Origin: Flavobacteriales bacterium
GTDB taxonomy: Bacteria > Bacteroidota > Bacteroidia > Flavobacteriales_D > Sanyastnellaceae
Length of the DNA stretch: 64,000 nt
Direction: 5' to 3'
NCBI GenBank assembly: GCA_019694805.1
Contig: JAIBBG010000001.1
Span: 1-64,000 of the forward strand
Position 1 is the first letter of the stretch; every line of letters begins with the position of its first letter. Both the position numbers and the translations under genes were made by a program. The notes beneath the pieces were generated by a model. It searched no databases, was not told where the DNA came from, and saw only the letters and a program-made list of their open reading frames with translations. Below, piece after piece: positions 1 to 64,000 of this stretch.

Positions 1-2
1 GA

Positions 3-38
3 AAAAGCTATAGCAAGAAGATTGTGAAAGGCAGATAA
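3..38 (+). CDS. C-terminal end of a truncated gene, possibly a T9SS-sorted protein
   Basis: The only plus-strand frame that looks coding at the left edge reads about eleven residues, ending KSYSKKIVKGR, followed by TAA. A short aromatic/basic ending of the SKKIVK kind is typical of the last strand of T9SS type A sorting domains, so this may be the tail of a secreted protein whose gene lies outside the window. The fragment is too short to be sure; a second frame (ending IARRL) also runs in from the edge. Confidence 0.35.
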   Translation, partial: KSYSKKIVKGR

Positions 39-55
39 GCCAGAAAGGAGATTTA

Positions 56-222
56 AAATTTAAGATTTAAGATTCAATATTTAAGATTGGCACCAAGCAT
101 TAGGTGATCCAATAAGGTTTCTGCGCCTCACAATTCTCCATTCACAATTCCCCATTCCCCATTCACCATTCATAATTCATAATTCATAATTCATAATTCA
201 TAATTCATAATTCATAATTCAA
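56..222. repeat. Heptanucleotide tandem repeats (TTTAAGA-like, then CATAATT x7)
   Basis: Positions 56-90 hold loose repeats of TTTAAGA/TTCAATA. Positions 110-170 hold degenerate CCATTC-type units. Positions 171-219 hold seven perfect tandem copies of CATAATT. The array runs into the stop codon of the minus-strand helicase. The same heptamer recurs on the opposite strand at 14872-14906. Confidence 0.8.
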
Positions 223-1661
223 CTATACATTTTCTCCGCAAACCCCACCAGATATATCACTTCACTAGCGCGTGTCACTGCAGTATAAAACCAACGGCTC
301 AATTCGATGCCAGCCATTTCATCGGTGAGGTAACCTTGATCTACAAAAACACAAGGCCATTGTCCACCCTGAGCTTTGTGACAAGTGATGGCATATGCAA
401 ATTTTACCTGCAGTGCGTTGTAGTATGGATCGGCAAAAACCTTTTTCCTCAATGCCGCACGTTGCGTGATATCGGGATAGTCTTGAGCAATGAGGTTACC
501 GAGCTCGGCCATTTTTTCCTGAGACAATGAAGGATGATCGTCATTGATCGTATTGCACAACAAGATGGTTTCAAACTCCGGCTCTTCCGGATAATCTACC
601 AGCTTCACGATTGCTTTACAAAAGCGAAAATTTTCGCGGTCTTCATAACGCAGCACACGTTGGATCTGAATGGTATCGCCATTGGCAATAAAGCCCGCTT
701 CAGAGGTTTGTTGATTCAACCAGAAATAATTGTTTTTCAAAACCATCATCCGATCACCGGCACTGATTTCTTCTTCATGCCATAAGACTCTTGCCCGCAC
801 TTGCTGATTGAATAGGTTTGCGCGTTTGTTGCTCCGCGTGATGATGATCATATCATCTTTTCCATAGCGGCTATAAGCTTCTTCGAAATAGGATTGCAGG
901 TCATTGTCTACACGAATCACATCGTGGTAACCAGAGATCGTGAATTGTGGAAGTGTGGCATCACCACTGATGACCAGATTGCGCACAGCGGTGGCATTGG
1001 CAAGAATGCCAGAGCCGGCTTTTTGACGAATCACTTCCGTGAGATCAATGGCAGCAACATTCAACGAAAACTCCTTTTGTAAGATCTCGAGATTCAATGC
1101 CGGACTTTTCTCACTGCCGACAGGTGGTAATTGAGCGCCATCGCCGATGAGGACAAGAGAACAAGAGTCGTCGCTGTAGACATAGGAGATCAAATCTTCG
1201 AGCAGGTCGTTGAAACCCGTTGCTTCCGGATTACTGTTGCCACGACCGATCATCGAAGCCTCATCGACAAAAAACACCGTTTTGCGGTGGTGATTTTCCC
1301 GCAATTCGAAGAAACCGCGCCCAGCTCTATCCGCACGGCGAGCATAAATTTCACGGTGAATGGTCCAAGCTTTTCTTCCCGAATAATTACCCAAAACTTT
1401 AGCTGCACGACCGGTTGGTGCTAACAATAACACACCTATCCCCGACTCTTCCAATGTGCGCACCATTGCACTTACACAAGTGGTTTTACCTGTACCTGCA
1501 TAACCACGCACCAGAAGTCCACATCTTGGTTTATCGGAATAAATGAATCGTGAAAATGCATACAGTAATCGCTCTTGTCCGGGTGTAGGCTCAAAACCGA
1601 AGTTGACATGCAATTTCTGCATGAAACTCAAAAGACGTTGATCAGTAGTGACAGAGGACAT
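219..1661 (-). CDS. RecD-like ATP-dependent DNA helicase (superfamily 1B)
   Basis: Probable 5'-3' DNA helicase of the RecD2/Dda type, acting in DNA repair or recombination in the cytoplasm. The 480-residue product has a Walker A motif GYAGTGKTT near residues 53-61, a Walker B-like VFFVDEASM near residue 130, GDGAQLPPVG (motif III, about 175) and a C-terminal UvrD_C_2-type segment with YAITCHKAQGGQW and WFYTAVTRA, the motif V/VI signatures. It lacks the long N-terminal region of full RecD2, matching the short stand-alone form common in Bacteroidota. The divergent neighbour is DUF3822-rsmD. The stop codon overlaps a heptamer repeat array. Confidence 0.9.
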   Translation of the reverse strand: MSSVTTDQRLLSFMQKLHVNFGFEPTPGQERLLYAFSRFIYSDKPRCGLLVRGYAGTGKTTCVSAMVRTLEESGIGVLLLAPTGRAAKVLGNYSGRKAWTIHREIYARRADRAGRGFFELRENHHRKTVFFVDEASMIGRGNSNPEATGFNDLLEDLISYVYSDDSCSLVLIGDGAQLPPVGSEKSPALNLEILQKEFSLNVAAIDLTEVIRQKAGSGILANATAVRNLVISGDATLPQFTISGYHDVIRVDNDLQSYFEEAYSRYGKDDMIIITRSNKRANLFNQQVRARVLWHEEEISAGDRMMVLKNNYFWLNQQTSEAGFIANGDTIQIQRVLRYEDRENFRFCKAIVKLVDYPEEPEFETILLCNTINDDHPSLSQEKMAELGNLIAQDYPDITQRAALRKKVFADPYYNALQVKFAYAITCHKAQGGQWPCVFVDQGYLTDEMAGIELSRWFYTAVTRASEVIYLVGFAEKMYS

Positions 1662-1705
1662 TTGCTGTTGATGGGTAAAAGGTACGATAATACGTCATTG
1701 CTGTA

Positions 1706-1765
1706 CACTATTTAAGATTCAAAATTTAAGATTTAAAATTCAAAATTGAAGTTGAAGTTAAAGTT
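1706..1765. repeat. AT-rich heptamer-like repeat (TTTAAGATT / AAAATTC units)
   Basis: Loose tandem units such as TTTAAGATTCAAAATTTAAG, closely resembling 56-90. It lies in the divergent intergenic region between the helicase gene and the DUF3822 gene. Confidence 0.6.
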
Positions 1766-1908
1766 TGGCGGATGGTAGATCGTTCGGGCAATAAAAGCAA
1801 GAACTTGCGAAATATGTGGACATAAATAATTCATGCGCCAACCATCGTTTGCCTTACTTGTGGATCCTCTTCGCTATGCGAGGAGGAACAACAACCCGGA
1901 AACATCCT

Positions 1909-1916
1909 TAGTTTCG
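1909..1916 (+). promoter_or_regulatory. Putative -7 element TAGTTTCG for DUF3822-rsmD
   Basis: TAGTTTCG matches the Bacteroidota -7 consensus TAnnTTTG except for C at position seven and lies 13 nt before the DUF3822 start codon. No clear -33 TTG was assigned. Inference from the motif only. Confidence 0.4.
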
Positions 1917-1929
1917 CGGCTCGAACAGC

Positions 1930-2745
1930 ATGAGTGCATTTAGTCCAGAAACAGCGGCCCAGGCCTTGATCCCGAAAGAGCTACTCGGGCAGGCTTCATC
2001 ATTGCATTTTTCGTTGCATTTGGCAGCGGATGGAACAGAGGCTGCATTATCGGAAGCCGCAGGAGGTGAATTGCATTGGTCGCACCGATACCACATCGAA
2101 GCTGGAAGTCAGACAGACTTGACCACCACTTTGCGAGATCGCAATTGGAATGAGAAGATTTTTCGCAGGTGCACTGTTAGTTACGATGCCGAGGTCTTCA
2201 CACTGGTGCCATCCGGGTTTTTCTCAGCAGACAAAGCTGCATCACTGTTATCCTTCAGTACCGGCAAAACCTGCACACGGGTGAAGTACGCCGAGATGCC
2301 CGAATGGGATGCTGTACTCATCTGGGAAGAACCTGCGGAAGTCGGTGCTATACCTGCCCTATTTCCCAATGCGCGGTTGTTGCCATCGGCATATTTGGTG
2401 ATGAAGCATTGCAATACGGTGATTGACCGAAATTCGAACACCATCGCCATGATGAGATCAGGACATTTGTTGAATCTCTTTGTATTTCGCCAAGGCTTGC
2501 CAGTGATGTTGAATGCGCATCATGTGCATGATGATGAAGACATACTTTATTACGCCTCCCATGCTGCGATGACGCTGGGAATAGATTTCGAAAATTGTCA
2601 GCTCCACCTATACGATCATCAGGACGATGTTTCTCTGTTGAATTTGCTCAAGCATTACAACCGCCATGTAAACATCATGTTCCATGAAGAGCGCACAGAT
2701 GTTGCGACAGGATTCATTTCACATTTGCATGTCCTATGCGCATAA
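1930..2745 (+). CDS. DUF3822 family protein
   Basis: A 271-residue protein of unknown biochemical function. It fits DUF3822, a Bacteroidota-specific family with an actin-like/ASKHA-type fold prediction that is regularly encoded just upstream of rsmD. The C-terminal half carries the typical pattern of alternating strands (NTIAMMRSGHLLNLFVFRQG near residue 175, then LHLYDHQDD near 230). Its last ten bases overlap the start of rsmD, so the two are translated together. No signal peptide or membrane segment is visible, so it is probably cytoplasmic. The family call rests on context plus overall appearance. Confidence 0.75.
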   Translation: MSAFSPETAAQALIPKELLGQASSLHFSLHLAADGTEAALSEAAGGELHWSHRYHIEAGSQTDLTTTLRDRNWNEKIFRRCTVSYDAEVFTLVPSGFFSADKAASLLSFSTGKTCTRVKYAEMPEWDAVLIWEEPAEVGAIPALFPNARLLPSAYLVMKHCNTVIDRNSNTIAMMRSGHLLNLFVFRQGLPVMLNAHHVHDDEDILYYASHAAMTLGIDFENCQLHLYDHQDDVSLLNLLKHYNRHVNIMFHEERTDVATGFISHLHVLCA

Positions 2746-3290
2746 TTTCCGGCAGGTACAAAGGCAGAAGTCTGGTTGTTCCCAAAAACTTTGCAGGTCG
2801 ACCCACCACAGATTTTGCGCGTGAAGGTCTCTTCAATGTCTTGAATCACCTCATTGATTTTTCTGGGATACGTGTCCTCGACATGTTTGCCGGAACGGGA
2901 GCATTTGGTATCGAGTGTTTGTCGCGCGGTGCAGAAGGAGCAAAGTTTATTGAGATGTCGGGCTTGCATGCTAAATTCATTGCTGACAATATTCGTCAAT
3001 TTGACTTGAAGCAAGCTCAAGTAGTGAAAGGGGATGTCTTCCGGGTGATAACCACGTTACGTGAAAAGTACGATCTCATATTTGCCGATCCGCCCTATGA
3101 TCTGAATGGTTTGAATTCATTACCTGAACTTGTATTTCAATCAGAGTTGCTTCTAGAAAATGGGATTTTTGTTCTTGAACATGGTAGAGAATACGATTTC
3201 AGTGAACACCGTTTTTTCCTCCAACACAGAAAATACAGCAATGTGCACTTCAGTTTCTTTTCTGCTGAAGTGAGCGATGAGGAGGAATGA
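2736..3290 (+). CDS. rsmD: 16S rRNA (guanine(966)-N(2))-methyltransferase RsmD
   Basis: Methylates N2 of G966 in 16S rRNA on the 30S subunit, using S-adenosylmethionine. The 184-residue length is normal for RsmD. It begins MRIISGRYKGR, the usual family start, followed by RPTTDFAREGLFNVL, the SAM-binding LDMFAGTGAFGIE near residue 48, and the catalytic motif IV FADPPYD near residue 117. It overlaps the DUF3822 gene by ten bases. In many bacteria the next gene is coaD; here coaD is displaced by more than 5.6 kb (next copy at 8945), marking the intervening DNA as an insertion or expansion. Confidence 0.95.
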   Translation: MRIISGRYKGRSLVVPKNFAGRPTTDFAREGLFNVLNHLIDFSGIRVLDMFAGTGAFGIECLSRGAEGAKFIEMSGLHAKFIADNIRQFDLKQAQVVKGDVFRVITTLREKYDLIFADPPYDLNGLNSLPELVFQSELLLENGIFVLEHGREYDFSEHRFFLQHRKYSNVHFSFFSAEVSDEEE

Positions 3291-3459
3291 GTAAGAATAG
3301 TTGGCTTTTTTTGATGGTGTTTCCGTTGGCATTAGACATGACTAAATAGATAAGTTGTCAATTATCAAGGGTTAATCAACCCAATAACATTGGGCTATCA
3401 AACGCTTGTTTGGTTTATGTGTTCCCCATTTATTTGATCTATCCTAAACTATTACAATC

Positions 3460-4602
3460 ATGAAACACATTCAACTATTCCTTTTAATCGGCTGTCTATT
3501 CATTTTAAATCTGAATCAATTGTTCTCGCAGACAACTACGGATTGGAAAATCAGTGGCAACAGCGTATCCGGCGATTCTAAACTTGGAACTAATAACGCA
3601 TACGATCTCATATTCGAAACATATAACGTTGAAAGAATGAGGTTGACTAGCGATGGTAAACTTGGAATAGGGATAGGAAATCCTCAAGCGGCACTTCACA
3701 TTATGGGCGATTTCAAACTAAATGGCACCATGAACATGTACACTTGGTATGATCCAAATGTCACAGGCCCACGTATTGTATTGACAGATCCCAATGGTAA
3801 TTTCGAAATTGCATCGCCAGGTAATTTGTACGAAATGCTTCATGCTAGTGATTGCTTCACCAATGAAAGCCAGCAATCTTTATCCGTTTGGGCGAATGGA
3901 AGTTCAAATGGACTCAACACACTATACACAGGAGCCAATTGTCCAACTTTAGTTGGCATTGGAACAGCAGATCCCATTTATGATCTACACGTGAACGGGA
4001 TAAGTTATTCAACACAAATGGTAGCAGGTGAACATGTATCAATACTATCCAATAGTTCTTCGTTGATGACTACCGATGCTTTCTTGATAGAAGATGAGTC
4101 CAATACAGATAATCCGATACTTCAGATCAACAACAAAGGGACATTTAAGTTGAATTACTTCGGAGAAGGCAATCCCTTTACAATCAAATCTGGCAATACA
4201 ACTGAAGATCTCTTTAGGATAAATTCCAACGGAAGCATGGATATGTTCTATACTGGGCCAACAGATGGATCTTTGATATTCAATGTTCATAGCATAGCAG
4301 AAAACGAAGGCATTTTTGCGATTACCAGTGACGGCAAAGTTTGGTGTCAGGGTTTGGAAGTCATGCATGCACCATTTTGGGGAGACTATGTATTTGAAAA
4401 GACATATCAACTGAAACCACTTAAAGAGGTTGAGCAATATGTGGTTGCCAATAAACACTTGCCAGATTTTCCATCAGCAGAAGAGTTAGAAGCCAATGGT
4501 GTTGACGTATATGAGATGTTGCGCTTGCTTACAGTGAAAGTAGAAGAGCTCACACTCTACACCATCGAATTGGAAAAACGTATTGAACAAGGTAACAAAT
4601 AA
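3460..4602 (+). CDS. Secreted tail-fibre-like surface protein, function unknown
   Basis: A 380-residue exported protein. Residues 1-24 form a signal peptide ending LFSQ. The middle is rich in short strand repeats of the LGIGIGNPQAALHIMG kind, found in trimeric tail-fibre/autotransporter-like stalks of Bacteroidota. The C-terminus (VFEKTYQLKPLKEVEQYV, NKHLPDFPSAEEL, then a short helix with leucine/valine heptads to residue 380) matches the end common to tail-fiber-domain proteins in this phylum, usually an intramolecular chaperone or trimerisation region. No catalytic Ser-Lys of a peptidase S74 domain could be assigned. It is the first gene of the AT-richer island after rsmD; the next gene begins one base after its stop. 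Confidence 0.7.
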   Translation: MKHIQLFLLIGCLFILNLNQLFSQTTTDWKISGNSVSGDSKLGTNNAYDLIFETYNVERMRLTSDGKLGIGIGNPQAALHIMGDFKLNGTMNMYTWYDPNVTGPRIVLTDPNGNFEIASPGNLYEMLHASDCFTNESQQSLSVWANGSSNGLNTLYTGANCPTLVGIGTADPIYDLHVNGISYSTQMVAGEHVSILSNSSSLMTTDAFLIEDESNTDNPILQINNKGTFKLNYFGEGNPFTIKSGNTTEDLFRINSNGSMDMFYTGPTDGSLIFNVHSIAENEGIFAITSDGKVWCQGLEVMHAPFWGDYVFEKTYQLKPLKEVEQYVVANKHLPDFPSAEELEANGVDVYEMLRLLTVKVEELTLYTIELEKRIEQGNK

Positions 4603-4603
4603 G

Positions 4604-7600
4604 ATGAACGCCATGAAAAAGCAATACCTTATTTCAATATTGGCCCTTTGTGCGTTCATATTGATTTCAAAAACCATACTGGCCCAAATGCCGCTTCCAT
4701 GTGTAGAATACACCAATGACAATGTAACAACACTATATGGTTTTCATGGGAGTAAGTCGGTAGGGTGCATGGAGATCAATATGGAAGAAACCCCCATCCA
4801 TATGAATGATGATGATGTGAGGGATTATCAAGTGCAGAATGCATCCATTAAAGCCGGTTATTCGTATGTACCTTCGGGGGACAATGGTCGTTTTAGTATC
4901 ACCCTTGGGGAGCGGGAAGAAATGGAAGGCGCATGGTTCGAGCCCATCAATTATTTTCCACAACTCTATGAAAAAATCGAATGGGGCCTAAAACTCCCCG
5001 CTGAAGTTGAACAAGCGATAGACAATTGGATCAGCAATGATCAATATGGAACGGAACATTATCCGACATTGAATCCATTTGATCCGGAGCAGATAGATGC
5101 GTACGCAACAATAGATTATTACCAAGATGGTAATTGGATACAAGAAACGATTTATGGATTCTTCTTTAAGGATTATGAGTGGATTTATGAATATGATGAG
5201 GTGCATTCACATAATCCGAACAATTTGCCGGATATGAATGATCCAGATAATTGGTTCCGCCAGGAATTACCAACTGAATACAGATTTCGGTTTCGATGGG
5301 CGGCCATCGCGGAATCCGAACATATCGTTTCACTTCATCTAAATGTTCCGAGCATGGGAGCATGGGAACTTTCACCATTTTCATTTCAATCGTTTTGGGG
5401 TGATCCAAAAAAAAGCTTCATAACTAAGACCTTCAACAATCGGTACTTTGCGACTTCAGATGGAGAAGTTTTTTTTCCTGTGGGCCAAAACCTATTCCCC
5501 CAAGACTGTCAATGTCTGAGAGAATTTCATCCAGATCGAATTGTAATCTTTGACAACCCCAATTGTGAAGAATGTTATCCTATGGGAGGTAACGACCCAT
5601 GTTGCGGCTTAGATGAATTTCCGAATGCCGAAGGACCTCCTTATGATTGGCGCGGATCATTTTGGAGACAGGAACGAACAACAATTGAATTGAGTACCGA
5701 ACATATTGCATCATATCTCAGGCAACAACTTCTATTGGAACAATTGGCCTCATCAGGAGCAAATAGCTACCGAACTATATTAACACCGATTTCATATGAT
5801 TTTGAATTCGAAAAACTCAATAATTACTATGATAGACAATTTATGGCCTGGGAATTAGATGAGTTAATACAAAAAACTCATGCACTTGGTCTGCGTGTAG
5901 AATTGAATATGATGTTGCACGGCCGAATCACGCATGGAGATAGAAATAGATGGGATTGGACAGATTTTGATAATCCTACTAGCCTGGATCCAATTATGAC
6001 AGGTTACTGTTATTATACGGAAAGAGCACTGACAAATTGTGACTCTGAGCCTGCCTCCTTTTTTAGAGAAACAGAGGCTAAGAAATTCTATAAACGCAAG
6101 TTGAGGTATTTTATAGCAAGATATGGTTATTCTCCTAACATTTTCCTCATTGATCTCATCAGCGAAATAAACAAAGTGGGACAACGAGATAGTGGATCAG
6201 AGTTTTTCTCACATCTTTTAGACGAGCCCGAAACATATGATGATTCCTACGAAGTCAGAAAGAACGTAGGTGATTGGCAGATAGAAATGGCAGAGTATAT
6301 AAAGAATCAGCTCGGACATAGCCGACATTTGATTGCTGCAGATTATGCAGGACAAGCAATGTGGACACCATATCAATCCTGGGATGGTTTACCAGGATTA
6401 TCACTTATTGAATCAACAATTGCATGCGAACACGAGTTATTCGATAAAGCATGGAGCGATGAAAGCATCGATGTCATGGCATATAGTAACTATCGGGTAG
6501 ATCTAGACACGTATCAACAATTGTGCGATCTAGAACATCGAGATTGTCAATGGAATGCGACGCATTGTAGTCCGAACAACGCTGAATATCCCGGATCTGC
6601 TCCATTCGAGTTGGTAAATAAACCTCTACATCATGCTGAAACGGGCGGATATCATTTTATGGATATTGACGACACATACTTCGAAAAAAATCTATGGGTG
6701 AATGGATTTTCTGGAAATGCAAGCTCAGGCTTTGAATGGGGGAAAGAATGGTATTCTGAGAGATGGCAAATTTTTGGCAGGGTTAAGGGTTTCTTCGAGA
6801 ATTATGTATTTTCTGATCCAGATACCAGAAATTTTGTAAACTGGCAGCCAAGGTATTCGATGTCGAACGAAGGCGAAAATGGATCAAATGTCACACATTG
6901 GTCAGAAGCTGTTTACCAATTCAACACCTCGCCGGATAATGAAAGCTGTATCGGCATTCTCATGAATAGAACCTGGAACTTGATTACCACATTTCCTGAG
7001 AATACACCTTTGGGTGGCAGTATGGAAGAAGGTGAGGTGTTGGAGTATTTCACACTGGTCAACAGTTTTGCTCCAATTGCATTTCCGTTTGTTGAAGTCA
7101 GCTACGAATTCGACGACGCGCCGACAATTGATGGCATGGGAATCAATAACAATTATGTCATTCTCTATATTGACCCTTCTGATTTCAGTTTGATCGGTTT
7201 GGGACTTGATAATTCTGGTGCATTTGGCAGGATCAAGTTGAAAGATTTTCCAACGCTTACATATGATAGGCCTTACGTTCTGTTTCAAATATTCAAAGTG
7301 AATCAAATCCTGTCTAATAATATACATGAAGAATACAAGTCTTTAATACAAAGTTTGGCAATGGAGGATACAGAGGATATTGTAAGTATTGAGCCAGATC
7401 TAAATAGATTGTCTATTTCTATTGCGCCCAACCCTGTGCATGACAACTTATATGTTAATTGTCCAAGTCCAATAGAATACGTCGAAATTCGCAATACTTT
7501 TGGGCAAATTGTGCTAACCACAAACAATATTCAACAAGAAATTTTCCTCAAAAATTTATCCGCTGGTGTTTATTTTTTGAAAGTCCAGTTGGTAAACCAC

Positions 7601-7633
7601 ACGGCTAAAATTTTTCAGATTATAAAACAATGA
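4604..7633 (+). CDS. Large T9SS-exported protein with cellulase-like (clan GH-A type) barrel
   Basis: Predicted cell-surface or released glycosidase-like protein of about 1009 residues. The frame is open from a TTG at 4583, but ATG 4604 (or 4613, MKKQYL) directly before the signal peptide is a better start. A beta-rich N-terminal part is followed near residue 290 by VFFPVGQNLFP, the entry motif of DUF4038/GH5-like barrels. Then come WELDELIQKTHALGLRVEL (about 425), RYGYSPNIFLIDLISEIN (about 510) with the glutamate of the acid/base strand, and HHAETGGYH (about 675) as possible nucleophile strand. The last 75 residues (IAPNPVHDNLYV to IFQIIKQ) are a T9SS type A sorting domain. The stretch LKDFPTLTYDRPYVLFQI near residue 875 recurs in the chimeric gene at 9402. 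The next gene overlaps its stop codon. Substrate unknown. Confidence 0.75.
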   Translation: MNAMKKQYLISILALCAFILISKTILAQMPLPCVEYTNDNVTTLYGFHGSKSVGCMEINMEETPIHMNDDDVRDYQVQNASIKAGYSYVPSGDNGRFSITLGEREEMEGAWFEPINYFPQLYEKIEWGLKLPAEVEQAIDNWISNDQYGTEHYPTLNPFDPEQIDAYATIDYYQDGNWIQETIYGFFFKDYEWIYEYDEVHSHNPNNLPDMNDPDNWFRQELPTEYRFRFRWAAIAESEHIVSLHLNVPSMGAWELSPFSFQSFWGDPKKSFITKTFNNRYFATSDGEVFFPVGQNLFPQDCQCLREFHPDRIVIFDNPNCEECYPMGGNDPCCGLDEFPNAEGPPYDWRGSFWRQERTTIELSTEHIASYLRQQLLLEQLASSGANSYRTILTPISYDFEFEKLNNYYDRQFMAWELDELIQKTHALGLRVELNMMLHGRITHGDRNRWDWTDFDNPTSLDPIMTGYCYYTERALTNCDSEPASFFRETEAKKFYKRKLRYFIARYGYSPNIFLIDLISEINKVGQRDSGSEFFSHLLDEPETYDDSYEVRKNVGDWQIEMAEYIKNQLGHSRHLIAADYAGQAMWTPYQSWDGLPGLSLIESTIACEHELFDKAWSDESIDVMAYSNYRVDLDTYQQLCDLEHRDCQWNATHCSPNNAEYPGSAPFELVNKPLHHAETGGYHFMDIDDTYFEKNLWVNGFSGNASSGFEWGKEWYSERWQIFGRVKGFFENYVFSDPDTRNFVNWQPRYSMSNEGENGSNVTHWSEAVYQFNTSPDNESCIGILMNRTWNLITTFPENTPLGGSMEEGEVLEYFTLVNSFAPIAFPFVEVSYEFDDAPTIDGMGINNNYVILYIDPSDFSLIGLGLDNSGAFGRIKLKDFPTLTYDRPYVLFQIFKVNQILSNNIHEEYKSLIQSLAMEDTEDIVSIEPDLNRLSISIAPNPVHDNLYVNCPSPIEYVEIRNTFGQIVLTTNNIQQEIFLKNLSAGVYFLKVQLVNHTAKIFQIIKQ

Positions 7634-8094
7634 AAATTGGTAGAACATTATTAATTTGCTTGTCATTTGCTATTTTTTTTTGCCGATGCGATTATCCTGA
7701 TAATTGGCAAGATGATGATACAAATTGGTATTTTACATGGGTGAAGACTATTTATTATGACTCAGAAGCGGATTCCACGATAATTATTGAACCAACAGAT
7801 TGGAGTGAAACCTATCATTTCACCTTGAAATTTCAGAATAACGATCGCTATGCACGATTTTATAAAGGTGATGAATTACTCCTCGAGAGCGAATTCAAGG
7901 ACACCCATATACTTTATGAACATGAGATGATTTGCGACGAATATGATTTTTGTTATGATTTCGAAGATAAGTTTACTATTTGCACTGCGGATGGTGACAG
8001 TAACGGAATAAGATTAATGGGTTTGCCTTGGATAGACGGTAAATTCTATCTAGAGTGTAAAACGTACAGTTATTTCAGAGTTGAAGTCAATTGA
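7630..8094 (+). CDS. Small lipoprotein, family copy 1 (four-cysteine type)
   Basis: Unrecognised 154-residue lipoprotein. A short hydrophobic leader ends IFFCRC, with a cysteine suitable for lipidation near residue 18. The mature part is beta-rich with IYYDSEADSTIIIEPTDWSETYHF, a cysteine pattern C-x5-C-x9-C plus a fourth cysteine about 24 residues later, and a late LPWIDGKF motif. The gene at 10208 has the same length, the same cysteine spacing and the same motifs (PTSFEETY, FPYLDGDF) but is otherwise strongly diverged. The ATG overlaps the stop of the T9SS protein (ATGA), and the barrel gene follows 3 bp later, so the three form one unit. Probably outer-membrane anchored; function unknown. 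Confidence 0.7.
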   Translation: MKIGRTLLICLSFAIFFCRCDYPDNWQDDDTNWYFTWVKTIYYDSEADSTIIIEPTDWSETYHFTLKFQNNDRYARFYKGDELLLESEFKDTHILYEHEMICDEYDFCYDFEDKFTICTADGDSNGIRLMGLPWIDGKFYLECKTYSYFRVEVN

Positions 8095-8097
8095 TCC

Positions 8098-8739
8098 ATG
8101 ATAAAACATGAAAGTACCATGTGGATAAAGAAATCATCATGTATGCTTATTCAATTTCAGTGTAAGTTCATCCTTTGCTTGATTTTGTTGGCTGGATCTT
8201 TTTCTGACAAGATGAATGCCCAATTGATAAGCGCCCACTTGCGTTTTTCCAACATGATCACAACTGAACAAAGCACTTACCACACCAAATATGGAATGGG
8301 TGGTGGTGGCGGTTTGCGTGTCAAACCTCTTACGTGGTGTTATATCCAAGGTGGTGTAGCTTATCACAAAATGTACAGCGATGATGCAAGACTGGATCAA
8401 ATGCGCATCATCACATGGGATTGGCAATTGGGTTTCATCCCCTACCAGAAAATTCCCATTCATCTTACTATTGGCACATTGCAACACAGATACCGATTTA
8501 CTACAAACCCCATAGAAGATTTTGGATTGATTTTTCTCCCCGGACTTGACATGACAAGACGATGGGATGGTTGGAATATTGGTATTGCCTATCCCATCAA
8601 AAAATGGTTGGAAGTTGGTCTGTCTTATGAGAAAGAACCGTTCTTTCTCTTTCACCATCCCATGACTGCAGATTATTTGAAGATCGCGGTGGGGGTGAAT
8701 TCTGGCTGCTTCTCTCAAGAAAACAGCAAAGATCATTAG
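8098..8739 (+). CDS. Small outer-membrane beta-barrel protein, family copy 1
   Basis: Unrecognised 213-residue exported protein. An N-terminal hydrophobic segment (FILCLILLAGSF) ends near MNAQ at about residue 42. The rest alternates short strands in the manner of an 8-stranded PorT/OmpW-like barrel: GLRVKPLTWCYIQGGVAYH, TWDWQLGFIPYQKIPIH, GTLQHRYRF, WDGWNIGIAYPIKKWLEV, LKIAVGVNS. The copy at 10725 shares these blocks. ATG codons at 8119 and 8143 are possible later starts. The 3' 147 bp belong to a direct repeat whose second copy at 12531 is only a fragment. Role unknown; always paired with a small lipoprotein here. Confidence 0.65.
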   Translation: MIKHESTMWIKKSSCMLIQFQCKFILCLILLAGSFSDKMNAQLISAHLRFSNMITTEQSTYHTKYGMGGGGGLRVKPLTWCYIQGGVAYHKMYSDDARLDQMRIITWDWQLGFIPYQKIPIHLTIGTLQHRYRFTTNPIEDFGLIFLPGLDMTRRWDGWNIGIAYPIKKWLEVGLSYEKEPFFLFHHPMTADYLKIAVGVNSGCFSQENSKDH

Positions 8740-8932
8740 GATAAATGGAATATCATGTAGCCATGACACGGTTGCTACTTTTGATCGACGGCCCGTAGAC
8801 AAAGAGTTGATTCCAAAAAAAATCCATGTTGCATTCTTCCATTGGCATTTGATGATCGAAAAAACCAATAGATGCATGTTACCCGTCATGCGGATATTGC
8901 ACCAACTTGATGCATAGTACGATCACTGGTTA

Positions 8933-8940
8933 TATGTTTG
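8933..8940 (+). promoter_or_regulatory. Putative promoter of coaD copy 1: TATGTTTG with upstream TTG
   Basis: TATGTTTG fits TAnnTTTG exactly; a TTG at 8907-8909 lies 23 bp upstream, the far end of the usual spacing. The coaD ATG follows only 4 nt later, which would give a leaderless or nearly leaderless mRNA. The same motif is kept in copy 2. Confidence 0.5.
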
Positions 8941-8944
8941 TGAC

Positions 8945-9409
8945 ATGAAACGCATTGCAGTATTCCCGGGCTCATTCGATCCAGTAACACGTGGCCACGA
9001 AAACATCGTTCGCAGGGGGGCATCACTTTTCGATGAAGTGATTGTGGCTATTGGAGTAAACACTACCAAACAATCGATGTTTCCCATCGAACAACGCAAA
9101 AAATGGTTGGTGGATACGTTTGCCGATCTGTCACATGTGAGGGTAGAAACTTTCGAAGGACTCACTGCTGATTTCTGTAAAAAAAATGGGGCAACATATT
9201 TGCTACGCGGACTGAGAAACGGCGGCGATTTTGAGTATGAACGCACGATCGCCCACATGAATAGCGCCATGTGGCCCGAACTGGAAACCATTCTCGTTTT
9301 CACTGATCCGGAATTTGCTTCGGTGCATAGCACCGTGATCAGGGAGATCATTAAAAATAAAGGCGACGTTTCTCAGTTTGTACCAACGAAGGTGAAGATA
9401 TATGCATAA
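8945..9409 (+). CDS. coaD: Phosphopantetheine adenylyltransferase, copy 1
   Basis: Transfers AMP from ATP to 4'-phosphopantetheine to give dephospho-CoA, the penultimate step of CoA synthesis in the cytoplasm. The 154-residue length is normal. Family signatures are FPGSFDPVTRGHENI (T/HxGH nucleotidyltransferase motif, residues 7-21), GLRNGGDFEYE (about 90) and the C-terminal VHSTVIREI (ISSTxVRE-like, about 127). The protein is identical to the copy at 12884. Its stop overlaps the next start by 8 bp. Two intact copies of an essential housekeeping gene 4 kb apart are unusual. Confidence 0.95.
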   Translation: MKRIAVFPGSFDPVTRGHENIVRRGASLFDEVIVAIGVNTTKQSMFPIEQRKKWLVDTFADLSHVRVETFEGLTADFCKKNGATYLLRGLRNGGDFEYERTIAHMNSAMWPELETILVFTDPEFASVHSTVIREIIKNKGDVSQFVPTKVKIYA

Positions 9410-10217
9410 ATTCTTTCTTTTTCTGCTGTGTCTGCTGGGTGAACTTTTCACACTGGCTCAGCCTGTGGTGATAGAAGGTCTGGCTAAAGGATATGAAGGC
9501 AGAAAAATTGTCGCATTTCAGATAGAAGATTATATCTCTGAAAAACGAAGTGTTATCGCTTCTTCTGATATTGCTGAAAACGGATTGTTTTCGCTGGAAT
9601 TCAAACCAACAACTACAGGCGCTATTATCCTGAGCATTTCGCGAACCGAAGCAACCATCTATGCAAGTCCGGGCGCGCACTACTCTATCATTTTTCCAAT
9701 CGTATCAGCAGGTACGGTGAAAAAGTTCGATAAAACTTCCGTTGAAGTATCCTTTGAAGGTTTGGATACCCATGATACCAATGCCGGAGGAAAGCTAAAA
9801 TTGAAGGATTTTCCTACACTCATTTGGGAACGGCCTTATGTACTTTTCAAAATTGAATATAATGGGGATTGCTTATTTAATTCACCCATTGCATTCGAAG
9901 AATTACAAAAAGACAAAAATGAGGCAACTGCAACAAGTTTGGAGCAACCCGATGGTACCACTCAAGCTTTAGTTACCTCCCTTGATGATCAAAATGAACT
10001 TTGTTGTATACATCCTAATCCAACAACAGGTAAAATATTATTATCTTGCCAAAACAATCCTACGATTGTCCGATTATTAAATTCGATGGGTGAAAATGTT
10101 GAGATAAACGCATTAGGCAATACAATGGACTTAACCGAACTTGCTGATGGCATTTATATTATCGAATTTAGCGTACAAGGAAAATCAAATAAAATGCGAA
10201 TTGTAAAATGCGAATAG
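9402..10217 (+). CDS. Chimeric secreted protein: thioredoxin-gene N-terminus fused to T9SS glycosidase C-terminus
   Basis: A 271-residue in-frame fusion. Residues 1-127 (signal peptide ending TLAQ, then a DUF4369-like beta domain) are almost identical to the start of the 508-residue protein at 13341. At 9785/9786 the sequence switches to LKLKDFPTLIWERPYVLFKI and then a T9SS type A sorting domain (CIHPNPTTGKILL to KMRIVKCE), homologous to the end of the 1009-residue protein at 4604. Both export and sorting signals remain, so the product could be exported, but its original enzymatic barrel and thioredoxin domain are both absent. It most likely arose at a duplication joint. The next lipoprotein gene overlaps its stop by 10 bp. 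Confidence 0.8.
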   Translation: MHKFFLFLLCLLGELFTLAQPVVIEGLAKGYEGRKIVAFQIEDYISEKRSVIASSDIAENGLFSLEFKPTTTGAIILSISRTEATIYASPGAHYSIIFPIVSAGTVKKFDKTSVEVSFEGLDTHDTNAGGKLKLKDFPTLIWERPYVLFKIEYNGDCLFNSPIAFEELQKDKNEATATSLEQPDGTTQALVTSLDDQNELCCIHPNPTTGKILLSCQNNPTIVRLLNSMGENVEINALGNTMDLTELADGIYIIEFSVQGKSNKMRIVKCE

Positions 10218-10672
10218 CACTGATGACATCATCCTTTGCGATTGTCATAGCCTTATTGTATTCCTGCTCAAAAGATCCCGAAAGGCTTGTTGGAACCGTT
10301 CGATACGACTGGGTTGAAACACAGATTTATTATGCAAACGAGGATACAGTTGTGACGATAAGACCCACATCTTTTGAAGAGACCTACAGTATTGTTTACG
10401 AAACATATGAGAACCATACCTACGGGTATATATATCAAGGCGAAGAACTGAAAATGGAGGGTCTTGTTGTCGATTTTGTTACAGCGTCAGGAAATGAGAC
10501 ATCATGTTTATATGAAGAGGATTGCAGGGTTTGGCAAGATAATTTTCAACTGTGTCAAAGACGGTACAGTGGAAATATTTATGTGGTTTATCAATTTCCT
10601 TATTTAGATGGAGATTTCGGCAATTGTCACTCATCCAGTTTGTTCGAGGTTACATACCGTTTTCATTTTTAA
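10208..10672 (+). CDS. Small lipoprotein, family copy 2 (four-cysteine type)
   Basis: A 154-residue lipoprotein paralogous to 7630-8094. The leader ends LLYSCS, with lipidated cysteine near residue 20. It keeps IYYANEDTVVTIRPTSFEETY, the C-x5-C-x9-C spacing with a fourth cysteine about 23 residues later, and FPYLDGDF. Otherwise the sequence is heavily diverged. It overlaps the chimeric T9SS gene by 10 bp and is followed by a barrel gene, reproducing the order seen at 4604-8739. No function is recognised. Confidence 0.7.
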   Translation: MRIALMTSSFAIVIALLYSCSKDPERLVGTVRYDWVETQIYYANEDTVVTIRPTSFEETYSIVYETYENHTYGYIYQGEELKMEGLVVDFVTASGNETSCLYEEDCRVWQDNFQLCQRRYSGNIYVVYQFPYLDGDFGNCHSSSLFEVTYRFHF

Positions 10673-10724
10673 TCTAGCATGAAATGGATAAATGATTTTT
10701 TTCATATTCTGCCGTTATTTAATC

Positions 10725-11294
10725 ATGAAGAAAATGTCCAAATTAATGTACCTGTTGTTTAGTACTCTTATGTGGAAATTTTCTGCGGGTCAGTTAATCA
10801 CATTTCACGCTGGCCCATCCATGATGATCACGACAGAACAAACCACCTATAGCTCCAAACTTGCATTGGGAGGTGGTTTCAGTGCTAGGGTGAAGCCATT
10901 GGATTGGTTATATATACAAGGGGGATTGCATTTGCATCAGTTTGTGATTTTTGATGAACGAATCAAAAACTATAAAGTAACTACATGGGATTGGCAAGTA
11001 GGTTTTATTCCATATCAAAAAATACCAATCCATGTTTTTATAGGTACGCTGCAACACCGCTACCGTTTCAGATCAAAATCCATCAGTGGTTACGGTATGG
11101 TGCTCGTCCCTGAAATCGATCAAACGCGCATTTGGGATGGTTGGAATATTGGTATTGCCTATCCCATCAAAAAATGGTTGGAAGTCTCAGTGATTTATGA
11201 AAAGGAACCGTTTTATCTATTCAAAGACCCACACACCTCCAATTACTTGAGGTTTGGCGTGAGTTTGAATAGTTCACTTTTGTCAATAGAATAA
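10725..11294 (+). CDS. Small outer-membrane beta-barrel protein, family copy 2
   Basis: About 190 residues from ATG 10725 (the frame is open from 10692, but MKKMSKLMYLLF is the natural signal-peptide start). The signal peptide ends near FSAGQ. It shares with 8098-8739 the blocks MITTEQTTY, RVKPLDWLYIQGG, TWDWQVGFIPYQKIPIH, GTLQHRYRF, WDGWNIGIAYPIKKWLEV and YEKEPFYLF; loops between them differ. Predicted 8-stranded outer-membrane barrel. A 40-bp stretch around 11141-11183 is nearly identical in DNA to 8572-8614, a possible site for recombination between paralogues. Confidence 0.65.
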   Translation: MKKMSKLMYLLFSTLMWKFSAGQLITFHAGPSMMITTEQTTYSSKLALGGGFSARVKPLDWLYIQGGLHLHQFVIFDERIKNYKVTTWDWQVGFIPYQKIPIHVFIGTLQHRYRFRSKSISGYGMVLVPEIDQTRIWDGWNIGIAYPIKKWLEVSVIYEKEPFYLFKDPHTSNYLRFGVSLNSSLLSIE

Positions 11295-11477
11295 AGAACT
11301 AAACCTTAGGATGAGTGATTAATAAATTGTATCTGCTGTACTTTATATCTGATCGAACAAATCAGTAAAAAAACTGACGAAATCAACACATATTCTCATG
11401 ACACGTTGATCTGAATACGCATATTTTTGATTTTGATGAACTATCATACAACTAAACCAAATTGAAATGGTAACGCC

Positions 11478-11933
11478 ATGAAAGTGATCACCATTACATT
11501 GCTCACTATATGTTTGATCAGTTGCGAAAGAAAAATTGAACCAGAGCCCAATTTTTTGCCTTTTTAATTGTATGCTCAAACCTGGGAGTGGACATACACT
11601 GTGGACTATTTTTCTGAACAAGATACTCTTCGAAAAAAATCTGACACAACATTACGATACACCATCGTTAAAGAAGCAAGAGTTAAAGCAACCGGTATCA
11701 CTTATTTATTTCAAGTGAATGGTCAAACTGTAGCCATCAGGCATGCAGATAGAACAATATCTGATGGACTCGGTAAGACCATTGTTCTTAGCACCAACGA
11801 TGATCACGCATCATTGGACTTAAATTTTTCAAGTTTTGATGAATTCAATTCTAGCACATTCTTCGTCACTGGATTCCCATACCCAGGAATTGATGGTCAA
11901 TTGGTAAAAAACTATTTTAAAGAAGTCCAATGA
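11478..11933 (+). pseudogene. Small lipoprotein, family copy 3, interrupted by an in-frame TAA
   Basis: Read through, this is a 151-residue frame beginning MKVITITLLTICLISCERK, a lipoprotein leader with cysteine at residue 16. Codon 30 is TAA (11565-11567), after which the same frame continues LYAQTWEWTYTVDYF and ends SFDEFNSSTFFVTGFPYPGIDGQ. Length, leader, position before a barrel gene and the FPYPGIDG motif mark it as a third family member; it lacks the four-cysteine pattern of copies 1 and 2. Translation from a TTG at 11568 would give a 121-residue protein without an export signal. Its end overlaps the start of the next gene. Confidence 0.65.
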
Positions 11934-12502
11934 GAATCTGCATCACAGTATTGACATTCTTACTGGTTCTGAAATGGTGCAGCCCTGCTCAGTCTCAATT
12001 CAATTTGAATTTAGCACCATCATGCGGCTTGAGTTTGACAAAAAAAAACACCTTCCCTTCATCAATAGCTTATGGTTCGTTCGTTTCGCTTTCAATTCAA
12101 ATCAAACAGTATGTACCGGTTGTAGGAGGAAGTCTTTTATATCTCACACCCAAAAGTGAGTTTCTCAAGCAGCAACAGTTGAAACACATTTACGCCGGAC
12201 TGAAAATTATTCTTGATCCTGAAAAGGATAAATTTCATCTTGGAGCATATGCACTGATGTCGCAGAACATGATTACTCCAGACAACCGCTCTCTACCCGA
12301 TGGGTTTCAATTACCTGGTGTTACCTATGCGAATAACTTTGGTTATCAATTATCAACTTATTATTATTTCAAACAATGGTTAGGTTGCAGCCTCACATAT
12401 ATAAGGTTATGTGCTCATTCATATGAAGCACAGAATTATCAGTCTTTATTAACTTTTAGTATGCAGATGCGCTTGAAAGTCGACATAAAACGTAACAAAT
12501 GA
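11930..12502 (+). CDS. Small outer-membrane beta-barrel protein, divergent copy 3
   Basis: A 190-residue exported protein with signal peptide (TVLTFLLVLKWCSPAQSQ) and alternating strands ending FSMQMRLKV. It occupies the barrel position after the interrupted lipoprotein gene, with ATGA overlap. Detailed similarity to the other two barrels is weak: it shares the size, a hydrophobic pattern and YYYFKQWLGCSLTYI in place of AYPIKKWLEV. Role unknown. Confidence 0.55.
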   Translation: MRICITVLTFLLVLKWCSPAQSQFNLNLAPSCGLSLTKKNTFPSSIAYGSFVSLSIQIKQYVPVVGGSLLYLTPKSEFLKQQQLKHIYAGLKIILDPEKDKFHLGAYALMSQNMITPDNRSLPDGFQLPGVTYANNFGYQLSTYYYFKQWLGCSLTYIRLCAHSYEAQNYQSLLTFSMQMRLKVDIKRNK

Positions 12503-12530
12503 AATATCAATCAACCTTCGATTGACCTTT

Positions 12531-12677
12531 CCCATCAAAAAATGGTTGGAAGTTGGTCTGTCTTATGAGAAAGAACAGTTCTATCTCTTTCACCATCCCA
12601 TGACTGCAGATTATTTGAAGATTGCGGTGGGGGTGAATTCTAGCTTATTTTCTCAAGAAAACAGCAAAGATCATTAG
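12531..12677 (+). pseudogene. 3' fragment of a barrel gene (copy-1 type)
   Basis: Forty-eight codons reading PIKKWLEVGLSYEKEQFYLF and onward to a TAG at 12675-12677, the same end as the barrel at 8098-8739 with a few changed residues. No start codon or upstream part is present. It forms the left edge of direct repeat copy 2 and shows that repeat copy 2 once carried, or was copied from, a full barrel gene before coaD. Confidence 0.85.
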
Positions 12678-12871
12678 GATAAATGGAATATCATGTAGCC
12701 ATGACACGGTTGCTACTTTTGATCGACGGCCCGTAGACAAAGAGTTGATTCCAAAAAAAAATCCATGTTGCATTTTTCCACTGGAATTTGATGATCGAAA
12801 AACCCAATAGATGCATGTTACCCGTCATGCGGATATTGCACCAACTTGATGCATAGTACGATCACAGGTTA

Positions 12872-12879
12872 TATGTTTG
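12872..12879 (+). promoter_or_regulatory. Putative promoter of coaD copy 2 (TATGTTTG)
   Basis: Same TAnnTTTG octamer as 8933-8940, 4 nt before the coaD start. The upstream TTG is also kept. Confidence 0.5.
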
Positions 12880-12883
12880 TGAC

Positions 12884-13348
12884 ATGAAACGCATTGCAGT
12901 ATTCCCGGGCTCATTCGATCCAGTAACACGTGGCCACGAAAACATCGTTCGCAGGGGGGCATCACTTTTCGATGAAGTGATTGTGGCTATTGGAGTAAAC
13001 ACTACCAAACAATCGATGTTTCCCATCGAACAACGCAAAAAATGGTTGGTGGATACGTTTGCCGATCTGTCACATGTGAGGGTAGAAACTTTCGAAGGAC
13101 TCACTGCTGATTTCTGTAAAAAAAATGGGGCAACATATTTGCTACGCGGACTGAGAAACGGCGGCGATTTTGAGTATGAACGCACGATCGCCCACATGAA
13201 TAGCGCCATGTGGCCCGAACTGGAAACCATTCTCGTTTTCACTGATCCGGAATTTGCTTCGGTGCATAGCACCGTGATCAGGGAGATCATTAAAAATAAA
13301 GGCGACGTTTCTCAGTTTGTACCAACGAAGGTGAAGATATATGCATAA
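12884..13348 (+). CDS. coaD: Phosphopantetheine adenylyltransferase, copy 2
   Basis: Identical in protein (and, by eye, in DNA) to 8945-9409: same 154 residues, TRGH nucleotidyltransferase motif and C-terminal STVIREI. It is followed, with 8-bp overlap, by the intact thioredoxin-fold gene, so this is probably the original locus. Gene dosage of CoaD would be doubled if both promoters are active. Confidence 0.95.
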   Translation: MKRIAVFPGSFDPVTRGHENIVRRGASLFDEVIVAIGVNTTKQSMFPIEQRKKWLVDTFADLSHVRVETFEGLTADFCKKNGATYLLRGLRNGGDFEYERTIAHMNSAMWPELETILVFTDPEFASVHSTVIREIIKNKGDVSQFVPTKVKIYA

Positions 13349-14867
13349 ATTCTTTCTTTTTCTGCTGTGTCTGCTGGGTGAACTTTTCACACTGGCTCAG
13401 CCTGTGGTGATAGAAGGTCTGGCTAAAGGATATGAAGGCAGAAAAATTGTCGCATTTCAGATAGAAGATTATATCTCTGAAAAACGAAGTGTTATCGCTT
13501 CTTCTGATATTGCTGAAAACGGATTGTTTTCGCTGGAATTCAAACCAACAACTACAGGCGCTATTATCCTGAGCATTTCGCGAACCGAAGCAACCATCTA
13601 TGCAAGTCCGGGCGCGCACTACTCTATCATCTTTCCAATCGTATCAGCAGGTACGGTGAAAAAATTCGATAAAACTTCCGTTGAAGTATCCTTTGAAGGT
13701 TTGGATACCCATGATATCAATGCCCTGATCAGGTCATTCAATGCTGACTACGCAGCGTTTATTGCAGAACATCATTACGACTTTGCCGCACAGGAATACC
13801 ATGGTTCTGATGCATGGTTAAAATCACTCGGCGAGAAGTCGAACAAGACTGATCTCACCAAACGAGCGGGAAATCAGGATAGTTCTGCAGTAGTTACTCA
13901 GGTAGTACCTTTTCGCGAAGTAGTGACCGCATTTGTAGCTGCCACACATCAAAAGTATCAGGCAGATTATTCCAATGACTTCTTTCAGGATTATGTGAAG
14001 TATTCACTTGGTGAATTAGAATTGCTGTCGGGTATGAATAGAATTGCATTTTATCATGACTATTTCATGTCGCAGAAAATTCAGCCAGCACATCCTTCAT
14101 ATATGAGCTGCTTCCATGCGTATTACCATCATTTTCTCACACAACGAAAAAAGGAACTACAGAGCGCAATCATCAAAGCAGTGAATCAGGAAAGAGACCC
14201 TATGAAAATTGTTTCATTGTTCGAAGGCGATTCAACCTGCCTTGGCACCGAAGTGCGAACACTGGCGGTGATCAAAGGATTGCATGATATCTATTACGAC
14301 AAAACTTTCACGAAATATTCTGTAGAAAAAACACTCATGAATTTTCCTGCAGCACAAACTGAATTGAAAACCATTTCGCGCCATGTGCTGGATGAATTGA
14401 GACAATGTCAAGAAGGATGGATTCTACAAGATTTCACCTTACCAGATGAAGCAGGTGACAAATGGCATTTAGCAGAACATCTTGGTAGTCCAGTTTACAT
14501 GGTCTTTTTCGCTTCATGGAGTTCAAGCGCTTTGAAAGAATTACAGATCATGCAAAATCTGTATGAGAAATATGGCAAACAGATTTTGTTTGTTGCCATT
14601 TGTATGGATGATGATTACCAGGCTTTCAAAGAATACATTGTAGAACACAAGGATCAAAAATTCACCTTTCTATATGGCGGCGGCGCTCCTATGTTGAGTT
14701 ATGATTGTGAAGTAAGAAGCATACCGCACGCACTTATGTTGGATTCAGAAGGCAAAGTCATGTATGCTTTCACCCGCAAACCAAGCGAAGGCATTCAACT
14801 TGACCTCGAAAAAATTGTGGCAGTGATGAAGCAGTCTACGCAAGGGCCGAAGACGTGGAAACAATAG
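13341..14867 (+). CDS. TlpA-like thioredoxin-fold protein lacking the CxxC motif
   Basis: A 508-residue exported protein: signal peptide to TLAQ (residue 19), DUF4369-like beta domain (about 22-125), a helical middle region (about 130-360), then a C-terminal TlpA/AhpC-type thioredoxin fold (WILQDFTLPDEAGDKWHL, VYMVFFASWSSSALKEL, IPHALMLDSEGKVMYAF). Where TlpA/ResA proteins have WCxxC, this has W393-S-S-S-A, so neither redox cysteine is present. The cis-proline loop (SIPHA) is kept. Catalysis of disulfide exchange is therefore unlikely; a binding or structural role is possible. It overlaps coaD copy 2 by 8 bp. Confidence 0.8.
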   Translation: MHKFFLFLLCLLGELFTLAQPVVIEGLAKGYEGRKIVAFQIEDYISEKRSVIASSDIAENGLFSLEFKPTTTGAIILSISRTEATIYASPGAHYSIIFPIVSAGTVKKFDKTSVEVSFEGLDTHDINALIRSFNADYAAFIAEHHYDFAAQEYHGSDAWLKSLGEKSNKTDLTKRAGNQDSSAVVTQVVPFREVVTAFVAATHQKYQADYSNDFFQDYVKYSLGELELLSGMNRIAFYHDYFMSQKIQPAHPSYMSCFHAYYHHFLTQRKKELQSAIIKAVNQERDPMKIVSLFEGDSTCLGTEVRTLAVIKGLHDIYYDKTFTKYSVEKTLMNFPAAQTELKTISRHVLDELRQCQEGWILQDFTLPDEAGDKWHLAEHLGSPVYMVFFASWSSSALKELQIMQNLYEKYGKQILFVAICMDDDYQAFKEYIVEHKDQKFTFLYGGGAPMLSYDCEVRSIPHALMLDSEGKVMYAFTRKPSEGIQLDLEKIVAVMKQSTQGPKTWKQ

Positions 14868-14871
14868 TTTT

Positions 14872-14977
14872 GAATTATGAATTATGAGTTATGAGTTATG
14901 AATTATCCTTTCTCGGAAGTGAGTATTGAAATGGCCAATACACTTCCCTTCGCGGTCCTAATACCTAATACCTAATA
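14872..14977. repeat. Heptamer tandem repeats: GARTTAT x5 and CCTAATA x3
   Basis: 14872-14906 holds five units of GAATTAT/GAGTTAT, the reverse complement (shifted) of the CATAATT unit at 171-219. 14957-14977 holds three CCTAATA units. The stretch lies between convergent genes; no hairpin terminator was seen. Confidence 0.75.
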
Positions 14978-14989
14978 CCTCTCACCTAC

Positions 14990-15712
14990 TCACTTGAGTG
15001 CGAGTACATGCTCCACGCCGGGGGTGCGGTGAGCGATGAAACCTTCACCTAAAATAAATCCCGCGGGGCGGCCCATGTGCAACGCTCTACCATAGAGATA
15101 GTCGAAAAACTCGCTACCCGAAATTGGTGTGATGGGTTGTTTGTCATCTCCAGCATAAAACTGGCTTGAGTAACATTTGAGCGCCTCAATTTTTTTCTCC
15201 CAGAATGGTGTTACATCAATGACGAAATCAGGTTTGAGATAGTGGTCCTGGATATATGAATACACCGCCTTTGGTCTCCAGGGACTTTGGTTTTCGTCAC
15301 CAGAAACCGTTTCAATGCGGAGTAGTCCTGAATAAAAACATGCATCTTGAATCAATTTTGATGAACGACCATGATCCGGGTGGCGATCCGATGGAGCTGT
15401 GCACAAAACGACTTCCGGTTGGTATTTTCTGATGGCCGTGATGATCGACCTCAGGTTATCCTCATTGTATTGGAAAAACCCGTCAGCCATGCGGAGGTTT
15501 TCGCGAACGGCGATACCAAGCACCGCAGAGGCATTGGCTGATTCGGTGTCGCGCAAGTCGGCACTACCCCTGCTACCCAATTCACCACGGGTCAGGTCAA
15601 CAATCCCTACTTTTTGACCCAAAGCAACGCTTTTGGCCACCGTGGCACCTGCACTGATCTCCACGTCATCGGGATGGGCCCCGATTGCCATAATATCCAG
15701 TTTTACAGCCAT
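14990..15712 (-). CDS. bshB1: Bacillithiol biosynthesis deacetylase BshB1
   Basis: Removes the acetyl group from GlcNAc-malate to give GlcN-malate, the second step of bacillithiol synthesis (LmbE/PIG-L zinc deacetylase family, cytoplasmic). The 240 residues include the zinc/catalytic AHPDDVE at residues 12-18, LTRGELGSRGS (about 39-49), a second zinc motif HPDHGRSSKL (about 111) and the family C-terminal segment YGRALHMGRPAGFILGEGF. Length is typical. Stand-alone gene between convergent and divergent neighbours; bshA and bshC are not in the window. Confidence 0.93.
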   Translation of the reverse strand: MAVKLDIMAIGAHPDDVEISAGATVAKSVALGQKVGIVDLTRGELGSRGSADLRDTESANASAVLGIAVRENLRMADGFFQYNEDNLRSIITAIRKYQPEVVLCTAPSDRHPDHGRSSKLIQDACFYSGLLRIETVSGDENQSPWRPKAVYSYIQDHYLKPDFVIDVTPFWEKKIEALKCYSSQFYAGDDKQPITPISGSEFFDYLYGRALHMGRPAGFILGEGFIAHRTPGVEHVLALK

Positions 15713-15934
15713 ATAGCAATTAAGAAGTGCAAAATTAGTCGGCTTCGCCCCTGGGTGATGCTCTCGAGGTCAGAAAGGAGGTCAACTATTAGCCCGGATC
15801 AATTTTCAAATTTGAACCGAACAATTCAGCCACTTATCTAAAAAAAACTTCGCTTCATCTAAAGAACAAAAACCATTTTGTATCATTAACGTTTCATTGA
15901 CAAGTTTTGAAACCACCACACCTCCAACCTATTC

Positions 15935-24752: not shown

Positions 24753-26615
24753 TTATCTGAATTGCTGATCAAGTTGATCAAGTGTTATTTGTAAAATGGT
24801 GGGGCGATTATACTGTGCAGCATAAGGCATAGCACATTGGAACAAATCACGCACCAAAGAAGTCATTTCCGGTTGCGTGAGCATTTGACCATATCGAATA
24901 GAAGCAGCAGCAGCAAGTGCCCAGGCCATTTTTTCTCTTGGTGCATATTTCAGTGAACCACTTTCATGATGCCATTGTTCCAAAAACTCTTCCATCAGTG
25001 ATTGCGCATCACGAGCTCCTGCATCGGCTGGTAAGCCCAGCACTTCAATGCTTTTTTCATCTGTCTGTACCAGATCAAAACCCATAGCGCCAAGCTCATT
25101 GATTCCGGATAAGATCATCGCCATATCGGCGGCACCAAATTCCAGAGATGTAGGAAACATCAGTTGCTGCGAATGACCTTGACCTTTTTCCATTTGACGC
25201 AGATATCCTTCGTACAAAATTCTTTGGTGAGCGCGTTGTTGATCTACCAGCATCAAACCTTTCGGTGTAATGAGCATGATATACTTTCTGTGCAATTGGG
25301 TTACAGGGGTATCATCAGTCCATTCGAAACCACTTTCTTGTCCAACTGCAATCATTGTTTCATCCGAATCAGGCTGATGTTTTGCAACTGTCTTTTGATT
25401 CAGTTCGAGGCTGATTTGGTGAAGTTCCTGCCAGTTCGATGAAGTTTGTTCACGACGTTCGAACCAGCCTCTCATCGCTTCTGTGCGATCACTTCGAGGA
25501 TGATCATTTGCGAAAGGATTGTATTCTTTGTTGACACGTATTTCAGGTTCAATCATATCTTGACCAGAACGTGGCGGCCCAATGGTTATCGCATTCTCCT
25601 GATTGAAATCCAGACTCGGTGAAATATTAAATCTTCCCAATGCCCTTCTCACGGCTGCGTGTATGATGGCATACACTGCTCTTTCATCCTGAAATTTGAT
25701 TTCTGTTTTGGTTGGATGAATATTGATATCGATTTGTGCTGGGTCGATGGTGAGGTAAATCAGGTATAGCGGAAAATGCCCGGCAGGTAGTAATTCTTCG
25801 AATGCACTCATGACGGCATGATGCAAATAAGAATTTCTGATGAAACGATGATTGACGAAAAAATACTGTTCGCCTCTTGTCTTTCGCGCAGCATCTGGCT
25901 TACCGACAAAACCTGTGACAGAAACGATATCCGTGTTTTCTTCCACCGGCACCAATTTTTCATTGTATTTGCTGCCGAAAACGTGCACAATTCGTTGTCG
26001 AATCGGAACAATCGGTAATGAAAAAACCTCAGAGCCATTGTGTGTGCATACAAATTCAATCTCCGGATGTGTGAGCGCCAGTCGCAAAAAATCATCGAGG
26101 ATATGTCTGAATTCGATGGCATCACTTTTCAGAAAATACCTTCGAGCAGGAACGTTGTAAAAAAGATTTTTCACACTGAAAATAGCTCCTTCTGGACATT
26201 GAGTCGGCTCCTGTGTTTTGACTTTAGACGCATCAATTTCGATGAGTGTGCCGAGTTGGCGATCCCGCTGTCTGGTTTTCATTTCAACTTGAGCCACGGC
26301 GGCAATACTCGCCAAAGCTTCACCACGAAAACCTTTTGATACGATATGGAAAAGATCATCCGATTTGCGGATTTTGGATGTGGCGTGCCTTTCAAAGCAC
26401 ATCCTGGCGTCGGTCTCGCTCATCCCACGACCATTATCGATCACCTGAATGAGTGTTTTGCCGGCGTCTTTCACAATCAGTTTGATTTGCGTAGCACCAG
26501 CGTCGATGGCATTTTCCATCAACTCCTTCACCACTGAAGCCGGGCGTTGCACGACTTCTCCTGCTGCAATCTGATTGGCTACCGCCTCGGGTAACAAACT
26601 GATGATATCTGCCAT
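24753..26615 (-). CDS. mutL: DNA mismatch repair protein MutL
   Basis: 620 residues. N-terminal GHKL ATPase with KELMENAIDAGAT (about 31-43), VIDNGRGM (about 57-64) and GFRGEALASI (about 94-103), then the transducer domain (RFIRNSYLHHA) and a C-terminal dimerisation domain. At the place of the endonuclease motif DQHA(x)2E(x)4E the sequence reads DQQRAHQRILYE (about 455-466), so the central glutamate is replaced by glutamine; nuclease activity is doubtful, though such variation may be normal in this lineage. A TAGTTTTG octamer lies 22 nt upstream. Confidence 0.93.
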   Translation of the reverse strand: MADIISLLPEAVANQIAAGEVVQRPASVVKELMENAIDAGATQIKLIVKDAGKTLIQVIDNGRGMSETDARMCFERHATSKIRKSDDLFHIVSKGFRGEALASIAAVAQVEMKTRQRDRQLGTLIEIDASKVKTQEPTQCPEGAIFSVKNLFYNVPARRYFLKSDAIEFRHILDDFLRLALTHPEIEFVCTHNGSEVFSLPIVPIRQRIVHVFGSKYNEKLVPVEENTDIVSVTGFVGKPDAARKTRGEQYFFVNHRFIRNSYLHHAVMSAFEELLPAGHFPLYLIYLTIDPAQIDINIHPTKTEIKFQDERAVYAIIHAAVRRALGRFNISPSLDFNQENAITIGPPRSGQDMIEPEIRVNKEYNPFANDHPRSDRTEAMRGWFERREQTSSNWQELHQISLELNQKTVAKHQPDSDETMIAVGQESGFEWTDDTPVTQLHRKYIMLITPKGLMLVDQQRAHQRILYEGYLRQMEKGQGHSQQLMFPTSLEFGAADMAMILSGINELGAMGFDLVQTDEKSIEVLGLPADAGARDAQSLMEEFLEQWHHESGSLKYAPREKMAWALAAAASIRYGQMLTQPEMTSLVRDLFQCAMPYAAQYNRPTILQITLDQLDQQFR

Positions 26616-26636
26616 AATCTCTTTTGAGAACCGCTA

Positions 26637-26644
26637 CAAAACTA
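26637..26644 (-). promoter_or_regulatory. Putative -7 element TAGTTTTG upstream of mutL
   Basis: On the minus strand TAGTTTTG fits TAnnTTTG exactly and ends 22 nt before the mutL ATG. It would allow mutL to be transcribed separately from ispH, whose stop lies just beyond. Confidence 0.45.
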
Positions 26645-26666
26645 CGTTCTGCAGCGCAAATTGCGG

Positions 26667-27887
26667 TCAGCAGATGAGACTTTCCAAAGCTTCGGCAGGC
26701 TGACGCTCTGCATCGCATAGTTCAAGCAACCGCATAAGGACCGCTTCCAGTATGGTATCCGGACAAGATGCACCGCTTGTGATAACCACAGAAAGAGGCG
26801 ATTTCATCCCCTTCCAGTTTGTTGATTCCAACATTTTTTGTGAAGGATAATCAAAATGGCGGATGTGGTTTTCATCCAACAAATCTTCAGGGCCAGAAAT
26901 GTAATACGTGGGCATTCGGGTGGCGAGAATGCCCGCAATTTGCGCAGTATTCGAACTATTAAAACCGCCCACTACGATGGCAAGATCTGCATCAGATTCC
27001 AGGGTCTTCAATGTGGATTCCTGATTGTCGTTGGTTGCATAACACAATGTATCGCGCGTATCCGCAAAATGTTCTTTCCAATTTTCGCCAAAACGATCCT
27101 GGATGATCTTGCGAAAAAAATCGCTGATGGCCTGCGTTTCTGTTGCCAGCATGGTGGTTTGATTCACCACTCCGATTTTCCGCAAATCACGAGACACATC
27201 AAAGCCTGCAGAAATTTTATCGCCAAATTCTTTGTTAAACCCGTCTGTATCCGGCTGATCTACCATGTATGAAGCCAGTCTTTCTGCTTCCTCCATATTC
27301 CTGATGATCACCGCGGGAGCATTTTGGTAGCTATGAGAAAAAGTCGCCCGTGTCTCTTCGTGATGCAGTTTACCATGAATGATGATAGAATGTCCTTTCG
27401 AGCCAATCTCAGTAGATCGTTTCCATACTTTTTCTACGAAAGGACAAGTGGTGTCATAGTTTCTCACTTCAACACCTTTGGACAACAATAGCTGTTCAAT
27501 TTCCACGGTAGTTCCGAATGCCGGAATGATCACAATATCATCTGGATGGATTTCTTCCCAAGGAATGATTTGTTTGCCTTTGGTATCCATGATGAAGCGA
27601 ATTCCATTTGCTTGCAGGTCTTCATTCACCACTGGATTGTGGATCATTTCACTCAGGAGAAAAAGTCTTTTACCCGGATTTTCGCGAATCGCACGGTAAG
27701 ACGTTTCAATGGCATTTTCTACACCATAACAAAATCCAAAGTGCCTCGGCAAAATGACTCTTAGGTTACCGAAATCCAGTATTCCCGGTTGGAAATTTTG
27801 CTTGCGTGGGTCAGCCATTCTCCTGCGGAGTTTCACCTCACCAATCAAACCAGATCTGAATTTTTCCGGGATATCAAATTTTTTCAT
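26667..27887 (-). CDS. ispH: 4-hydroxy-3-methylbut-2-enyl diphosphate reductase IspH
   Basis: Last enzyme of the MEP pathway, an iron-sulfur protein making IPP and DMAPP. The 406-residue length fits the longer IspH form found in Bacteroidota and cyanobacteria. The cluster cysteines are in HFGFCYGVENAI (about 51-62), DTTCPFVEKVW (about 144-154) and SGASCPDTILE (about 377-387); the active-site region GKLHHEETRATF (about 170-181) is also present. Supplies precursors for the carotenoid genes 5-10 kb away. Overlaps the upstream unknown gene by 14 bp. Confidence 0.94.
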   Translation of the reverse strand: MKKFDIPEKFRSGLIGEVKLRRRMADPRKQNFQPGILDFGNLRVILPRHFGFCYGVENAIETSYRAIRENPGKRLFLLSEMIHNPVVNEDLQANGIRFIMDTKGKQIIPWEEIHPDDIVIIPAFGTTVEIEQLLLSKGVEVRNYDTTCPFVEKVWKRSTEIGSKGHSIIIHGKLHHEETRATFSHSYQNAPAVIIRNMEEAERLASYMVDQPDTDGFNKEFGDKISAGFDVSRDLRKIGVVNQTTMLATETQAISDFFRKIIQDRFGENWKEHFADTRDTLCYATNDNQESTLKTLESDADLAIVVGGFNSSNTAQIAGILATRMPTYYISGPEDLLDENHIRHFDYPSQKMLESTNWKGMKSPLSVVITSGASCPDTILEAVLMRLLELCDAERQPAEALESLIC

Positions 27888-28404
27888 GAGAATTCAGTAC
27901 TTCGCGCGTGTACTCTTTCACTTTTCCTTTTTTGTATGCCTTGAGCAAATTCCGCAATTCCTTTTGTCTGGAATATTCCTTGCTTTGGGCCGCTAACTCA
28001 GCAACAACAGTAAAACCACTCGAGTAAAGTGTTTGTTCATCCTTCACTGAAGGGTGATCCATTTTATACAAAGCCATACCATGGATGAAGGAAAACAACA
28101 ACTCGGGTTGAGAATCGGCAAATTCCAGGTAATGAGAGTTGATTTCAATGAGAATGCTGGGAGAACCCGCTAACCATTCAAGGACATAGGCATTGGCTAA
28201 ACCACGTTGTTCGACATCTATGCCGAGTGGCGTTTGACATAACCATTTGAGTGTTTTACGAACTTGATCTTCGTCTTTCTGATATTCCTCTGGAGTTTCC
28301 CACAAATATTTGGCGGGAATTTTTGGACAACGGCCCGGCTGCGCGAACACGGAAGTATTCAAGCAAAAAAAACAGAGCGCAGCGATCAGGACTTTTGACA
28401 TCAC
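27874..28404 (-). CDS. Unknown secreted protein
   Basis: 176 residues. Signal peptide MMSKVLIAALCFFCLNTSVFAQ (cleavage near residue 22). The mature protein is helical (DEDQVRKTLKWLCQTPLGI, LLFSFIHGMALYKM, KELRNLLKAYKKGK) with no recognised motif. It overlaps saccharopine dehydrogenase-like (4 bp) and ispH (14 bp) genes, so it is part of the same minus-strand operon. Likely periplasmic; no function assigned. Confidence 0.75.
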   Translation of the reverse strand: MMSKVLIAALCFFCLNTSVFAQPGRCPKIPAKYLWETPEEYQKDEDQVRKTLKWLCQTPLGIDVEQRGLANAYVLEWLAGSPSILIEINSHYLEFADSQPELLFSFIHGMALYKMDHPSVKDEQTLYSSGFTVVAELAAQSKEYSRQKELRNLLKAYKKGKVKEYTREVLNSHEKI

Positions 28405-29732
28405 AATTCCTTCGAGGTTTCGACAAATCTGATGTTGAATTTCTCAAGTTCGTTCAAAACCGGGATGTAAATTTCGGGAATTACCGGTAAGTGAATACCT
28501 GTTAGTTGAATTCTTCCGTCCAATACCATTTCAGCAGCAATTCCAATAGGTAATCCGACAGTTCTGGACATGGCCGTATTGAGTTGGGTTACACCGATAT
28601 CTACCATGGAAGACTGTAATTCCATGCGTTTTCCATTGAGCAAATACCTGAATCTGTGCCACATCACCAGCATATCTTTATCCTGACTGTTGAGCACCCA
28701 TTTCTTTTCGATGAGGCGCTGCAACGCGACAGCGGGAGATCCCTTTTCGATATCCAGTCTTTCATCACTAAATATGCCCAACCAGGTAAGTTTTTGCATG
28801 CTGATGTCATCGACGTTTAAGTAAGATTTCACACCAGCAACCACATCATACGTAGATTTTATATTCAAGAAAGAAGCGGTGAGTTGCTTCCAGGTCAAGC
28901 GCTGTGGGTTTTCAATTTCAAAAGAATCATCTGTAATTCCAAGCTGCACGAGCACATTCCACGCCTTACAAAAACCATTGCGGCGCAAGGTTCCTCGCAA
29001 GAGTGTTGGGATATTTTCCAGTCCGTAGATTTTTCTGTATTTCAACGAATCACGATTCGCATATCCATCAAAATCGCCATAGTTTGCGATGTTCACCGGA
29101 ATGATCCTTTCGAATAACCTTTGATAGGGAATAAATTTCAACTCACCATCCTGTTGAAACCTCGCTGTTCCGCCATATCCGGCCAACACTACGTTTCTGG
29201 GGTTCCAGGTGATTTTATAATTCCAGGGATTATCGTCGCTTTCTGGCGCAATCAAACCTCCGGTAAAAGATTCGAAACTTTCAATGTCTGCTCCTTGTGA
29301 TTCCAGGTGATGAATAATTTTCATCGCGGACATATGATCGATACCCGGGTCAACACCCATTTCGTTCAACAGTAACAGCCCCTTGGCTTTGGCATCGGCT
29401 TCCATGGCCCACATTTCGTCAGAAACGTAACTTGGTGTGATTACATTTTTTCCTGCATGAATACAATCGCGAGCTACAGCCGGATGCATCGTTGCTGGCA
29501 ACATAGAAATGACCAGATCAGCATTGGCAATTTCAGTTTGCCTTTGCGCTTCATCATTGGCATTCATAGCAAAACAAGTCGTGGAAGGATGACCTCCGGT
29601 TTTTTGTTCCGCCATCTTGATATCCATATCACCGACGCGAATCACGTAGTTTTTTTCAGCCGCTCTGGAGATCAAAAAATGAATAAGGTCAGTGCTACTG
29701 CGGCCTGCGCCAAGGACAAGGATTTTTTTCAT
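28401..29732 (-). CDS. Saccharopine dehydrogenase-like NAD(P)-binding protein
   Basis: 443 residues from ATG 29732 (an ATG two codons earlier at 29738 is also possible). N-terminal Rossmann fold with VLGAGRSSTDLIHFL (about 5-19), then MLPATMHPAVARDC (about 75) and NEMGVDPGIDHMSAM (about 122-136), and a saccharopine-dehydrogenase C-terminal domain (TGGLIAPESDDNPWNYKITWNP, about 155-176). It resembles LYS9-type enzymes that act on saccharopine in lysine metabolism, but the exact substrate cannot be confirmed. First gene of the series leading to ispH. Confidence 0.85.
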   Translation of the reverse strand: MKKILVLGAGRSSTDLIHFLISRAAEKNYVIRVGDMDIKMAEQKTGGHPSTTCFAMNANDEAQRQTEIANADLVISMLPATMHPAVARDCIHAGKNVITPSYVSDEMWAMEADAKAKGLLLLNEMGVDPGIDHMSAMKIIHHLESQGADIESFESFTGGLIAPESDDNPWNYKITWNPRNVVLAGYGGTARFQQDGELKFIPYQRLFERIIPVNIANYGDFDGYANRDSLKYRKIYGLENIPTLLRGTLRRNGFCKAWNVLVQLGITDDSFEIENPQRLTWKQLTASFLNIKSTYDVVAGVKSYLNVDDISMQKLTWLGIFSDERLDIEKGSPAVALQRLIEKKWVLNSQDKDMLVMWHRFRYLLNGKRMELQSSMVDIGVTQLNTAMSRTVGLPIGIAAEMVLDGRIQLTGIHLPVIPEIYIPVLNELEKFNIRFVETSKEL

Positions 29733-29878
29733 AACCATAAAAGATGGCCAAAAATAGCACTCCCGGTGAAGACGCGAAGGAGAGCTACCTTATGATCAGG
29801 AAGTTTTTTGTGAAAATTGAAACCAAATCTCCGCTGTGAGCGTAGACACATGCGAACAAAAGAAAAACCCAATTTTAT

Positions 29879-30379
29879 ATGACCATGAACATGCCACAGG
29901 CCAACAGGATGACGGATGTCAACGAGATGCCGCGAGTATTGTACCTTGATGATGACGACGCCAATCTCGTAACATTCCGAGCCAACTTCAGGGAACAGTT
30001 CGAGGTCTATACCTCCAATAACCCTGTAGAAGCATATAACCTGATCAGTGAACACAAAATTCAGATCGTGATCACCGATCACAATATGCCAAGTATGAGT
30101 GGAGTAGAATTTCTGGAAAGTATTTCCAGAGACTATCCAGATGTGCAGAGAATTTTGCTCACAGGTTACACAGAACTGGTACCCGTGATGGAAGCCATCA
30201 ACAAAGGCAAGGTTTTCCGAATTCTGACGAAACCCTTCAACATGAAAGAAATCAGTAAAATGGTTTCCGAAGCTTGGGAACAATGCAAAGTGGTTTTCGA
30301 AAAAGAAAAACTCATTTCGCAGTTGAAAAGACAGAACCAGCAATTTGAATTCATACTCCGACAAAGACTTTTGTCATGA
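29879..30379 (+). CDS. Single-domain response regulator with C-terminal coiled coil
   Basis: 166 residues. Receiver domain about 18-140: acidic pocket LYLDDDDAN (about 22-30), phosphoacceptor aspartate in VITDHNMPSMSG (about 64-75), conserved threonine in LLTGYTE (about 98-104) and lysine in ILTKPFN (about 117-123). Residues 125-166 form a helix that extends as a short coiled coil (EKEKLISQLKRQNQQFEF); there is no DNA-binding output domain. No histidine kinase gene is adjacent. It may signal through protein contacts. A strong terminator follows. Confidence 0.88.
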   Translation: MTMNMPQANRMTDVNEMPRVLYLDDDDANLVTFRANFREQFEVYTSNNPVEAYNLISEHKIQIVITDHNMPSMSGVEFLESISRDYPDVQRILLTGYTELVPVMEAINKGKVFRILTKPFNMKEISKMVSEAWEQCKVVFEKEKLISQLKRQNQQFEFILRQRLLS

Positions 30380-30403
30380 TTTTTTTACATAAAGCAACAA
30401 GAT

Positions 30404-30440
30404 GAAACAGGCTCTGAAGATCAGAGCCTGTTTCTTTTTT
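30404..30440 (+). terminator. Intrinsic terminator after the response regulator
   Basis: Perfect stem GAAACAGGCTCTGA / TCAGAGCCTGTTTC with a three-base loop, followed by CTTTTTT. Located 25 bp after the response regulator stop. Confidence 0.9.
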
Positions 30441-30444
30441 ATCC

Positions 30445-30640
30445 ATCATTTCTGAAAATCGACGATATCTCTGAATGCCGTCCATGACGTGCATTACCTC
30501 GAGTTTTTTCCCCGCAGGCATGATAGGCATTCAAATCAACATCTTGTGGTGCTTGTCCAGTTAAAATGAAGAAGTGTTCCTACTTCTTAACTTTCAGAGC
30601 TTCATCCCAAGCTTGGCCGCTTGATGCAGTTTAGAAGATT
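30445..30640 (-). repeat. Degenerate copy C of the inverted-repeat intergenic element
   Basis: Aligns in the same orientation as 56663-56909 through several blocks: TCCATGACGTGCATTACCTC (versus TCCATGACGGGCACC), CATCTTGTGGTGCTTGTCC (versus AATCTTGTGGCGCCTGTCC) and CTTTCAGAGCTTCATCCCAA (versus CTTTCAGCACTTCATAACGA), ending near GCTTGATGCAGTTTAG. Terminal repeats are eroded. No gene is visible in this gap. Confidence 0.5.
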
Positions 30641-30656
30641 TCGTCAATTTGAAGAC

Positions 30657-31205
30657 TCAATTGAGTGAAAAATTCACTTCACCTTGTTTCATCAATTTGT
30701 AGTGATGTGCCAATTTCGCCATCAGATTGGAGAATGTCTGCATGGCCGAAGCTGTTTCATCCGAGACTGGTTCTTTCTTCAATCGAAGGATCAGCATACC
30801 ATAAAGGGCCGTGAGACAGACCTCCACATCGTTGGTGCTTTTTCCATCTGTACGGAGCAGGTATTCTTTGATATTGGGCTGTGCCCTGCGATACAAATCG
30901 AGATACGTTTTATCCTTCACCAAATTCGCCAGGGTATTGTGCAAATAGTTCAATTCAAAAATGAGTTCGTGCACTTCTGCGATGTGGCCGCGTTGTTCAA
31001 CGCCTTCTCTTTTCATGGCATTCGCCAATTCGATAAACCAATTTCTTTCTTCTTGAAAAGATGATTCATCCGGTGTGAATGATTTCACAAATTCATCCAA
31101 TGCTTCTGTATCGAAATGCATGGCGCGCACCAGATCTTCCATTTGCCACAAGAAGATGATGTATTCGGCAACGTTTTGTTTGAGTTTTTGTGCAGCGAGG
31201 CTCAT
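30657..31205 (-). CDS. DUF4924 family protein
   Basis: 182-residue, mostly helical cytoplasmic protein. It starts MSLAAQKLKQNVAEYIIFLWQMEDLVRA, the pattern of the Bacteroidota DUF4924 family, and ends with a helix pair (MQTFSNLMAKLAHHYKLM). No catalytic motif or signal peptide. Its start overlaps the stop of the OmpH-like gene by 4 bp, so they are co-expressed. Function unknown; family call from remembered sequence pattern. Confidence 0.75.
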   Translation of the reverse strand: MSLAAQKLKQNVAEYIIFLWQMEDLVRAMHFDTEALDEFVKSFTPDESSFQEERNWFIELANAMKREGVEQRGHIAEVHELIFELNYLHNTLANLVKDKTYLDLYRRAQPNIKEYLLRTDGKSTNDVEVCLTALYGMLILRLKKEPVSDETASAMQTFSNLMAKLAHHYKLMKQGEVNFSLN

Positions 31206-31837
31206 GGATTTTTTTGAGAAAGTTCTGCCTCATATTCTGCATTCAATCCGGCGATGACTTCAGAAGTGATGTCATAAGCATCGCTACCGTAGAGCAATAT
31301 CTGAAAATCACTTTGCTGGTTGATGACATAGTCAATACCTCTTTCTTTCGAAAATTTCTTGAGGAAAGTATTCACACGATTCTGCAGCTGTTCCTGAAGT
31401 TCAGCTTCCTTTTTTTTAAGTGCTCCTACTTCCCTTTGTTGGATGCCATTCAATTCAGCTTCTAGTGCTCCAATGCTTTCTTGTAATGCAAGCGCTTCGG
31501 ATTCCGGCATATCAGGATGTGTTTGAGCATATTCAATCAATCGCTGATATTCCTCTTGTCGTGAGCCGAAAGCTTTTTGCACTCGCTCATCAGCTGCTTT
31601 CAACTTCAGTTCAAGGTCTTTTGATTTTTCCGAGATAAAACGATAATTCGCATTCAGTGAATCGCCGTTCACAAAAGCCACGACAGTGGCCTTAACAGAA
31701 TCTCCTTGAAAAGCTTGCGCCACTTTGACGGGCTCATCTGAATCCGTTCTTTGGGTCGTTTTGGAGGTTTTCCAAAATAGATATCCAAAGGCAATGGCAA
31801 GTAAAACTGAAATGGAAAGTGAAATTTTTGCAAGCAT
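31202..31837 (-). CDS. OmpH/Skp-like periplasmic chaperone
   Basis: 211 residues with an N-terminal membrane segment or signal anchor (ISLSISVLLAIAFGYLFW, about 5-22), then the Skp/OmpH layout: a strand (ATVVAFVNGDSLNANYRF, about 50-67), a long coiled coil (about 70-165, rich in E/K/Q) and closing strands (GIDYVINQQSDFQILLYGSDAYDIT). Expected to hold unfolded outer-membrane proteins in the periplasm. The uncleaved-looking anchor is a little unusual. It lies between a small gene and the DUF4924-like gene. Confidence 0.8.
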   Translation of the reverse strand: MLAKISLSISVLLAIAFGYLFWKTSKTTQRTDSDEPVKVAQAFQGDSVKATVVAFVNGDSLNANYRFISEKSKDLELKLKAADERVQKAFGSRQEEYQRLIEYAQTHPDMPESEALALQESIGALEAELNGIQQREVGALKKKEAELQEQLQNRVNTFLKKFSKERGIDYVINQQSDFQILLYGSDAYDITSEVIAGLNAEYEAELSQKNP

Positions 31838-31839
31838 AA

Positions 31840-32058
31840 TTATGAGGTACTTTGGGAATTTTGATAAGCGATGCTGAAATCGGCATGCATAGAACGAAAA
31901 CGCTCGAGCGTATTGTGAATCAAAGCTTCACTGCATAATGCTTTTGCGCCTTCAATTCCGGCAACACTATCCTGACTAATCTTGTAAGTCTGTTTGTATT
32001 GACCGGCTTCCATTTCAATGATGTATTTCTCATTCCATGAAAAAATGGAAATCTTCAT
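31840..32058 (-). CDS. Small conserved Bacteroidota protein, unknown function
   Basis: 72 residues from ATG 32058 (MKISIFSWNEKYIIEMEAG); a GTG at 32091 would add eleven residues. Pattern: two or three strands followed by a helix (HNTLERFRSMHADFSIAY), similar to short proteins common in Bacteroidota genomes. It ends 2 bp before the OmpH-like gene, supporting a real gene in that operon. No function known. Confidence 0.65.
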   Translation of the reverse strand: MKISIFSWNEKYIIEMEAGQYKQTYKISQDSVAGIEGAKALCSEALIHNTLERFRSMHADFSIAYQNSQSTS

Positions 32059-32101
32059 TTGAGCATGCGGTATTTGTGCAACGATTCTCACGGGTGCAAA
32101 A

Positions 32102-32248
32102 TTACTTCTGTGAAGGATCGTGTTGTTTCTTTTTATTCAACACTAAAAACAGACTATGGCCGAAACACTTCATCACGCTCCGAGTAAGATACCAAATCAA
32201 CAAGACGACTACAAAACGCAGCGTCAACGCGTGATTCAACCCCTTCAT
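32102..32248 (-). CDS. Possible small single-pass membrane protein
   Basis: 48 residues from ATG 32248 (the frame is open to 32332): MKGLNHALTLRFVVVLLIWYL followed by a basic tail KKKQHDPSQK. One hydrophobic helix is clear. It sits directly upstream of the 72-residue gene on the same strand. Too short to be sure; it resembles tiny membrane proteins of the DUF4834 sort only in general layout. Confidence 0.3.
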   Translation of the reverse strand: MKGLNHALTLRFVVVLLIWYLTRSVMKCFGHSLFLVLNKKKQHDPSQK

Positions 32249-32555
32249 GGTCCAAATGACCACCAGAAATTCGGTTCCTCCTATCGGGTTGAAGTGTGAT
32301 AATTCAATTTTTCTCCATTCCAGAAATGTCAACGAGTGTTAAAGCTCATCGTAAATTTGGGCATGGCAAAGTTCAAAGAGCACATTTTCAAAACTTTAGA
32401 ACACAATCAAAAAAAGATTTGTTGTGAAAAGGAATTGAGATGTTCTTTGCGACCCCTTGCCAGAAAAAAATTTGGTGCTGATTGTCTACAAGGAATAGAT
32501 ATTTTAGCGCCCGCTTGTTTTTTAGACCAGTTTTAATCTCCTTAACCCATCTGCT
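32249..32555. other. Intergenic region, no gene recognised
   Basis: About 300 bp between the possible small membrane protein and the TonB-dependent receptor. It is AT-rich with no convincing reading frame, hairpin terminator or TAnnTTTG element; it must hold the promoter of the receptor operon. Confidence 0.5.
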
Positions 32556-35500
32556 ATGCAGAAAAAGTTTTACGTACTACTTGCACTATTATTTCTGACA
32601 TCTGCTGCGGCTCTGGCCCAGACAAATGCCGGTACATTACAGGGTAAAGTGTTCGACAAGGACACCAAGGAAACGCTTCCGTTCGTGACGGTAGTAGTTT
32701 CACTGAACGGGAATACCGTGAACGGTGGAATTACCGACATTGACGGAAAGTATTCCATCAAACCCCTTGAACCGGGTACCTATGATGTCACATTCCAGTT
32801 TGTTGGTTATCAACCACAGAAGACCACAGGTGTCTTGATCAAGGCTGGAAAAATCACAGACCTTAATGCCGAAATGTTGGCTGGTGTCGAATTGACAACA
32901 GTTGAGGTATTCGACTACAAGGTGCCACTCATTGACAAGGATGGTGGATCATCCGGGGGAACAATTACCCGTGAAGACCTCAAGAATATGCCAAGCCGTT
33001 CGGTTGGCGGACTTGCTACCACCGTGGCGGGTGCCACTGGCACTGACAATGGTATCTCCATTCGCGGTGCACGTGAAGCTTCGACCTGGGTATACATTGA
33101 TGGTATCAAGGTGCGTGGTTCATCTGCGCTTCCAAAGTCGGCCATCGAAGAGGTATCCGTAATCACTGGAGGTATTCCGGCGAACATCGGTGATGCTACC
33201 GGTGGTGTAATCAATGTTTCGCTTAGAAATGCTTCTGCTAATTATACCGGAGGTATTGAATACATCACTTCAGGTTACAAATCAGGAGAAACTGCAAAAG
33301 GTTTGGACAGATATGGTTACAACCTCATCGAGGGTTCGATTTCAGGTCCACTTCTTTTCAAGAAAGATGAAAATGGCGAAAAAGTGCGCCCACTGCTCGG
33401 TTTCTTCCTTTCAGGTAACTACACGGACGTGGTTGATCCAGATCCACAATATGGTGGCCTGATGCGCATGAAACAATCCTCAATCGATGGATTCCTTGCT
33501 GCGCCGATCAGACCAAACATCAGCGATGATGGAACTATTTCCGGTGTTCTTTACAACACTGATTTTGCTACCAAAGATGATTTCGAAAAAATCAAAACAC
33601 GTCTGAATGTTCGCTCTCAGGCAGCAAACCTTGTTGCGAAAATTGACGTGAATACGTCAGAAAACGTGACGCTCACCTTTGGTGCTACTGGTGCATACAG
33701 CAGAGGACATGACTATACCTGGGGTGGTTCTTTGATGAACGCTCAGAACAACCAGCTCAGCACCAATTTTGACTGGCGTGCTTATGCCAGATTCAGCCAG
33801 CGCTTTAAGAATGCTGAAGGCGAAGAAGCAACCGCTTCAAATTTGAAGAACGTATATTATAACGTGATGGTTGACTATTCCAGAACGTTCAGCAGAAGTG
33901 AGGATGAAGACCACGGAGATAAATTGTTCCGCTATGGCCACGTAGGATACTTCGACATCATACGCGGTAATACTTACGCGCAGCTTCCGGGATCATACTA
34001 CCAACAGACCGGTTTCCAGGATATCAATATTTTCTACACACCTTCTCCATACAATTCTGATCTTTCATCCATCGACCAGAATTATTTCTTGGGCTCTCAA
34101 AGCTTCGGAAACTATCAGTTTGCTCTTTCTCAGATTTATGACCCATATGGTAATTTGATCAGAGATCGCAATCAGATTTTCTTGGATAATGAAACCACAA
34201 CATCTGTGATCGCTGGCAATCCAGCAGCTACGCTGAACAATATCACCGGTGCGAATGGTCTTCGCAATGGTGACGTTCCAAATTCAGTTTATGGATTGTA
34301 CAGCTACATCGGTACACCTAACAACAACTACAGTGTATTCTCAAATGGCCAGTTCAGGGTAACTGGTAACGGTTCTGCTGACATTGGCGACCACAGTGTT
34401 CAGATTGGTTTTGAATATGAACAGCGTAAGGATGCTGGTTATGCAGTTGCTCCAATCGGACTCTGGACCCAGGCTCGTCTTCAAACGAACTCACACATTG
34501 AGAAAGTTGACAATCAAGGAGACTATGATTCTACGGTTGTCTTCCGCGATAACAATTATTACGTGTATTACAACACGTTGGTGGGTGCAACCAACCAATC
34601 AGAATTTGACTACCACCTCCGTGAAGCCCTTGGTTTGGATCCACGCGGAGGAGATTATCTGAATATTGACAACCTTGAACCAGATTTCATGCAGATCGAT
34701 TGGTTCAGTGCAGACGAATTGCTCAACAGTGGTAATGATTACGTAGTTTATTATGGTTACGATCCACACGGCAACAAGCTGAAAGGTAAAAAACCAACTG
34801 TAGATGACTTCTTCTCTGAAACCTATCAGGTTGGAAACATCACCTACAACGCTCGTCCAATAGGCGCTTTCGAACCGATTTATACTTCCGGATATGTGAT
34901 GGATAAATTCGCGTTTGATGACTTGATCTTCAACGTTGGTGTGCGTGTTGACCGTTATGATGCTAACCAGCCTGTGCTGAAGGATCCTTTTGTTGTCAGT
35001 GAAGCATTCACAGCAGCAGAGGTGACCAGCATCAACGGTTCAGACATTGATCACCCATCGAATATTGGAAGTGATTATGTTGTTTATGTAGATGATCCAA
35101 ACAAACCAACAACCATCATGGGTTACCGCGATGGTAGCACTTGGTACAACAGTGTTGGACAGGAAATCACTGACCCATCTGCTATTGGCGGATCAGGAAA
35201 TCCAACACCATATCTCAAGGTCGACAAAGACGATCCGCTTACTTCCGGAGCGTTTAAAGACTACAAGCCAGCAGTAAATGTGATGCCACGTATCGCATTC
35301 TCGTTCCCTATTTCTGATGAAGCTACCTTCTTTGCACACTATGATGTATTGACTCAGCGCCCAACAGAATTCAGCCGTTTCAATCCAGCTGACTATTTGA
35401 ACATGCGCTATCAGAGCAATCCACTTGTTGCGAATCCAGCATTGAAGCCTGAGCGCACAGTAGACTATGCACTCGGTTTCCAGCAGGTGCTTTCAAAAAC

Positions 35501-36338
35501 TTCATCATTGAAAGTTGAAGCATTCTACCGTGAGCTCCGCAACATGATTCAGATGCGTAAATTCGTTGGAGCTTACCCAATCGCTTATCGTGCATTCGAC
35601 AACATTGACTTTGGTACAGTAAAAGGACTTACCTTGACTTATGACCTCCGTCGTACAGGTAATATTCGTTTGAATGCCTCTTATACCCTCCAGTTTGCTG
35701 ATGGTACAGGTTCAACAACTCAGTCACAGGCTGCATTGATCAACGCCGGTCTTCCAAACCTCCGTAGCATCAATCCATTCGGTTACGACCAACGCCACCG
35801 CTTCATCCTCACTACAGACTATCGATTCGGAAGTGGCAAAGACTACACTGGTCCTGTATTGAAAGGTTCTGACTTCCAGATTTTCGCCAATACAGGTGCT
35901 AATATCGTAGCTAATCTTGGTTCAGGAACTCCATATACACCACAGCAATTTGCAACACCTGTGACTGGTGAAATTTCGCCAAGTACAGAAGGTTCAATCA
36001 ACGGTGCACGTCTTCCATGGCAATTCTCTGTTGACCTTAACCTGGATAGGAATTTCAACTTGAAATTCGGTGAAGAGGGTGAAAAACAAAAGACAGCCAA
36101 TCTGAACGTATACCTCTGGGTGACCAACCTGCTCAACACCAGAAATGTGAGAGGTGTACACCGTTTCACTGGTATTCCTGAAGATGACGGATATCTTGCT
36201 TCAGCAAGGGCTCAGCAAAATATCGAAAGTCAGAACAGCCCTGACAGTTTCAGAAACTACTACGCAATGTTTGTGAACAACCCGAATAGTTTGGCGCAAC
36301 CACGTCAGATCCGTCTGGGTGTTCGTCTTGATTTCTAA
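32556..36338 (+). CDS. TonB-dependent outer-membrane receptor with carboxypeptidase-regulatory-like domain
   Basis: 1260 residues. Signal peptide ends AALAQ (about 22). Carboxypeptidase-regulatory-like beta sandwich about 27-112 (GTLQGKVFDKDTKETLPFV, GKYSIKPLEPGTYDVTFQF). Plug domain about 125-235 (ITREDLKNMPSRSVGG, GISIRGAREASTWVYIDGI, IEEVSVITGGIPANIGDATGG). The rest is the 22-stranded barrel ending in RLGVRLDF with terminal phenylalanine. No SusD partner follows; instead there is a large secreted protein and a PorV-like porin, suggesting a T9SS-linked rather than a polysaccharide-uptake complex. Ligand unknown. Confidence 0.9.
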   Translation: MQKKFYVLLALLFLTSAAALAQTNAGTLQGKVFDKDTKETLPFVTVVVSLNGNTVNGGITDIDGKYSIKPLEPGTYDVTFQFVGYQPQKTTGVLIKAGKITDLNAEMLAGVELTTVEVFDYKVPLIDKDGGSSGGTITREDLKNMPSRSVGGLATTVAGATGTDNGISIRGAREASTWVYIDGIKVRGSSALPKSAIEEVSVITGGIPANIGDATGGVINVSLRNASANYTGGIEYITSGYKSGETAKGLDRYGYNLIEGSISGPLLFKKDENGEKVRPLLGFFLSGNYTDVVDPDPQYGGLMRMKQSSIDGFLAAPIRPNISDDGTISGVLYNTDFATKDDFEKIKTRLNVRSQAANLVAKIDVNTSENVTLTFGATGAYSRGHDYTWGGSLMNAQNNQLSTNFDWRAYARFSQRFKNAEGEEATASNLKNVYYNVMVDYSRTFSRSEDEDHGDKLFRYGHVGYFDIIRGNTYAQLPGSYYQQTGFQDINIFYTPSPYNSDLSSIDQNYFLGSQSFGNYQFALSQIYDPYGNLIRDRNQIFLDNETTTSVIAGNPAATLNNITGANGLRNGDVPNSVYGLYSYIGTPNNNYSVFSNGQFRVTGNGSADIGDHSVQIGFEYEQRKDAGYAVAPIGLWTQARLQTNSHIEKVDNQGDYDSTVVFRDNNYYVYYNTLVGATNQSEFDYHLREALGLDPRGGDYLNIDNLEPDFMQIDWFSADELLNSGNDYVVYYGYDPHGNKLKGKKPTVDDFFSETYQVGNITYNARPIGAFEPIYTSGYVMDKFAFDDLIFNVGVRVDRYDANQPVLKDPFVVSEAFTAAEVTSINGSDIDHPSNIGSDYVVYVDDPNKPTTIMGYRDGSTWYNSVGQEITDPSAIGGSGNPTPYLKVDKDDPLTSGAFKDYKPAVNVMPRIAFSFPISDEATFFAHYDVLTQRPTEFSRFNPADYLNMRYQSNPLVANPALKPERTVDYALGFQQVLSKTSSLKVEAFYRELRNMIQMRKFVGAYPIAYRAFDNIDFGTVKGLTLTYDLRRTGNIRLNASYTLQFADGTGSTTQSQAALINAGLPNLRSINPFGYDQRHRFILTTDYRFGSGKDYTGPVLKGSDFQIFANTGANIVANLGSGTPYTPQQFATPVTGEISPSTEGSINGARLPWQFSVDLNLDRNFNLKFGEEGEKQKTANLNVYLWVTNLLNTRNVRGVHRFTGIPEDDGYLASARAQQNIESQNSPDSFRNYYAMFVNNPNSLAQPRQIRLGVRLDF

Positions 36339-36362
36339 TTCAACAGAAGTACAGTTAAGGAA

Positions 36363-39300
36363 ATGATCAAAATGAGAATATATCAACTGACATCCGCACT
36401 TGCATTTTTTGTCCTGATTTCAGTTCAGGGCTTCGCTTACAAGTACATTGGTTCAGGTCTTTCAAATAACAATGATCCTCACTTGAATGGATCTGATGGA
36501 CCAAGAGCTGCACAATGCGCTCCGGCAACAGGATTGCGCGATTTAGAATGGAACAATGTTCGTGCACGCATCGAAACAGGTGGTAACATGTGGCAGGACC
36601 GTGAAAACAGTCGTGCAGCATATGTGATCCCAAAGCCAGCAGACAATGAGCAAGGTGTATCATCGATTTACGCAGGTGGTCTCTGGCTTGGTGGTAAATC
36701 TCAAGACCAAACCCTGAAACTTGCAGCAGTACGTTTCAGACAAGATGGTAATGACTATTGGCCTGGCCCACTCACTCAGTTAACCGGTGAGGTTACTTCA
36801 CAGACCTGTCTCGACTATGACTTCTTCTTTGTTTCGCTGAGACAAGATGCTGAAAAGCACTACCAATATTGGGACATGGTTACTTCTGGTGCAAGTCAGG
36901 AAGAAATTGATGCTGCATTTCCTGATGGATATGCTATGCCATCTTATTTCGCAACCTATCCAGCCCATGGCAATGCATCTTTGAATCAAGACTTTTATCT
37001 CGGATCATTTAAAGATTTTAACTCCAACGGTATTTACGATCCTGAAAATGGAGACTATCCTTGGTATGACTTCCTCCGTGAAATCGATTGTGCGCAAAGA
37101 ACTGACTCTACGCCGATACCACTCTACGGTGACCAAAACTTCTTCTGGATCTTCAATGATAAAGGAAACATCCACACAGAGTCTCAAGGTCAGGCCATTG
37201 GTATGGAAATACGCGCTCAAGCTTTTGCTTTCACCACCAATGATGAGGTGAACAACATGACCTTCCTGAACTACACGTTGATCAACCAAGGTTCACAGAC
37301 TTTGACCAATACATTCTTTGGATCATGGGTTGACCCTGATTTGGGATCTTCTATCGACGACTATGTTGGATGTGATGTTCAGCGCGGTTTGGGATATTGC
37401 TACAATGGAGATGCTTTTGATGAGCAAACCTCCTCTTCATTAGGTTATGGTGAAAATCCTCCAGCTGTGGGTGTGGACTTCTTCGAAGGACCCTATCAGG
37501 ATAGAGACACATTGGCCAATCCATTGACCATAGATATCAATGAAGCCATCGATAACAAAGGTATTCCGTACAAAGGATTAGGTATTGGTTATGGCGACAC
37601 CATCATCGATAACGAACGTTTCGGTATGCGTCGATTCGTTTATTACAACAACAATAACAATCCGATCAACGGTGAACCAGATGCTCCTCAGCATTTTTAC
37701 AACTACCTTCAAGGTATTTGGAAAAACGGTGCGGATATGTTGTTTGGTGGTAATGGTGCCAATGGTTCTGGTATCGTGTCGGGCTTAACTGCTCAATACA
37801 TGTTCCCAGGCGACACAGACCCATACAACTGGAGCACATTCGGAGTTACTCCTCCTGCGAACGCGATTCCATGGACAGAACAAACAGCGGGTAACCTTCC
37901 AAATGACCGTCGATTTATTCAGTCGGCTGGTCCTTTCACCTTGAAGCCAGGTTCGAAAAACAACATCACTCTTGGTGTGGTTTGGGCTCGTGCCGTAGGT
38001 GGTGATCCGTTTGAAAGTGTTCAATTGCTTCGTCTTGCTGACGATAAAGCGCAGTCACTTTTCGACAACTGCTTCGAACTCGTCAATGGTCCGGATGCAC
38101 CAGATGTTACAGTGCAGGAGCTCGATCGTGAAATTATCTTGATGCTGACCAATGAGAATCCTCTTTCAAATAACTACAACGAAACTTATCTTGAATTTGA
38201 CCCATCCATTCCAGATAGTCTTCAGGATGGCACTCAATTCAACATCGAAGAAAGAAGTTATGACTTTGAAGGATACATGGTTTATCAGCTTGCTAACAGC
38301 GATGTAAGTAATGCCGAATTGAATGATGTAGACAAGGCTCGTCTTGTTGCACAGTGTGATATTCAAAACGATGTTATTGAAATTATCAATTACAACCGTG
38401 ACCAGACAACAGGTTTGATCACTCCAGAATTGATGGTTCAAGGTAATAATGAAGGTTTGAGCCACTCATTCAGAATCATTGAGGACGCGTTTGCTCTTGG
38501 TGACAATTCACTGATCAATCACAAGACATATTATTTCATGGTGATTGCATATGGTTACAACAACTATGCACCATACGACTTATCCAATAGCACTGGTCAG
38601 GATGATGTTTTCAAAGCTTCACGTAAAGGTGCAGTAGGTGAAATTCAGAAAATTGCAGCTATTCCTCACAATGTTTCACCAGAAGAAGGTGGTACCATAC
38701 TTCATTCTGCATACGGTGAAGGAGTATATCTCACCCGTTTGGAAGGGAAGGGCAATTCTAAAAATGTGATGACTTTGACAGCAGCCAGCGAAGCAAGTCT
38801 TCTTCAAGCTCCGTACACCGCAGAAGAATTGGATTATATGCCTGGCGCAGGACCAGTCAACGTGAAAGTAATTGATCCACTTCGTGTACCTTCAGCAGAA
38901 TTTACGCTTGCTCTTCAGGATACTGATGGCACATACAAGGCAGATTCTATGTTTTGGGCACTCACCAATCTGGAGACCAATGAAGTCAGCTATTCAATTA
39001 GTTCATTTGGAACACTGAGTGAAGACCTTCTCCTTGATTATGGATTCAGCGTTACTTGGGGTCAGTATGAATATTTCAATGAAGATGGAATTGTGGTTGA
39101 CCACATGACAGATCTTCTCGAAGGAACCATGGAATTTGCAAATCCGAATGCCGCATGGTTGTTTGGTATTCCAGATGAAGATGGCTTTACTGAGTTGAAC
39201 TGGATTCGTTCAGGTACTGTTGAGTCTGCTGATGATGCTTCAGATGAAGAAAAAATCTATGATGACTATAAAGAGGGTTCGGGTGATCAGCCATTCACTG

Positions 39301-40613
39301 ATGGCGGTGAACTTTTCGAAAAGGTCATGGAAGGCACTTGGACGCCATATTGTCTTGCTGGTTATTCAGTGCAATTGGATGCTACCAATGATACTACCTG
39401 GAGAAACAACGTGGCACCTACAACAGTAGATCTTAAAGGTGATCTTACGCCGGTAATACCTGTTACCAATTCTCCATACATCTGCAACATCCGCGGTTTG
39501 AACAATGTGGATATCGTATTCACTTCAGATAAGAGCAAGTGGACCAGATGTCCGGTTCTTGAAATGCAGCCTATCGAGCAGCTCATTGACGTTCAAAGCA
39601 ATTTGCCAGCCGGTGCGCCTTCTACTACTGAAAAAATGCAATTGAGATTGCACCGTTCTGTAGATAAAAATGGTAAAACCAGTCTTGATGCAGGATACAA
39701 TGCCGCTGAAGGTGACCTTACAGGTACCTGGGGTATGGGTTGGTTCCCTGGTTATGCCATCGACCTTGGAACTGGTGAAAGATTGAATATGGCATTTGGT
39801 GAAGACTCATGGTTGACCGGTGAAAACGGTAATGACATGATCTGGAATCCAGGTGCTAGAATTTTCGGAAGTTCGGGCAAGCCAGTATTTGGTGGTCAGC
39901 ACTGGATTTACGTCTTCAAAAACATCAGAAATGAGGCTCAGGATCCTTCAGGAGAAAACCAACCAGATGTTGATTATATGCCTCGCTATGATGAAGGCCA
40001 ATTCATGTTCAACAAGATGTCAGACAGTCCTTCAAGCTCTGAAATGAAGAAAATCTTCCGCGCTTGTACTTGGGTAGGTTCTGCACTTGCTGCTGGTCTG
40101 CTCACACCTGAACAAGGTTTGATCCCAACTGATGCGCGTGTAAGACTTCGTGTTGCGAAATCTTATGAGAGATACTCTCACAATGACACAGCAATTGAAT
40201 TAGCCGGTGATTCTGAGAATGCTTGGAGACCACTTTATCGCTTCTCTACTAAAAACATTGCTCCGGTTCTCAACGATGCTGCAACCTTAGAGAGTGCTTT
40301 GGACATGATCAACATTGTTCCAAATCCTTACTATGCATTCAGTTCATACGAGACAGGAAAACTTGACAACAGGGTGAAGATTACCAATCTTCCATATGTA
40401 TGTACAGTGAAAATCTATGACCTGAATGGTACTTTGATCCGAACCTTCAAAAAGGCGGATCCAACGACCTCACTTGACTGGGATTTGAAAAACCACAAGA
40501 ACATTCCAATTGCCAGCGGCACGTACATCATACACATTGATGTTCCAAACGTTGGTGAGAAGATCTTGAAGTGGTTTGGCGTAATGCGACCTATTGACCT
40601 TGATTCATTCTAA
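36363..40613 (+). CDS. Very large secreted protein with T9SS/FlgD-like C-terminal domain
   Basis: 1416 residues; signal peptide to about residue 22 (FFVLISVQGFAY). Most of the length is beta-rich and aromatic/aspartate-rich with no catalytic family recognised (for example GGLWLGGKSQDQTLKLAAVRF... near residue 100, split by many turn motifs). The last 95 residues (INIVPNPYYAFSSYE, VKIYDLNGTLIRTF, IASGTYIIHI) form a PNP-type C-terminal domain like T9SS type A or FlgD folds but end in IDLDSF, not the usual basic tail. The gene lies 24 bp after the TonB receptor and overlaps the PorV-like frame region. Likely a surface partner of that receptor. Confidence 0.75.
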   Translation: MIKMRIYQLTSALAFFVLISVQGFAYKYIGSGLSNNNDPHLNGSDGPRAAQCAPATGLRDLEWNNVRARIETGGNMWQDRENSRAAYVIPKPADNEQGVSSIYAGGLWLGGKSQDQTLKLAAVRFRQDGNDYWPGPLTQLTGEVTSQTCLDYDFFFVSLRQDAEKHYQYWDMVTSGASQEEIDAAFPDGYAMPSYFATYPAHGNASLNQDFYLGSFKDFNSNGIYDPENGDYPWYDFLREIDCAQRTDSTPIPLYGDQNFFWIFNDKGNIHTESQGQAIGMEIRAQAFAFTTNDEVNNMTFLNYTLINQGSQTLTNTFFGSWVDPDLGSSIDDYVGCDVQRGLGYCYNGDAFDEQTSSSLGYGENPPAVGVDFFEGPYQDRDTLANPLTIDINEAIDNKGIPYKGLGIGYGDTIIDNERFGMRRFVYYNNNNNPINGEPDAPQHFYNYLQGIWKNGADMLFGGNGANGSGIVSGLTAQYMFPGDTDPYNWSTFGVTPPANAIPWTEQTAGNLPNDRRFIQSAGPFTLKPGSKNNITLGVVWARAVGGDPFESVQLLRLADDKAQSLFDNCFELVNGPDAPDVTVQELDREIILMLTNENPLSNNYNETYLEFDPSIPDSLQDGTQFNIEERSYDFEGYMVYQLANSDVSNAELNDVDKARLVAQCDIQNDVIEIINYNRDQTTGLITPELMVQGNNEGLSHSFRIIEDAFALGDNSLINHKTYYFMVIAYGYNNYAPYDLSNSTGQDDVFKASRKGAVGEIQKIAAIPHNVSPEEGGTILHSAYGEGVYLTRLEGKGNSKNVMTLTAASEASLLQAPYTAEELDYMPGAGPVNVKVIDPLRVPSAEFTLALQDTDGTYKADSMFWALTNLETNEVSYSISSFGTLSEDLLLDYGFSVTWGQYEYFNEDGIVVDHMTDLLEGTMEFANPNAAWLFGIPDEDGFTELNWIRSGTVESADDASDEEKIYDDYKEGSGDQPFTDGGELFEKVMEGTWTPYCLAGYSVQLDATNDTTWRNNVAPTTVDLKGDLTPVIPVTNSPYICNIRGLNNVDIVFTSDKSKWTRCPVLEMQPIEQLIDVQSNLPAGAPSTTEKMQLRLHRSVDKNGKTSLDAGYNAAEGDLTGTWGMGWFPGYAIDLGTGERLNMAFGEDSWLTGENGNDMIWNPGARIFGSSGKPVFGGQHWIYVFKNIRNEAQDPSGENQPDVDYMPRYDEGQFMFNKMSDSPSSSEMKKIFRACTWVGSALAAGLLTPEQGLIPTDARVRLRVAKSYERYSHNDTAIELAGDSENAWRPLYRFSTKNIAPVLNDAATLESALDMINIVPNPYYAFSSYETGKLDNRVKITNLPYVCTVKIYDLNGTLIRTFKKADPTTSLDWDLKNHKNIPIASGTYIIHIDVPNVGEKILKWFGVMRPIDLDSF

Positions 40614-40632
40614 ACATTTTGCGACAGAGTTT

Positions 40633-41676
40633 ATGAAGAAGATACTTATCCTATTATTGGCGACTTGCACAACGATGGCTGCTACGGCGGGTAATCCAGA
40701 CCGCGCAGGTTCTGCAGGTGCAAGCCACATCCTTGTGAATCCGTGGGCCAGAAGTTCTGGTCTCGGCAATTCTTCGATGGCATCGGTTAACGGTCCGGAA
40801 GCCATGTTTTTGAATGTTGCCGGCCTTGCTTTCACCAGGAAAACCGAACTTGTATTCACCAACAACCAATATCTGGTTGGGTCAGGAATTAAGATTAACT
40901 CTTTGGGATTCGGCCAAAAAGTTGGTGAATCTGGAGCACTCGGTTTGACTGTAGGTAGCATGAGCTTCGGTGATATTCCAATTACCGAAGTCGATCTTCC
41001 AGAAGGCGGCATTGGAACTTTTTCACCGGTGTTCACCAATATTGGTGTATCATATGCGAAAGGCTTTTCCAATAGCATTTATGGCGGTTTTACAGCCCGC
41101 TTGATTTCTGAAGCGATCTATAATGTAAAGGCTCAAGGCATCGCATTCGATGCGGGTATCCGATATGTGACAGGGGAAAAAGACAACGTTCGATTTGGTA
41201 TTGCCCTTCGCAACGTAGGACCACCGATGAGATATCGTGGTGATGGTCTTTCGATTGATGGAACCATCTCAACCGGCTCTGGAAATACCACATCACTTAC
41301 TGTTGATCAGCGTGCGGAAAAATTCGAATTGCCCTCTATGGTCAACGTTGGTTTTGCATACGACTTTATTTTCAGTGAGAAATCAAAACTCACTGGTGAT
41401 TTGCAATTCACGTCGAATTCTTTCACCAGAGATCAGTTTGGATTGGGCGCTGAATTCAATTTCAAAAACAGGTTCCTTCTTCGCGGTGGATACACCTATG
41501 AGACCAACATAGGCAGTGAAGAAGAAACAATGACGGTGTATATCGGCCCTTCTGCCGGACTTACCGTTCAGATTCCAGCAGGCCAGAATGGCACTTTATT
41601 CGGTTTTGATTATTCATACCGCATGACAAATCCATTTGGTGGCGTGCACAGTCTTGGACTGCATATCGATATCTGA
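40633..41676 (+). CDS. PorV/PorQ family outer-membrane protein
   Basis: 347 residues from ATG 40633 (the frame is open from 40594). Signal peptide ends AATAG. The N-terminus GASHILVNPWARSSGLGNSSMA and AMFLNVAGLAF are the hallmark of the PorV/UPF0164 (FadL-like barrel) family; the rest alternates strands and ends SLGLHIDI. PorV shuttles T9SS cargo and PorQ/PorV members bind it at the surface. Co-transcribed with the 1416-residue secreted protein, which may be its client. Whether it is PorV itself cannot be decided here. A terminator follows. Confidence 0.85.
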   Translation: MKKILILLLATCTTMAATAGNPDRAGSAGASHILVNPWARSSGLGNSSMASVNGPEAMFLNVAGLAFTRKTELVFTNNQYLVGSGIKINSLGFGQKVGESGALGLTVGSMSFGDIPITEVDLPEGGIGTFSPVFTNIGVSYAKGFSNSIYGGFTARLISEAIYNVKAQGIAFDAGIRYVTGEKDNVRFGIALRNVGPPMRYRGDGLSIDGTISTGSGNTTSLTVDQRAEKFELPSMVNVGFAYDFIFSEKSKLTGDLQFTSNSFTRDQFGLGAEFNFKNRFLLRGGYTYETNIGSEEETMTVYIGPSAGLTVQIPAGQNGTLFGFDYSYRMTNPFGGVHSLGLHIDI

Positions 41677-41684
41677 TTTTTTTA

Positions 41685-41692
41685 TAAATTTG
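41685..41692 (+). promoter_or_regulatory. Putative -7 element TAAATTTG before greA
   Basis: Exact TAnnTTTG match, directly after the PorV-like gene and 15 bp before a strong hairpin. A TTG at 41654-41656 is 28 bp upstream, longer than usual. If used, the hairpin at 41707-41731 would lie in the greA leader. Confidence 0.4.
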
Positions 41693-41706
41693 CGTAGTGA
41701 TATTTG

Positions 41707-41737
41707 GAGAAAACCCGTCATGGGTTTTCTCTTTTTA
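41707..41737 (+). terminator. Intrinsic terminator between the porV-like gene and greA
   Basis: Perfect 10-bp stem GAGAAAACCC / GGGTTTTCTC, five-base loop, then TTTTTAT. Ends 27 bp before the greA start codon. It ends the receptor operon or acts as a leader attenuator of greA. Confidence 0.88.
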
Positions 41738-41763
41738 TCTACATACACCTCAATCGTTAAAAC

Positions 41764-42240
41764 ATGGCGTCACAGATTGCTTATTATACCGCCGAAGGTC
41801 TACAGAAATTGAAAGATGAACTGCATCATCTCAAAATGGTAGAACGTCCACGAATCTCACAACAAATTGCAGAAGCGCGTGATAAAGGCGATTTATCGGA
41901 AAATGCAGAATATGACGCTGCCAAGGAAGCGCAGGGATTGCTCGAGGCTAAAATCAGCAAAATGGATGAGCTGTTGGCCAACGCTCGCCTTGTTGACACC
42001 TCGAATGTCGATACCAGCAAAGTCTTTATTCTCACCAAAGTGAAAATCAAGAACCTGAACAATAAGGCGGTCATGGAATACACCTTGGTTGCCGAAAATG
42101 AAGCGAATCTTGCTGAAAAAAAGATATCGGTTGATTCACCGATTGGAAAAGGACTGCTGGGTAAAAAGGTTGGCGATGTTGCTGAAGTTCAAATTCCAGC
42201 GGGCAAGGTGCAATTCGAAATCCTTGAAATTTCACGTTAA
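41764..42240 (+). CDS. greA: Transcription elongation factor GreA
   Basis: Rescues backtracked RNA polymerase by stimulating transcript cleavage. 158 residues, the normal length: N-terminal coiled coil (about 1-75) with the tip acidic residues in ARDKGDLSENAEYDAAKE (about 38-55), then the FKBP-like C-terminal domain (ISVDSPIGKGLLGKKVGD, about 120-137). It overlaps the HIT gene by one base (TAATG). Confidence 0.96.
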   Translation: MASQIAYYTAEGLQKLKDELHHLKMVERPRISQQIAEARDKGDLSENAEYDAAKEAQGLLEAKISKMDELLANARLVDTSNVDTSKVFILTKVKIKNLNNKAVMEYTLVAENEANLAEKKISVDSPIGKGLLGKKVGDVAEVQIPAGKVQFEILEISR

Positions 42241-42629
42241 TGGCTTCCATATTCACCAGAATCATACAAGGTGAAATTCCCTGTCATCAAATCGATGAAA
42301 ACGACGATTTCATCGCGTTTTTGGACATCACTCCCGTAGCTGTAGGTCACACTCTGGTCATACCTAAAAAGGAAATTGACTATTTTTTTGATCTTGACGA
42401 AAACCTACTTCGTGACATCAACTTGTTTGCGAAAGGTGTCGCTCAAAAAATACAGCGCGTTGTTCCCTGCAGAAGGATTGGGGTTGCCATCATTGGTTTG
42501 GAAGTACCGCATGCACATGTTCATCTGGTGCCTCTGAATACCATGAGAGACATCAATTTCAGCGCAGAACGCATCAACATGTCTCAAGAAGATTTGGCTG
42601 CACTCGCGGAAAAAATCAGAAAAGCCTGA
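42240..42629 (+). CDS. HIT family nucleotide hydrolase/transferase
   Basis: 129 residues. Starts MASIFTRIIQGEIPCH, with FLDITPVAVGHTLVIPKKE (about 28-46) and the histidine triad VPHAHVHLVPL (about 93-103) with the catalytic central histidine. Hint-branch length. It probably hydrolyses aminoacyl- or other adenylates. Translationally coupled to greA, a conserved Bacteroidota pairing, and ends at a shared terminator with hemB. Confidence 0.93.
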   Translation: MASIFTRIIQGEIPCHQIDENDDFIAFLDITPVAVGHTLVIPKKEIDYFFDLDENLLRDINLFAKGVAQKIQRVVPCRRIGVAIIGLEVPHAHVHLVPLNTMRDINFSAERINMSQEDLAALAEKIRKA

Positions 42630-42650
42630 AGAAAAATATCTATTCAAAAT

Positions 42651-42680
42651 AAAAACGGCAGTTATACACTGCCGTTTTTT
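42651..42680. terminator. Bidirectional terminator between HIT gene and hemB
   Basis: Perfect 12-bp stem AAAAACGGCAGT / ACTGCCGTTTTT with a five-base loop. T runs on both strands. The hemB stop codon falls inside the loop region. Confidence 0.92.
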
Positions 42681-43645
42681 GCTTTTTGAGCGAATTCTTT
42701 CGCGAAATAGGTAAGAATGATATCTGCGCCTGCCCTTTTGATGCTGAGCAACATTTCCGGCATCGCCTTGTCGTAATTGATCCATCCCTTCTCCCCTGCC
42801 GCCTTGAGCATAGCATATTCTCCACTCACGTTGTAAGCAGCGATAGGCAGGTTTGAATTTTCCTTCAGAAGGTGAATAATATCCAGATAACAAAGGGCAG
42901 GTTTTACCATCAAAAAGTCTGCACCTTCAGCCTCATCCAATTCCGCCTCTATCAATGCTTCACGCTTGTTAGCCGGATTCATCTGATAGGTTTTCTTATC
43001 GCCAAATTTTGGTGCAGAATCCAAAGCATCCCTGAAAGGACCGTAATACGCACTGGCGTATTTGGCAGTATATGACATGATACTCGTATTCGTGAAGCCA
43101 TTGTCGTCCAAAACATTTCTGATGTAACCCACGCGGCCATCCATCATATCACTCGGACCCAGGATGTCGATACCGGCTTCCGCTTGAGCGAGCGCCATTT
43201 TTCCCAAAATTGGCAGGGTGAGGTCATTGATGATTTCACCATTTTCAACATAGCCATCATGGCCATCACTGCTGTATGGATCCATTGCGACGTCACTCAT
43301 CAAACACGCTTCAGGAAAACGCGATTTAATATCCTGAATCAGTTTCAGGTAAAAATTATCCGGATTCCAACTGTATGTAGCTTCTTTATCCTTGAGGGTA
43401 TCTTCGACAGCAGGAAAAATCACAAATGATTTTAACCCGAGGTTCATACAAGATTCCACCTCCTTCAAAAGCAGATCAGAAGAATACCTGAAAATGCCCG
43501 GCATCGATGATATTTCTGTACGCTTGCCTTGACCATCCACCACGAACAACGGAAAAATCAAATTCGATACCGATACATTGGTCTCCTTCACCATCTCACG
43601 GATGGTTTCGGATTTTCTATTTCTTCTTGGGCGATTTAGCATCAT
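42662..43645 (-). CDS. hemB: Delta-aminolevulinic acid dehydratase (porphobilinogen synthase)
   Basis: Condenses two 5-aminolevulinate molecules to porphobilinogen in heme synthesis. 327 residues. Active-site features: SDVAMDPYSSDGHDG (about 118-132; metal-binding region with D/S in place of the cysteines of zinc enzymes, so a magnesium/potassium type), YTAKYASAYYGPFRDA with the first Schiff-base lysine (about 194-209), and MVKPALCYLDII with the second lysine (about 246-257). Its start overlaps the stop of the following lipoprotein gene by 4 bp. Confidence 0.95.
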   Translation of the reverse strand: MMLNRPRRNRKSETIREMVKETNVSVSNLIFPLFVVDGQGKRTEISSMPGIFRYSSDLLLKEVESCMNLGLKSFVIFPAVEDTLKDKEATYSWNPDNFYLKLIQDIKSRFPEACLMSDVAMDPYSSDGHDGYVENGEIINDLTLPILGKMALAQAEAGIDILGPSDMMDGRVGYIRNVLDDNGFTNTSIMSYTAKYASAYYGPFRDALDSAPKFGDKKTYQMNPANKREALIEAELDEAEGADFLMVKPALCYLDIIHLLKENSNLPIAAYNVSGEYAMLKAAGEKGWINYDKAMPEMLLSIKRAGADIILTYFAKEFAQKAKNGSV

Positions 43646-44100
43646 TTCATTGCGGCATCTGCCTTCATTTTAAGCGTATTGAAATCTTCCTGTGATTTCT
43701 TGATCGCTTGTAAAATCTCCTGATCCTTGGCTTTTTCACCAAATGGATTTTCAGCTCCTTTGCTCATTTCTTCCACTGAAGGCAACATCTTCAGGTTGCT
43801 TTTCCAATCAGTAAGTTCAGATTGAAGGTTACTCAGGTTATCGATTTTTTCTTTCATCATCATGAATTGCTGCATTTTGAGTGAATCGGTGCTGATGGTT
43901 GAATCTGCCGACATGGCGCCGCGCTCATCATTCATAGAGGTCAAACGAACAGTCATGGTTGAGTCCAATGCATCCACCTGGGTAAGCAGTTCATTCTGGA
44001 TGGATCTTGCTTGTTTGAGCATTTCGCTTTCTGAGGATACACAGGCCACAAAAAGCAATGAAGAAAAAATGACAGAGAAAAAAAGATGACTTGATTTCAT
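43642..44100 (-). CDS. Small helical lipoprotein, unknown function
   Basis: About 152 residues from ATG 44100; the frame runs back to 44157, but MKSSHLFFSVIFSSLLFVACVS is a clear lipoprotein leader (lipobox FVAC, cysteine about residue 20). The mature part is a long helix-rich segment (EMLKQARSIQNELLTQVDAL, MQQFMMMKEKIDNLSNLQSE). It directly precedes hemB with 4-bp overlap and follows yidD by 1 bp. No family recognised. Confidence 0.7.
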   Translation of the reverse strand: MKSSHLFFSVIFSSLLFVACVSSESEMLKQARSIQNELLTQVDALDSTMTVRLTSMNDERGAMSADSTISTDSLKMQQFMMMKEKIDNLSNLQSELTDWKSNLKMLPSVEEMSKGAENPFGEKAKDQEILQAIKKSQEDFNTLKMKADAAMK

Positions 44101-44101
44101 G

Positions 44102-44341
44102 TTATTGTTTTTGATTTTGATTTTTCTTTTCAGGTACTGGATCATGCCCATGGCCACCCCATGGATGACACTTGGAAATTCTTCTGATTCCGAGCCAAGT
44201 CCCCTTCAAAACTCCCCATTCTCGTATCGCTTCGATAGCATACTCGGAGCATGTAGGTTGGAAACGACAATTCGATCCAAGCCAGGGCGAGATGAAGTAT
44301 TGATACAACCTGATCGGTAAGATGAAAATCTTCCTGAGCAT
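44102..44341 (-). CDS. yidD: Membrane protein insertion efficiency factor YidD
   Basis: 79 residues, amphipathic membrane-associated helper of YidC insertase. Family signatures: [21 protein letters not shown] (split here across about 13-33) with the paired cysteines, [21 protein letters not shown] (about 34-54) and [14 protein letters not shown] (about 57-70). Normally beside rnpA/yidC in other phyla; here it is alone among unrelated genes, as often in Bacteroidota. Confidence 0.94.
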
Positions 44342-44431
44342 TTTCCTTTACAGGAGGCGAAGTTAGTATTTCGCAGGTGATTTTTACATGTGAAATTTCA
44401 CACCAAGGTGTGGCTTTTATTGGAAGTGCAA

Positions 44432-44992
44432 TTAGATTCTTTCCACCGCCATCCATGACGCCAGAAGTGCAGCGACCACCGAAATAGCGATACATAGTTT
44501 GCGCCGGTCTGTGACCACTTGAGAAACGAGATAGATCAGGCCAAAAAAAAGGAGGATGATGAATATCTGGCCCGCTTCAACACCGAGGTTGAATAAGAAA
44601 AGTTGACCAATGATGGATTCAGAATCATCGGATATCATGCGAAAATATCCGGAAAAGCCCATGCCGTGGATAATTCCAAATGCCGAGGTGATCACATAGG
44701 ACAGGATACTCACACTATCCATCTTCGTTTTGAAAATATTGATCACCGCAGCGGCCAGAATTGAAATTGCGATAAGCAATTCAATGATGTCGCGGTTGAA
44801 TTGAATGATTTGCATGGCTGCGAGGGCGAGAGAAATACTGTGTCCCACTGTAAATGCCGTAGCCAGAAGCAGCACAGTCTTCCATTGGCGAATAGAAAAA
44901 GGAGCGCAGAGGGCTGCCAGAAATAGCATATGATCATACCCCTCCAGATCGGTGATATGTTGAATTCCTTGCAGAAAGTAATTGCCCGTCAT
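44432..44992 (-). CDS. HupE/UreJ family membrane protein
   Basis: 186 residues with about six transmembrane helices. Motifs of HupE/UreJ: GIQHITDLEGYDHMLFL (about 9-25), FTVGHSISLALA (about 47-58, with histidine) and FGIIHGMGFSGYF (about 106-118, with histidine), features of nickel/cobalt-type permeases or their accessory proteins. No hydrogenase or urease genes are nearby, so the substrate is uncertain. A near-consensus CATATTTG lies just before the start. Confidence 0.85.
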   Translation of the reverse strand: MTGNYFLQGIQHITDLEGYDHMLFLAALCAPFSIRQWKTVLLLATAFTVGHSISLALAAMQIIQFNRDIIELLIAISILAAAVINIFKTKMDSVSILSYVITSAFGIIHGMGFSGYFRMISDDSESIIGQLFLFNLGVEAGQIFIILLFFGLIYLVSQVVTDRRKLCIAISVVAALLASWMAVERI

Positions 44993-45042
44993 GTGCGCAA
45001 ATATGCAATGATGGATGGTTGAGTCGAAAAATGGAAAAAGAA

Positions 45043-45068
45043 AAAGCTGCAGGATGGCCTGCAGCTTT
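45043..45068 (-). terminator. Intrinsic terminator of the lipoprotein gene ending at 45089
   Basis: Perfect 11-bp stem AAAGCTGCAGG / CCTGCAGCTTT, four-base loop; on the minus strand it is followed by a T-rich run (complement of 45033-45045). Confidence 0.9.
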
Positions 45069-45088
45069 CTCAGAATTATTTTATTGAA

Positions 45089-45898
45089 TCAGTCTTCGGA
45101 ACCGTATTGATTGGTTTCACCATTTACCGTAACCGTAAATCCATTGTTGCATTCTCCATTGCCAAAATCAATGACACGTGCATCGTATTCATCAGGTGTC
45201 TGTACCATAGTACCTGAAACAATCCAGCGACAACCGATCTCTGCTCTCAGTGGGTTGGTGATGATGATGGTGTACGGAACATTGTTGCGGTTCACGCCTT
45301 CTGCAGATCCGGTGATCTCGTAAACGTCGTCCCAAATGGTCATGGTGTTCTGTCCTTCAACCCACGTGCGAATTCTTTCACTCTGCCATTGCGATGTCCA
45401 TGCATTACCAGGGGCCGTGATAGAGCCGTTTACCGATATGGAATAATGCAGATCACCATCGCCATTTTCTCCCAGATTGGTTACCGTTTTAGTACCATTC
45501 AACTGGTAGCCATTCACTTTATAATTCTGTGGAGTGATCGTGATGACAGTACCCTCATCGCGGTAGCGTCCTGTGTAGGTGACAAAAATCTGACCTGTGC
45601 GGATTCGACCATCATCACCCACACATTGATCATCACCGAAATCGATGAGCACAGAACGAGGAGAACTCAAAGTATCTACGATGATCGTATCGATACATCC
45701 AATTTCTTCATCACGGATACCGTCTTCGTTCGATGACACATTGTCTACAACCTTAAAAAGATCTGAATAAAGGTTTTCTGCCGTGCTATTATCCACTGTA
45801 ATGGTATTGCTGAGGGTTTCTTTCCTGTCCCTTCTGCAGGAGGCCATGGTCGCCAGAATAAATACAAAAGCGATCCACCAAATGTTTTTCATTTTCAT
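45089..45898 (-). CDS. Bacteroidota lipoprotein, unknown function
   Basis: About 269 residues from ATG 45898 (or 45892). The upstream frame overlaps folA and is not needed, since MKMKNIWWIAFVFILATMASCRR is a lipoprotein leader with cysteine near residue 21. The mature part is beta-rich, with repeated strands such as RSVLIDFGDDQCVGDDGRIRTG, VINGY-like turns and, near the C-terminus, ARVIDFGNGECNNGFTVTV; the IDFG(D/N)xxC motif occurs twice, suggesting an internal duplication. No catalytic motif seen. Confidence 0.75.
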   Translation of the reverse strand: MKMKNIWWIAFVFILATMASCRRDRKETLSNTITVDNSTAENLYSDLFKVVDNVSSNEDGIRDEEIGCIDTIIVDTLSSPRSVLIDFGDDQCVGDDGRIRTGQIFVTYTGRYRDEGTVITITPQNYKVNGYQLNGTKTVTNLGENGDGDLHYSISVNGSITAPGNAWTSQWQSERIRTWVEGQNTMTIWDDVYEITGSAEGVNRNNVPYTIIITNPLRAEIGCRWIVSGTMVQTPDEYDARVIDFGNGECNNGFTVTVNGETNQYGSED

Positions 45899-45956
45899 GT
45901 CGAATTGGTTTTGTGTCCTTAGGACAAATCTCGGCTGAGAAGGTTTAAACACAAGG

Positions 45957-46505
45957 TTATTTTTTACGGTAGTGCCAGATTTCACATGGGAATTCATTTT
46001 GACTATCCGCAGGAATGGTTCGGATCAGTTCTTTCTCCCATTGAAGATGATCGTATGCGGGAAAGAAAGTATCTGCGTCGGCAAACGAAGCGTCCACATG
46101 CGTTAAGAACATTTCATCGACCAGGTTCTTTTCTATTGCCTGCCGATAGATTTCTCCGCCGCCAATGATGAAAGCCATGGGTTCACCATTCTCAACAGCC
46201 AGTTCGATGCCTTCTTCAATGCTTGCACAAGTGTAACACTCCTCATACATAAAATCAGGATTACGACTGATGATCACATTGACGCGATTGGGCAAAGGCT
46301 TGTACTTTTTGGGTATGCTGTCAAAACTTTTTCTTCCCATGATCACATAGTGATCGATGGTTGTGTCTTTGAAGAATTGCATATCCTCATTGATGTGCCA
46401 CAACAATTCGTTGTTTTTTCCCAGCTCACGATTCCTGCCAATGGCAGCGATCATGGCAACGCGGGTGGTTGTGATTTCTGGTGCAGATGGTGTATTTTCT
46501 TCCAT
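45957..46505 (-). CDS. folA: Dihydrofolate reductase
   Basis: Reduces dihydrofolate to tetrahydrofolate with NADPH. 182 residues: MIAAIGRNRELGKNNELLWHI (residues about 18-38, with the Met20-loop LLWH), DMQFFKDTTID (substrate loop with D/F), VIMGRKSFDSIP (about 55-66), and IIGGGEIYRQAI (about 112-123). The N-terminus has about 15 extra residues; ATG codons further in are possible. It starts 2 bp after the thyA stop: a classic thyA-folA pair. Confidence 0.94.
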   Translation of the reverse strand: MEENTPSAPEITTTRVAMIAAIGRNRELGKNNELLWHINEDMQFFKDTTIDHYVIMGRKSFDSIPKKYKPLPNRVNVIISRNPDFMYEECYTCASIEEGIELAVENGEPMAFIIGGGEIYRQAIEKNLVDEMFLTHVDASFADADTFFPAYDHLQWEKELIRTIPADSQNEFPCEIWHYRKK

Positions 46506-46507
46506 AA

Positions 46508-47302
46508 TCAGACAGCGACAGCGGCTTTGATATGAGGATGTGGGTCGTAATTTTCTAATGCAAAATCTTCAAACGTAAAAGCAAAAAGGTCCTTGACATC
46601 TGGATTGATTTTCAAAGTTGGCAATTGACGAAAGTCTCGTGTCAACTGCAGTCGTGCTTGTTCAACGTGATTGGAATACAAGTGAACATCACCGCCGGTC
46701 CAGACGAATTCTCCCGGTTTCAAATCACATACTTGAGCGACCATCATGGTCAATAAAGCATAACTTGCGATGTTGAAAGGAACACCCAGAAAAGTATCGC
46801 AACTGCGCTGATAAAGTTGACACGATAATTTTCCATCGGCCACATAAAATTGGAAGAGACAATGGCAGGGAGGAAGAGCCATTTGATCGATGAATGAAGG
46901 GTTCCACGCGCTCACTATATGACGTCGGCTATCTGGATTGCGTTTCAAGCCATCGATGAGCTTTTGAATCTGATCAGTGGATGTGCCATCGGGATTTGGC
47001 CATGAACGCCATTGGTAACCGTAAACTGGACCGAGATTTCCGTTTTCATCTGCCCATTCATCCCAGATACTCACGCCATGATCCTTCAGATATTTGATAT
47101 TGGTATCACCCTTTAAGAACCAGAGCAATTCATGGATGATTGATTTGGTATGTAATTTTTTCGTCGTCAGGAGAGGAAAACCATCTTGTAGGTTAAAACG
47201 CATTTGGTAACCGAAAACACTCAAGGTGCCTGTTCCGGTGCGGTCACTCTTTTCTGTTCCATGATCCAGCAGGTGCTGAAGCAAGTCATGATATTGTTTC
47301 AT
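46508..47302 (-). CDS. thyA: Thymidylate synthase
   Basis: Methylates dUMP to dTMP using methylenetetrahydrofolate, whose oxidised product is recycled by the adjacent folA product. 264 residues, the length of the bacterial ThyA group. Catalytic cysteine in [12 protein letters not shown] (about 144-155), [10 protein letters not shown] (about 126-135), [20 protein letters not shown] (about 164-183) and GDVHLYSNH (about 203-211). Immediately before its ATG the sequence TAACTTCG resembles the local -7 element. Confidence 0.96.
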
Positions 47303-47388
47303 GCTGCGAAGTTATTCTTTGCGGCATGAGAAGCGAAGATTGGAAGGTGGTTCCAAGCTCAAATGTTTCAACAAAATATGAATAAAGA

Positions 47389-48531
47389 TCAGGCGATGAC
47401 CCGCACAGATTGCAATAAGCCTCGCGCCGTTGATTTCGCCTCTTCCAGATTGGGAGAAGTTACAGTAATGTGTCCCATTTTCCGGAAAGGCTTCGTTTCC
47501 GATTTACCGTATAGATGAAAAAATACCCCTGGAATCTTTAGTGCATCGTTCATTCCTTCATAAACAGCCATTCCACTGTAACCCTTTTCACCCAGCAGAT
47601 TGATCATCACGGCAGGGCGGATTAACTCAGTATTTCCCAAAGGCATTCCAGTGATAGCCCGCAGCAATTGGCCATATTGTGACGTAGCACATGCTTCGAT
47701 GGTATGATGACCACTATTGTGTGGTCGAGGTGCCATTTCGTTGACGATCACATTTCCATGATGATCGAGAAACATTTCCACAGCCAATAATCCCACAAAA
47801 TCAGATTCTGATACAATTTTGTGAGCTATTTGGTATGCTTCCCTTTCAGCTTCCACGGGTACAGAAGCAGGGCTAAATAAAAATTCAACCAGATTGGCTT
47901 CTGGGTTAAACTCCATTTCGACCAGTGGAAAATGGGCAATTTCACCTTGCTCATTGCGTGCTACGATAACGGCAATTTCCTTTTGGATATTCACCATTTC
48001 TTCTACCACACAAGGGCCGGAAAAGGCGAGTTTGAGATCATCGGTGTTTCTGATGACCATCACACCTTTTCCGTCATAACCGCCCGTCCGGGATTTGAGT
48101 ACAAATGGAAACGTCGGCATGTGATCAGACAATTCTGATTTGTCGTTGATCAGATGAAAGGGTGCGGTAGGTATTTGGTGATCTGCGTAAAATTTCTTTT
48201 GAAGTCCTTTATCCTGGACCATTTGAATGAATGACGGCTTTGGAAAAACTTTCTTACCCGCCTTTTCTAATTCAAGAAGTGCCTCAACGTTGACGTGCTC
48301 GATTTCTATGGTGATGACATCCGCACGCTGACCGAAATCGAGGACAGATTGATAATCATTAAAACTTCCACAAACAAATTCATGTGATACCGCGCTGCAC
48401 GGTGCGTCGGGCGTTGGGTCAAGAACCGCCACCCGGACATCATAATTGATGGCTTCCTGAATCAGCATTCTGCCGAGTTGGCCACCTCCCAAAATACCCA
48501 GACGGTAGTTTTTGTTGTAGAAAGATTTCAC
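47389..48531 (-). CDS. purK: N5-carboxyaminoimidazole ribonucleotide synthase
   Basis: ATP-grasp enzyme of purine synthesis that carboxylates AIR. 380 residues starting at GTG 48531: GILGGGQLGRML (about 13-24), VCGSFND and VITIEIEHVN (about 74-83), the ATP-grasp region FVLKSRTGGYDGKGVMV (about 141-157), VEMFLDHHGNVIVNEMAPRPHNSGHHT (about 250-276, broken in two halves), and GHITVTSPN near the end. A TAATTTCG octamer lies right before the start. PurE is not in the window. Confidence 0.94.
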   Translation of the reverse strand: MKSFYNKNYRLGILGGGQLGRMLIQEAINYDVRVAVLDPTPDAPCSAVSHEFVCGSFNDYQSVLDFGQRADVITIEIEHVNVEALLELEKAGKKVFPKPSFIQMVQDKGLQKKFYADHQIPTAPFHLINDKSELSDHMPTFPFVLKSRTGGYDGKGVMVIRNTDDLKLAFSGPCVVEEMVNIQKEIAVIVARNEQGEIAHFPLVEMEFNPEANLVEFLFSPASVPVEAEREAYQIAHKIVSESDFVGLLAVEMFLDHHGNVIVNEMAPRPHNSGHHTIEACATSQYGQLLRAITGMPLGNTELIRPAVMINLLGEKGYSGMAVYEGMNDALKIPGVFFHLYGKSETKPFRKMGHITVTSPNLEEAKSTARGLLQSVRVIA

Positions 48532-48609
48532 GTGGCGAAATTACCCAGTGGCAGACTACAAGCCAAAGTCCGGCACACGTCATTTATTCACGAAATACCA
48601 AATGATGCG

Positions 48610-49362
48610 CTATTTCATCAATTCAGCAATCAGAGCACGGAATTGCTCTTCAGACTGATAACCGGTCACATGAGCCAATTCGACACCATTCTTTACTGTG
48701 GTGATAACAGGCACAGCCTCCAACTTCATTTCTTTGGTAAGCGTTTTGGCCTCATCAACATTGATTCTGGTGATGGTGATTTTCCCCTTGAATTCTTCGG
48801 CCAGCTTGTTCAATACAGGCTCCATTTTTTTGCAAGGTGCACACCATGGAGCGTAATAATCAATCAAAACCAGGGTATTTTCTTGAACCAGTTTGTCATA
48901 ATCCGCTTGAGTAAATTTATCGGCGACAGGTTCAGCGGTGCCATATTCCAAAGGCAAGTTTTGACTGCTCCAGGCCATCGTGCCACCGCGCATTTCATAG
49001 ACCTGAGCGAAGCCCATGGCTTTCATTGTTTCTGCAGCGCTCGCACTTCTTCCACCACTTTTGCAATAGACAAATACGGGTTTGGATTTATCCAGAGATG
49101 CAATATTTCTTTCAAAATCTTTGTCATAAATATTGTAATTCAAAGCGCCGCTGATATAACCTGTTTCGAATTCTTCCGGAGTTCTGACATCGACAATTTG
49201 TTTCTCCGATGTGTTGGATAATTGCTGATTGAATTCGGCGGCACTCAGCGTGACTACCCGCGGGGCGACTTGACCCTTTGCTCCTTCTTTTTGTGATTGT
49301 GCACAAGACACGGCAGTAAAAATGAGCATTACCGCGACGAGGAGAGCATTGAATTTTTTCAT
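48610..49362 (-). CDS. Rhodanese-thioredoxin fusion lipoprotein
   Basis: 250 residues from ATG 49362 (upstream frame overlaps the thioredoxin gene). Lipoprotein leader MKKFNALLVAVMLIFTAVSCAQ with cysteine near residue 20. Rhodanese domain about 45-135 with active cysteine in VFVYCKSGGRSASA. Thioredoxin domain about 145-250 with APWCAPCKKM and the cis-proline loop LEAVPVITT. Probably transfers or reduces sulfane sulfur in the periplasm. Leads into a cluster of free thioredoxin and rhodanese genes. Confidence 0.9.
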   Translation of the reverse strand: MKKFNALLVAVMLIFTAVSCAQSQKEGAKGQVAPRVVTLSAAEFNQQLSNTSEKQIVDVRTPEEFETGYISGALNYNIYDKDFERNIASLDKSKPVFVYCKSGGRSASAAETMKAMGFAQVYEMRGGTMAWSSQNLPLEYGTAEPVADKFTQADYDKLVQENTLVLIDYYAPWCAPCKKMEPVLNKLAEEFKGKITITRINVDEAKTLTKEMKLEAVPVITTVKNGVELAHVTGYQSEEQFRALIAELMK

Positions 49363-49375
49363 ACGATCGTTTCTC

Positions 49376-49678
49376 TTATTTGTATTGTTGAATGATGCCA
49401 GCAAGTTGATCTGCATCCATGACACCGCTCTTTCGCCAGACTATATGACCATTTTTGAAAATAGCCAGAGTAGGAACACTTCGGATATTCAATGCAGCCG
49501 CGAGCGGTTGATTGCGGTCAACATCAACTTTCAGGACATGTGCTTCTTCGCCAATTTTCTGTTTCAATTCTTCAAGAATAGGCTTCATCATTTTACATGG
49601 TCCACACCATTCTGCAAAGAAATCCACCAATACCGGCTTATTCCCTTTGATCAGTTCCGAAAAAGATACTTCTGGCAT
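49376..49678 (-). CDS. Thioredoxin
   Basis: 100 residues, cytoplasmic (no leader). Active site EWCGPCKMMKP (about 23-33) and cis-proline RSVPTLAIF (about 70-78); the conserved aspartate in VDFFAEW is present. It lies 13 bp upstream of the rhodanese-thioredoxin lipoprotein and 6 bp after a rhodanese gene, so it likely supplies electrons for persulfide turnover by its neighbours. Confidence 0.95.
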   Translation of the reverse strand: MPEVSFSELIKGNKPVLVDFFAEWCGPCKMMKPILEELKQKIGEEAHVLKVDVDRNQPLAAALNIRSVPTLAIFKNGHIVWRKSGVMDADQLAGIIQQYK

Positions 49679-49684
49679 TTTACC

Positions 49685-49987
49685 TTAAATTTTTTCATTG
49701 AGTGACATCCATCCACCACCATTGTGCACATCCTGAAAACCTGCACTCTTCAACATACTTTTCGCCGAAGCGCTGCGCATACCACTTGCGCAACAAGTGA
49801 TGATGGTTTTCTCTTTGTTGAGTCTGTTGAATTGATTGTGCAATGTTTGAAGTGGAATGTTCACAGCACCTTTGATATGTCCGCGTTTAAATTCTTCCGG
49901 AGTGCGCACATCTAAAATCATGGCGCCAGATTTAACCAACGCAGCATAATCCACTTTAGGTCCGAATAATTTACTGAGTAGTCCCAT
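49685..49987 (-). CDS. Single-domain rhodanese
   Basis: 100 residues, no signal peptide visible beyond a short hydrophobic start (MGLLSKLFGP). Rhodanese core: MILDVRTPEEFKRGHIKGAVNIP (split about 23-45) and active-site cysteine in TCCASGMRSASAK (about 70-82). Expected sulfurtransferase/persulfide carrier. Two bases separate it from another rhodanese gene. Confidence 0.92.
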   Translation of the reverse strand: MGLLSKLFGPKVDYAALVKSGAMILDVRTPEEFKRGHIKGAVNIPLQTLHNQFNRLNKEKTIITCCASGMRSASAKSMLKSAGFQDVHNGGGWMSLNEKI

Positions 49988-49989
49988 GG

Positions 49990-50253
49990 TTATTTCATTG
50001 TTTGCATTTCGTAATTGACATCAAGCCATGAACCTGCGTTTTCACAATCGATTCCATTGGCACGAAGAAAGGCTGTAGCTTGCCCACTTCTATTTCCGCT
50101 TGCACAACAAAGCCAGATAGGGCCATCCATTTTCCTGATTTCTTCAACACGGTGAGGCACTTCCTGAAGCGGGATATTGATAGATCCTGCAACATTTCCT
50201 CCCATAAATTCTGCGGGAGTGCGCACATCAATGACAACTGGTTTTTTATTCAT
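49990..50253 (-). CDS. Single-domain rhodanese
   Basis: 87 residues, cytoplasmic: VIDVRTPAEFMGGNVAGSIN (about 7-26), IPLQEVPHRVEEI, and active cysteine in WLCCASGNRSGQA (about 53-65). Shorter than a complete rhodanese domain but with all core strands. Overlaps the DUF6132-like gene by 8 bp. Part of the same sulfur-handling operon. Confidence 0.92.
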   Translation of the reverse strand: MNKKPVVIDVRTPAEFMGGNVAGSINIPLQEVPHRVEEIRKMDGPIWLCCASGNRSGQATAFLRANGIDCENAGSWLDVNYEMQTMK

Positions 50254-50464
50254 GATTTACATTTTTTACTGTTTGATTTTTTTTGAGCATATCACCCATA
50301 AGCCCGCCAATGAAACCAAAGTATAGTGCACTATTCAGAGGTTTTGAAGTAATGGCGCAAGAACCGCTGGAACAACCTACCCAAGTATAGTAGAGATAAC
50401 CCGCAACCATACCTGCTGCGACTCCAATGATGATTCTTCGTTTCGATTTGATCCAATCCAACAT
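50246..50464 (-). CDS. DUF6132-like small membrane protein with cysteine pair
   Basis: 72 residues with two transmembrane helices (IIIGVAAGMVAGYLYYTWV and ALYFGFIGGLMGDML) and between them GCSSGSCAITSKP. The short cysteine pair motif on a small membrane protein next to rhodaneses is typical of the DUF6132 family in Bacteroidota sulfur loci. It may move sulfane sulfur or thiol equivalents across the membrane, which is inference. Confidence 0.8.
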   Translation of the reverse strand: MLDWIKSKRRIIIGVAAGMVAGYLYYTWVGCSSGSCAITSKPLNSALYFGFIGGLMGDMLKKNQTVKNVNHE

Positions 50465-50466
50465 GA

Positions 50467-50670
50467 TTATTTTTTATGAAAAGAAGTGATACCGAAAATC
50501 GAATACAGTGGACAATAACTCAATGCTGTGGTGAGCATAAAAACAACTCCCACTGCCAACAACAAAACACCGACTGTTCCTGTGACAAACTGACTTGCAT
50601 ACAGGTAAACGAACAAGACCGCCAGAAGTACTCTGGTGGTTTTATCCGGTGCGCCTATATTCTTCTTCAT
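50467..50670 (-). CDS. DUF2892/YgaP-type small membrane protein
   Basis: 67 residues: MKKNIGAPDKTTRVLLAVLFV, then a second helix VGVLLLAVGVVFMLTTAL and CPLYSIFGITS. This is the DUF2892 (YgaP membrane domain) pattern with its single cysteine in the CPLY motif. In YgaP this part is fused to a rhodanese; here it is separate but in the same operon, a useful confirmation of the theme. Confidence 0.9.
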   Translation of the reverse strand: MKKNIGAPDKTTRVLLAVLFVYLYASQFVTGTVGVLLLAVGVVFMLTTALSYCPLYSIFGITSFHKK

Positions 50671-50727
50671 GTATCAGAATTTTTACGCAAAGTTGCGGCA
50701 CATGAAGAGATCACAGAGTGACCATTA

Positions 50728-51345
50728 TCACAGTTGACTATTCACGGTGATCATTCCGCGTGACAAAACAACTTTACCTTTTTTCTGTAATTGATGTAAT
50801 AGACGGGTGATGACTTCACGCGGAGAATTGAGTTCCTGGGCGATATCCTGGTGTGTGATAGACAAAATCTTGTTGCCAGTTGCTTGCACCCGATGAATCA
50901 AATAATTCCAAAGTTGTTCGTCCAGATTGGAAAAAGCCATCAGCTCAACTGTTTCGAGCAACTCTGAAAATCGCTGTGCCTGCGTTTCGCTTACAAATTT
51001 TTTCCATTCTGGGTAATGTGTCCATTCATCAACATAACGAACCGGAATCATCAACAACTCAGAATCTTCTTCCGCTACGGCTTTGATTTCACTTCGCTTC
51101 ATGGCTTGGCAACATGTGAGAGACATGGCACAAGTTTCTCCCGGAAAAATGTGATAGAGGTAGTACTCTTCTCCGGCTGCATTTTGAAGCACAATACGCA
51201 AACTTCCTTTTGCAACTATTGGCAGAAACTCCACGATATCACCGGGTTTCATGATAACGCTTTCATGGTGATAAGACTTAACTACACCTACGGCTTCCAG
51301 TTCAGCTTTCAGGTTTTTATCGATAAAATGCACAGGCAATTCCAT
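50728..51345 (-). CDS. Crp/Fnr family transcriptional regulator
   Basis: 205 residues. Cyclic-nucleotide-binding-like domain (about 15-120) and C-terminal winged helix with ILSITHQDIAQELNSPREVITRLLHQLQ (split about 160-187). Cysteines in ETCAMSLTCCQAMK (about 70-83) are unusual for this domain and could sense sulfide, persulfide or redox state. The gene is first in the rhodanese/thioredoxin cluster on the same strand and likely controls it. Confidence 0.9.
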   Translation of the reverse strand: MELPVHFIDKNLKAELEAVGVVKSYHHESVIMKPGDIVEFLPIVAKGSLRIVLQNAAGEEYYLYHIFPGETCAMSLTCCQAMKRSEIKAVAEEDSELLMIPVRYVDEWTHYPEWKKFVSETQAQRFSELLETVELMAFSNLDEQLWNYLIHRVQATGNKILSITHQDIAQELNSPREVITRLLHQLQKKGKVVLSRGMITVNSQL

Positions 51346-51367
51346 ATTTATTAATTGAAGTGATGAA

Positions 51368-52435
51368 TCATTTTGAAATCAGTGACGCGCTTACCTTTTT
51401 TCCAAGTTTGATAAAGTACTTTTCGAAGTATTGATAAACGAAATAACTCAATACGAAGGTGAGGATGATCGAGGAGAAAAATCGCACAAACTCCGGTACA
51501 TGAAAAAAATGTGTTCTGATGTATTCAAAAATAAAACCCGTGAGTTGAAACACGATCATGTGCAAGAGATAAACAGAATAGCTGGCTTCACCTAACAATT
51601 TTAAGGCTCTATCCACTATACCCGGCAAATGAAAGCGCAGTTTGTAAAAACCAATACACACCATGATACAAGCAGCGGTGAGTATCAACCTTGGGAAATC
51701 TGCTACCAGATGAATGCGATCACCATGCACAGGATACAAAACAAAAATGAGCAAACCTGCGATTAATATGATGGTATTGATGATCGGTTTGATCATGATA
51801 GGACGCAAGATCAAACCAATGAGATATCCACTGAGGAAAAGAAACAGTTGATTCAATGGATTGACATAATTGTATTGCTGTCCTTTTGCTTTAAATGGCA
51901 ATTCATCAATGACCATATAGAATGCATAGAAACAGTAAATCGCAAAAACAGCTATGACAAAGACGGCGAATAGAGCTCTGCTGCGCTTGCTCAGTAAAAC
52001 GAAAATCGGAAAGAAAACATAAAACACCAATTCATTTCCGATAGACCATACACCGACGGCGATTCCTTGATCCCAAGCGACGAAGCCAAATATGCCGGTT
52101 AGATTGAGAAACAGTTTTTTCCATTCGAATATCCCACCATTGAAGCAAAAGACAGAAGCTATGGTTGCTAACCAAAGCAGCGGCATGATCCTGAACACCC
52201 TTTTGATGAAAAAGTCGCCGACATCATGCAAGGCCGGTTTCATTTTATCATGATAAACATAAAACAAGGTAAGACCGCTGAGCACGTAAAAAACAGAAAC
52301 ACCATACAATCCCACGCGCCCCATGAAGGACTCTGCGTTGAATTCACCGAATGTTTTGGACATGTAATGAAACAGCATGATGCCTGAAGCTGCCAGTCCT
52401 CTTAGATAATCGAGATTGTAAAGACGTTCATTCAT
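51368..52435 (-). CDS. Acyltransferase family 3 membrane protein (OafA-like)
   Basis: 355 residues with about ten transmembrane helices. Starts with the family pattern LDYLRGLAASGIMLFHY (about 8-24; catalytic histidine in FHY) and has YGVSVFYVLSGLTLFYVY (about 44-61). Typically O-acetylates surface polysaccharides or other exported sugars. No polysaccharide gene is adjacent, so the acceptor is unknown. It stands alone between the Crp/Fnr gene and a terminator. Confidence 0.88.
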   Translation of the reverse strand: MNERLYNLDYLRGLAASGIMLFHYMSKTFGEFNAESFMGRVGLYGVSVFYVLSGLTLFYVYHDKMKPALHDVGDFFIKRVFRIMPLLWLATIASVFCFNGGIFEWKKLFLNLTGIFGFVAWDQGIAVGVWSIGNELVFYVFFPIFVLLSKRSRALFAVFVIAVFAIYCFYAFYMVIDELPFKAKGQQYNYVNPLNQLFLFLSGYLIGLILRPIMIKPIINTIILIAGLLIFVLYPVHGDRIHLVADFPRLILTAACIMVCIGFYKLRFHLPGIVDRALKLLGEASYSVYLLHMIVFQLTGFIFEYIRTHFFHVPEFVRFFSSIILTFVLSYFVYQYFEKYFIKLGKKVSASLISK

Positions 52436-52464
52436 AATTTCCGGCTAATATATCTCATGACATG

Positions 52465-52490
52465 AAAAAAGGCCGGCAAGGCCGGCCTTT
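52465..52490 (-). terminator. Intrinsic terminator of the 1330-residue T9SS gene
   Basis: Perfect 10-bp GC-rich stem AAAGGCCGGC / GCCGGCCTTT with a three-base loop; on the minus strand followed by TTTTTT. About 30 bp after the gene's stop. Confidence 0.92.
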
Positions 52491-52518
52491 GATCAAAACA
52501 CTAAAATTTCTTGCGGGG

Positions 52519-55500
52519 TCATTTTACGATGTTGAAAGCCTTGCGTGACACACTTCGCGTGGTTTTCACCGTGATATAATAATATCCCTGACTCAAAGTG
52601 GCAGTGTCAATTCTAACCGCTTTGGAGCCATTGGCATTGCCGGAATATACCAACTGGCCATCCGCATGAAATACATGGTATTCATCGATGACATCATCTG
52701 ATGAAACCTGCAACAAATCTGAGGCAGGATTCGGGAAAATGTTCACATTAGAAATATTAAATTCTTCGATTCCCACCGGATCACTGATGGTGATTGTCAT
52801 TTCCTGGTTAATCCAAGTGAATACACTGCTGCTTGTCAGTGAAAGAACAATCGTTTCGTCGCCTTCGAGAAGGAGATCATTGATCACCGAAATGTCGAAT
52901 GACTGAGTGGATGTGCCGGCAGGAAAAGTAATAACCACAGGGAAAACAGCATTGTAATCCACGCTATTTGCTGCGGTTCCGCTTACACTCATGATCAATG
53001 TGATGTCTGCTGACACATCAGAACCTATCACATTTACAGTAATGGTTCCTAAGGTTTCATCCACGCTGAGTGATGCCAATTCGAAACCCGCCATAGGTGT
53101 AGTTGGAGTAGTACAGGAAAGTGCTTCATGCGCCCCGATATGACTGAAGTCGGCCTGAGGATATCCGATCCACTGACCACTGGTGATGGCCCAATCCGGG
53201 TTACCTGCTATTACTTCCGGGCGACGAACAAGAACCTGATTCGAAGTTGAAAAATCACCGGCATCCCAACCAAAGTTGCCTGGATTTTCACCCACCACAC
53301 CAATACGATCAACCACACTACCTTGATACAACAATTCGAATGCGTCATTTCCAGTGAAAGAAGCCACTGCATCCTGCATATCTGCAGCAGCAATGAGCAA
53401 TGCATCGGCCTGAGTTTGTCCATTGCCATTGGAAAGCACAACATACACATCATGAGAAGCGAGTGTTCCACTCAAAGTGAGTGTCGCTGTCGGAGCGTTT
53501 GCACCATCTTGATACTGTTGTATGGTGTATGCAGACAAGTCGATGTCTGAATCCGTTGGATTGTACAACTCCAGTGCTTTGTTGGATTGAGTATCTTCTA
53601 CCACTTCTGAGAAGAAGAGGAAGGTGCAAGAAGGCACTGCACTGCAATCGGCAACATTGATTTGAATATTATTTGTTGAGAGCTCAGTACAATCAGAAGA
53701 TGAAATTCCGGTAACTGCAAGACCAACCTCTGTTGTAGTCGCATCCAGTTCGCCTAAGTAAGAAAGACCATAAACGTGGTAATTACCTACACTCAGGGTA
53801 TTGAAATCAAAAGGTGATGAAATGAGTTGAACGATCAAATCATTGTCATTGGCAACAACGTAAGTGTAATTTGCATCTATCGAAGCGGTGGTTGTTGCCA
53901 ATTCCCATGAATCACTTATATCATCGCTACAGATCGTCATGATGGTACTTCCATCTGACAATGAAACTTCAGCTCCATCGCAACCCGTGATGATACAGGC
54001 TGATCTGATAACGGTAATAAAATTTGCCGACAATGAAGAACAGGTATCCGAAAGAATATCCTGTACCAAATCATTGGATTCAGTGGTAGTTGCGTCCAGT
54101 GTTCCGGTAAATGATAATCCATAGATGTGGAATATGCCTTCGCCCAAAGCATCCATGTCGATCGGTGAAGTAGGCGCAATAAACATGATACTGTCATTGA
54201 CATTGGTGACAACATAGATATAATCAGCAGCGGGCATTGAAGTGTTGTTAGCCACGTCAACAGCGGTGTTTGGAAGATCCGAACATTGCACTACCGGCCC
54301 ATTACCATTCACCAGTTGAATGTTGCCACCATCGCAATTGAGGTCATTGGCCAAAATGGTAATGGTGATAGCCTGATCAATCCAATAGATATCTTCCGAT
54401 GAAGACAAAGTGAAAGTGATGGTCTCATCATTTTCGAGATCAATATCATCGATAATATCAAAAGAAAAAGCCACGACTGCTTCACCAGCTGCCGTTGTAA
54501 TTTGTGTAGGTGCGGTAAGGACATAGTCACTTCCGTTTACTGTACCAGTGAGTAGGATATCTATCGTAGAAGTATTGGTTACGTTTTCATAAAGCACATT
54601 GAATGACACCGTGCCGATATTCTCATCAACGGATAAATCTTCGGTAACGATGCCTGCGATGACTAGTGAACCACATGGATCGAAAAAATGATAACCCAAA
54701 TGTGAATAGTCCGCTGCATCAAAAACATTCCATTGTGTTTCCGAAATGGCCCAAATATTCGTTGGAGATTGCACCTGAGCTTGACGAACCAAATTCGTAT
54801 TTCTCGTAGAGCCATTGCCAACAGGCCAACCGGATTGGTTGCCCGGATTTTCTCCGACAACGCCGATTACATCAATGATCACAGAATCGTTGCGCAAAAC
54901 AACAGCATCATTTCCTGAGAAATTCGCGATGACATCAATGACATCCGCCGCAGCCAGCACTTCAGCATCAGCAGCACCGCCACCAGGGCCACCACCACCG
55001 CCGGGATTGGCAATGATATATACTTCGTAAGGAGCGAGTGAACCGGTGAGGTATAGAGTATCGGTTGCAGTAAGTGAACCGTTGGAATATTGCAGCACGC
55101 TATAAGATGAGAGGTCGATGGTATTTGAAGAAGGATTAAAAATTTCCAATGCTTTAGAACCATTGTTTCCTTCGAGGTATTCTGAGAAGAACAATTCGGT
55201 GCAAGGATCTACAAGAACGCAATCGTAAAGTGTAATGGTGTATGTATTCAACGCATAATCTATACACACCGAAGAAGTCACACCACTGGCAGGCATGCCT
55301 TCCATGACAGATGCCGGATCGATCGTACCTACATACGATGCGCCATAGACAACAAAAGAACCAGAAGGAAGGGTGCCAACATCCACCGTTCCTGTTGAAG
55401 TGGTTACAATGAGATCATTGGCATCTGCAATGATGTAGATGTACGATGCTTCGAGTGACGTTGAAGTATTGACAAAGTCGATTGTAGAAGATTGTAGTGC

Positions 55501-56511
55501 GCAACCTGCATATACATCAGATCCATTGCTATCACTCATTTCTCCACCCAAACAACCTGAACAACTGTTGATGACTATTTCCAGTGCATTTGCAGATAGA
55601 GACACACATGAGGTTGAAGAAATTCCCGCAACAGGTGCACCCACAGTAAGTGATGACTCAAGAATGGAATCATTGTAGGCCACGCCATAGATGAAGTAAG
55701 TACCAGCCAACATGTTGTTCACCTGATAAGTTGATCCAGCAAGTACTTCTAAAATTTGATCAGATCCATCAGTAAGCACATAGAAAATACTATCACCGTA
55801 TGCACTTCCATCCACAGCAAATTCGAGGGTAATTCCTGATTCATTATCACAAAGTGACACAGAAGAGGTTAGGTCTGAGAAAGCAATTTCACCACCTAAG
55901 CACTGAGGAACGTTCCAAGTGCCAGGAGTAACACCTTGTAGGATGAATGAAGTATTCACAAATGCATCACCTCCATCAGGAATTCTGGAGAGAGAATTAT
56001 CCTGTCCGGTCTGCTGAACAGTTTCATCCAATTGCGCATAGCCCGGAATGATGACATCGAGTCCAAGACCTGTGATCAGATTTGTTGCCGTTTGATCACC
56101 TGTTCCATAGACAGCAGCTTCTATCAAATCTGTAGTGAGAGGAGTCGTGCCATCCGGGAAATCAGTTGCATCGGCATGGTAAATGGCAACTGCGTCTTGT
56201 CCATTTTGCATGGTGGCATTGCCGATGATCAGATCCACGTTGGCTGTGTTGGCATTCCCGATCACAAAAAAGCCATTTTCATCCAACACATATCCGTCGA
56301 GATCGAGGGCTGAATAGCTCACTCCACTCTGTCCATCGAAATAGACGAAAACGAGGCTATCTAAAGCAAAGCCTGGGGAGCCATAGAGTTCAACAAATTC
56401 CTGCGTATCCGGCCCACCGGGATTATCACAATTGATTTCATTGATGACTACCGTTTGTGAGATAGCAACCAATGGCAAAGCCATTAAACAGGCAAGTAAA
56501 ATCTTTTTCAT
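52519..56511 (-). CDS. Giant T9SS surface protein with lamin-tail, Calx-beta and repeated domains
   Basis: 1330 residues. Signal peptide to about 19 (PLVAISQ). Lamin-tail domains at about 20-125 (VVINEINCDNPGGPDTQEF), 440-545 (FFSEYLEGNNGSKALEIF) and 970-1075 (FFSEVVEDTQSNKALELY). Four copies of a roughly 115-residue repeat, each beginning C(L/D)GG or CDGAE, with YIYV(V)xxxND and VYGxSYxG cores, and ending near a cysteine. Two Calx-beta domains (about 645-725 and 1160-1240: LSVDENIGTV / LSVDETLGTI; DDIDLENDETI). C-terminal type A sorting domain from IFPNPASDLLQV to KAFNIVK. Likely a long surface or matrix protein; no enzyme motif. Confidence 0.88.
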   Translation of the reverse strand: MKKILLACLMALPLVAISQTVVINEINCDNPGGPDTQEFVELYGSPGFALDSLVFVYFDGQSGVSYSALDLDGYVLDENGFFVIGNANTANVDLIIGNATMQNGQDAVAIYHADATDFPDGTTPLTTDLIEAAVYGTGDQTATNLITGLGLDVIIPGYAQLDETVQQTGQDNSLSRIPDGGDAFVNTSFILQGVTPGTWNVPQCLGGEIAFSDLTSSVSLCDNESGITLEFAVDGSAYGDSIFYVLTDGSDQILEVLAGSTYQVNNMLAGTYFIYGVAYNDSILESSLTVGAPVAGISSTSCVSLSANALEIVINSCSGCLGGEMSDSNGSDVYAGCALQSSTIDFVNTSTSLEASYIYIIADANDLIVTTSTGTVDVGTLPSGSFVVYGASYVGTIDPASVMEGMPASGVTSSVCIDYALNTYTITLYDCVLVDPCTELFFSEYLEGNNGSKALEIFNPSSNTIDLSSYSVLQYSNGSLTATDTLYLTGSLAPYEVYIIANPGGGGGPGGGAADAEVLAAADVIDVIANFSGNDAVVLRNDSVIIDVIGVVGENPGNQSGWPVGNGSTRNTNLVRQAQVQSPTNIWAISETQWNVFDAADYSHLGYHFFDPCGSLVIAGIVTEDLSVDENIGTVSFNVLYENVTNTSTIDILLTGTVNGSDYVLTAPTQITTAAGEAVVAFSFDIIDDIDLENDETITFTLSSSEDIYWIDQAITITILANDLNCDGGNIQLVNGNGPVVQCSDLPNTAVDVANNTSMPAADYIYVVTNVNDSIMFIAPTSPIDMDALGEGIFHIYGLSFTGTLDATTTESNDLVQDILSDTCSSLSANFITVIRSACIITGCDGAEVSLSDGSTIMTICSDDISDSWELATTTASIDANYTYVVANDNDLIVQLISSPFDFNTLSVGNYHVYGLSYLGELDATTTEVGLAVTGISSSDCTELSTNNIQINVADCSAVPSCTFLFFSEVVEDTQSNKALELYNPTDSDIDLSAYTIQQYQDGANAPTATLTLSGTLASHDVYVVLSNGNGQTQADALLIAAADMQDAVASFTGNDAFELLYQGSVVDRIGVVGENPGNFGWDAGDFSTSNQVLVRRPEVIAGNPDWAITSGQWIGYPQADFSHIGAHEALSCTTPTTPMAGFELASLSVDETLGTITVNVIGSDVSADITLIMSVSGTAANSVDYNAVFPVVITFPAGTSTQSFDISVINDLLLEGDETIVLSLTSSSVFTWINQEMTITISDPVGIEEFNISNVNIFPNPASDLLQVSSDDVIDEYHVFHADGQLVYSGNANGSKAVRIDTATLSQGYYYITVKTTRSVSRKAFNIVK

Positions 56512-56556
56512 TCAGATTAATTATGGTTTCAAAAAGTGCTGATAAACCAGAGAAGG

Positions 56557-56564
56557 CAAAAATA
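56557..56564 (-). promoter_or_regulatory. Putative -7 element TATTTTTG for the giant T9SS gene
   Basis: On the minus strand TATTTTTG matches TAnnTTTG exactly, giving a leader of about 40 nt before the ATG at 56511. No clear -33 TTG at standard spacing. Confidence 0.45.
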
Positions 56565-56662
56565 GAGTGTCTTGAAAAGTTCATTTTTACGAAGACATCA
56601 ATCCATGATGCCAAAGCTCCGGCCAGTCGCTCTCATTACAGACCGTCACCCGGTTTCCTTGG

Positions 56663-56909
56663 GTTACACCCGAATTATACCGATGAAATCTATTACAACG
56701 CTGAAATCCCTCCATGACGGGCACCCCAAGTCGTAACCTCATGGAGCAGGCTTTCCTCGATTTTCATTTTCATCGAATGGAACAACCGTGCAAGGTGGTA
56801 GACTTTCACATAGAAATCTTGTGGCGCCTGTCCCGATGCAGGCGGGAAGGGCCCGTCCTTTTAGGCTTTCAGCACTTCATAACGATCCCGACCGCATGAT
56901 TCGGGTTAA
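56663..56909 (-). repeat. 247-bp intergenic element B with terminal inverted repeats
   Basis: Read on the minus strand it starts TTAACCCGAATCATGCGGTC, continues GGGATCGTTATGAAGTGCTG, holds AAAATCGAGGAAAGCCTG in the centre and ends near ATTCGGGTGTAACCC, aligning along its length with element A at 16967-17176. An insertion carrying CGCCTGTCCCGATGCAGGCG and a second short insert account for the greater length. No reading frame of note. It fills about half the gap between two T9SS genes; the rest (56910-57029) shows nothing recognisable. Confidence 0.8.
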
Positions 56910-57029
56910 GACACTGCAAAATCCATTGAATGAAGGTGAATTGGGTCAGCATTCCATGATTAAGGGCTTTTTTTTCTCGATAAAATCAGGACCCTCATGA
57001 TATTTGAGGAAAGGAAATTTGAAATCAGC

Positions 57030-58112
57030 ATGAAAAACATCTACGCTGCCGCATTGGCATGTCTGTTTGCTTCTACCCTATCTGCCCAACAACTTACATC
57101 ACTCGAATCCATCGAGTATGATCCTACAAACCATCGGTGGCTTGCCGGGAATTCATCTAATGTGATTGTGGTTGATGACAATGGCAATGAACAAGACTAT
57201 TTCGGTTCAGATCCGGAAGCTGACTATGGCATGGAGGTGATGGGTACAGCACTTTATTCCATCGTTGGTTCTTCTGTGAAAGCCTATGATCTCACTTCCG
57301 GATTAGAAGTTTCTTCTATCAACATCACCGGTGCGCAGTTTCTCAATGGAATGGCCAGTGATGGAGATCACCGCATTTGGGTGACCGATTTCACCGCAAA
57401 AAAAATCTATGAAATTGACTTTACCGATTGGGCCAATCCATCATACGTTCAAATTGTATCCAGCACGGGAACCACACCAAACGGAATTTGTTATGATGAA
57501 GCCAATGACAGACTTGTATTTGTAAGCTGGGGATCTAATGCACCCATCAAAGCGGTGGCCTTGAGCGACTACTCCCTCACAACGCTTGTTCCCAATACTT
57601 CAGTTGGAAACATCGATGGAATTGACAACGATTCTTATGGGAATTATTACATCGCATCATGGTCTCCCAATCGTATTACAAAGTACAACAGCGATTTCAG
57701 TGCCAGTGAAATCATCACAGTCAATGGAACATTGAGTTCACCGGCTGATATTGCTTATGCGGAGGAAACGGATACACTTGCAATTCCAAACTCGGGTAAT
57801 CAGACAGTGCTTTTTGTAGGATTTACACCATCAGGAATTACAGAACGTTCGGATGAAAACCCATTTGGAGTGAATTGTTATCCCAATCCATTGACACCTC
57901 AATCGGTGCTCAGTTTCGAATTGGTAAGTTCCGGATTAACCACCATAGAAATTCTCGATCAACAAGGAAGAGTTGTAGAAGAATTGCTTCGAGAAAACCT
58001 GACGGCAGCAAAACATAAAATTGTTTTAGGTGAATTGGATTTGAGCTCCGGACATTATCTTTGGCGTATCACGAATGCCGAAGGATCTCAAGTCTTTCCA
58101 TTTATCAAGTGA
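57030..58112 (+). CDS. Secreted beta-propeller-like protein with T9SS sorting domain
   Basis: About 360 residues from ATG 57030 (the frame is open from 56997). Signal peptide ends ASTLSAQ. Residues about 20-270 show repeated four-strand motifs of a six-bladed NHL/SMP-30-like propeller (for example NGMASDGDHRIWVTDF, GICYDEANDRLVFVSW, IDGIDNDSYGNYYIASW, ADIAYAEETDTLAIPN). Type A sorting domain about 285-360 (VNCYPNPLTPQSVLSF, GHYLWRITNAEG). Role unknown; perhaps binding or lactonase-like, but no metal ligands were assigned. Confidence 0.82.
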   Translation: MKNIYAAALACLFASTLSAQQLTSLESIEYDPTNHRWLAGNSSNVIVVDDNGNEQDYFGSDPEADYGMEVMGTALYSIVGSSVKAYDLTSGLEVSSINITGAQFLNGMASDGDHRIWVTDFTAKKIYEIDFTDWANPSYVQIVSSTGTTPNGICYDEANDRLVFVSWGSNAPIKAVALSDYSLTTLVPNTSVGNIDGIDNDSYGNYYIASWSPNRITKYNSDFSASEIITVNGTLSSPADIAYAEETDTLAIPNSGNQTVLFVGFTPSGITERSDENPFGVNCYPNPLTPQSVLSFELVSSGLTTIEILDQQGRVVEELLRENLTAAKHKIVLGELDLSSGHYLWRITNAEGSQVFPFIK

Positions 58113-58190
58113 TCTCGTTAAGAGTCTGCAAGCTCTTCATGATTTTTGCAAACCGATGCACGAACCATGCACGGTAAATTTTGAAACCAA

Positions 58191-58221
58191 AAAAAGGCTC
58201 TCTGAAAATGGGGGCCTTTTT
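58191..58221. terminator. Hairpin terminator between convergent genes
   Basis: Stem AAAAAGGC / GCCTTTTT, extendable by G-T pairs, with a loop rich in A. Works on both strands: T run after it on plus, A run before it on plus. Confidence 0.75.
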
Positions 58222-58265
58222 AGTTGACATAAATCTCGCGAAGCCAAGAGGTTCGCAAATCGACA

Positions 58266-60011
58266 CTATTGATCCTGAAATTGCAATTCGAAGAGTCGTT
58301 TATAAATACCATTGGCGTTGAGCAATGTTTCATGAGTGCCTGTTTCCATGATGCGGCCATGGTGAAGCACAATGATCTTATTTGCACGACGCACAGTGGA
58401 CAGTCTGTGAGCGATGACAATACTTGTTCTATCCTTCGTGATGCTCTCCGTAGCAAATTGTATGAGTGATTCAGTTTGGGTATCTACTGAAGAAGTGGCT
58501 TCGTCCAGAATTAGAATTTTTGTATTCTGCACATAAGCACGGATAAACGAAATAAGCTGCCTTTGGCCTGTGCTCAACATACCACCACGCTCTCGTACAT
58601 TGTAATCATAATTACCCGGAAGCTTCATGATGAAATCATGTGTGCCAATTTTCTTACTGGCTTCCACTACTTCTTCTCTGCTGATTCTGTCGTCATAAAG
58701 CGTGATGTTATTGAATATGCTATCATTCAACAGAAAAACATCTTGAGATACCAAACCAATATTGCCGCGAAGAGCTTCAAGAGAATATTCTCGAATACGT
58801 TGATTGTCGATCAGGATTTCTCCGCGATCGGTATCATAGAATCTATTGATCAAGGCAGCCAGTGTTGTCTTTCCGGAGCCAGTTGCTCCTACAAATGCAA
58901 TCATTTCTCCCGGCCTGATCTCCATAGATATATCATGAAGAACATCTTGTTCAGGGGTATAACCAAATGAAACATTTCGGAATTCAATACCACCTTGATC
59001 AATCTTTTTTAACTTGCCCTCATCGACCTGTTGCTCGGGTGTATCCAACAATTTGAATACGCGCTCGGCATTGACCACTCCCATTTGCAAAACGTTGAAA
59101 TTATCAGCCATTTGACGAATTGGGCGATACATCATGGTGATGAAAGTGGAGAATTCAAGCAATTTACCCGGTGTCATCCGGCCATCGACTGATTCATGCA
59201 AACCCCACCAAATCATCAATGCTACAGACATCGCTGATAACAATTCCACTATAGGAAAAAAGATACTGTATGCCCAAATACCACGGATGTGTGCATCCCT
59301 GTGTTCAATATTGATCTTGCGAAATTTATCCTGTTCTATTTTTTCCCGATTGAAAATCTGTACGATGTTCATACCGGAGACATGTTCTTGAATAAACACA
59401 TTTATTCTTCCCACCTGATTTCTTACATCATTGAAAGATTTTTTGACAGCAACCTGAAAAATCCGTGTGGCATAGAATAGAATTGGAATCGGTATCAATA
59501 TCCATAAGGTCATTTTCCAATCCAGCCACAACATCATTCCAACAATAAAAAACAATTTGAGGAAATCTCGAACGATATCTAAAATTCCAGCGGAAAAGAC
59601 ATCAGCAACTCCATCGATATCGGAGATTAGCCTTGTGACAAATTGCCCAACCGGAGTCTTGTCGTAATAGTTCAGTTTGAATTTCAGCACATGTCGGTAA
59701 AGTTCCGAACGCAAATCAAAAGTGACAGACTGGGCCACCCTATTGGCCAATTGTGTTTGCACGTATTGAATAAGCGCTTCGAGAATCATTACAACGATGT
59801 ACCACATGGACAATCGGATGATGAGCGCTTGGTTGTTTTCACGAACTCCATCATCCAAAATATCGCGTGTAATCGCCGGTCGAATACCTACGATTGAGGC
59901 AAGCAACAACACCAGCGCCATGGTAATGAAAAAGGCAACCCTGTATGGCTTGCCTTTTCTGTATAGACGCAGAAATATGTTAAAGTCAAATGCTTTTCCG
60001 CTGTTACTCAA
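58266..60011 (-). CDS. ABC exporter, fused permease and ATPase (MsbA/multidrug type)
   Basis: 581 residues. Six-helix transmembrane domain (about 20-320) with FVTRLISDIDGVADVF (about 112-127). ATPase domain about 345-580: Walker A FVGATGSGKTTL (about 384-395), signature LSTGQRQL (about 486-493), Walker B ILILDEATSSVD (about 506-517) and switch histidine IVIAHRLSTV (about 536-545). Likely exports lipids or drugs as a homodimer. Preceded by 4 bp by the gene at 60016, probably co-transcribed. Confidence 0.93.
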   Translation of the reverse strand: MSNSGKAFDFNIFLRLYRKGKPYRVAFFITMALVLLLASIVGIRPAITRDILDDGVRENNQALIIRLSMWYIVVMILEALIQYVQTQLANRVAQSVTFDLRSELYRHVLKFKLNYYDKTPVGQFVTRLISDIDGVADVFSAGILDIVRDFLKLFFIVGMMLWLDWKMTLWILIPIPILFYATRIFQVAVKKSFNDVRNQVGRINVFIQEHVSGMNIVQIFNREKIEQDKFRKINIEHRDAHIRGIWAYSIFFPIVELLSAMSVALMIWWGLHESVDGRMTPGKLLEFSTFITMMYRPIRQMADNFNVLQMGVVNAERVFKLLDTPEQQVDEGKLKKIDQGGIEFRNVSFGYTPEQDVLHDISMEIRPGEMIAFVGATGSGKTTLAALINRFYDTDRGEILIDNQRIREYSLEALRGNIGLVSQDVFLLNDSIFNNITLYDDRISREEVVEASKKIGTHDFIMKLPGNYDYNVRERGGMLSTGQRQLISFIRAYVQNTKILILDEATSSVDTQTESLIQFATESITKDRTSIVIAHRLSTVRRANKIIVLHHGRIMETGTHETLLNANGIYKRLFELQFQDQ

Positions 60012-60015
60012 ATGA

Positions 60016-60570
60016 TCACGGATTAATCTTGAGTGAATTCATTGCCTTCACTGCAGCTTCTTTGAAATAATCGAAATCGCTAGGTTGAGCTGTAAAGGTG
60101 AGAATGACAGCTTTGTTATCGATGATCATGATATACTGAATAAAATGGAGTTCGAATCCATTGAGCTCACCTTTGTATTCAATCATGTATGCATCGCGCT
60201 TCGCCAACTTTTTCTTTTCCTTCGCAATGATGGTGGAATTGGTGAAAAATGCAGGAATATTTCCCAGACTCATTTCAACGTAAGCATCCAATGTAGAATA
60301 TTCAGGTGCTACAGGTTGTTCTAAAAGATTGATGTTATCCGTGAAATTGTCTTCACCACCCGATAAAGGAGTGTGCACAAAAAATGTGGTACCAGCATCG
60401 CCAGAGACATCCTTTGTCCAGCCATCGGGAAAATCCATCGCATAACGTCCGGCTTCTACTTTATTCCATTTACCGGGCATTTGATATTTCCTTGGGGCTT
60501 GTTCCTGAGCTGCAACGGCGATATTCAGGCAGAGAGCCGCAACGATTAAAATTGAAGAATGTAATTTCAT
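60016..60570 (-). CDS. Secreted PsbP/DUF1795-like protein
   Basis: 184 residues. Signal peptide ends NIAVAAQ (about 21). The mature part has the Mog1/PsbP-like layout: YAMDFPDGWTKDVSGD (about 43-58), then alternating strands and helices to FDYFKEAAVKAMNSLKI (the closing helix that is common in DUF1795/PsbP-like proteins). Function unknown. It lies just upstream of the ABC exporter gene on the same strand. Confidence 0.7.
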   Translation of the reverse strand: MKLHSSILIVAALCLNIAVAAQEQAPRKYQMPGKWNKVEAGRYAMDFPDGWTKDVSGDAGTTFFVHTPLSGGEDNFTDNINLLEQPVAPEYSTLDAYVEMSLGNIPAFFTNSTIIAKEKKKLAKRDAYMIEYKGELNGFELHFIQYIMIIDNKAVILTFTAQPSDFDYFKEAAVKAMNSLKINP

Positions 60571-60764
60571 GGTTTAAATTTATTGAGCGCTAATTTCATA
60601 CAAAATGGTCGAATTCAGGACAGTTTTCGAGCAATTTGTCGGAAATGTTAATTCCAATCATCCATTCGGACTTGCTTTCAACAATCCAGAAATCCATGAA
60701 CAGGCTACTCAGTAACCGATGTCCACCATACAGACAACACGGATCAGAATAGGTTGCTTTGTAA

Positions 60765-61583
60765 TTATCTGCGTATTTTTTCCATATCCGGATATACAAT
60801 TCTGGTGAGGTGAAGGCCTCGGGCCGCAACACTCTCACCTGCCATTTTCCTTTTCCCAGTCTCGATAATTTTTTGAAATTCCTCTGTGTTGAGTTTTCCG
60901 CGTCCCACGTCAATCAAGGTACCTACGACAGCTCGAACCATATTCCTCAGGAATCGGTCGGCAGTGATATGGAAAACCCATTTATAGTCATGTTTTTCCC
61001 ATATAGCACGTCGAACATCGCACAACGTGGTTTTTTGCCCTCCTCCAGTTTTACAGAAAGCGGCAAAATCGTGGTATTCCAATAACATAGCGGCTGCTTC
61101 ATTCATTTTATCCAAATCCAACGGCCATGGATAAAAATTGGAAAATCGTTCTACAAAAGGGTCGCGCTGCTGGTGAATGTGGTATTCATAACTGCGTTCA
61201 ATGGCATCGAATCTTGCATGTGCCAGGTTGTCTACCTCCCAGATTCTGTAAAGTCCGATGTCTCTGGGAAGCATCATATTCAACTTGAAAAAAATGTCAT
61301 CGAGGTTTTCGATCCGGTGTTCTGCATTGAAGTGCAGAAAAAAATCCCTGGCGTGAACTCCGGCATCCGTGCGGCCACAACCAACTGTCACGACCCTTTG
61401 CTGGCGTAATAATTTTCGCAGTGCACTTTCAATTTCTTCCTGAACACTATGCCCATTCAACTGGCGTTGCCAACCATGATAGTTGGTTCCATCATATGAA
61501 ATGCGCATGAAATACCGCTGCCACATTTCGGTTGATTGTGTTTCCTGACCTATTTCGTTTGATTGCGGATCTTCGGTAGTCAT
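60765..61583 (-). CDS. truA: tRNA pseudouridine(38-40) synthase TruA
   Basis: Isomerises uridines 38-40 in the anticodon stem of tRNAs. About 272 residues from ATG 61583; a TTG at 61595 would add four. After a variable 20-residue N-terminus come MRISYDGTNYHGWQRQLNG (about 22-40), the catalytic aspartate in CGRTDAGVHARD (about 69-80), FDAIERSYEYHIH and the C-terminal RFLRNMVRAVVGTLIDVGRG (about 210-229). Complete and typical. The 60596-60764 stretch after it shows no convincing gene. Confidence 0.95.
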   Translation of the reverse strand: MTTEDPQSNEIGQETQSTEMWQRYFMRISYDGTNYHGWQRQLNGHSVQEEIESALRKLLRQQRVVTVGCGRTDAGVHARDFFLHFNAEHRIENLDDIFFKLNMMLPRDIGLYRIWEVDNLAHARFDAIERSYEYHIHQQRDPFVERFSNFYPWPLDLDKMNEAAAMLLEYHDFAAFCKTGGGQKTTLCDVRRAIWEKHDYKWVFHITADRFLRNMVRAVVGTLIDVGRGKLNTEEFQKIIETGKRKMAGESVAARGLHLTRIVYPDMEKIRR

Positions 61584-61656
61584 ATCGGTTTGCAAGAATA
61601 CTGCAAGAAAACAAGACGATATTGATCAGAATGATTCAGTGTGCGATCACCACGAA

Positions 61657-61664
61657 TACATTTG
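61657..61664 (+). promoter_or_regulatory. Putative -7 element TACATTTG for the glutaminase gene
   Basis: Exact TAnnTTTG match 6 nt before the ATG at 61671. It lies downstream of the ATG at 61641, supporting 61671 as the start and a very short leader. Confidence 0.5.
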
Positions 61665-61670
61665 CGAAAG

Positions 61671-62252
61671 ATGAAAATTCTACTCATTGATAACTACGAC
61701 AGCTTCACTTACAATCTGGTTCATTATCTGGAACAGGTGACGGAAGATGAAGTTCGTGTAGTGCGCAATGATGAAATTTTAGCATCAGAAGTGGGTGATT
61801 ACGATCTCATCATGTTATCACCAGGACCAGGACTCCCTTCTGATGCAGGCATTACCATGGAGGTTTTACAGCAATGGCATCGTACCAAAAACATCTTTGG
61901 GGTTTGTCTTGGGCATCAGGCCATCGGCGAATTTTTCGGTGCAAAACTGAGAAATCTGGATGAGGTGCACCACGGTGTGGCTACTCCCATCGAGATCATT
62001 GCCGCTGATGTCCTCTACAAAACTTTACCGACGACGATTGATGTGGGTAGATATCATTCATGGGTGATCGATGAAGCTCATTTACCTGATCAACTTGTGG
62101 TGACGGCGCGAGACCAAGCCGGCGAAATCATGTCTGTGAGACATCGTGAATTTCAAGTGTGTGGTGTTCAGTTCCATCCTGAAAGCATTATGACTCCGCA
62201 CGGACTTCAGATCATTCGCAATTGGGTTGAACATGCCAAAGTCGGTGAGTGA
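61671..62252 (+). CDS. Glutamine amidotransferase, component II of aminodeoxychorismate/anthranilate synthase
   Basis: 193 residues from ATG 61671 (MKILLIDNYDSFTYNLV; a longer frame begins at 61641). Class I glutaminase that passes ammonia to PabB or TrpE for folate or tryptophan synthesis. Catalytic triad: cysteine in FGVCLGHQAIGE (about 77-88), histidine and glutamate in GVQFHPESIMT (about 168-178). LSPGPGLPSDAG (about 49-60) is the oxyanion region. The partner synthase gene is not in the window, so pabA and trpG cannot be told apart. The next gene overlaps by one base. Confidence 0.92.
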   Translation: MKILLIDNYDSFTYNLVHYLEQVTEDEVRVVRNDEILASEVGDYDLIMLSPGPGLPSDAGITMEVLQQWHRTKNIFGVCLGHQAIGEFFGAKLRNLDEVHHGVATPIEIIAADVLYKTLPTTIDVGRYHSWVIDEAHLPDQLVVTARDQAGEIMSVRHREFQVCGVQFHPESIMTPHGLQIIRNWVEHAKVGE

Positions 62253-63058
62253 TGAAGGGCATTTTCACATATCGAGCATTGAAAATAGCTTATGTGCAGA
62301 TTGGCGAAGGATCAGAAACCTATTTTGCTTTCCATGGCTTTGGAAGAAAACCGGAAGATTTTGACGTATTTGCTAAACAACTAAAAGCCAATCAACGCAT
62401 CATTTCGTTTTCTCTTTTCGCACATGGTGAAAGTTATTTTCCGCCTGAGCGCATACCACATGAGCCATTAACTACTGAAGAGTGGAAAGGCCTTGTGACA
62501 GCACTCATGGCATTCTTTGAAGTGAAAAAAATTCATCTGCTTGGCTATTCGATGGGAGGTAGAGTTTGCCTCATGACGTTGCAACTGATGCCTGAGTGCA
62601 TCGGTAGGGTATTGTTGCTTGCACCGGATGGACTTAAGATCAACATGCTTTATCGTTTCGCAAGTGGAACGTCTATTGGAAGAAAGATTTACCGGTATAT
62701 CATCGACAATCCTTCACTGCTATTTCGATTGGCCAAGGCATTGAACCAAATGGGGTTGCTGCATGACAAACTTCATCGATTTGTGCACGTTCATCTTGAT
62801 ACGAAAGAGAAGCGCTGGCAGGTTCACGATGCATGGCTCTTTTACAAAAACATGTTTCCGCATTTGCCATCGCTTGCAAAAATTATTCGTGAAAAAAATG
62901 AATCCTTTCAAATGGTATTCGGAAAATTCGATACAGTGATCAAGCCAAAACTTGGTATGCAATTTTCGCAGATGATCGGTAGTCAGCAACACATGAAGGT
63001 GGTTGATTATGGTCATCGATTGATGACACAAGATGTCATCGAACAGTGCGAGTGGTAA
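62252..63058 (+). CDS. Alpha/beta hydrolase
   Basis: 268 residues from ATG 62252 (TGATG overlap with the glutaminase; GTG 62249 also open). Fold features: AFHGFGRKPEDF (about 28-39, oxyanion HG), nucleophile elbow LLGYSMGGRVC (about 96-106), a helical lid, FGKFDTVIKP (about 229-238, acid) and the catalytic histidine in VDYGHRLM (about 251-258). Resembles MenH/BioH-like hydrolases but the substrate is unknown. Co-transcription with a chorismate-pathway glutaminase is suggestive only. Confidence 0.88.
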   Translation: MKGIFTYRALKIAYVQIGEGSETYFAFHGFGRKPEDFDVFAKQLKANQRIISFSLFAHGESYFPPERIPHEPLTTEEWKGLVTALMAFFEVKKIHLLGYSMGGRVCLMTLQLMPECIGRVLLLAPDGLKINMLYRFASGTSIGRKIYRYIIDNPSLLFRLAKALNQMGLLHDKLHRFVHVHLDTKEKRWQVHDAWLFYKNMFPHLPSLAKIIREKNESFQMVFGKFDTVIKPKLGMQFSQMIGSQQHMKVVDYGHRLMTQDVIEQCEW

Positions 63059-63078
63059 GCTCAAGCAGGATCAGTTCA

Positions 63079-64000
63079 TCATTCCTTTTCGATATGGGCG
63101 TTGATGTATTTCCTCCAGCGCTCTATCACCTCACGCATATCATCGGGCAAGTCTTTTTCAAAATACAACCACTCACCGGAGACAGGATGATGAAATCCAA
63201 GTGATCTAGCATGTAAAGCCTGCCGAGGAAGGATTGCCAAACAATTCTGCACGAATTGTTTGTACTTCGGGAAAGTTGTTCCTTTCAGAATTTGATCACC
63301 GCCATATTCAAAATCGCCGAACAATGTGTGTCCGATATGTTTCATATGAACTCGGATCTGGTGTGTACGTCCTGTTTCCAGTTTGCATTCAACCAATGTG
63401 ACATAACCAAATCTCTCCAGCACTTTATAGTGCGTCACCGCGTGTTTTCCATAATCACCATCAGGAAAAACCGTGAAGACTTTGCGGTCTTTGAGGCTTC
63501 GCCCAGTGTTGCCGATCACAGTACCATCTTCTTTGACATCCCCCCAAACAAGAGCGACATATCTTCTTTCAATGGTTCGATCAAAAAATTGTTTACTCAG
63601 GTTGACCAATGCACGATCGGTTTTGGCGATCACCATGACACCGGTGGTGTTTTTGTCTAATCGATGCACAAGACCGGGATGTGCATCGCTTCTTTTTGGT
63701 AAATTTTGAAAATGATAAATGAGTGCATTCACCAATGTACCGGTATAATTTCCGTGACCAGGATGCACCACCATATTGGAAGGTTTATTGAGGATGATTA
63801 ACTCATCATCTTCAAACAATATTTCCAGAGGAATGTTTTCGGGAATGAGTTCCAGTTCACGCACTGGATATGGCATTTCGATGGTAATCACATCGAGAGG
63901 TTTGATTTTGTAACTGCTCTTAACGGGTTTACCGTTGACACGAACAAAATCATGATCACATGCATCCTGAATACGCGTGCGTGAAGTTTTCTCTAAACGA
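63079..64000 (-). CDS. RluA family pseudouridine synthase (5' end beyond window)
   Basis: Partial: the frame continues through the right edge as an S4 RNA-binding domain (RLEKTSRTRIQDACDHDF, DFVRVNGKPVKSSYKI), so at least 307 residues are encoded here. Catalytic domain: HPGHGNYTGTLVNALIYH, catalytic aspartate in GLVHRLDKNTTGVMV, then ETGRTHQIRVHMKHIGH and ALHARSLGFHHP. S4 plus this core is the RluD architecture (23S rRNA U1911/1915/1917), but RluC-like members cannot be excluded without the start. Confidence 0.93.
   Translation of the reverse strand, partial: RLEKTSRTRIQDACDHDFVRVNGKPVKSSYKIKPLDVITIEMPYPVRELELIPENIPLEILFEDDELIILNKPSNMVVHPGHGNYTGTLVNALIYHFQNLPKRSDAHPGLVHRLDKNTTGVMVIAKTDRALVNLSKQFFDRTIERRYVALVWGDVKEDGTVIGNTGRSLKDRKVFTVFPDGDYGKHAVTHYKVLERFGYVTLVECKLETGRTHQIRVHMKHIGHTLFGDFEYGGDQILKGTTFPKYKQFVQNCLAILPRQALHARSLGFHHPVSGEWLYFEKDLPDDMREVIERWRKYINAHIEKE

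What the first reader, a model, noticed from the sequence alone, without database searches (positions are those of the whole stretch)
3460..14867. Accessory island between rsmD and coaD with serial lipoprotein/beta-barrel cassettes
Seen: after rsmD come a tail-fibre-like protein, a T9SS glycosidase-like protein, and then lipoprotein + small outer-membrane barrel in tandem three times (7630-8739, 10208-11294, 11478-12502), in decreasing completeness. Lipoproteins 1 and 2 share length (154) and an exact C-x5-C-x9-C spacing with a fourth cysteine, yet most other residues differ. Known: rsmD and coaD are neighbours in many bacteria, so this is an insertion or local expansion. Inference: a T9SS enzyme, a surface lipoprotein and an OM barrel form one undescribed surface module that duplicates and diversifies quickly, as expected for receptors, adhesins or self/non-self surface factors.
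Basis: partly seen in the sequence, partly recalled or inferred. Interest (0 to 1): 0.75.

Follow-up and report, generated by a model that had tools for sequence, protein, structure and literature searches.

The report
Surface enzyme with swappable tail cassettes
Next to two housekeeping genes sits a transplanted set of genes for a secreted enzyme and small outer-membrane partner proteins, whose tail-plus-partner block has been copied (here together with an essential gene), a layout that recurs in related bacteria and resembles known toxin-and-immunity gene arrays.

Summary
The island is real but misread in one respect: coaD is present twice. A 1.2-kb direct repeat (8584-9785, 12521-13724; 98.5%, 764 bp identical) carries a barrel 3' end, coaD and the 5' end of a redoxin gene; the first redoxin copy is fused in frame to a T9SS sorting domain. 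In 20 of 20 relatives examined rsmD and coaD are adjacent, so this is an insertion. Enzyme C-terminal fragments followed by a partner recur as orphan cassettes; in one genome such orphans start with a near-identical head and then diverge, as in Rhs loci. I read it as a T9SS counterpart of polymorphic C-terminus/partner systems, with cognate, perhaps immunity-like, partners. Against: partner families often occur alone, one covariation test failed, and the window's own orphan has no near-identical head. Partner function is inferred.

The parts
2736..3290 (+). rsmD, left border of the island
   Evidence: PF03602 E 3.3e-39
3460..4602 (+). fibre-like gene (380 aa), head of the module
   Evidence: PHROG tail fibre 1.5e-11; homologues stand next to the enzyme in G012, G078 and others
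4613..7633 (+). main gene: GH-like protein with T9SS type A C-terminal domain (ORF from TTG 4583; ATG 4613 is the likelier start)
   Evidence: TIGR04183 34.3 bits; PDB DUF5060-domain protein E 7.4e-6 over 46 aa; E528 and E686 invariant among 3 relatives
7630..8094 (+). LP1, lipoprotein partner, start overlaps the enzyme stop by 4 bp
   Evidence: rank 1 of 339 entries with an HMM of cassette lipoproteins from other genomes, E 0.0027
8098..8739 (+). barrel1, small putative OM barrel
   Evidence: 56% to barrel2; no relative in the other 113 family genomes searched; AF2 model poor, pLDDT 43
8584..9785 (.). direct repeat R, copy 1
   Evidence: 98.5% to 12521-13724; 764 bp exact (8928-9691)
8945..9409 (+). 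coaD copy 1
   Evidence: identical to copy 2; G000 is the only one of 60 genomes searched (itself included) with two matches
9402..10217 (+). chimeric ORF: redoxin N-terminus (signal peptide judged by eye) fused in frame to an enzyme-type C-terminus with CTD (orphan CT')
   Evidence: 86% to redoxin over 155 aa and 30% to enzyme CT over 158 aa; TIGR04183 27.3 bits
10208..10672 (+). LP2
   Evidence: 30% to LP1; rank 7 of 339 entries, E 0.36
10692..11294 (+). barrel2
   Evidence: 56% to barrel1; dN/dS 0.15 with saturated dS
11478..11933 (+). LP3, lipoprotein gene with one in-frame stop at codon 30 (pseudogene, or restarted at TTG 11568)
   Evidence: rank 5 of 339 entries, E 0.2 (entered twice)
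11930..12502 (+). barrel3, not detectably related in sequence to barrel1/2
12510..12677 (+). 3' remnant of a barrel1-type gene
   Evidence: 83% over 54 aa
12521..13724 (.). direct repeat R, copy 2
   Evidence: mismatches listed
12884..13348 (+). coaD copy 2
13341..14867 (+). complete redoxin-domain gene, right border
   Evidence: PF08534 8.7e-9; a match to this gene found beside coaD in 19 of 20 relatives

Best explanation
A horizontally acquired surface module (fibre-like protein, GH-like enzyme exported by the T9SS, small OM lipoprotein and/or barrel partners) inserted between rsmD and coaD. Its working unit is a cassette: the enzyme's C-terminal region including the T9SS sorting domain (CT), plus the partner gene(s) directly behind it. 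New CT-partner combinations arise by duplication and homologous recombination, and displaced or spare cassettes stay downstream, mostly without export signals, as orphan CT-partner pairs, as in Rhs loci. In this window an old tandem duplication of [enzyme CT - LP - barrel - coaD - redoxin 5' end] left CT'-LP2-barrel2 (and later LP3-barrel3) behind a second coaD. The joint fused CT' to the redoxin signal peptide, so this orphan can probably be exported; coaD and its surroundings were since homogenised by gene conversion. Function: the CT is a polymorphic tip and the OM partner is its cognate, most likely protecting the producer and its kin from the surface enzyme or recognising self. Shown: the architecture, its recurrence, insertion and site polymorphism, orphan CT-partner units, homologous heads in one genome. 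Inferred: the duplication history, gene conversion, cognate pairing, protection, export of CT'.
For: By a fixed rule a small secreted or lipid-modified gene follows fibre-linked or CTD-bearing enzymes within 20 bp in 22 of 32 non-edge cases (13 of the 22 with a 4-bp overlap); one of these (L233) is a hydrolase-like gene, leaving 21. For other homologues 3 of 35 pass, all three one hydrolase-like gene; one more (L144) has barrels by eye. Same [CT-LP-barrel] repeat in G012 and G641 (L163). Searches with barrel and LP families found main-barrel-barrel-CT-barrel-CT-barrel (L298), CT-barrel units in a row (L299) and a CT-LP pair without a main gene nearby (L284). In G630 three orphan CTs have 95-99% nucleotide identity to the main gene over orphan codons 41-80; in two it falls to about 61% in the next block, in the third it stays mosaic (70-93%) to codon 243, then 44%. 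CT and adjacent-barrel identity correlate over 16 cassettes (Mantel r 0.67, 0 of 5000; 0.49, 2 of 3000 without a recent duplicate). Acquisition: the site is empty in 2 genus-mates of G078; low GC in three modules; dS 0.07-0.14 in fibre/enzyme versus 0.43-0.48 in flanks between two congeneric genomes. Partner-only arrays, six LPs in G018.
Against: Enzyme CTs are not more alike between loci that share a partner family once core identity is allowed for (-2.0 points; 1970 of 2000 permutations reach it). Partner swaps within genomes reach the Mantel value in 29 of 5000 (all cassettes), but 135 and 97 of 3000 when either copy of the recent duplicate is dropped. Partner families occur without an enzyme fragment ahead of them in 28 of 35 extra loci; in two more (L277, L279) only the generic CTD matches. 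The window's own CT' has no near-identical head (52% nt), so recent switching is not shown here. Two fragments have no visible partner (L139; L165 at a contig edge). Short orphans (77-104 aa) hold little beyond the CTD. The fibre-enzyme pair occurs without partners in L202, L205, L206. No toxin domain was found.
Confidence: 0.5

Rival explanations
1. Anchor or shuttle: the LP/barrel is the dedicated OM docking partner of the enzyme's sorting domain, as SprF-like barrels are for type B CTDs; cassettes diversify where the enzyme is placed, not whom it harms.
For: The smallest orphan units are little more than CTD plus partner (77-104 aa). Type B CTD/shuttle pairs are cognate and often encoded adjacently (PMC12618676: abstract, introduction and discussion read; PMC9143113: abstract). 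CT-partner identity correlates.
Against: The CTD is type A (TIGR04183), which that paper says is handled by PorV; partners match no PorP/SprF model; partner-only arrays have no substrate beside them; lipoproteins and barrels replace each other.
Confidence: 0.25
2. Neutral by-product: CT fragments and extra partners are leftovers of tandem duplication without a role, as coaD was dragged along here.
For: Fragments mostly lack signal peptides and vary in length; LP3 has a stop; L297 looks decayed.
Against: Long intact ORFs at 35-46% identity to the own main gene (L141f 538 aa, L163f 342 aa), start-stop overlaps kept behind many fragments, the same layout in several genera, near-identical heads.
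Confidence: 0.2
3. Glycan-use locus: enzyme, glycan-binding lipoprotein and small porin cooperate in nutrient uptake; copy number follows substrate range.
For: GH-like hints; LP plus OM barrel.
Against: No SusC/SusD-type hit among the window's island proteins; orphan CT-partner cassettes are not explained; LP and barrel replace each other.
Confidence: 0.12
4. The coaD duplication is an assembly chimera of two strain haplotypes.
For: 106-contig assembly of unknown method; 764-bp exact repeat; no other of 60 genomes has two coaD.
Against: Copies differ at 21 aligned columns (five of them at the very left border) outside the exact core; the contig is 530 kb; both new joints (redoxin'-CT', barrel3-remnant) must exist in some cell, and the fusion is in frame.
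Confidence: 0.12

Closest known systems
Rhs loci with orphan CT/immunity pairs (Salmonella; PMC3967940, passages read)
   Same: Full-length main gene, variable C-terminus, partner directly downstream, orphan C-terminal fragments plus partner behind it, orphans usually lacking export/start signals, and (in G630) a near-identical stretch between main and orphan as recombination substrate.
   Different: No Rhs repeats found; export by T9SS with the sorting domain inside the swapped CT; partners are OM lipoproteins/barrels rather than (recalled) cytoplasmic immunity proteins; no known toxin domain.
Type B CTD substrates with SprF/PorP-like shuttles (PMC12618676, PMC9143113)
   Same: T9SS substrate with an OM barrel gene directly downstream; cognate pairing.
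   Different: Type A CTD; partners not PorP/SprF by HMM; lipoproteins can replace barrels; orphan CTD-partner cassettes.
TANFOR polymorphic toxins of Bacteroidetes (PMC7073777, outline and passages)
   Same: Proposed T9SS-linked polymorphic proteins with downstream immunity genes in Bacteroidetes.
   Different: Different N-terminal domain and a DNase CT; in that paper's main text the words orphan, lipoprotein and beta-barrel do not occur.

Membership tests
T9SS type A substrate | C-terminal TIGR04183 domain over cut-off | tested here: met
   Enzyme 34.3 bits, chimera 27.3 bits, cut-off 23
T9SS type A substrate | Host has a T9SS | tested here: met
   SprA TIGR04189 in G000, 1862 and 525 bits in one open frame; 0 of 14 control genomes; other components not searched
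Type B CTD / SprF pair | Type B CTD | tested here: not met
   No type B model among hits up to E 10
Type B CTD / SprF pair | Partner is PorP/SprF-like | tested here: not met
   No such Pfam hit for the window barrels (E up to 10) or the 21 barrels of A6 (E up to 0.1)
Rhs/CDI-type polymorphic loci (layout) | Orphan C-terminal fragments followed by a partner gene | tested here: met
   G012, L140, L141, L146, L163, L284, L297, L298, L299, L306 and the window; not in L139, and L165 is cut by a contig edge
Rhs/CDI-type polymorphic loci (layout) | Homologous head then divergent C-terminus in orphans | tested here: inconclusive
   Met in G630 (3 of 3 orphans, one mosaic), weaker in L163 (84% nt in the first block), not met for the window's CT', L093f1, L140f or L141f
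Rhs family proper | Rhs/YD repeats | tested here: not met
   No such Pfam/NCBIfam hit
Toxin-immunity system | CT is toxic and partner neutralises it | not testable with these tools
   No toxin domain found; needs bench work
BSAP toxins | MACPF domain in the effector | tested here: not met
   No Pfam hit to it in the enzyme; LP1 to BSAP-5i only E 0.075, 13.1 bits against a cut-off of 150
Glycoside hydrolase (DUF5060-type) | Family HMM over cut-off and catalytic Glu pair | tested here: inconclusive
   No DUF5060 hit in the window enzyme; sub-threshold in 4 of 7 relatives' proteins; PDB hit 7.4e-6; two Glu invariant, their catalytic role recalled from GH-A enzymes
Lipocalin_4 lipoproteins | PF13648 over cut-off | tested here: not met
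   1 of 21 members at E 0.005
TANFOR polymorphic toxins | N-terminal TANFOR domain | tested here: inconclusive
   No hit; whether those libraries hold the model was not checked

The most novel reading that the evidence does not exclude
A T9SS-dependent polymorphic surface system of Flavobacteriales: a fibre-plus-enzyme complex carries an exchangeable C-terminus whose cognate outer-membrane lipoprotein/barrel decides kin from foe. Orphan CT-partner cassettes are an archive for switching, and partner-only arrays are acquired immunity against neighbours.
Probability: 0.35. Interest if true: 0.9.

Novelty: new variant of a known kind. Interest (0 to 1): 0.72.

Why it matters
It would extend the main-gene/orphan-cassette logic of Rhs loci to the type IX secretion system, where the swapped part includes the export signal and the partner sits in the outer membrane, and would link a type A sorting domain to a dedicated partner, which the papers read here report for type B. 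The loci are easy to find and several are in long contigs, so cognate pairing and switching are directly testable.

Tried and rejected
Positive selection: not found. Covariation of enzyme CT with partner family over 253 pairs of 23 loci: negative. Structure route: AF2 models of barrel1 (pLDDT 43) and LP1 (54) were too poor; a Foldseek search with the LP1 model gave nothing at E <= 0.001. Window barrels could not be linked to other cassette barrels by HMM or hhalign. Mature window-LP profile versus LP family by hhalign was weak (13%; six unrelated controls <= 0.1%, two further 'controls' turned out to be family members, whose last step crashed). Direct repeats at the insertion borders: none of 10+ bases in the window, none of 8+ (direct or inverted) in G078. 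Genome-contig scan with the barrel alignment found nothing. Phage source: of the nine proteins scanned only the fibre has a convincing PHROG hit. Papers: the listings (one search held none; one search returned no relevant one on coaD) show no description of this module; only open-licence papers are searched.
Full report
What is in the window. The interval after rsmD reads: fibre-like gene 3460-4602, GH-like enzyme with a T9SS type A sorting domain 4613-7633, LP1 7630-8094, barrel1 8098-8739, coaD 8945-9409, a chimeric ORF 9402-10217, LP2 10208-10672, barrel2 10692-11294, LP3 11478-11933, barrel3 11930-12502, a barrel remnant 12510-12677, a second coaD 12884-13348, and a complete redoxin gene 13341-14867. 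The two coaD genes lie in a 1.2-kb direct repeat (98.5%), with 764 bp identical and the mismatches outside that core. BLAST counts 16 substitutions in 1204 columns; all lie in the 440 or so outside the core, so I infer recent gene conversion around coaD (no formal test run). The chimera is 86% identical to the redoxin over 155 residues and 30% to the enzyme's C-terminus over 158: I infer a tandem duplication whose right end lay in the redoxin gene and whose left end lay in the enzyme's C-terminus. LP and barrel copies are old (30% and 56% identity). LP3 has a single in-frame stop.

It is an insertion. Twenty coaD regions of relatives were fetched; in 20 of 20 the rsmD and coaD matches lie -7 to 73 bp apart, and a redoxin-gene match is found beside coaD in 19. 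Of 60 genomes searched, G000 included, 59 have a coaD match and only G000 has two. GC is 0.391 and 0.367 in the two inserts against 0.446 and 0.434 in the flanks. The barrel profile finds only G000 among 114 genomes of the family, the LP profile G000 plus one marginal hit at E 0.009; in a phylum sample the barrel profile finds 2 of 395, the second at E 0.002 (at most seven candidates scored per genome).

The module recurs. Of 15 enzyme loci read in the same family (L084-L088, L090-L099), two have a fibre gene ahead: G012 and G078. In G012 the order is fibre, enzyme, LPa, LPb, barrel, orphan CTD fragment, LPa', LPb', barrel', and a further enzyme remnant: the architecture of the window with partners that BLAST does not link to the window's. 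In G078 it is fibre, enzyme, LP, LP between pyk and an ompA-like gene; in both genus-mates examined, G018 and G079, those flanking genes are adjacent. A search of 399 genomes of the order found the enzyme family in 115 (two candidates scored per genome); many are shorter homologues without fibre or CTD. I fetched 40 regions in two batches (one repeat, one overlap) and tabulated them with G012 and G078, then 80 named loci, of which 51 were tabulated and those already seen skipped. The order is given as Flavobacteriales from record titles. By a fixed rule (next gene within -100 to +20 bp, 90-345 aa, hydrophobic N-terminus, no CTD) fibre-linked or CTD-bearing enzymes have a follower in 22 of 32 non-edge cases, 13 of these 22 with a 4-bp overlap; L233's follower looks like a hydrolase, leaving 21 lipoproteins or barrel-like proteins. 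Other homologues pass in 3 of 35, and those 3 encode one hydrolase-like protein. By eye three more module cases (L132, L142, L150) and one of the 35 (L144) have partners that the rule missed. L202, L205 and L206 (titles: Bacteroidales or Bacteroidetes bacterium) have the fibre-enzyme pair and no partner.

The partners. Twenty-one lipoproteins from eight genomes form one BLAST-linked family. An HMM of 16 of them ranks LP1 first, LP3 fifth and LP2 seventh among 339 entries (LP3 entered twice), so the window's lipoproteins are probably remote members; single E-values are weak (0.0027, 0.2, 0.36). A separate barrel-like family links 13 proteins. Two of 21 barrel-like proteins match OMP_b-brl (best 9.7e-8); for the rest the barrel is inferred. 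The window's barrels link to none of them.

Orphan C-terminal cassettes. Enzyme C-terminal fragments followed by a partner occur in G012, L140, L141, L146 and L163; L139 has a fragment with no partner behind it and in L165 the contig ends. To test linkage without starting from the enzyme I searched with the LP and barrel families: 44 of 399 and 14 of 389 genomes. I fetched 35 loci chosen because they lay outside the known modules. Five have enzyme genes or fragments matching beyond the CTD in the array (L284, L297, L298, L299, L306); two have only a CTD match ahead (L277, another T9SS protein; L279, a 77-aa CTD ORF overlapping the LP start); 28 have neither, though some of these have CTD-bearing ORFs elsewhere in the stretch (L288, L289, L295, L300, L307). 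L298 is fibre, enzyme, barrel, barrel, CT, barrel, CT, barrel, barrel, barrel; L299 alternates barrel and CT three times up to the contig end. Partner-only arrays include six LPs in G018, where the enzyme candidates scored are of the shorter type.

Recombination. Two loci of genome G630 share 4.3 kb at 97%. Its three orphan CTs share 95-99% of nucleotides with the main gene over codons 41-80 of the orphan. In L146f and L298f2 identity falls to about 61% in the next block; in L298f1 it stays mosaic (70-93%) up to codon 243 and then falls to 44%. This head-then-divergence pattern is like that described for an orphan rhs fragment (PMC3967940, passages). L163f shows a weaker version; G012's, L140's, L141's and the window's do not. 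Between congeneric genomes G696 and G576 synonymous divergence is 0.07-0.14 in fibre and enzyme against 0.43-0.48 in two flanking genes, so the core probably moved between them after they split; the second LP has dS 0.32-0.48 between them and 73-77% identity. Some orphans are closer to another genome's main CT than to their own (L140f 59% to L139 against 48%; L141f and L165f likewise), others closest to their own (L146f, L163f, L139f, G012's, the window's).

Do CT and partner belong together? Across 16 barrel cassettes the identity of the last 115 residues of the CT correlates with that of the adjacent barrel: r 0.67, 0 of 5000 permutations, within-genome swaps 29 of 5000. Dropping one G630 main: r 0.49, 2 or 3 of 3000, within-genome 135 or 97 of 3000; dropping three cassettes: 0.37, 24 and 55 of 3000; dropping L298m and L299f2: 0.60, 0 and 22 of 3000. 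Against this, over 23 main genes a shared partner family does not raise CT identity beyond core identity. I take cognate pairing as likely, not shown.

Mechanism. The enzyme has two glutamates invariant among relatives and a weak DUF5060-protein match, so a surface glycoside hydrolase is plausible. G000 has SprA. I favour a polymorphic CT with a cognate OM partner that protects or identifies kin: orphan CT-partner pairs, homologous heads and partner-only arrays all fit effector-immunity systems. The anchor/shuttle alternative rests on the type B CTD/SprF precedent (PMC12618676, PMC9143113) and on the CTD being part of the cassettes. A neutral origin explains the dragged-along coaD best and may explain the short fragments.

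coaD. Both copies are identical; either could supply the enzyme, and recombination between the repeats would delete the second cassette set (inference). coaD of G000 is 79% and 76% identical to G036 and G017 of another genus but 59-67% to seven genus-mates, a pattern absent from rsmD and the helicase. It may have come with foreign DNA; not resolved.

Noticed in passing
window 8945-9409 and 12884-13348: coaD is closer to other genera (G036 79%, G017 76%) than to seven genus-mates (59-67%), unlike rsmD and the helicase: possible replacement by foreign coaD.
   Followed up: partly
L147 and L157: Genomes placed in different genera (G046, G759) share an identical 844-residue enzyme stretch: contamination or very recent transfer.
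   Followed up: no
L282:3010-6488: Six tandem lipoproteins of the cassette family in G018 with no enzyme in the stretch.
   Followed up: partly
L142:3860-6409: Enzyme ORF begins with a fibre-like N-terminus (32% over 40 aa, E 0.001), perhaps a fibre-enzyme fusion.
   Followed up: partly
L300:7242-11737: Run of CTD-bearing ORFs opposite a barrel/lipoprotein array in G625.
   Followed up: no
L277:6430-10062: Another kind of T9SS protein (only its CTD matches the enzyme) stands ahead of three cassette-family lipoproteins in G679.
   Followed up: no
G000:C54:13562-15634: A second, shorter enzyme homologue elsewhere in the genome.
   Followed up: partly
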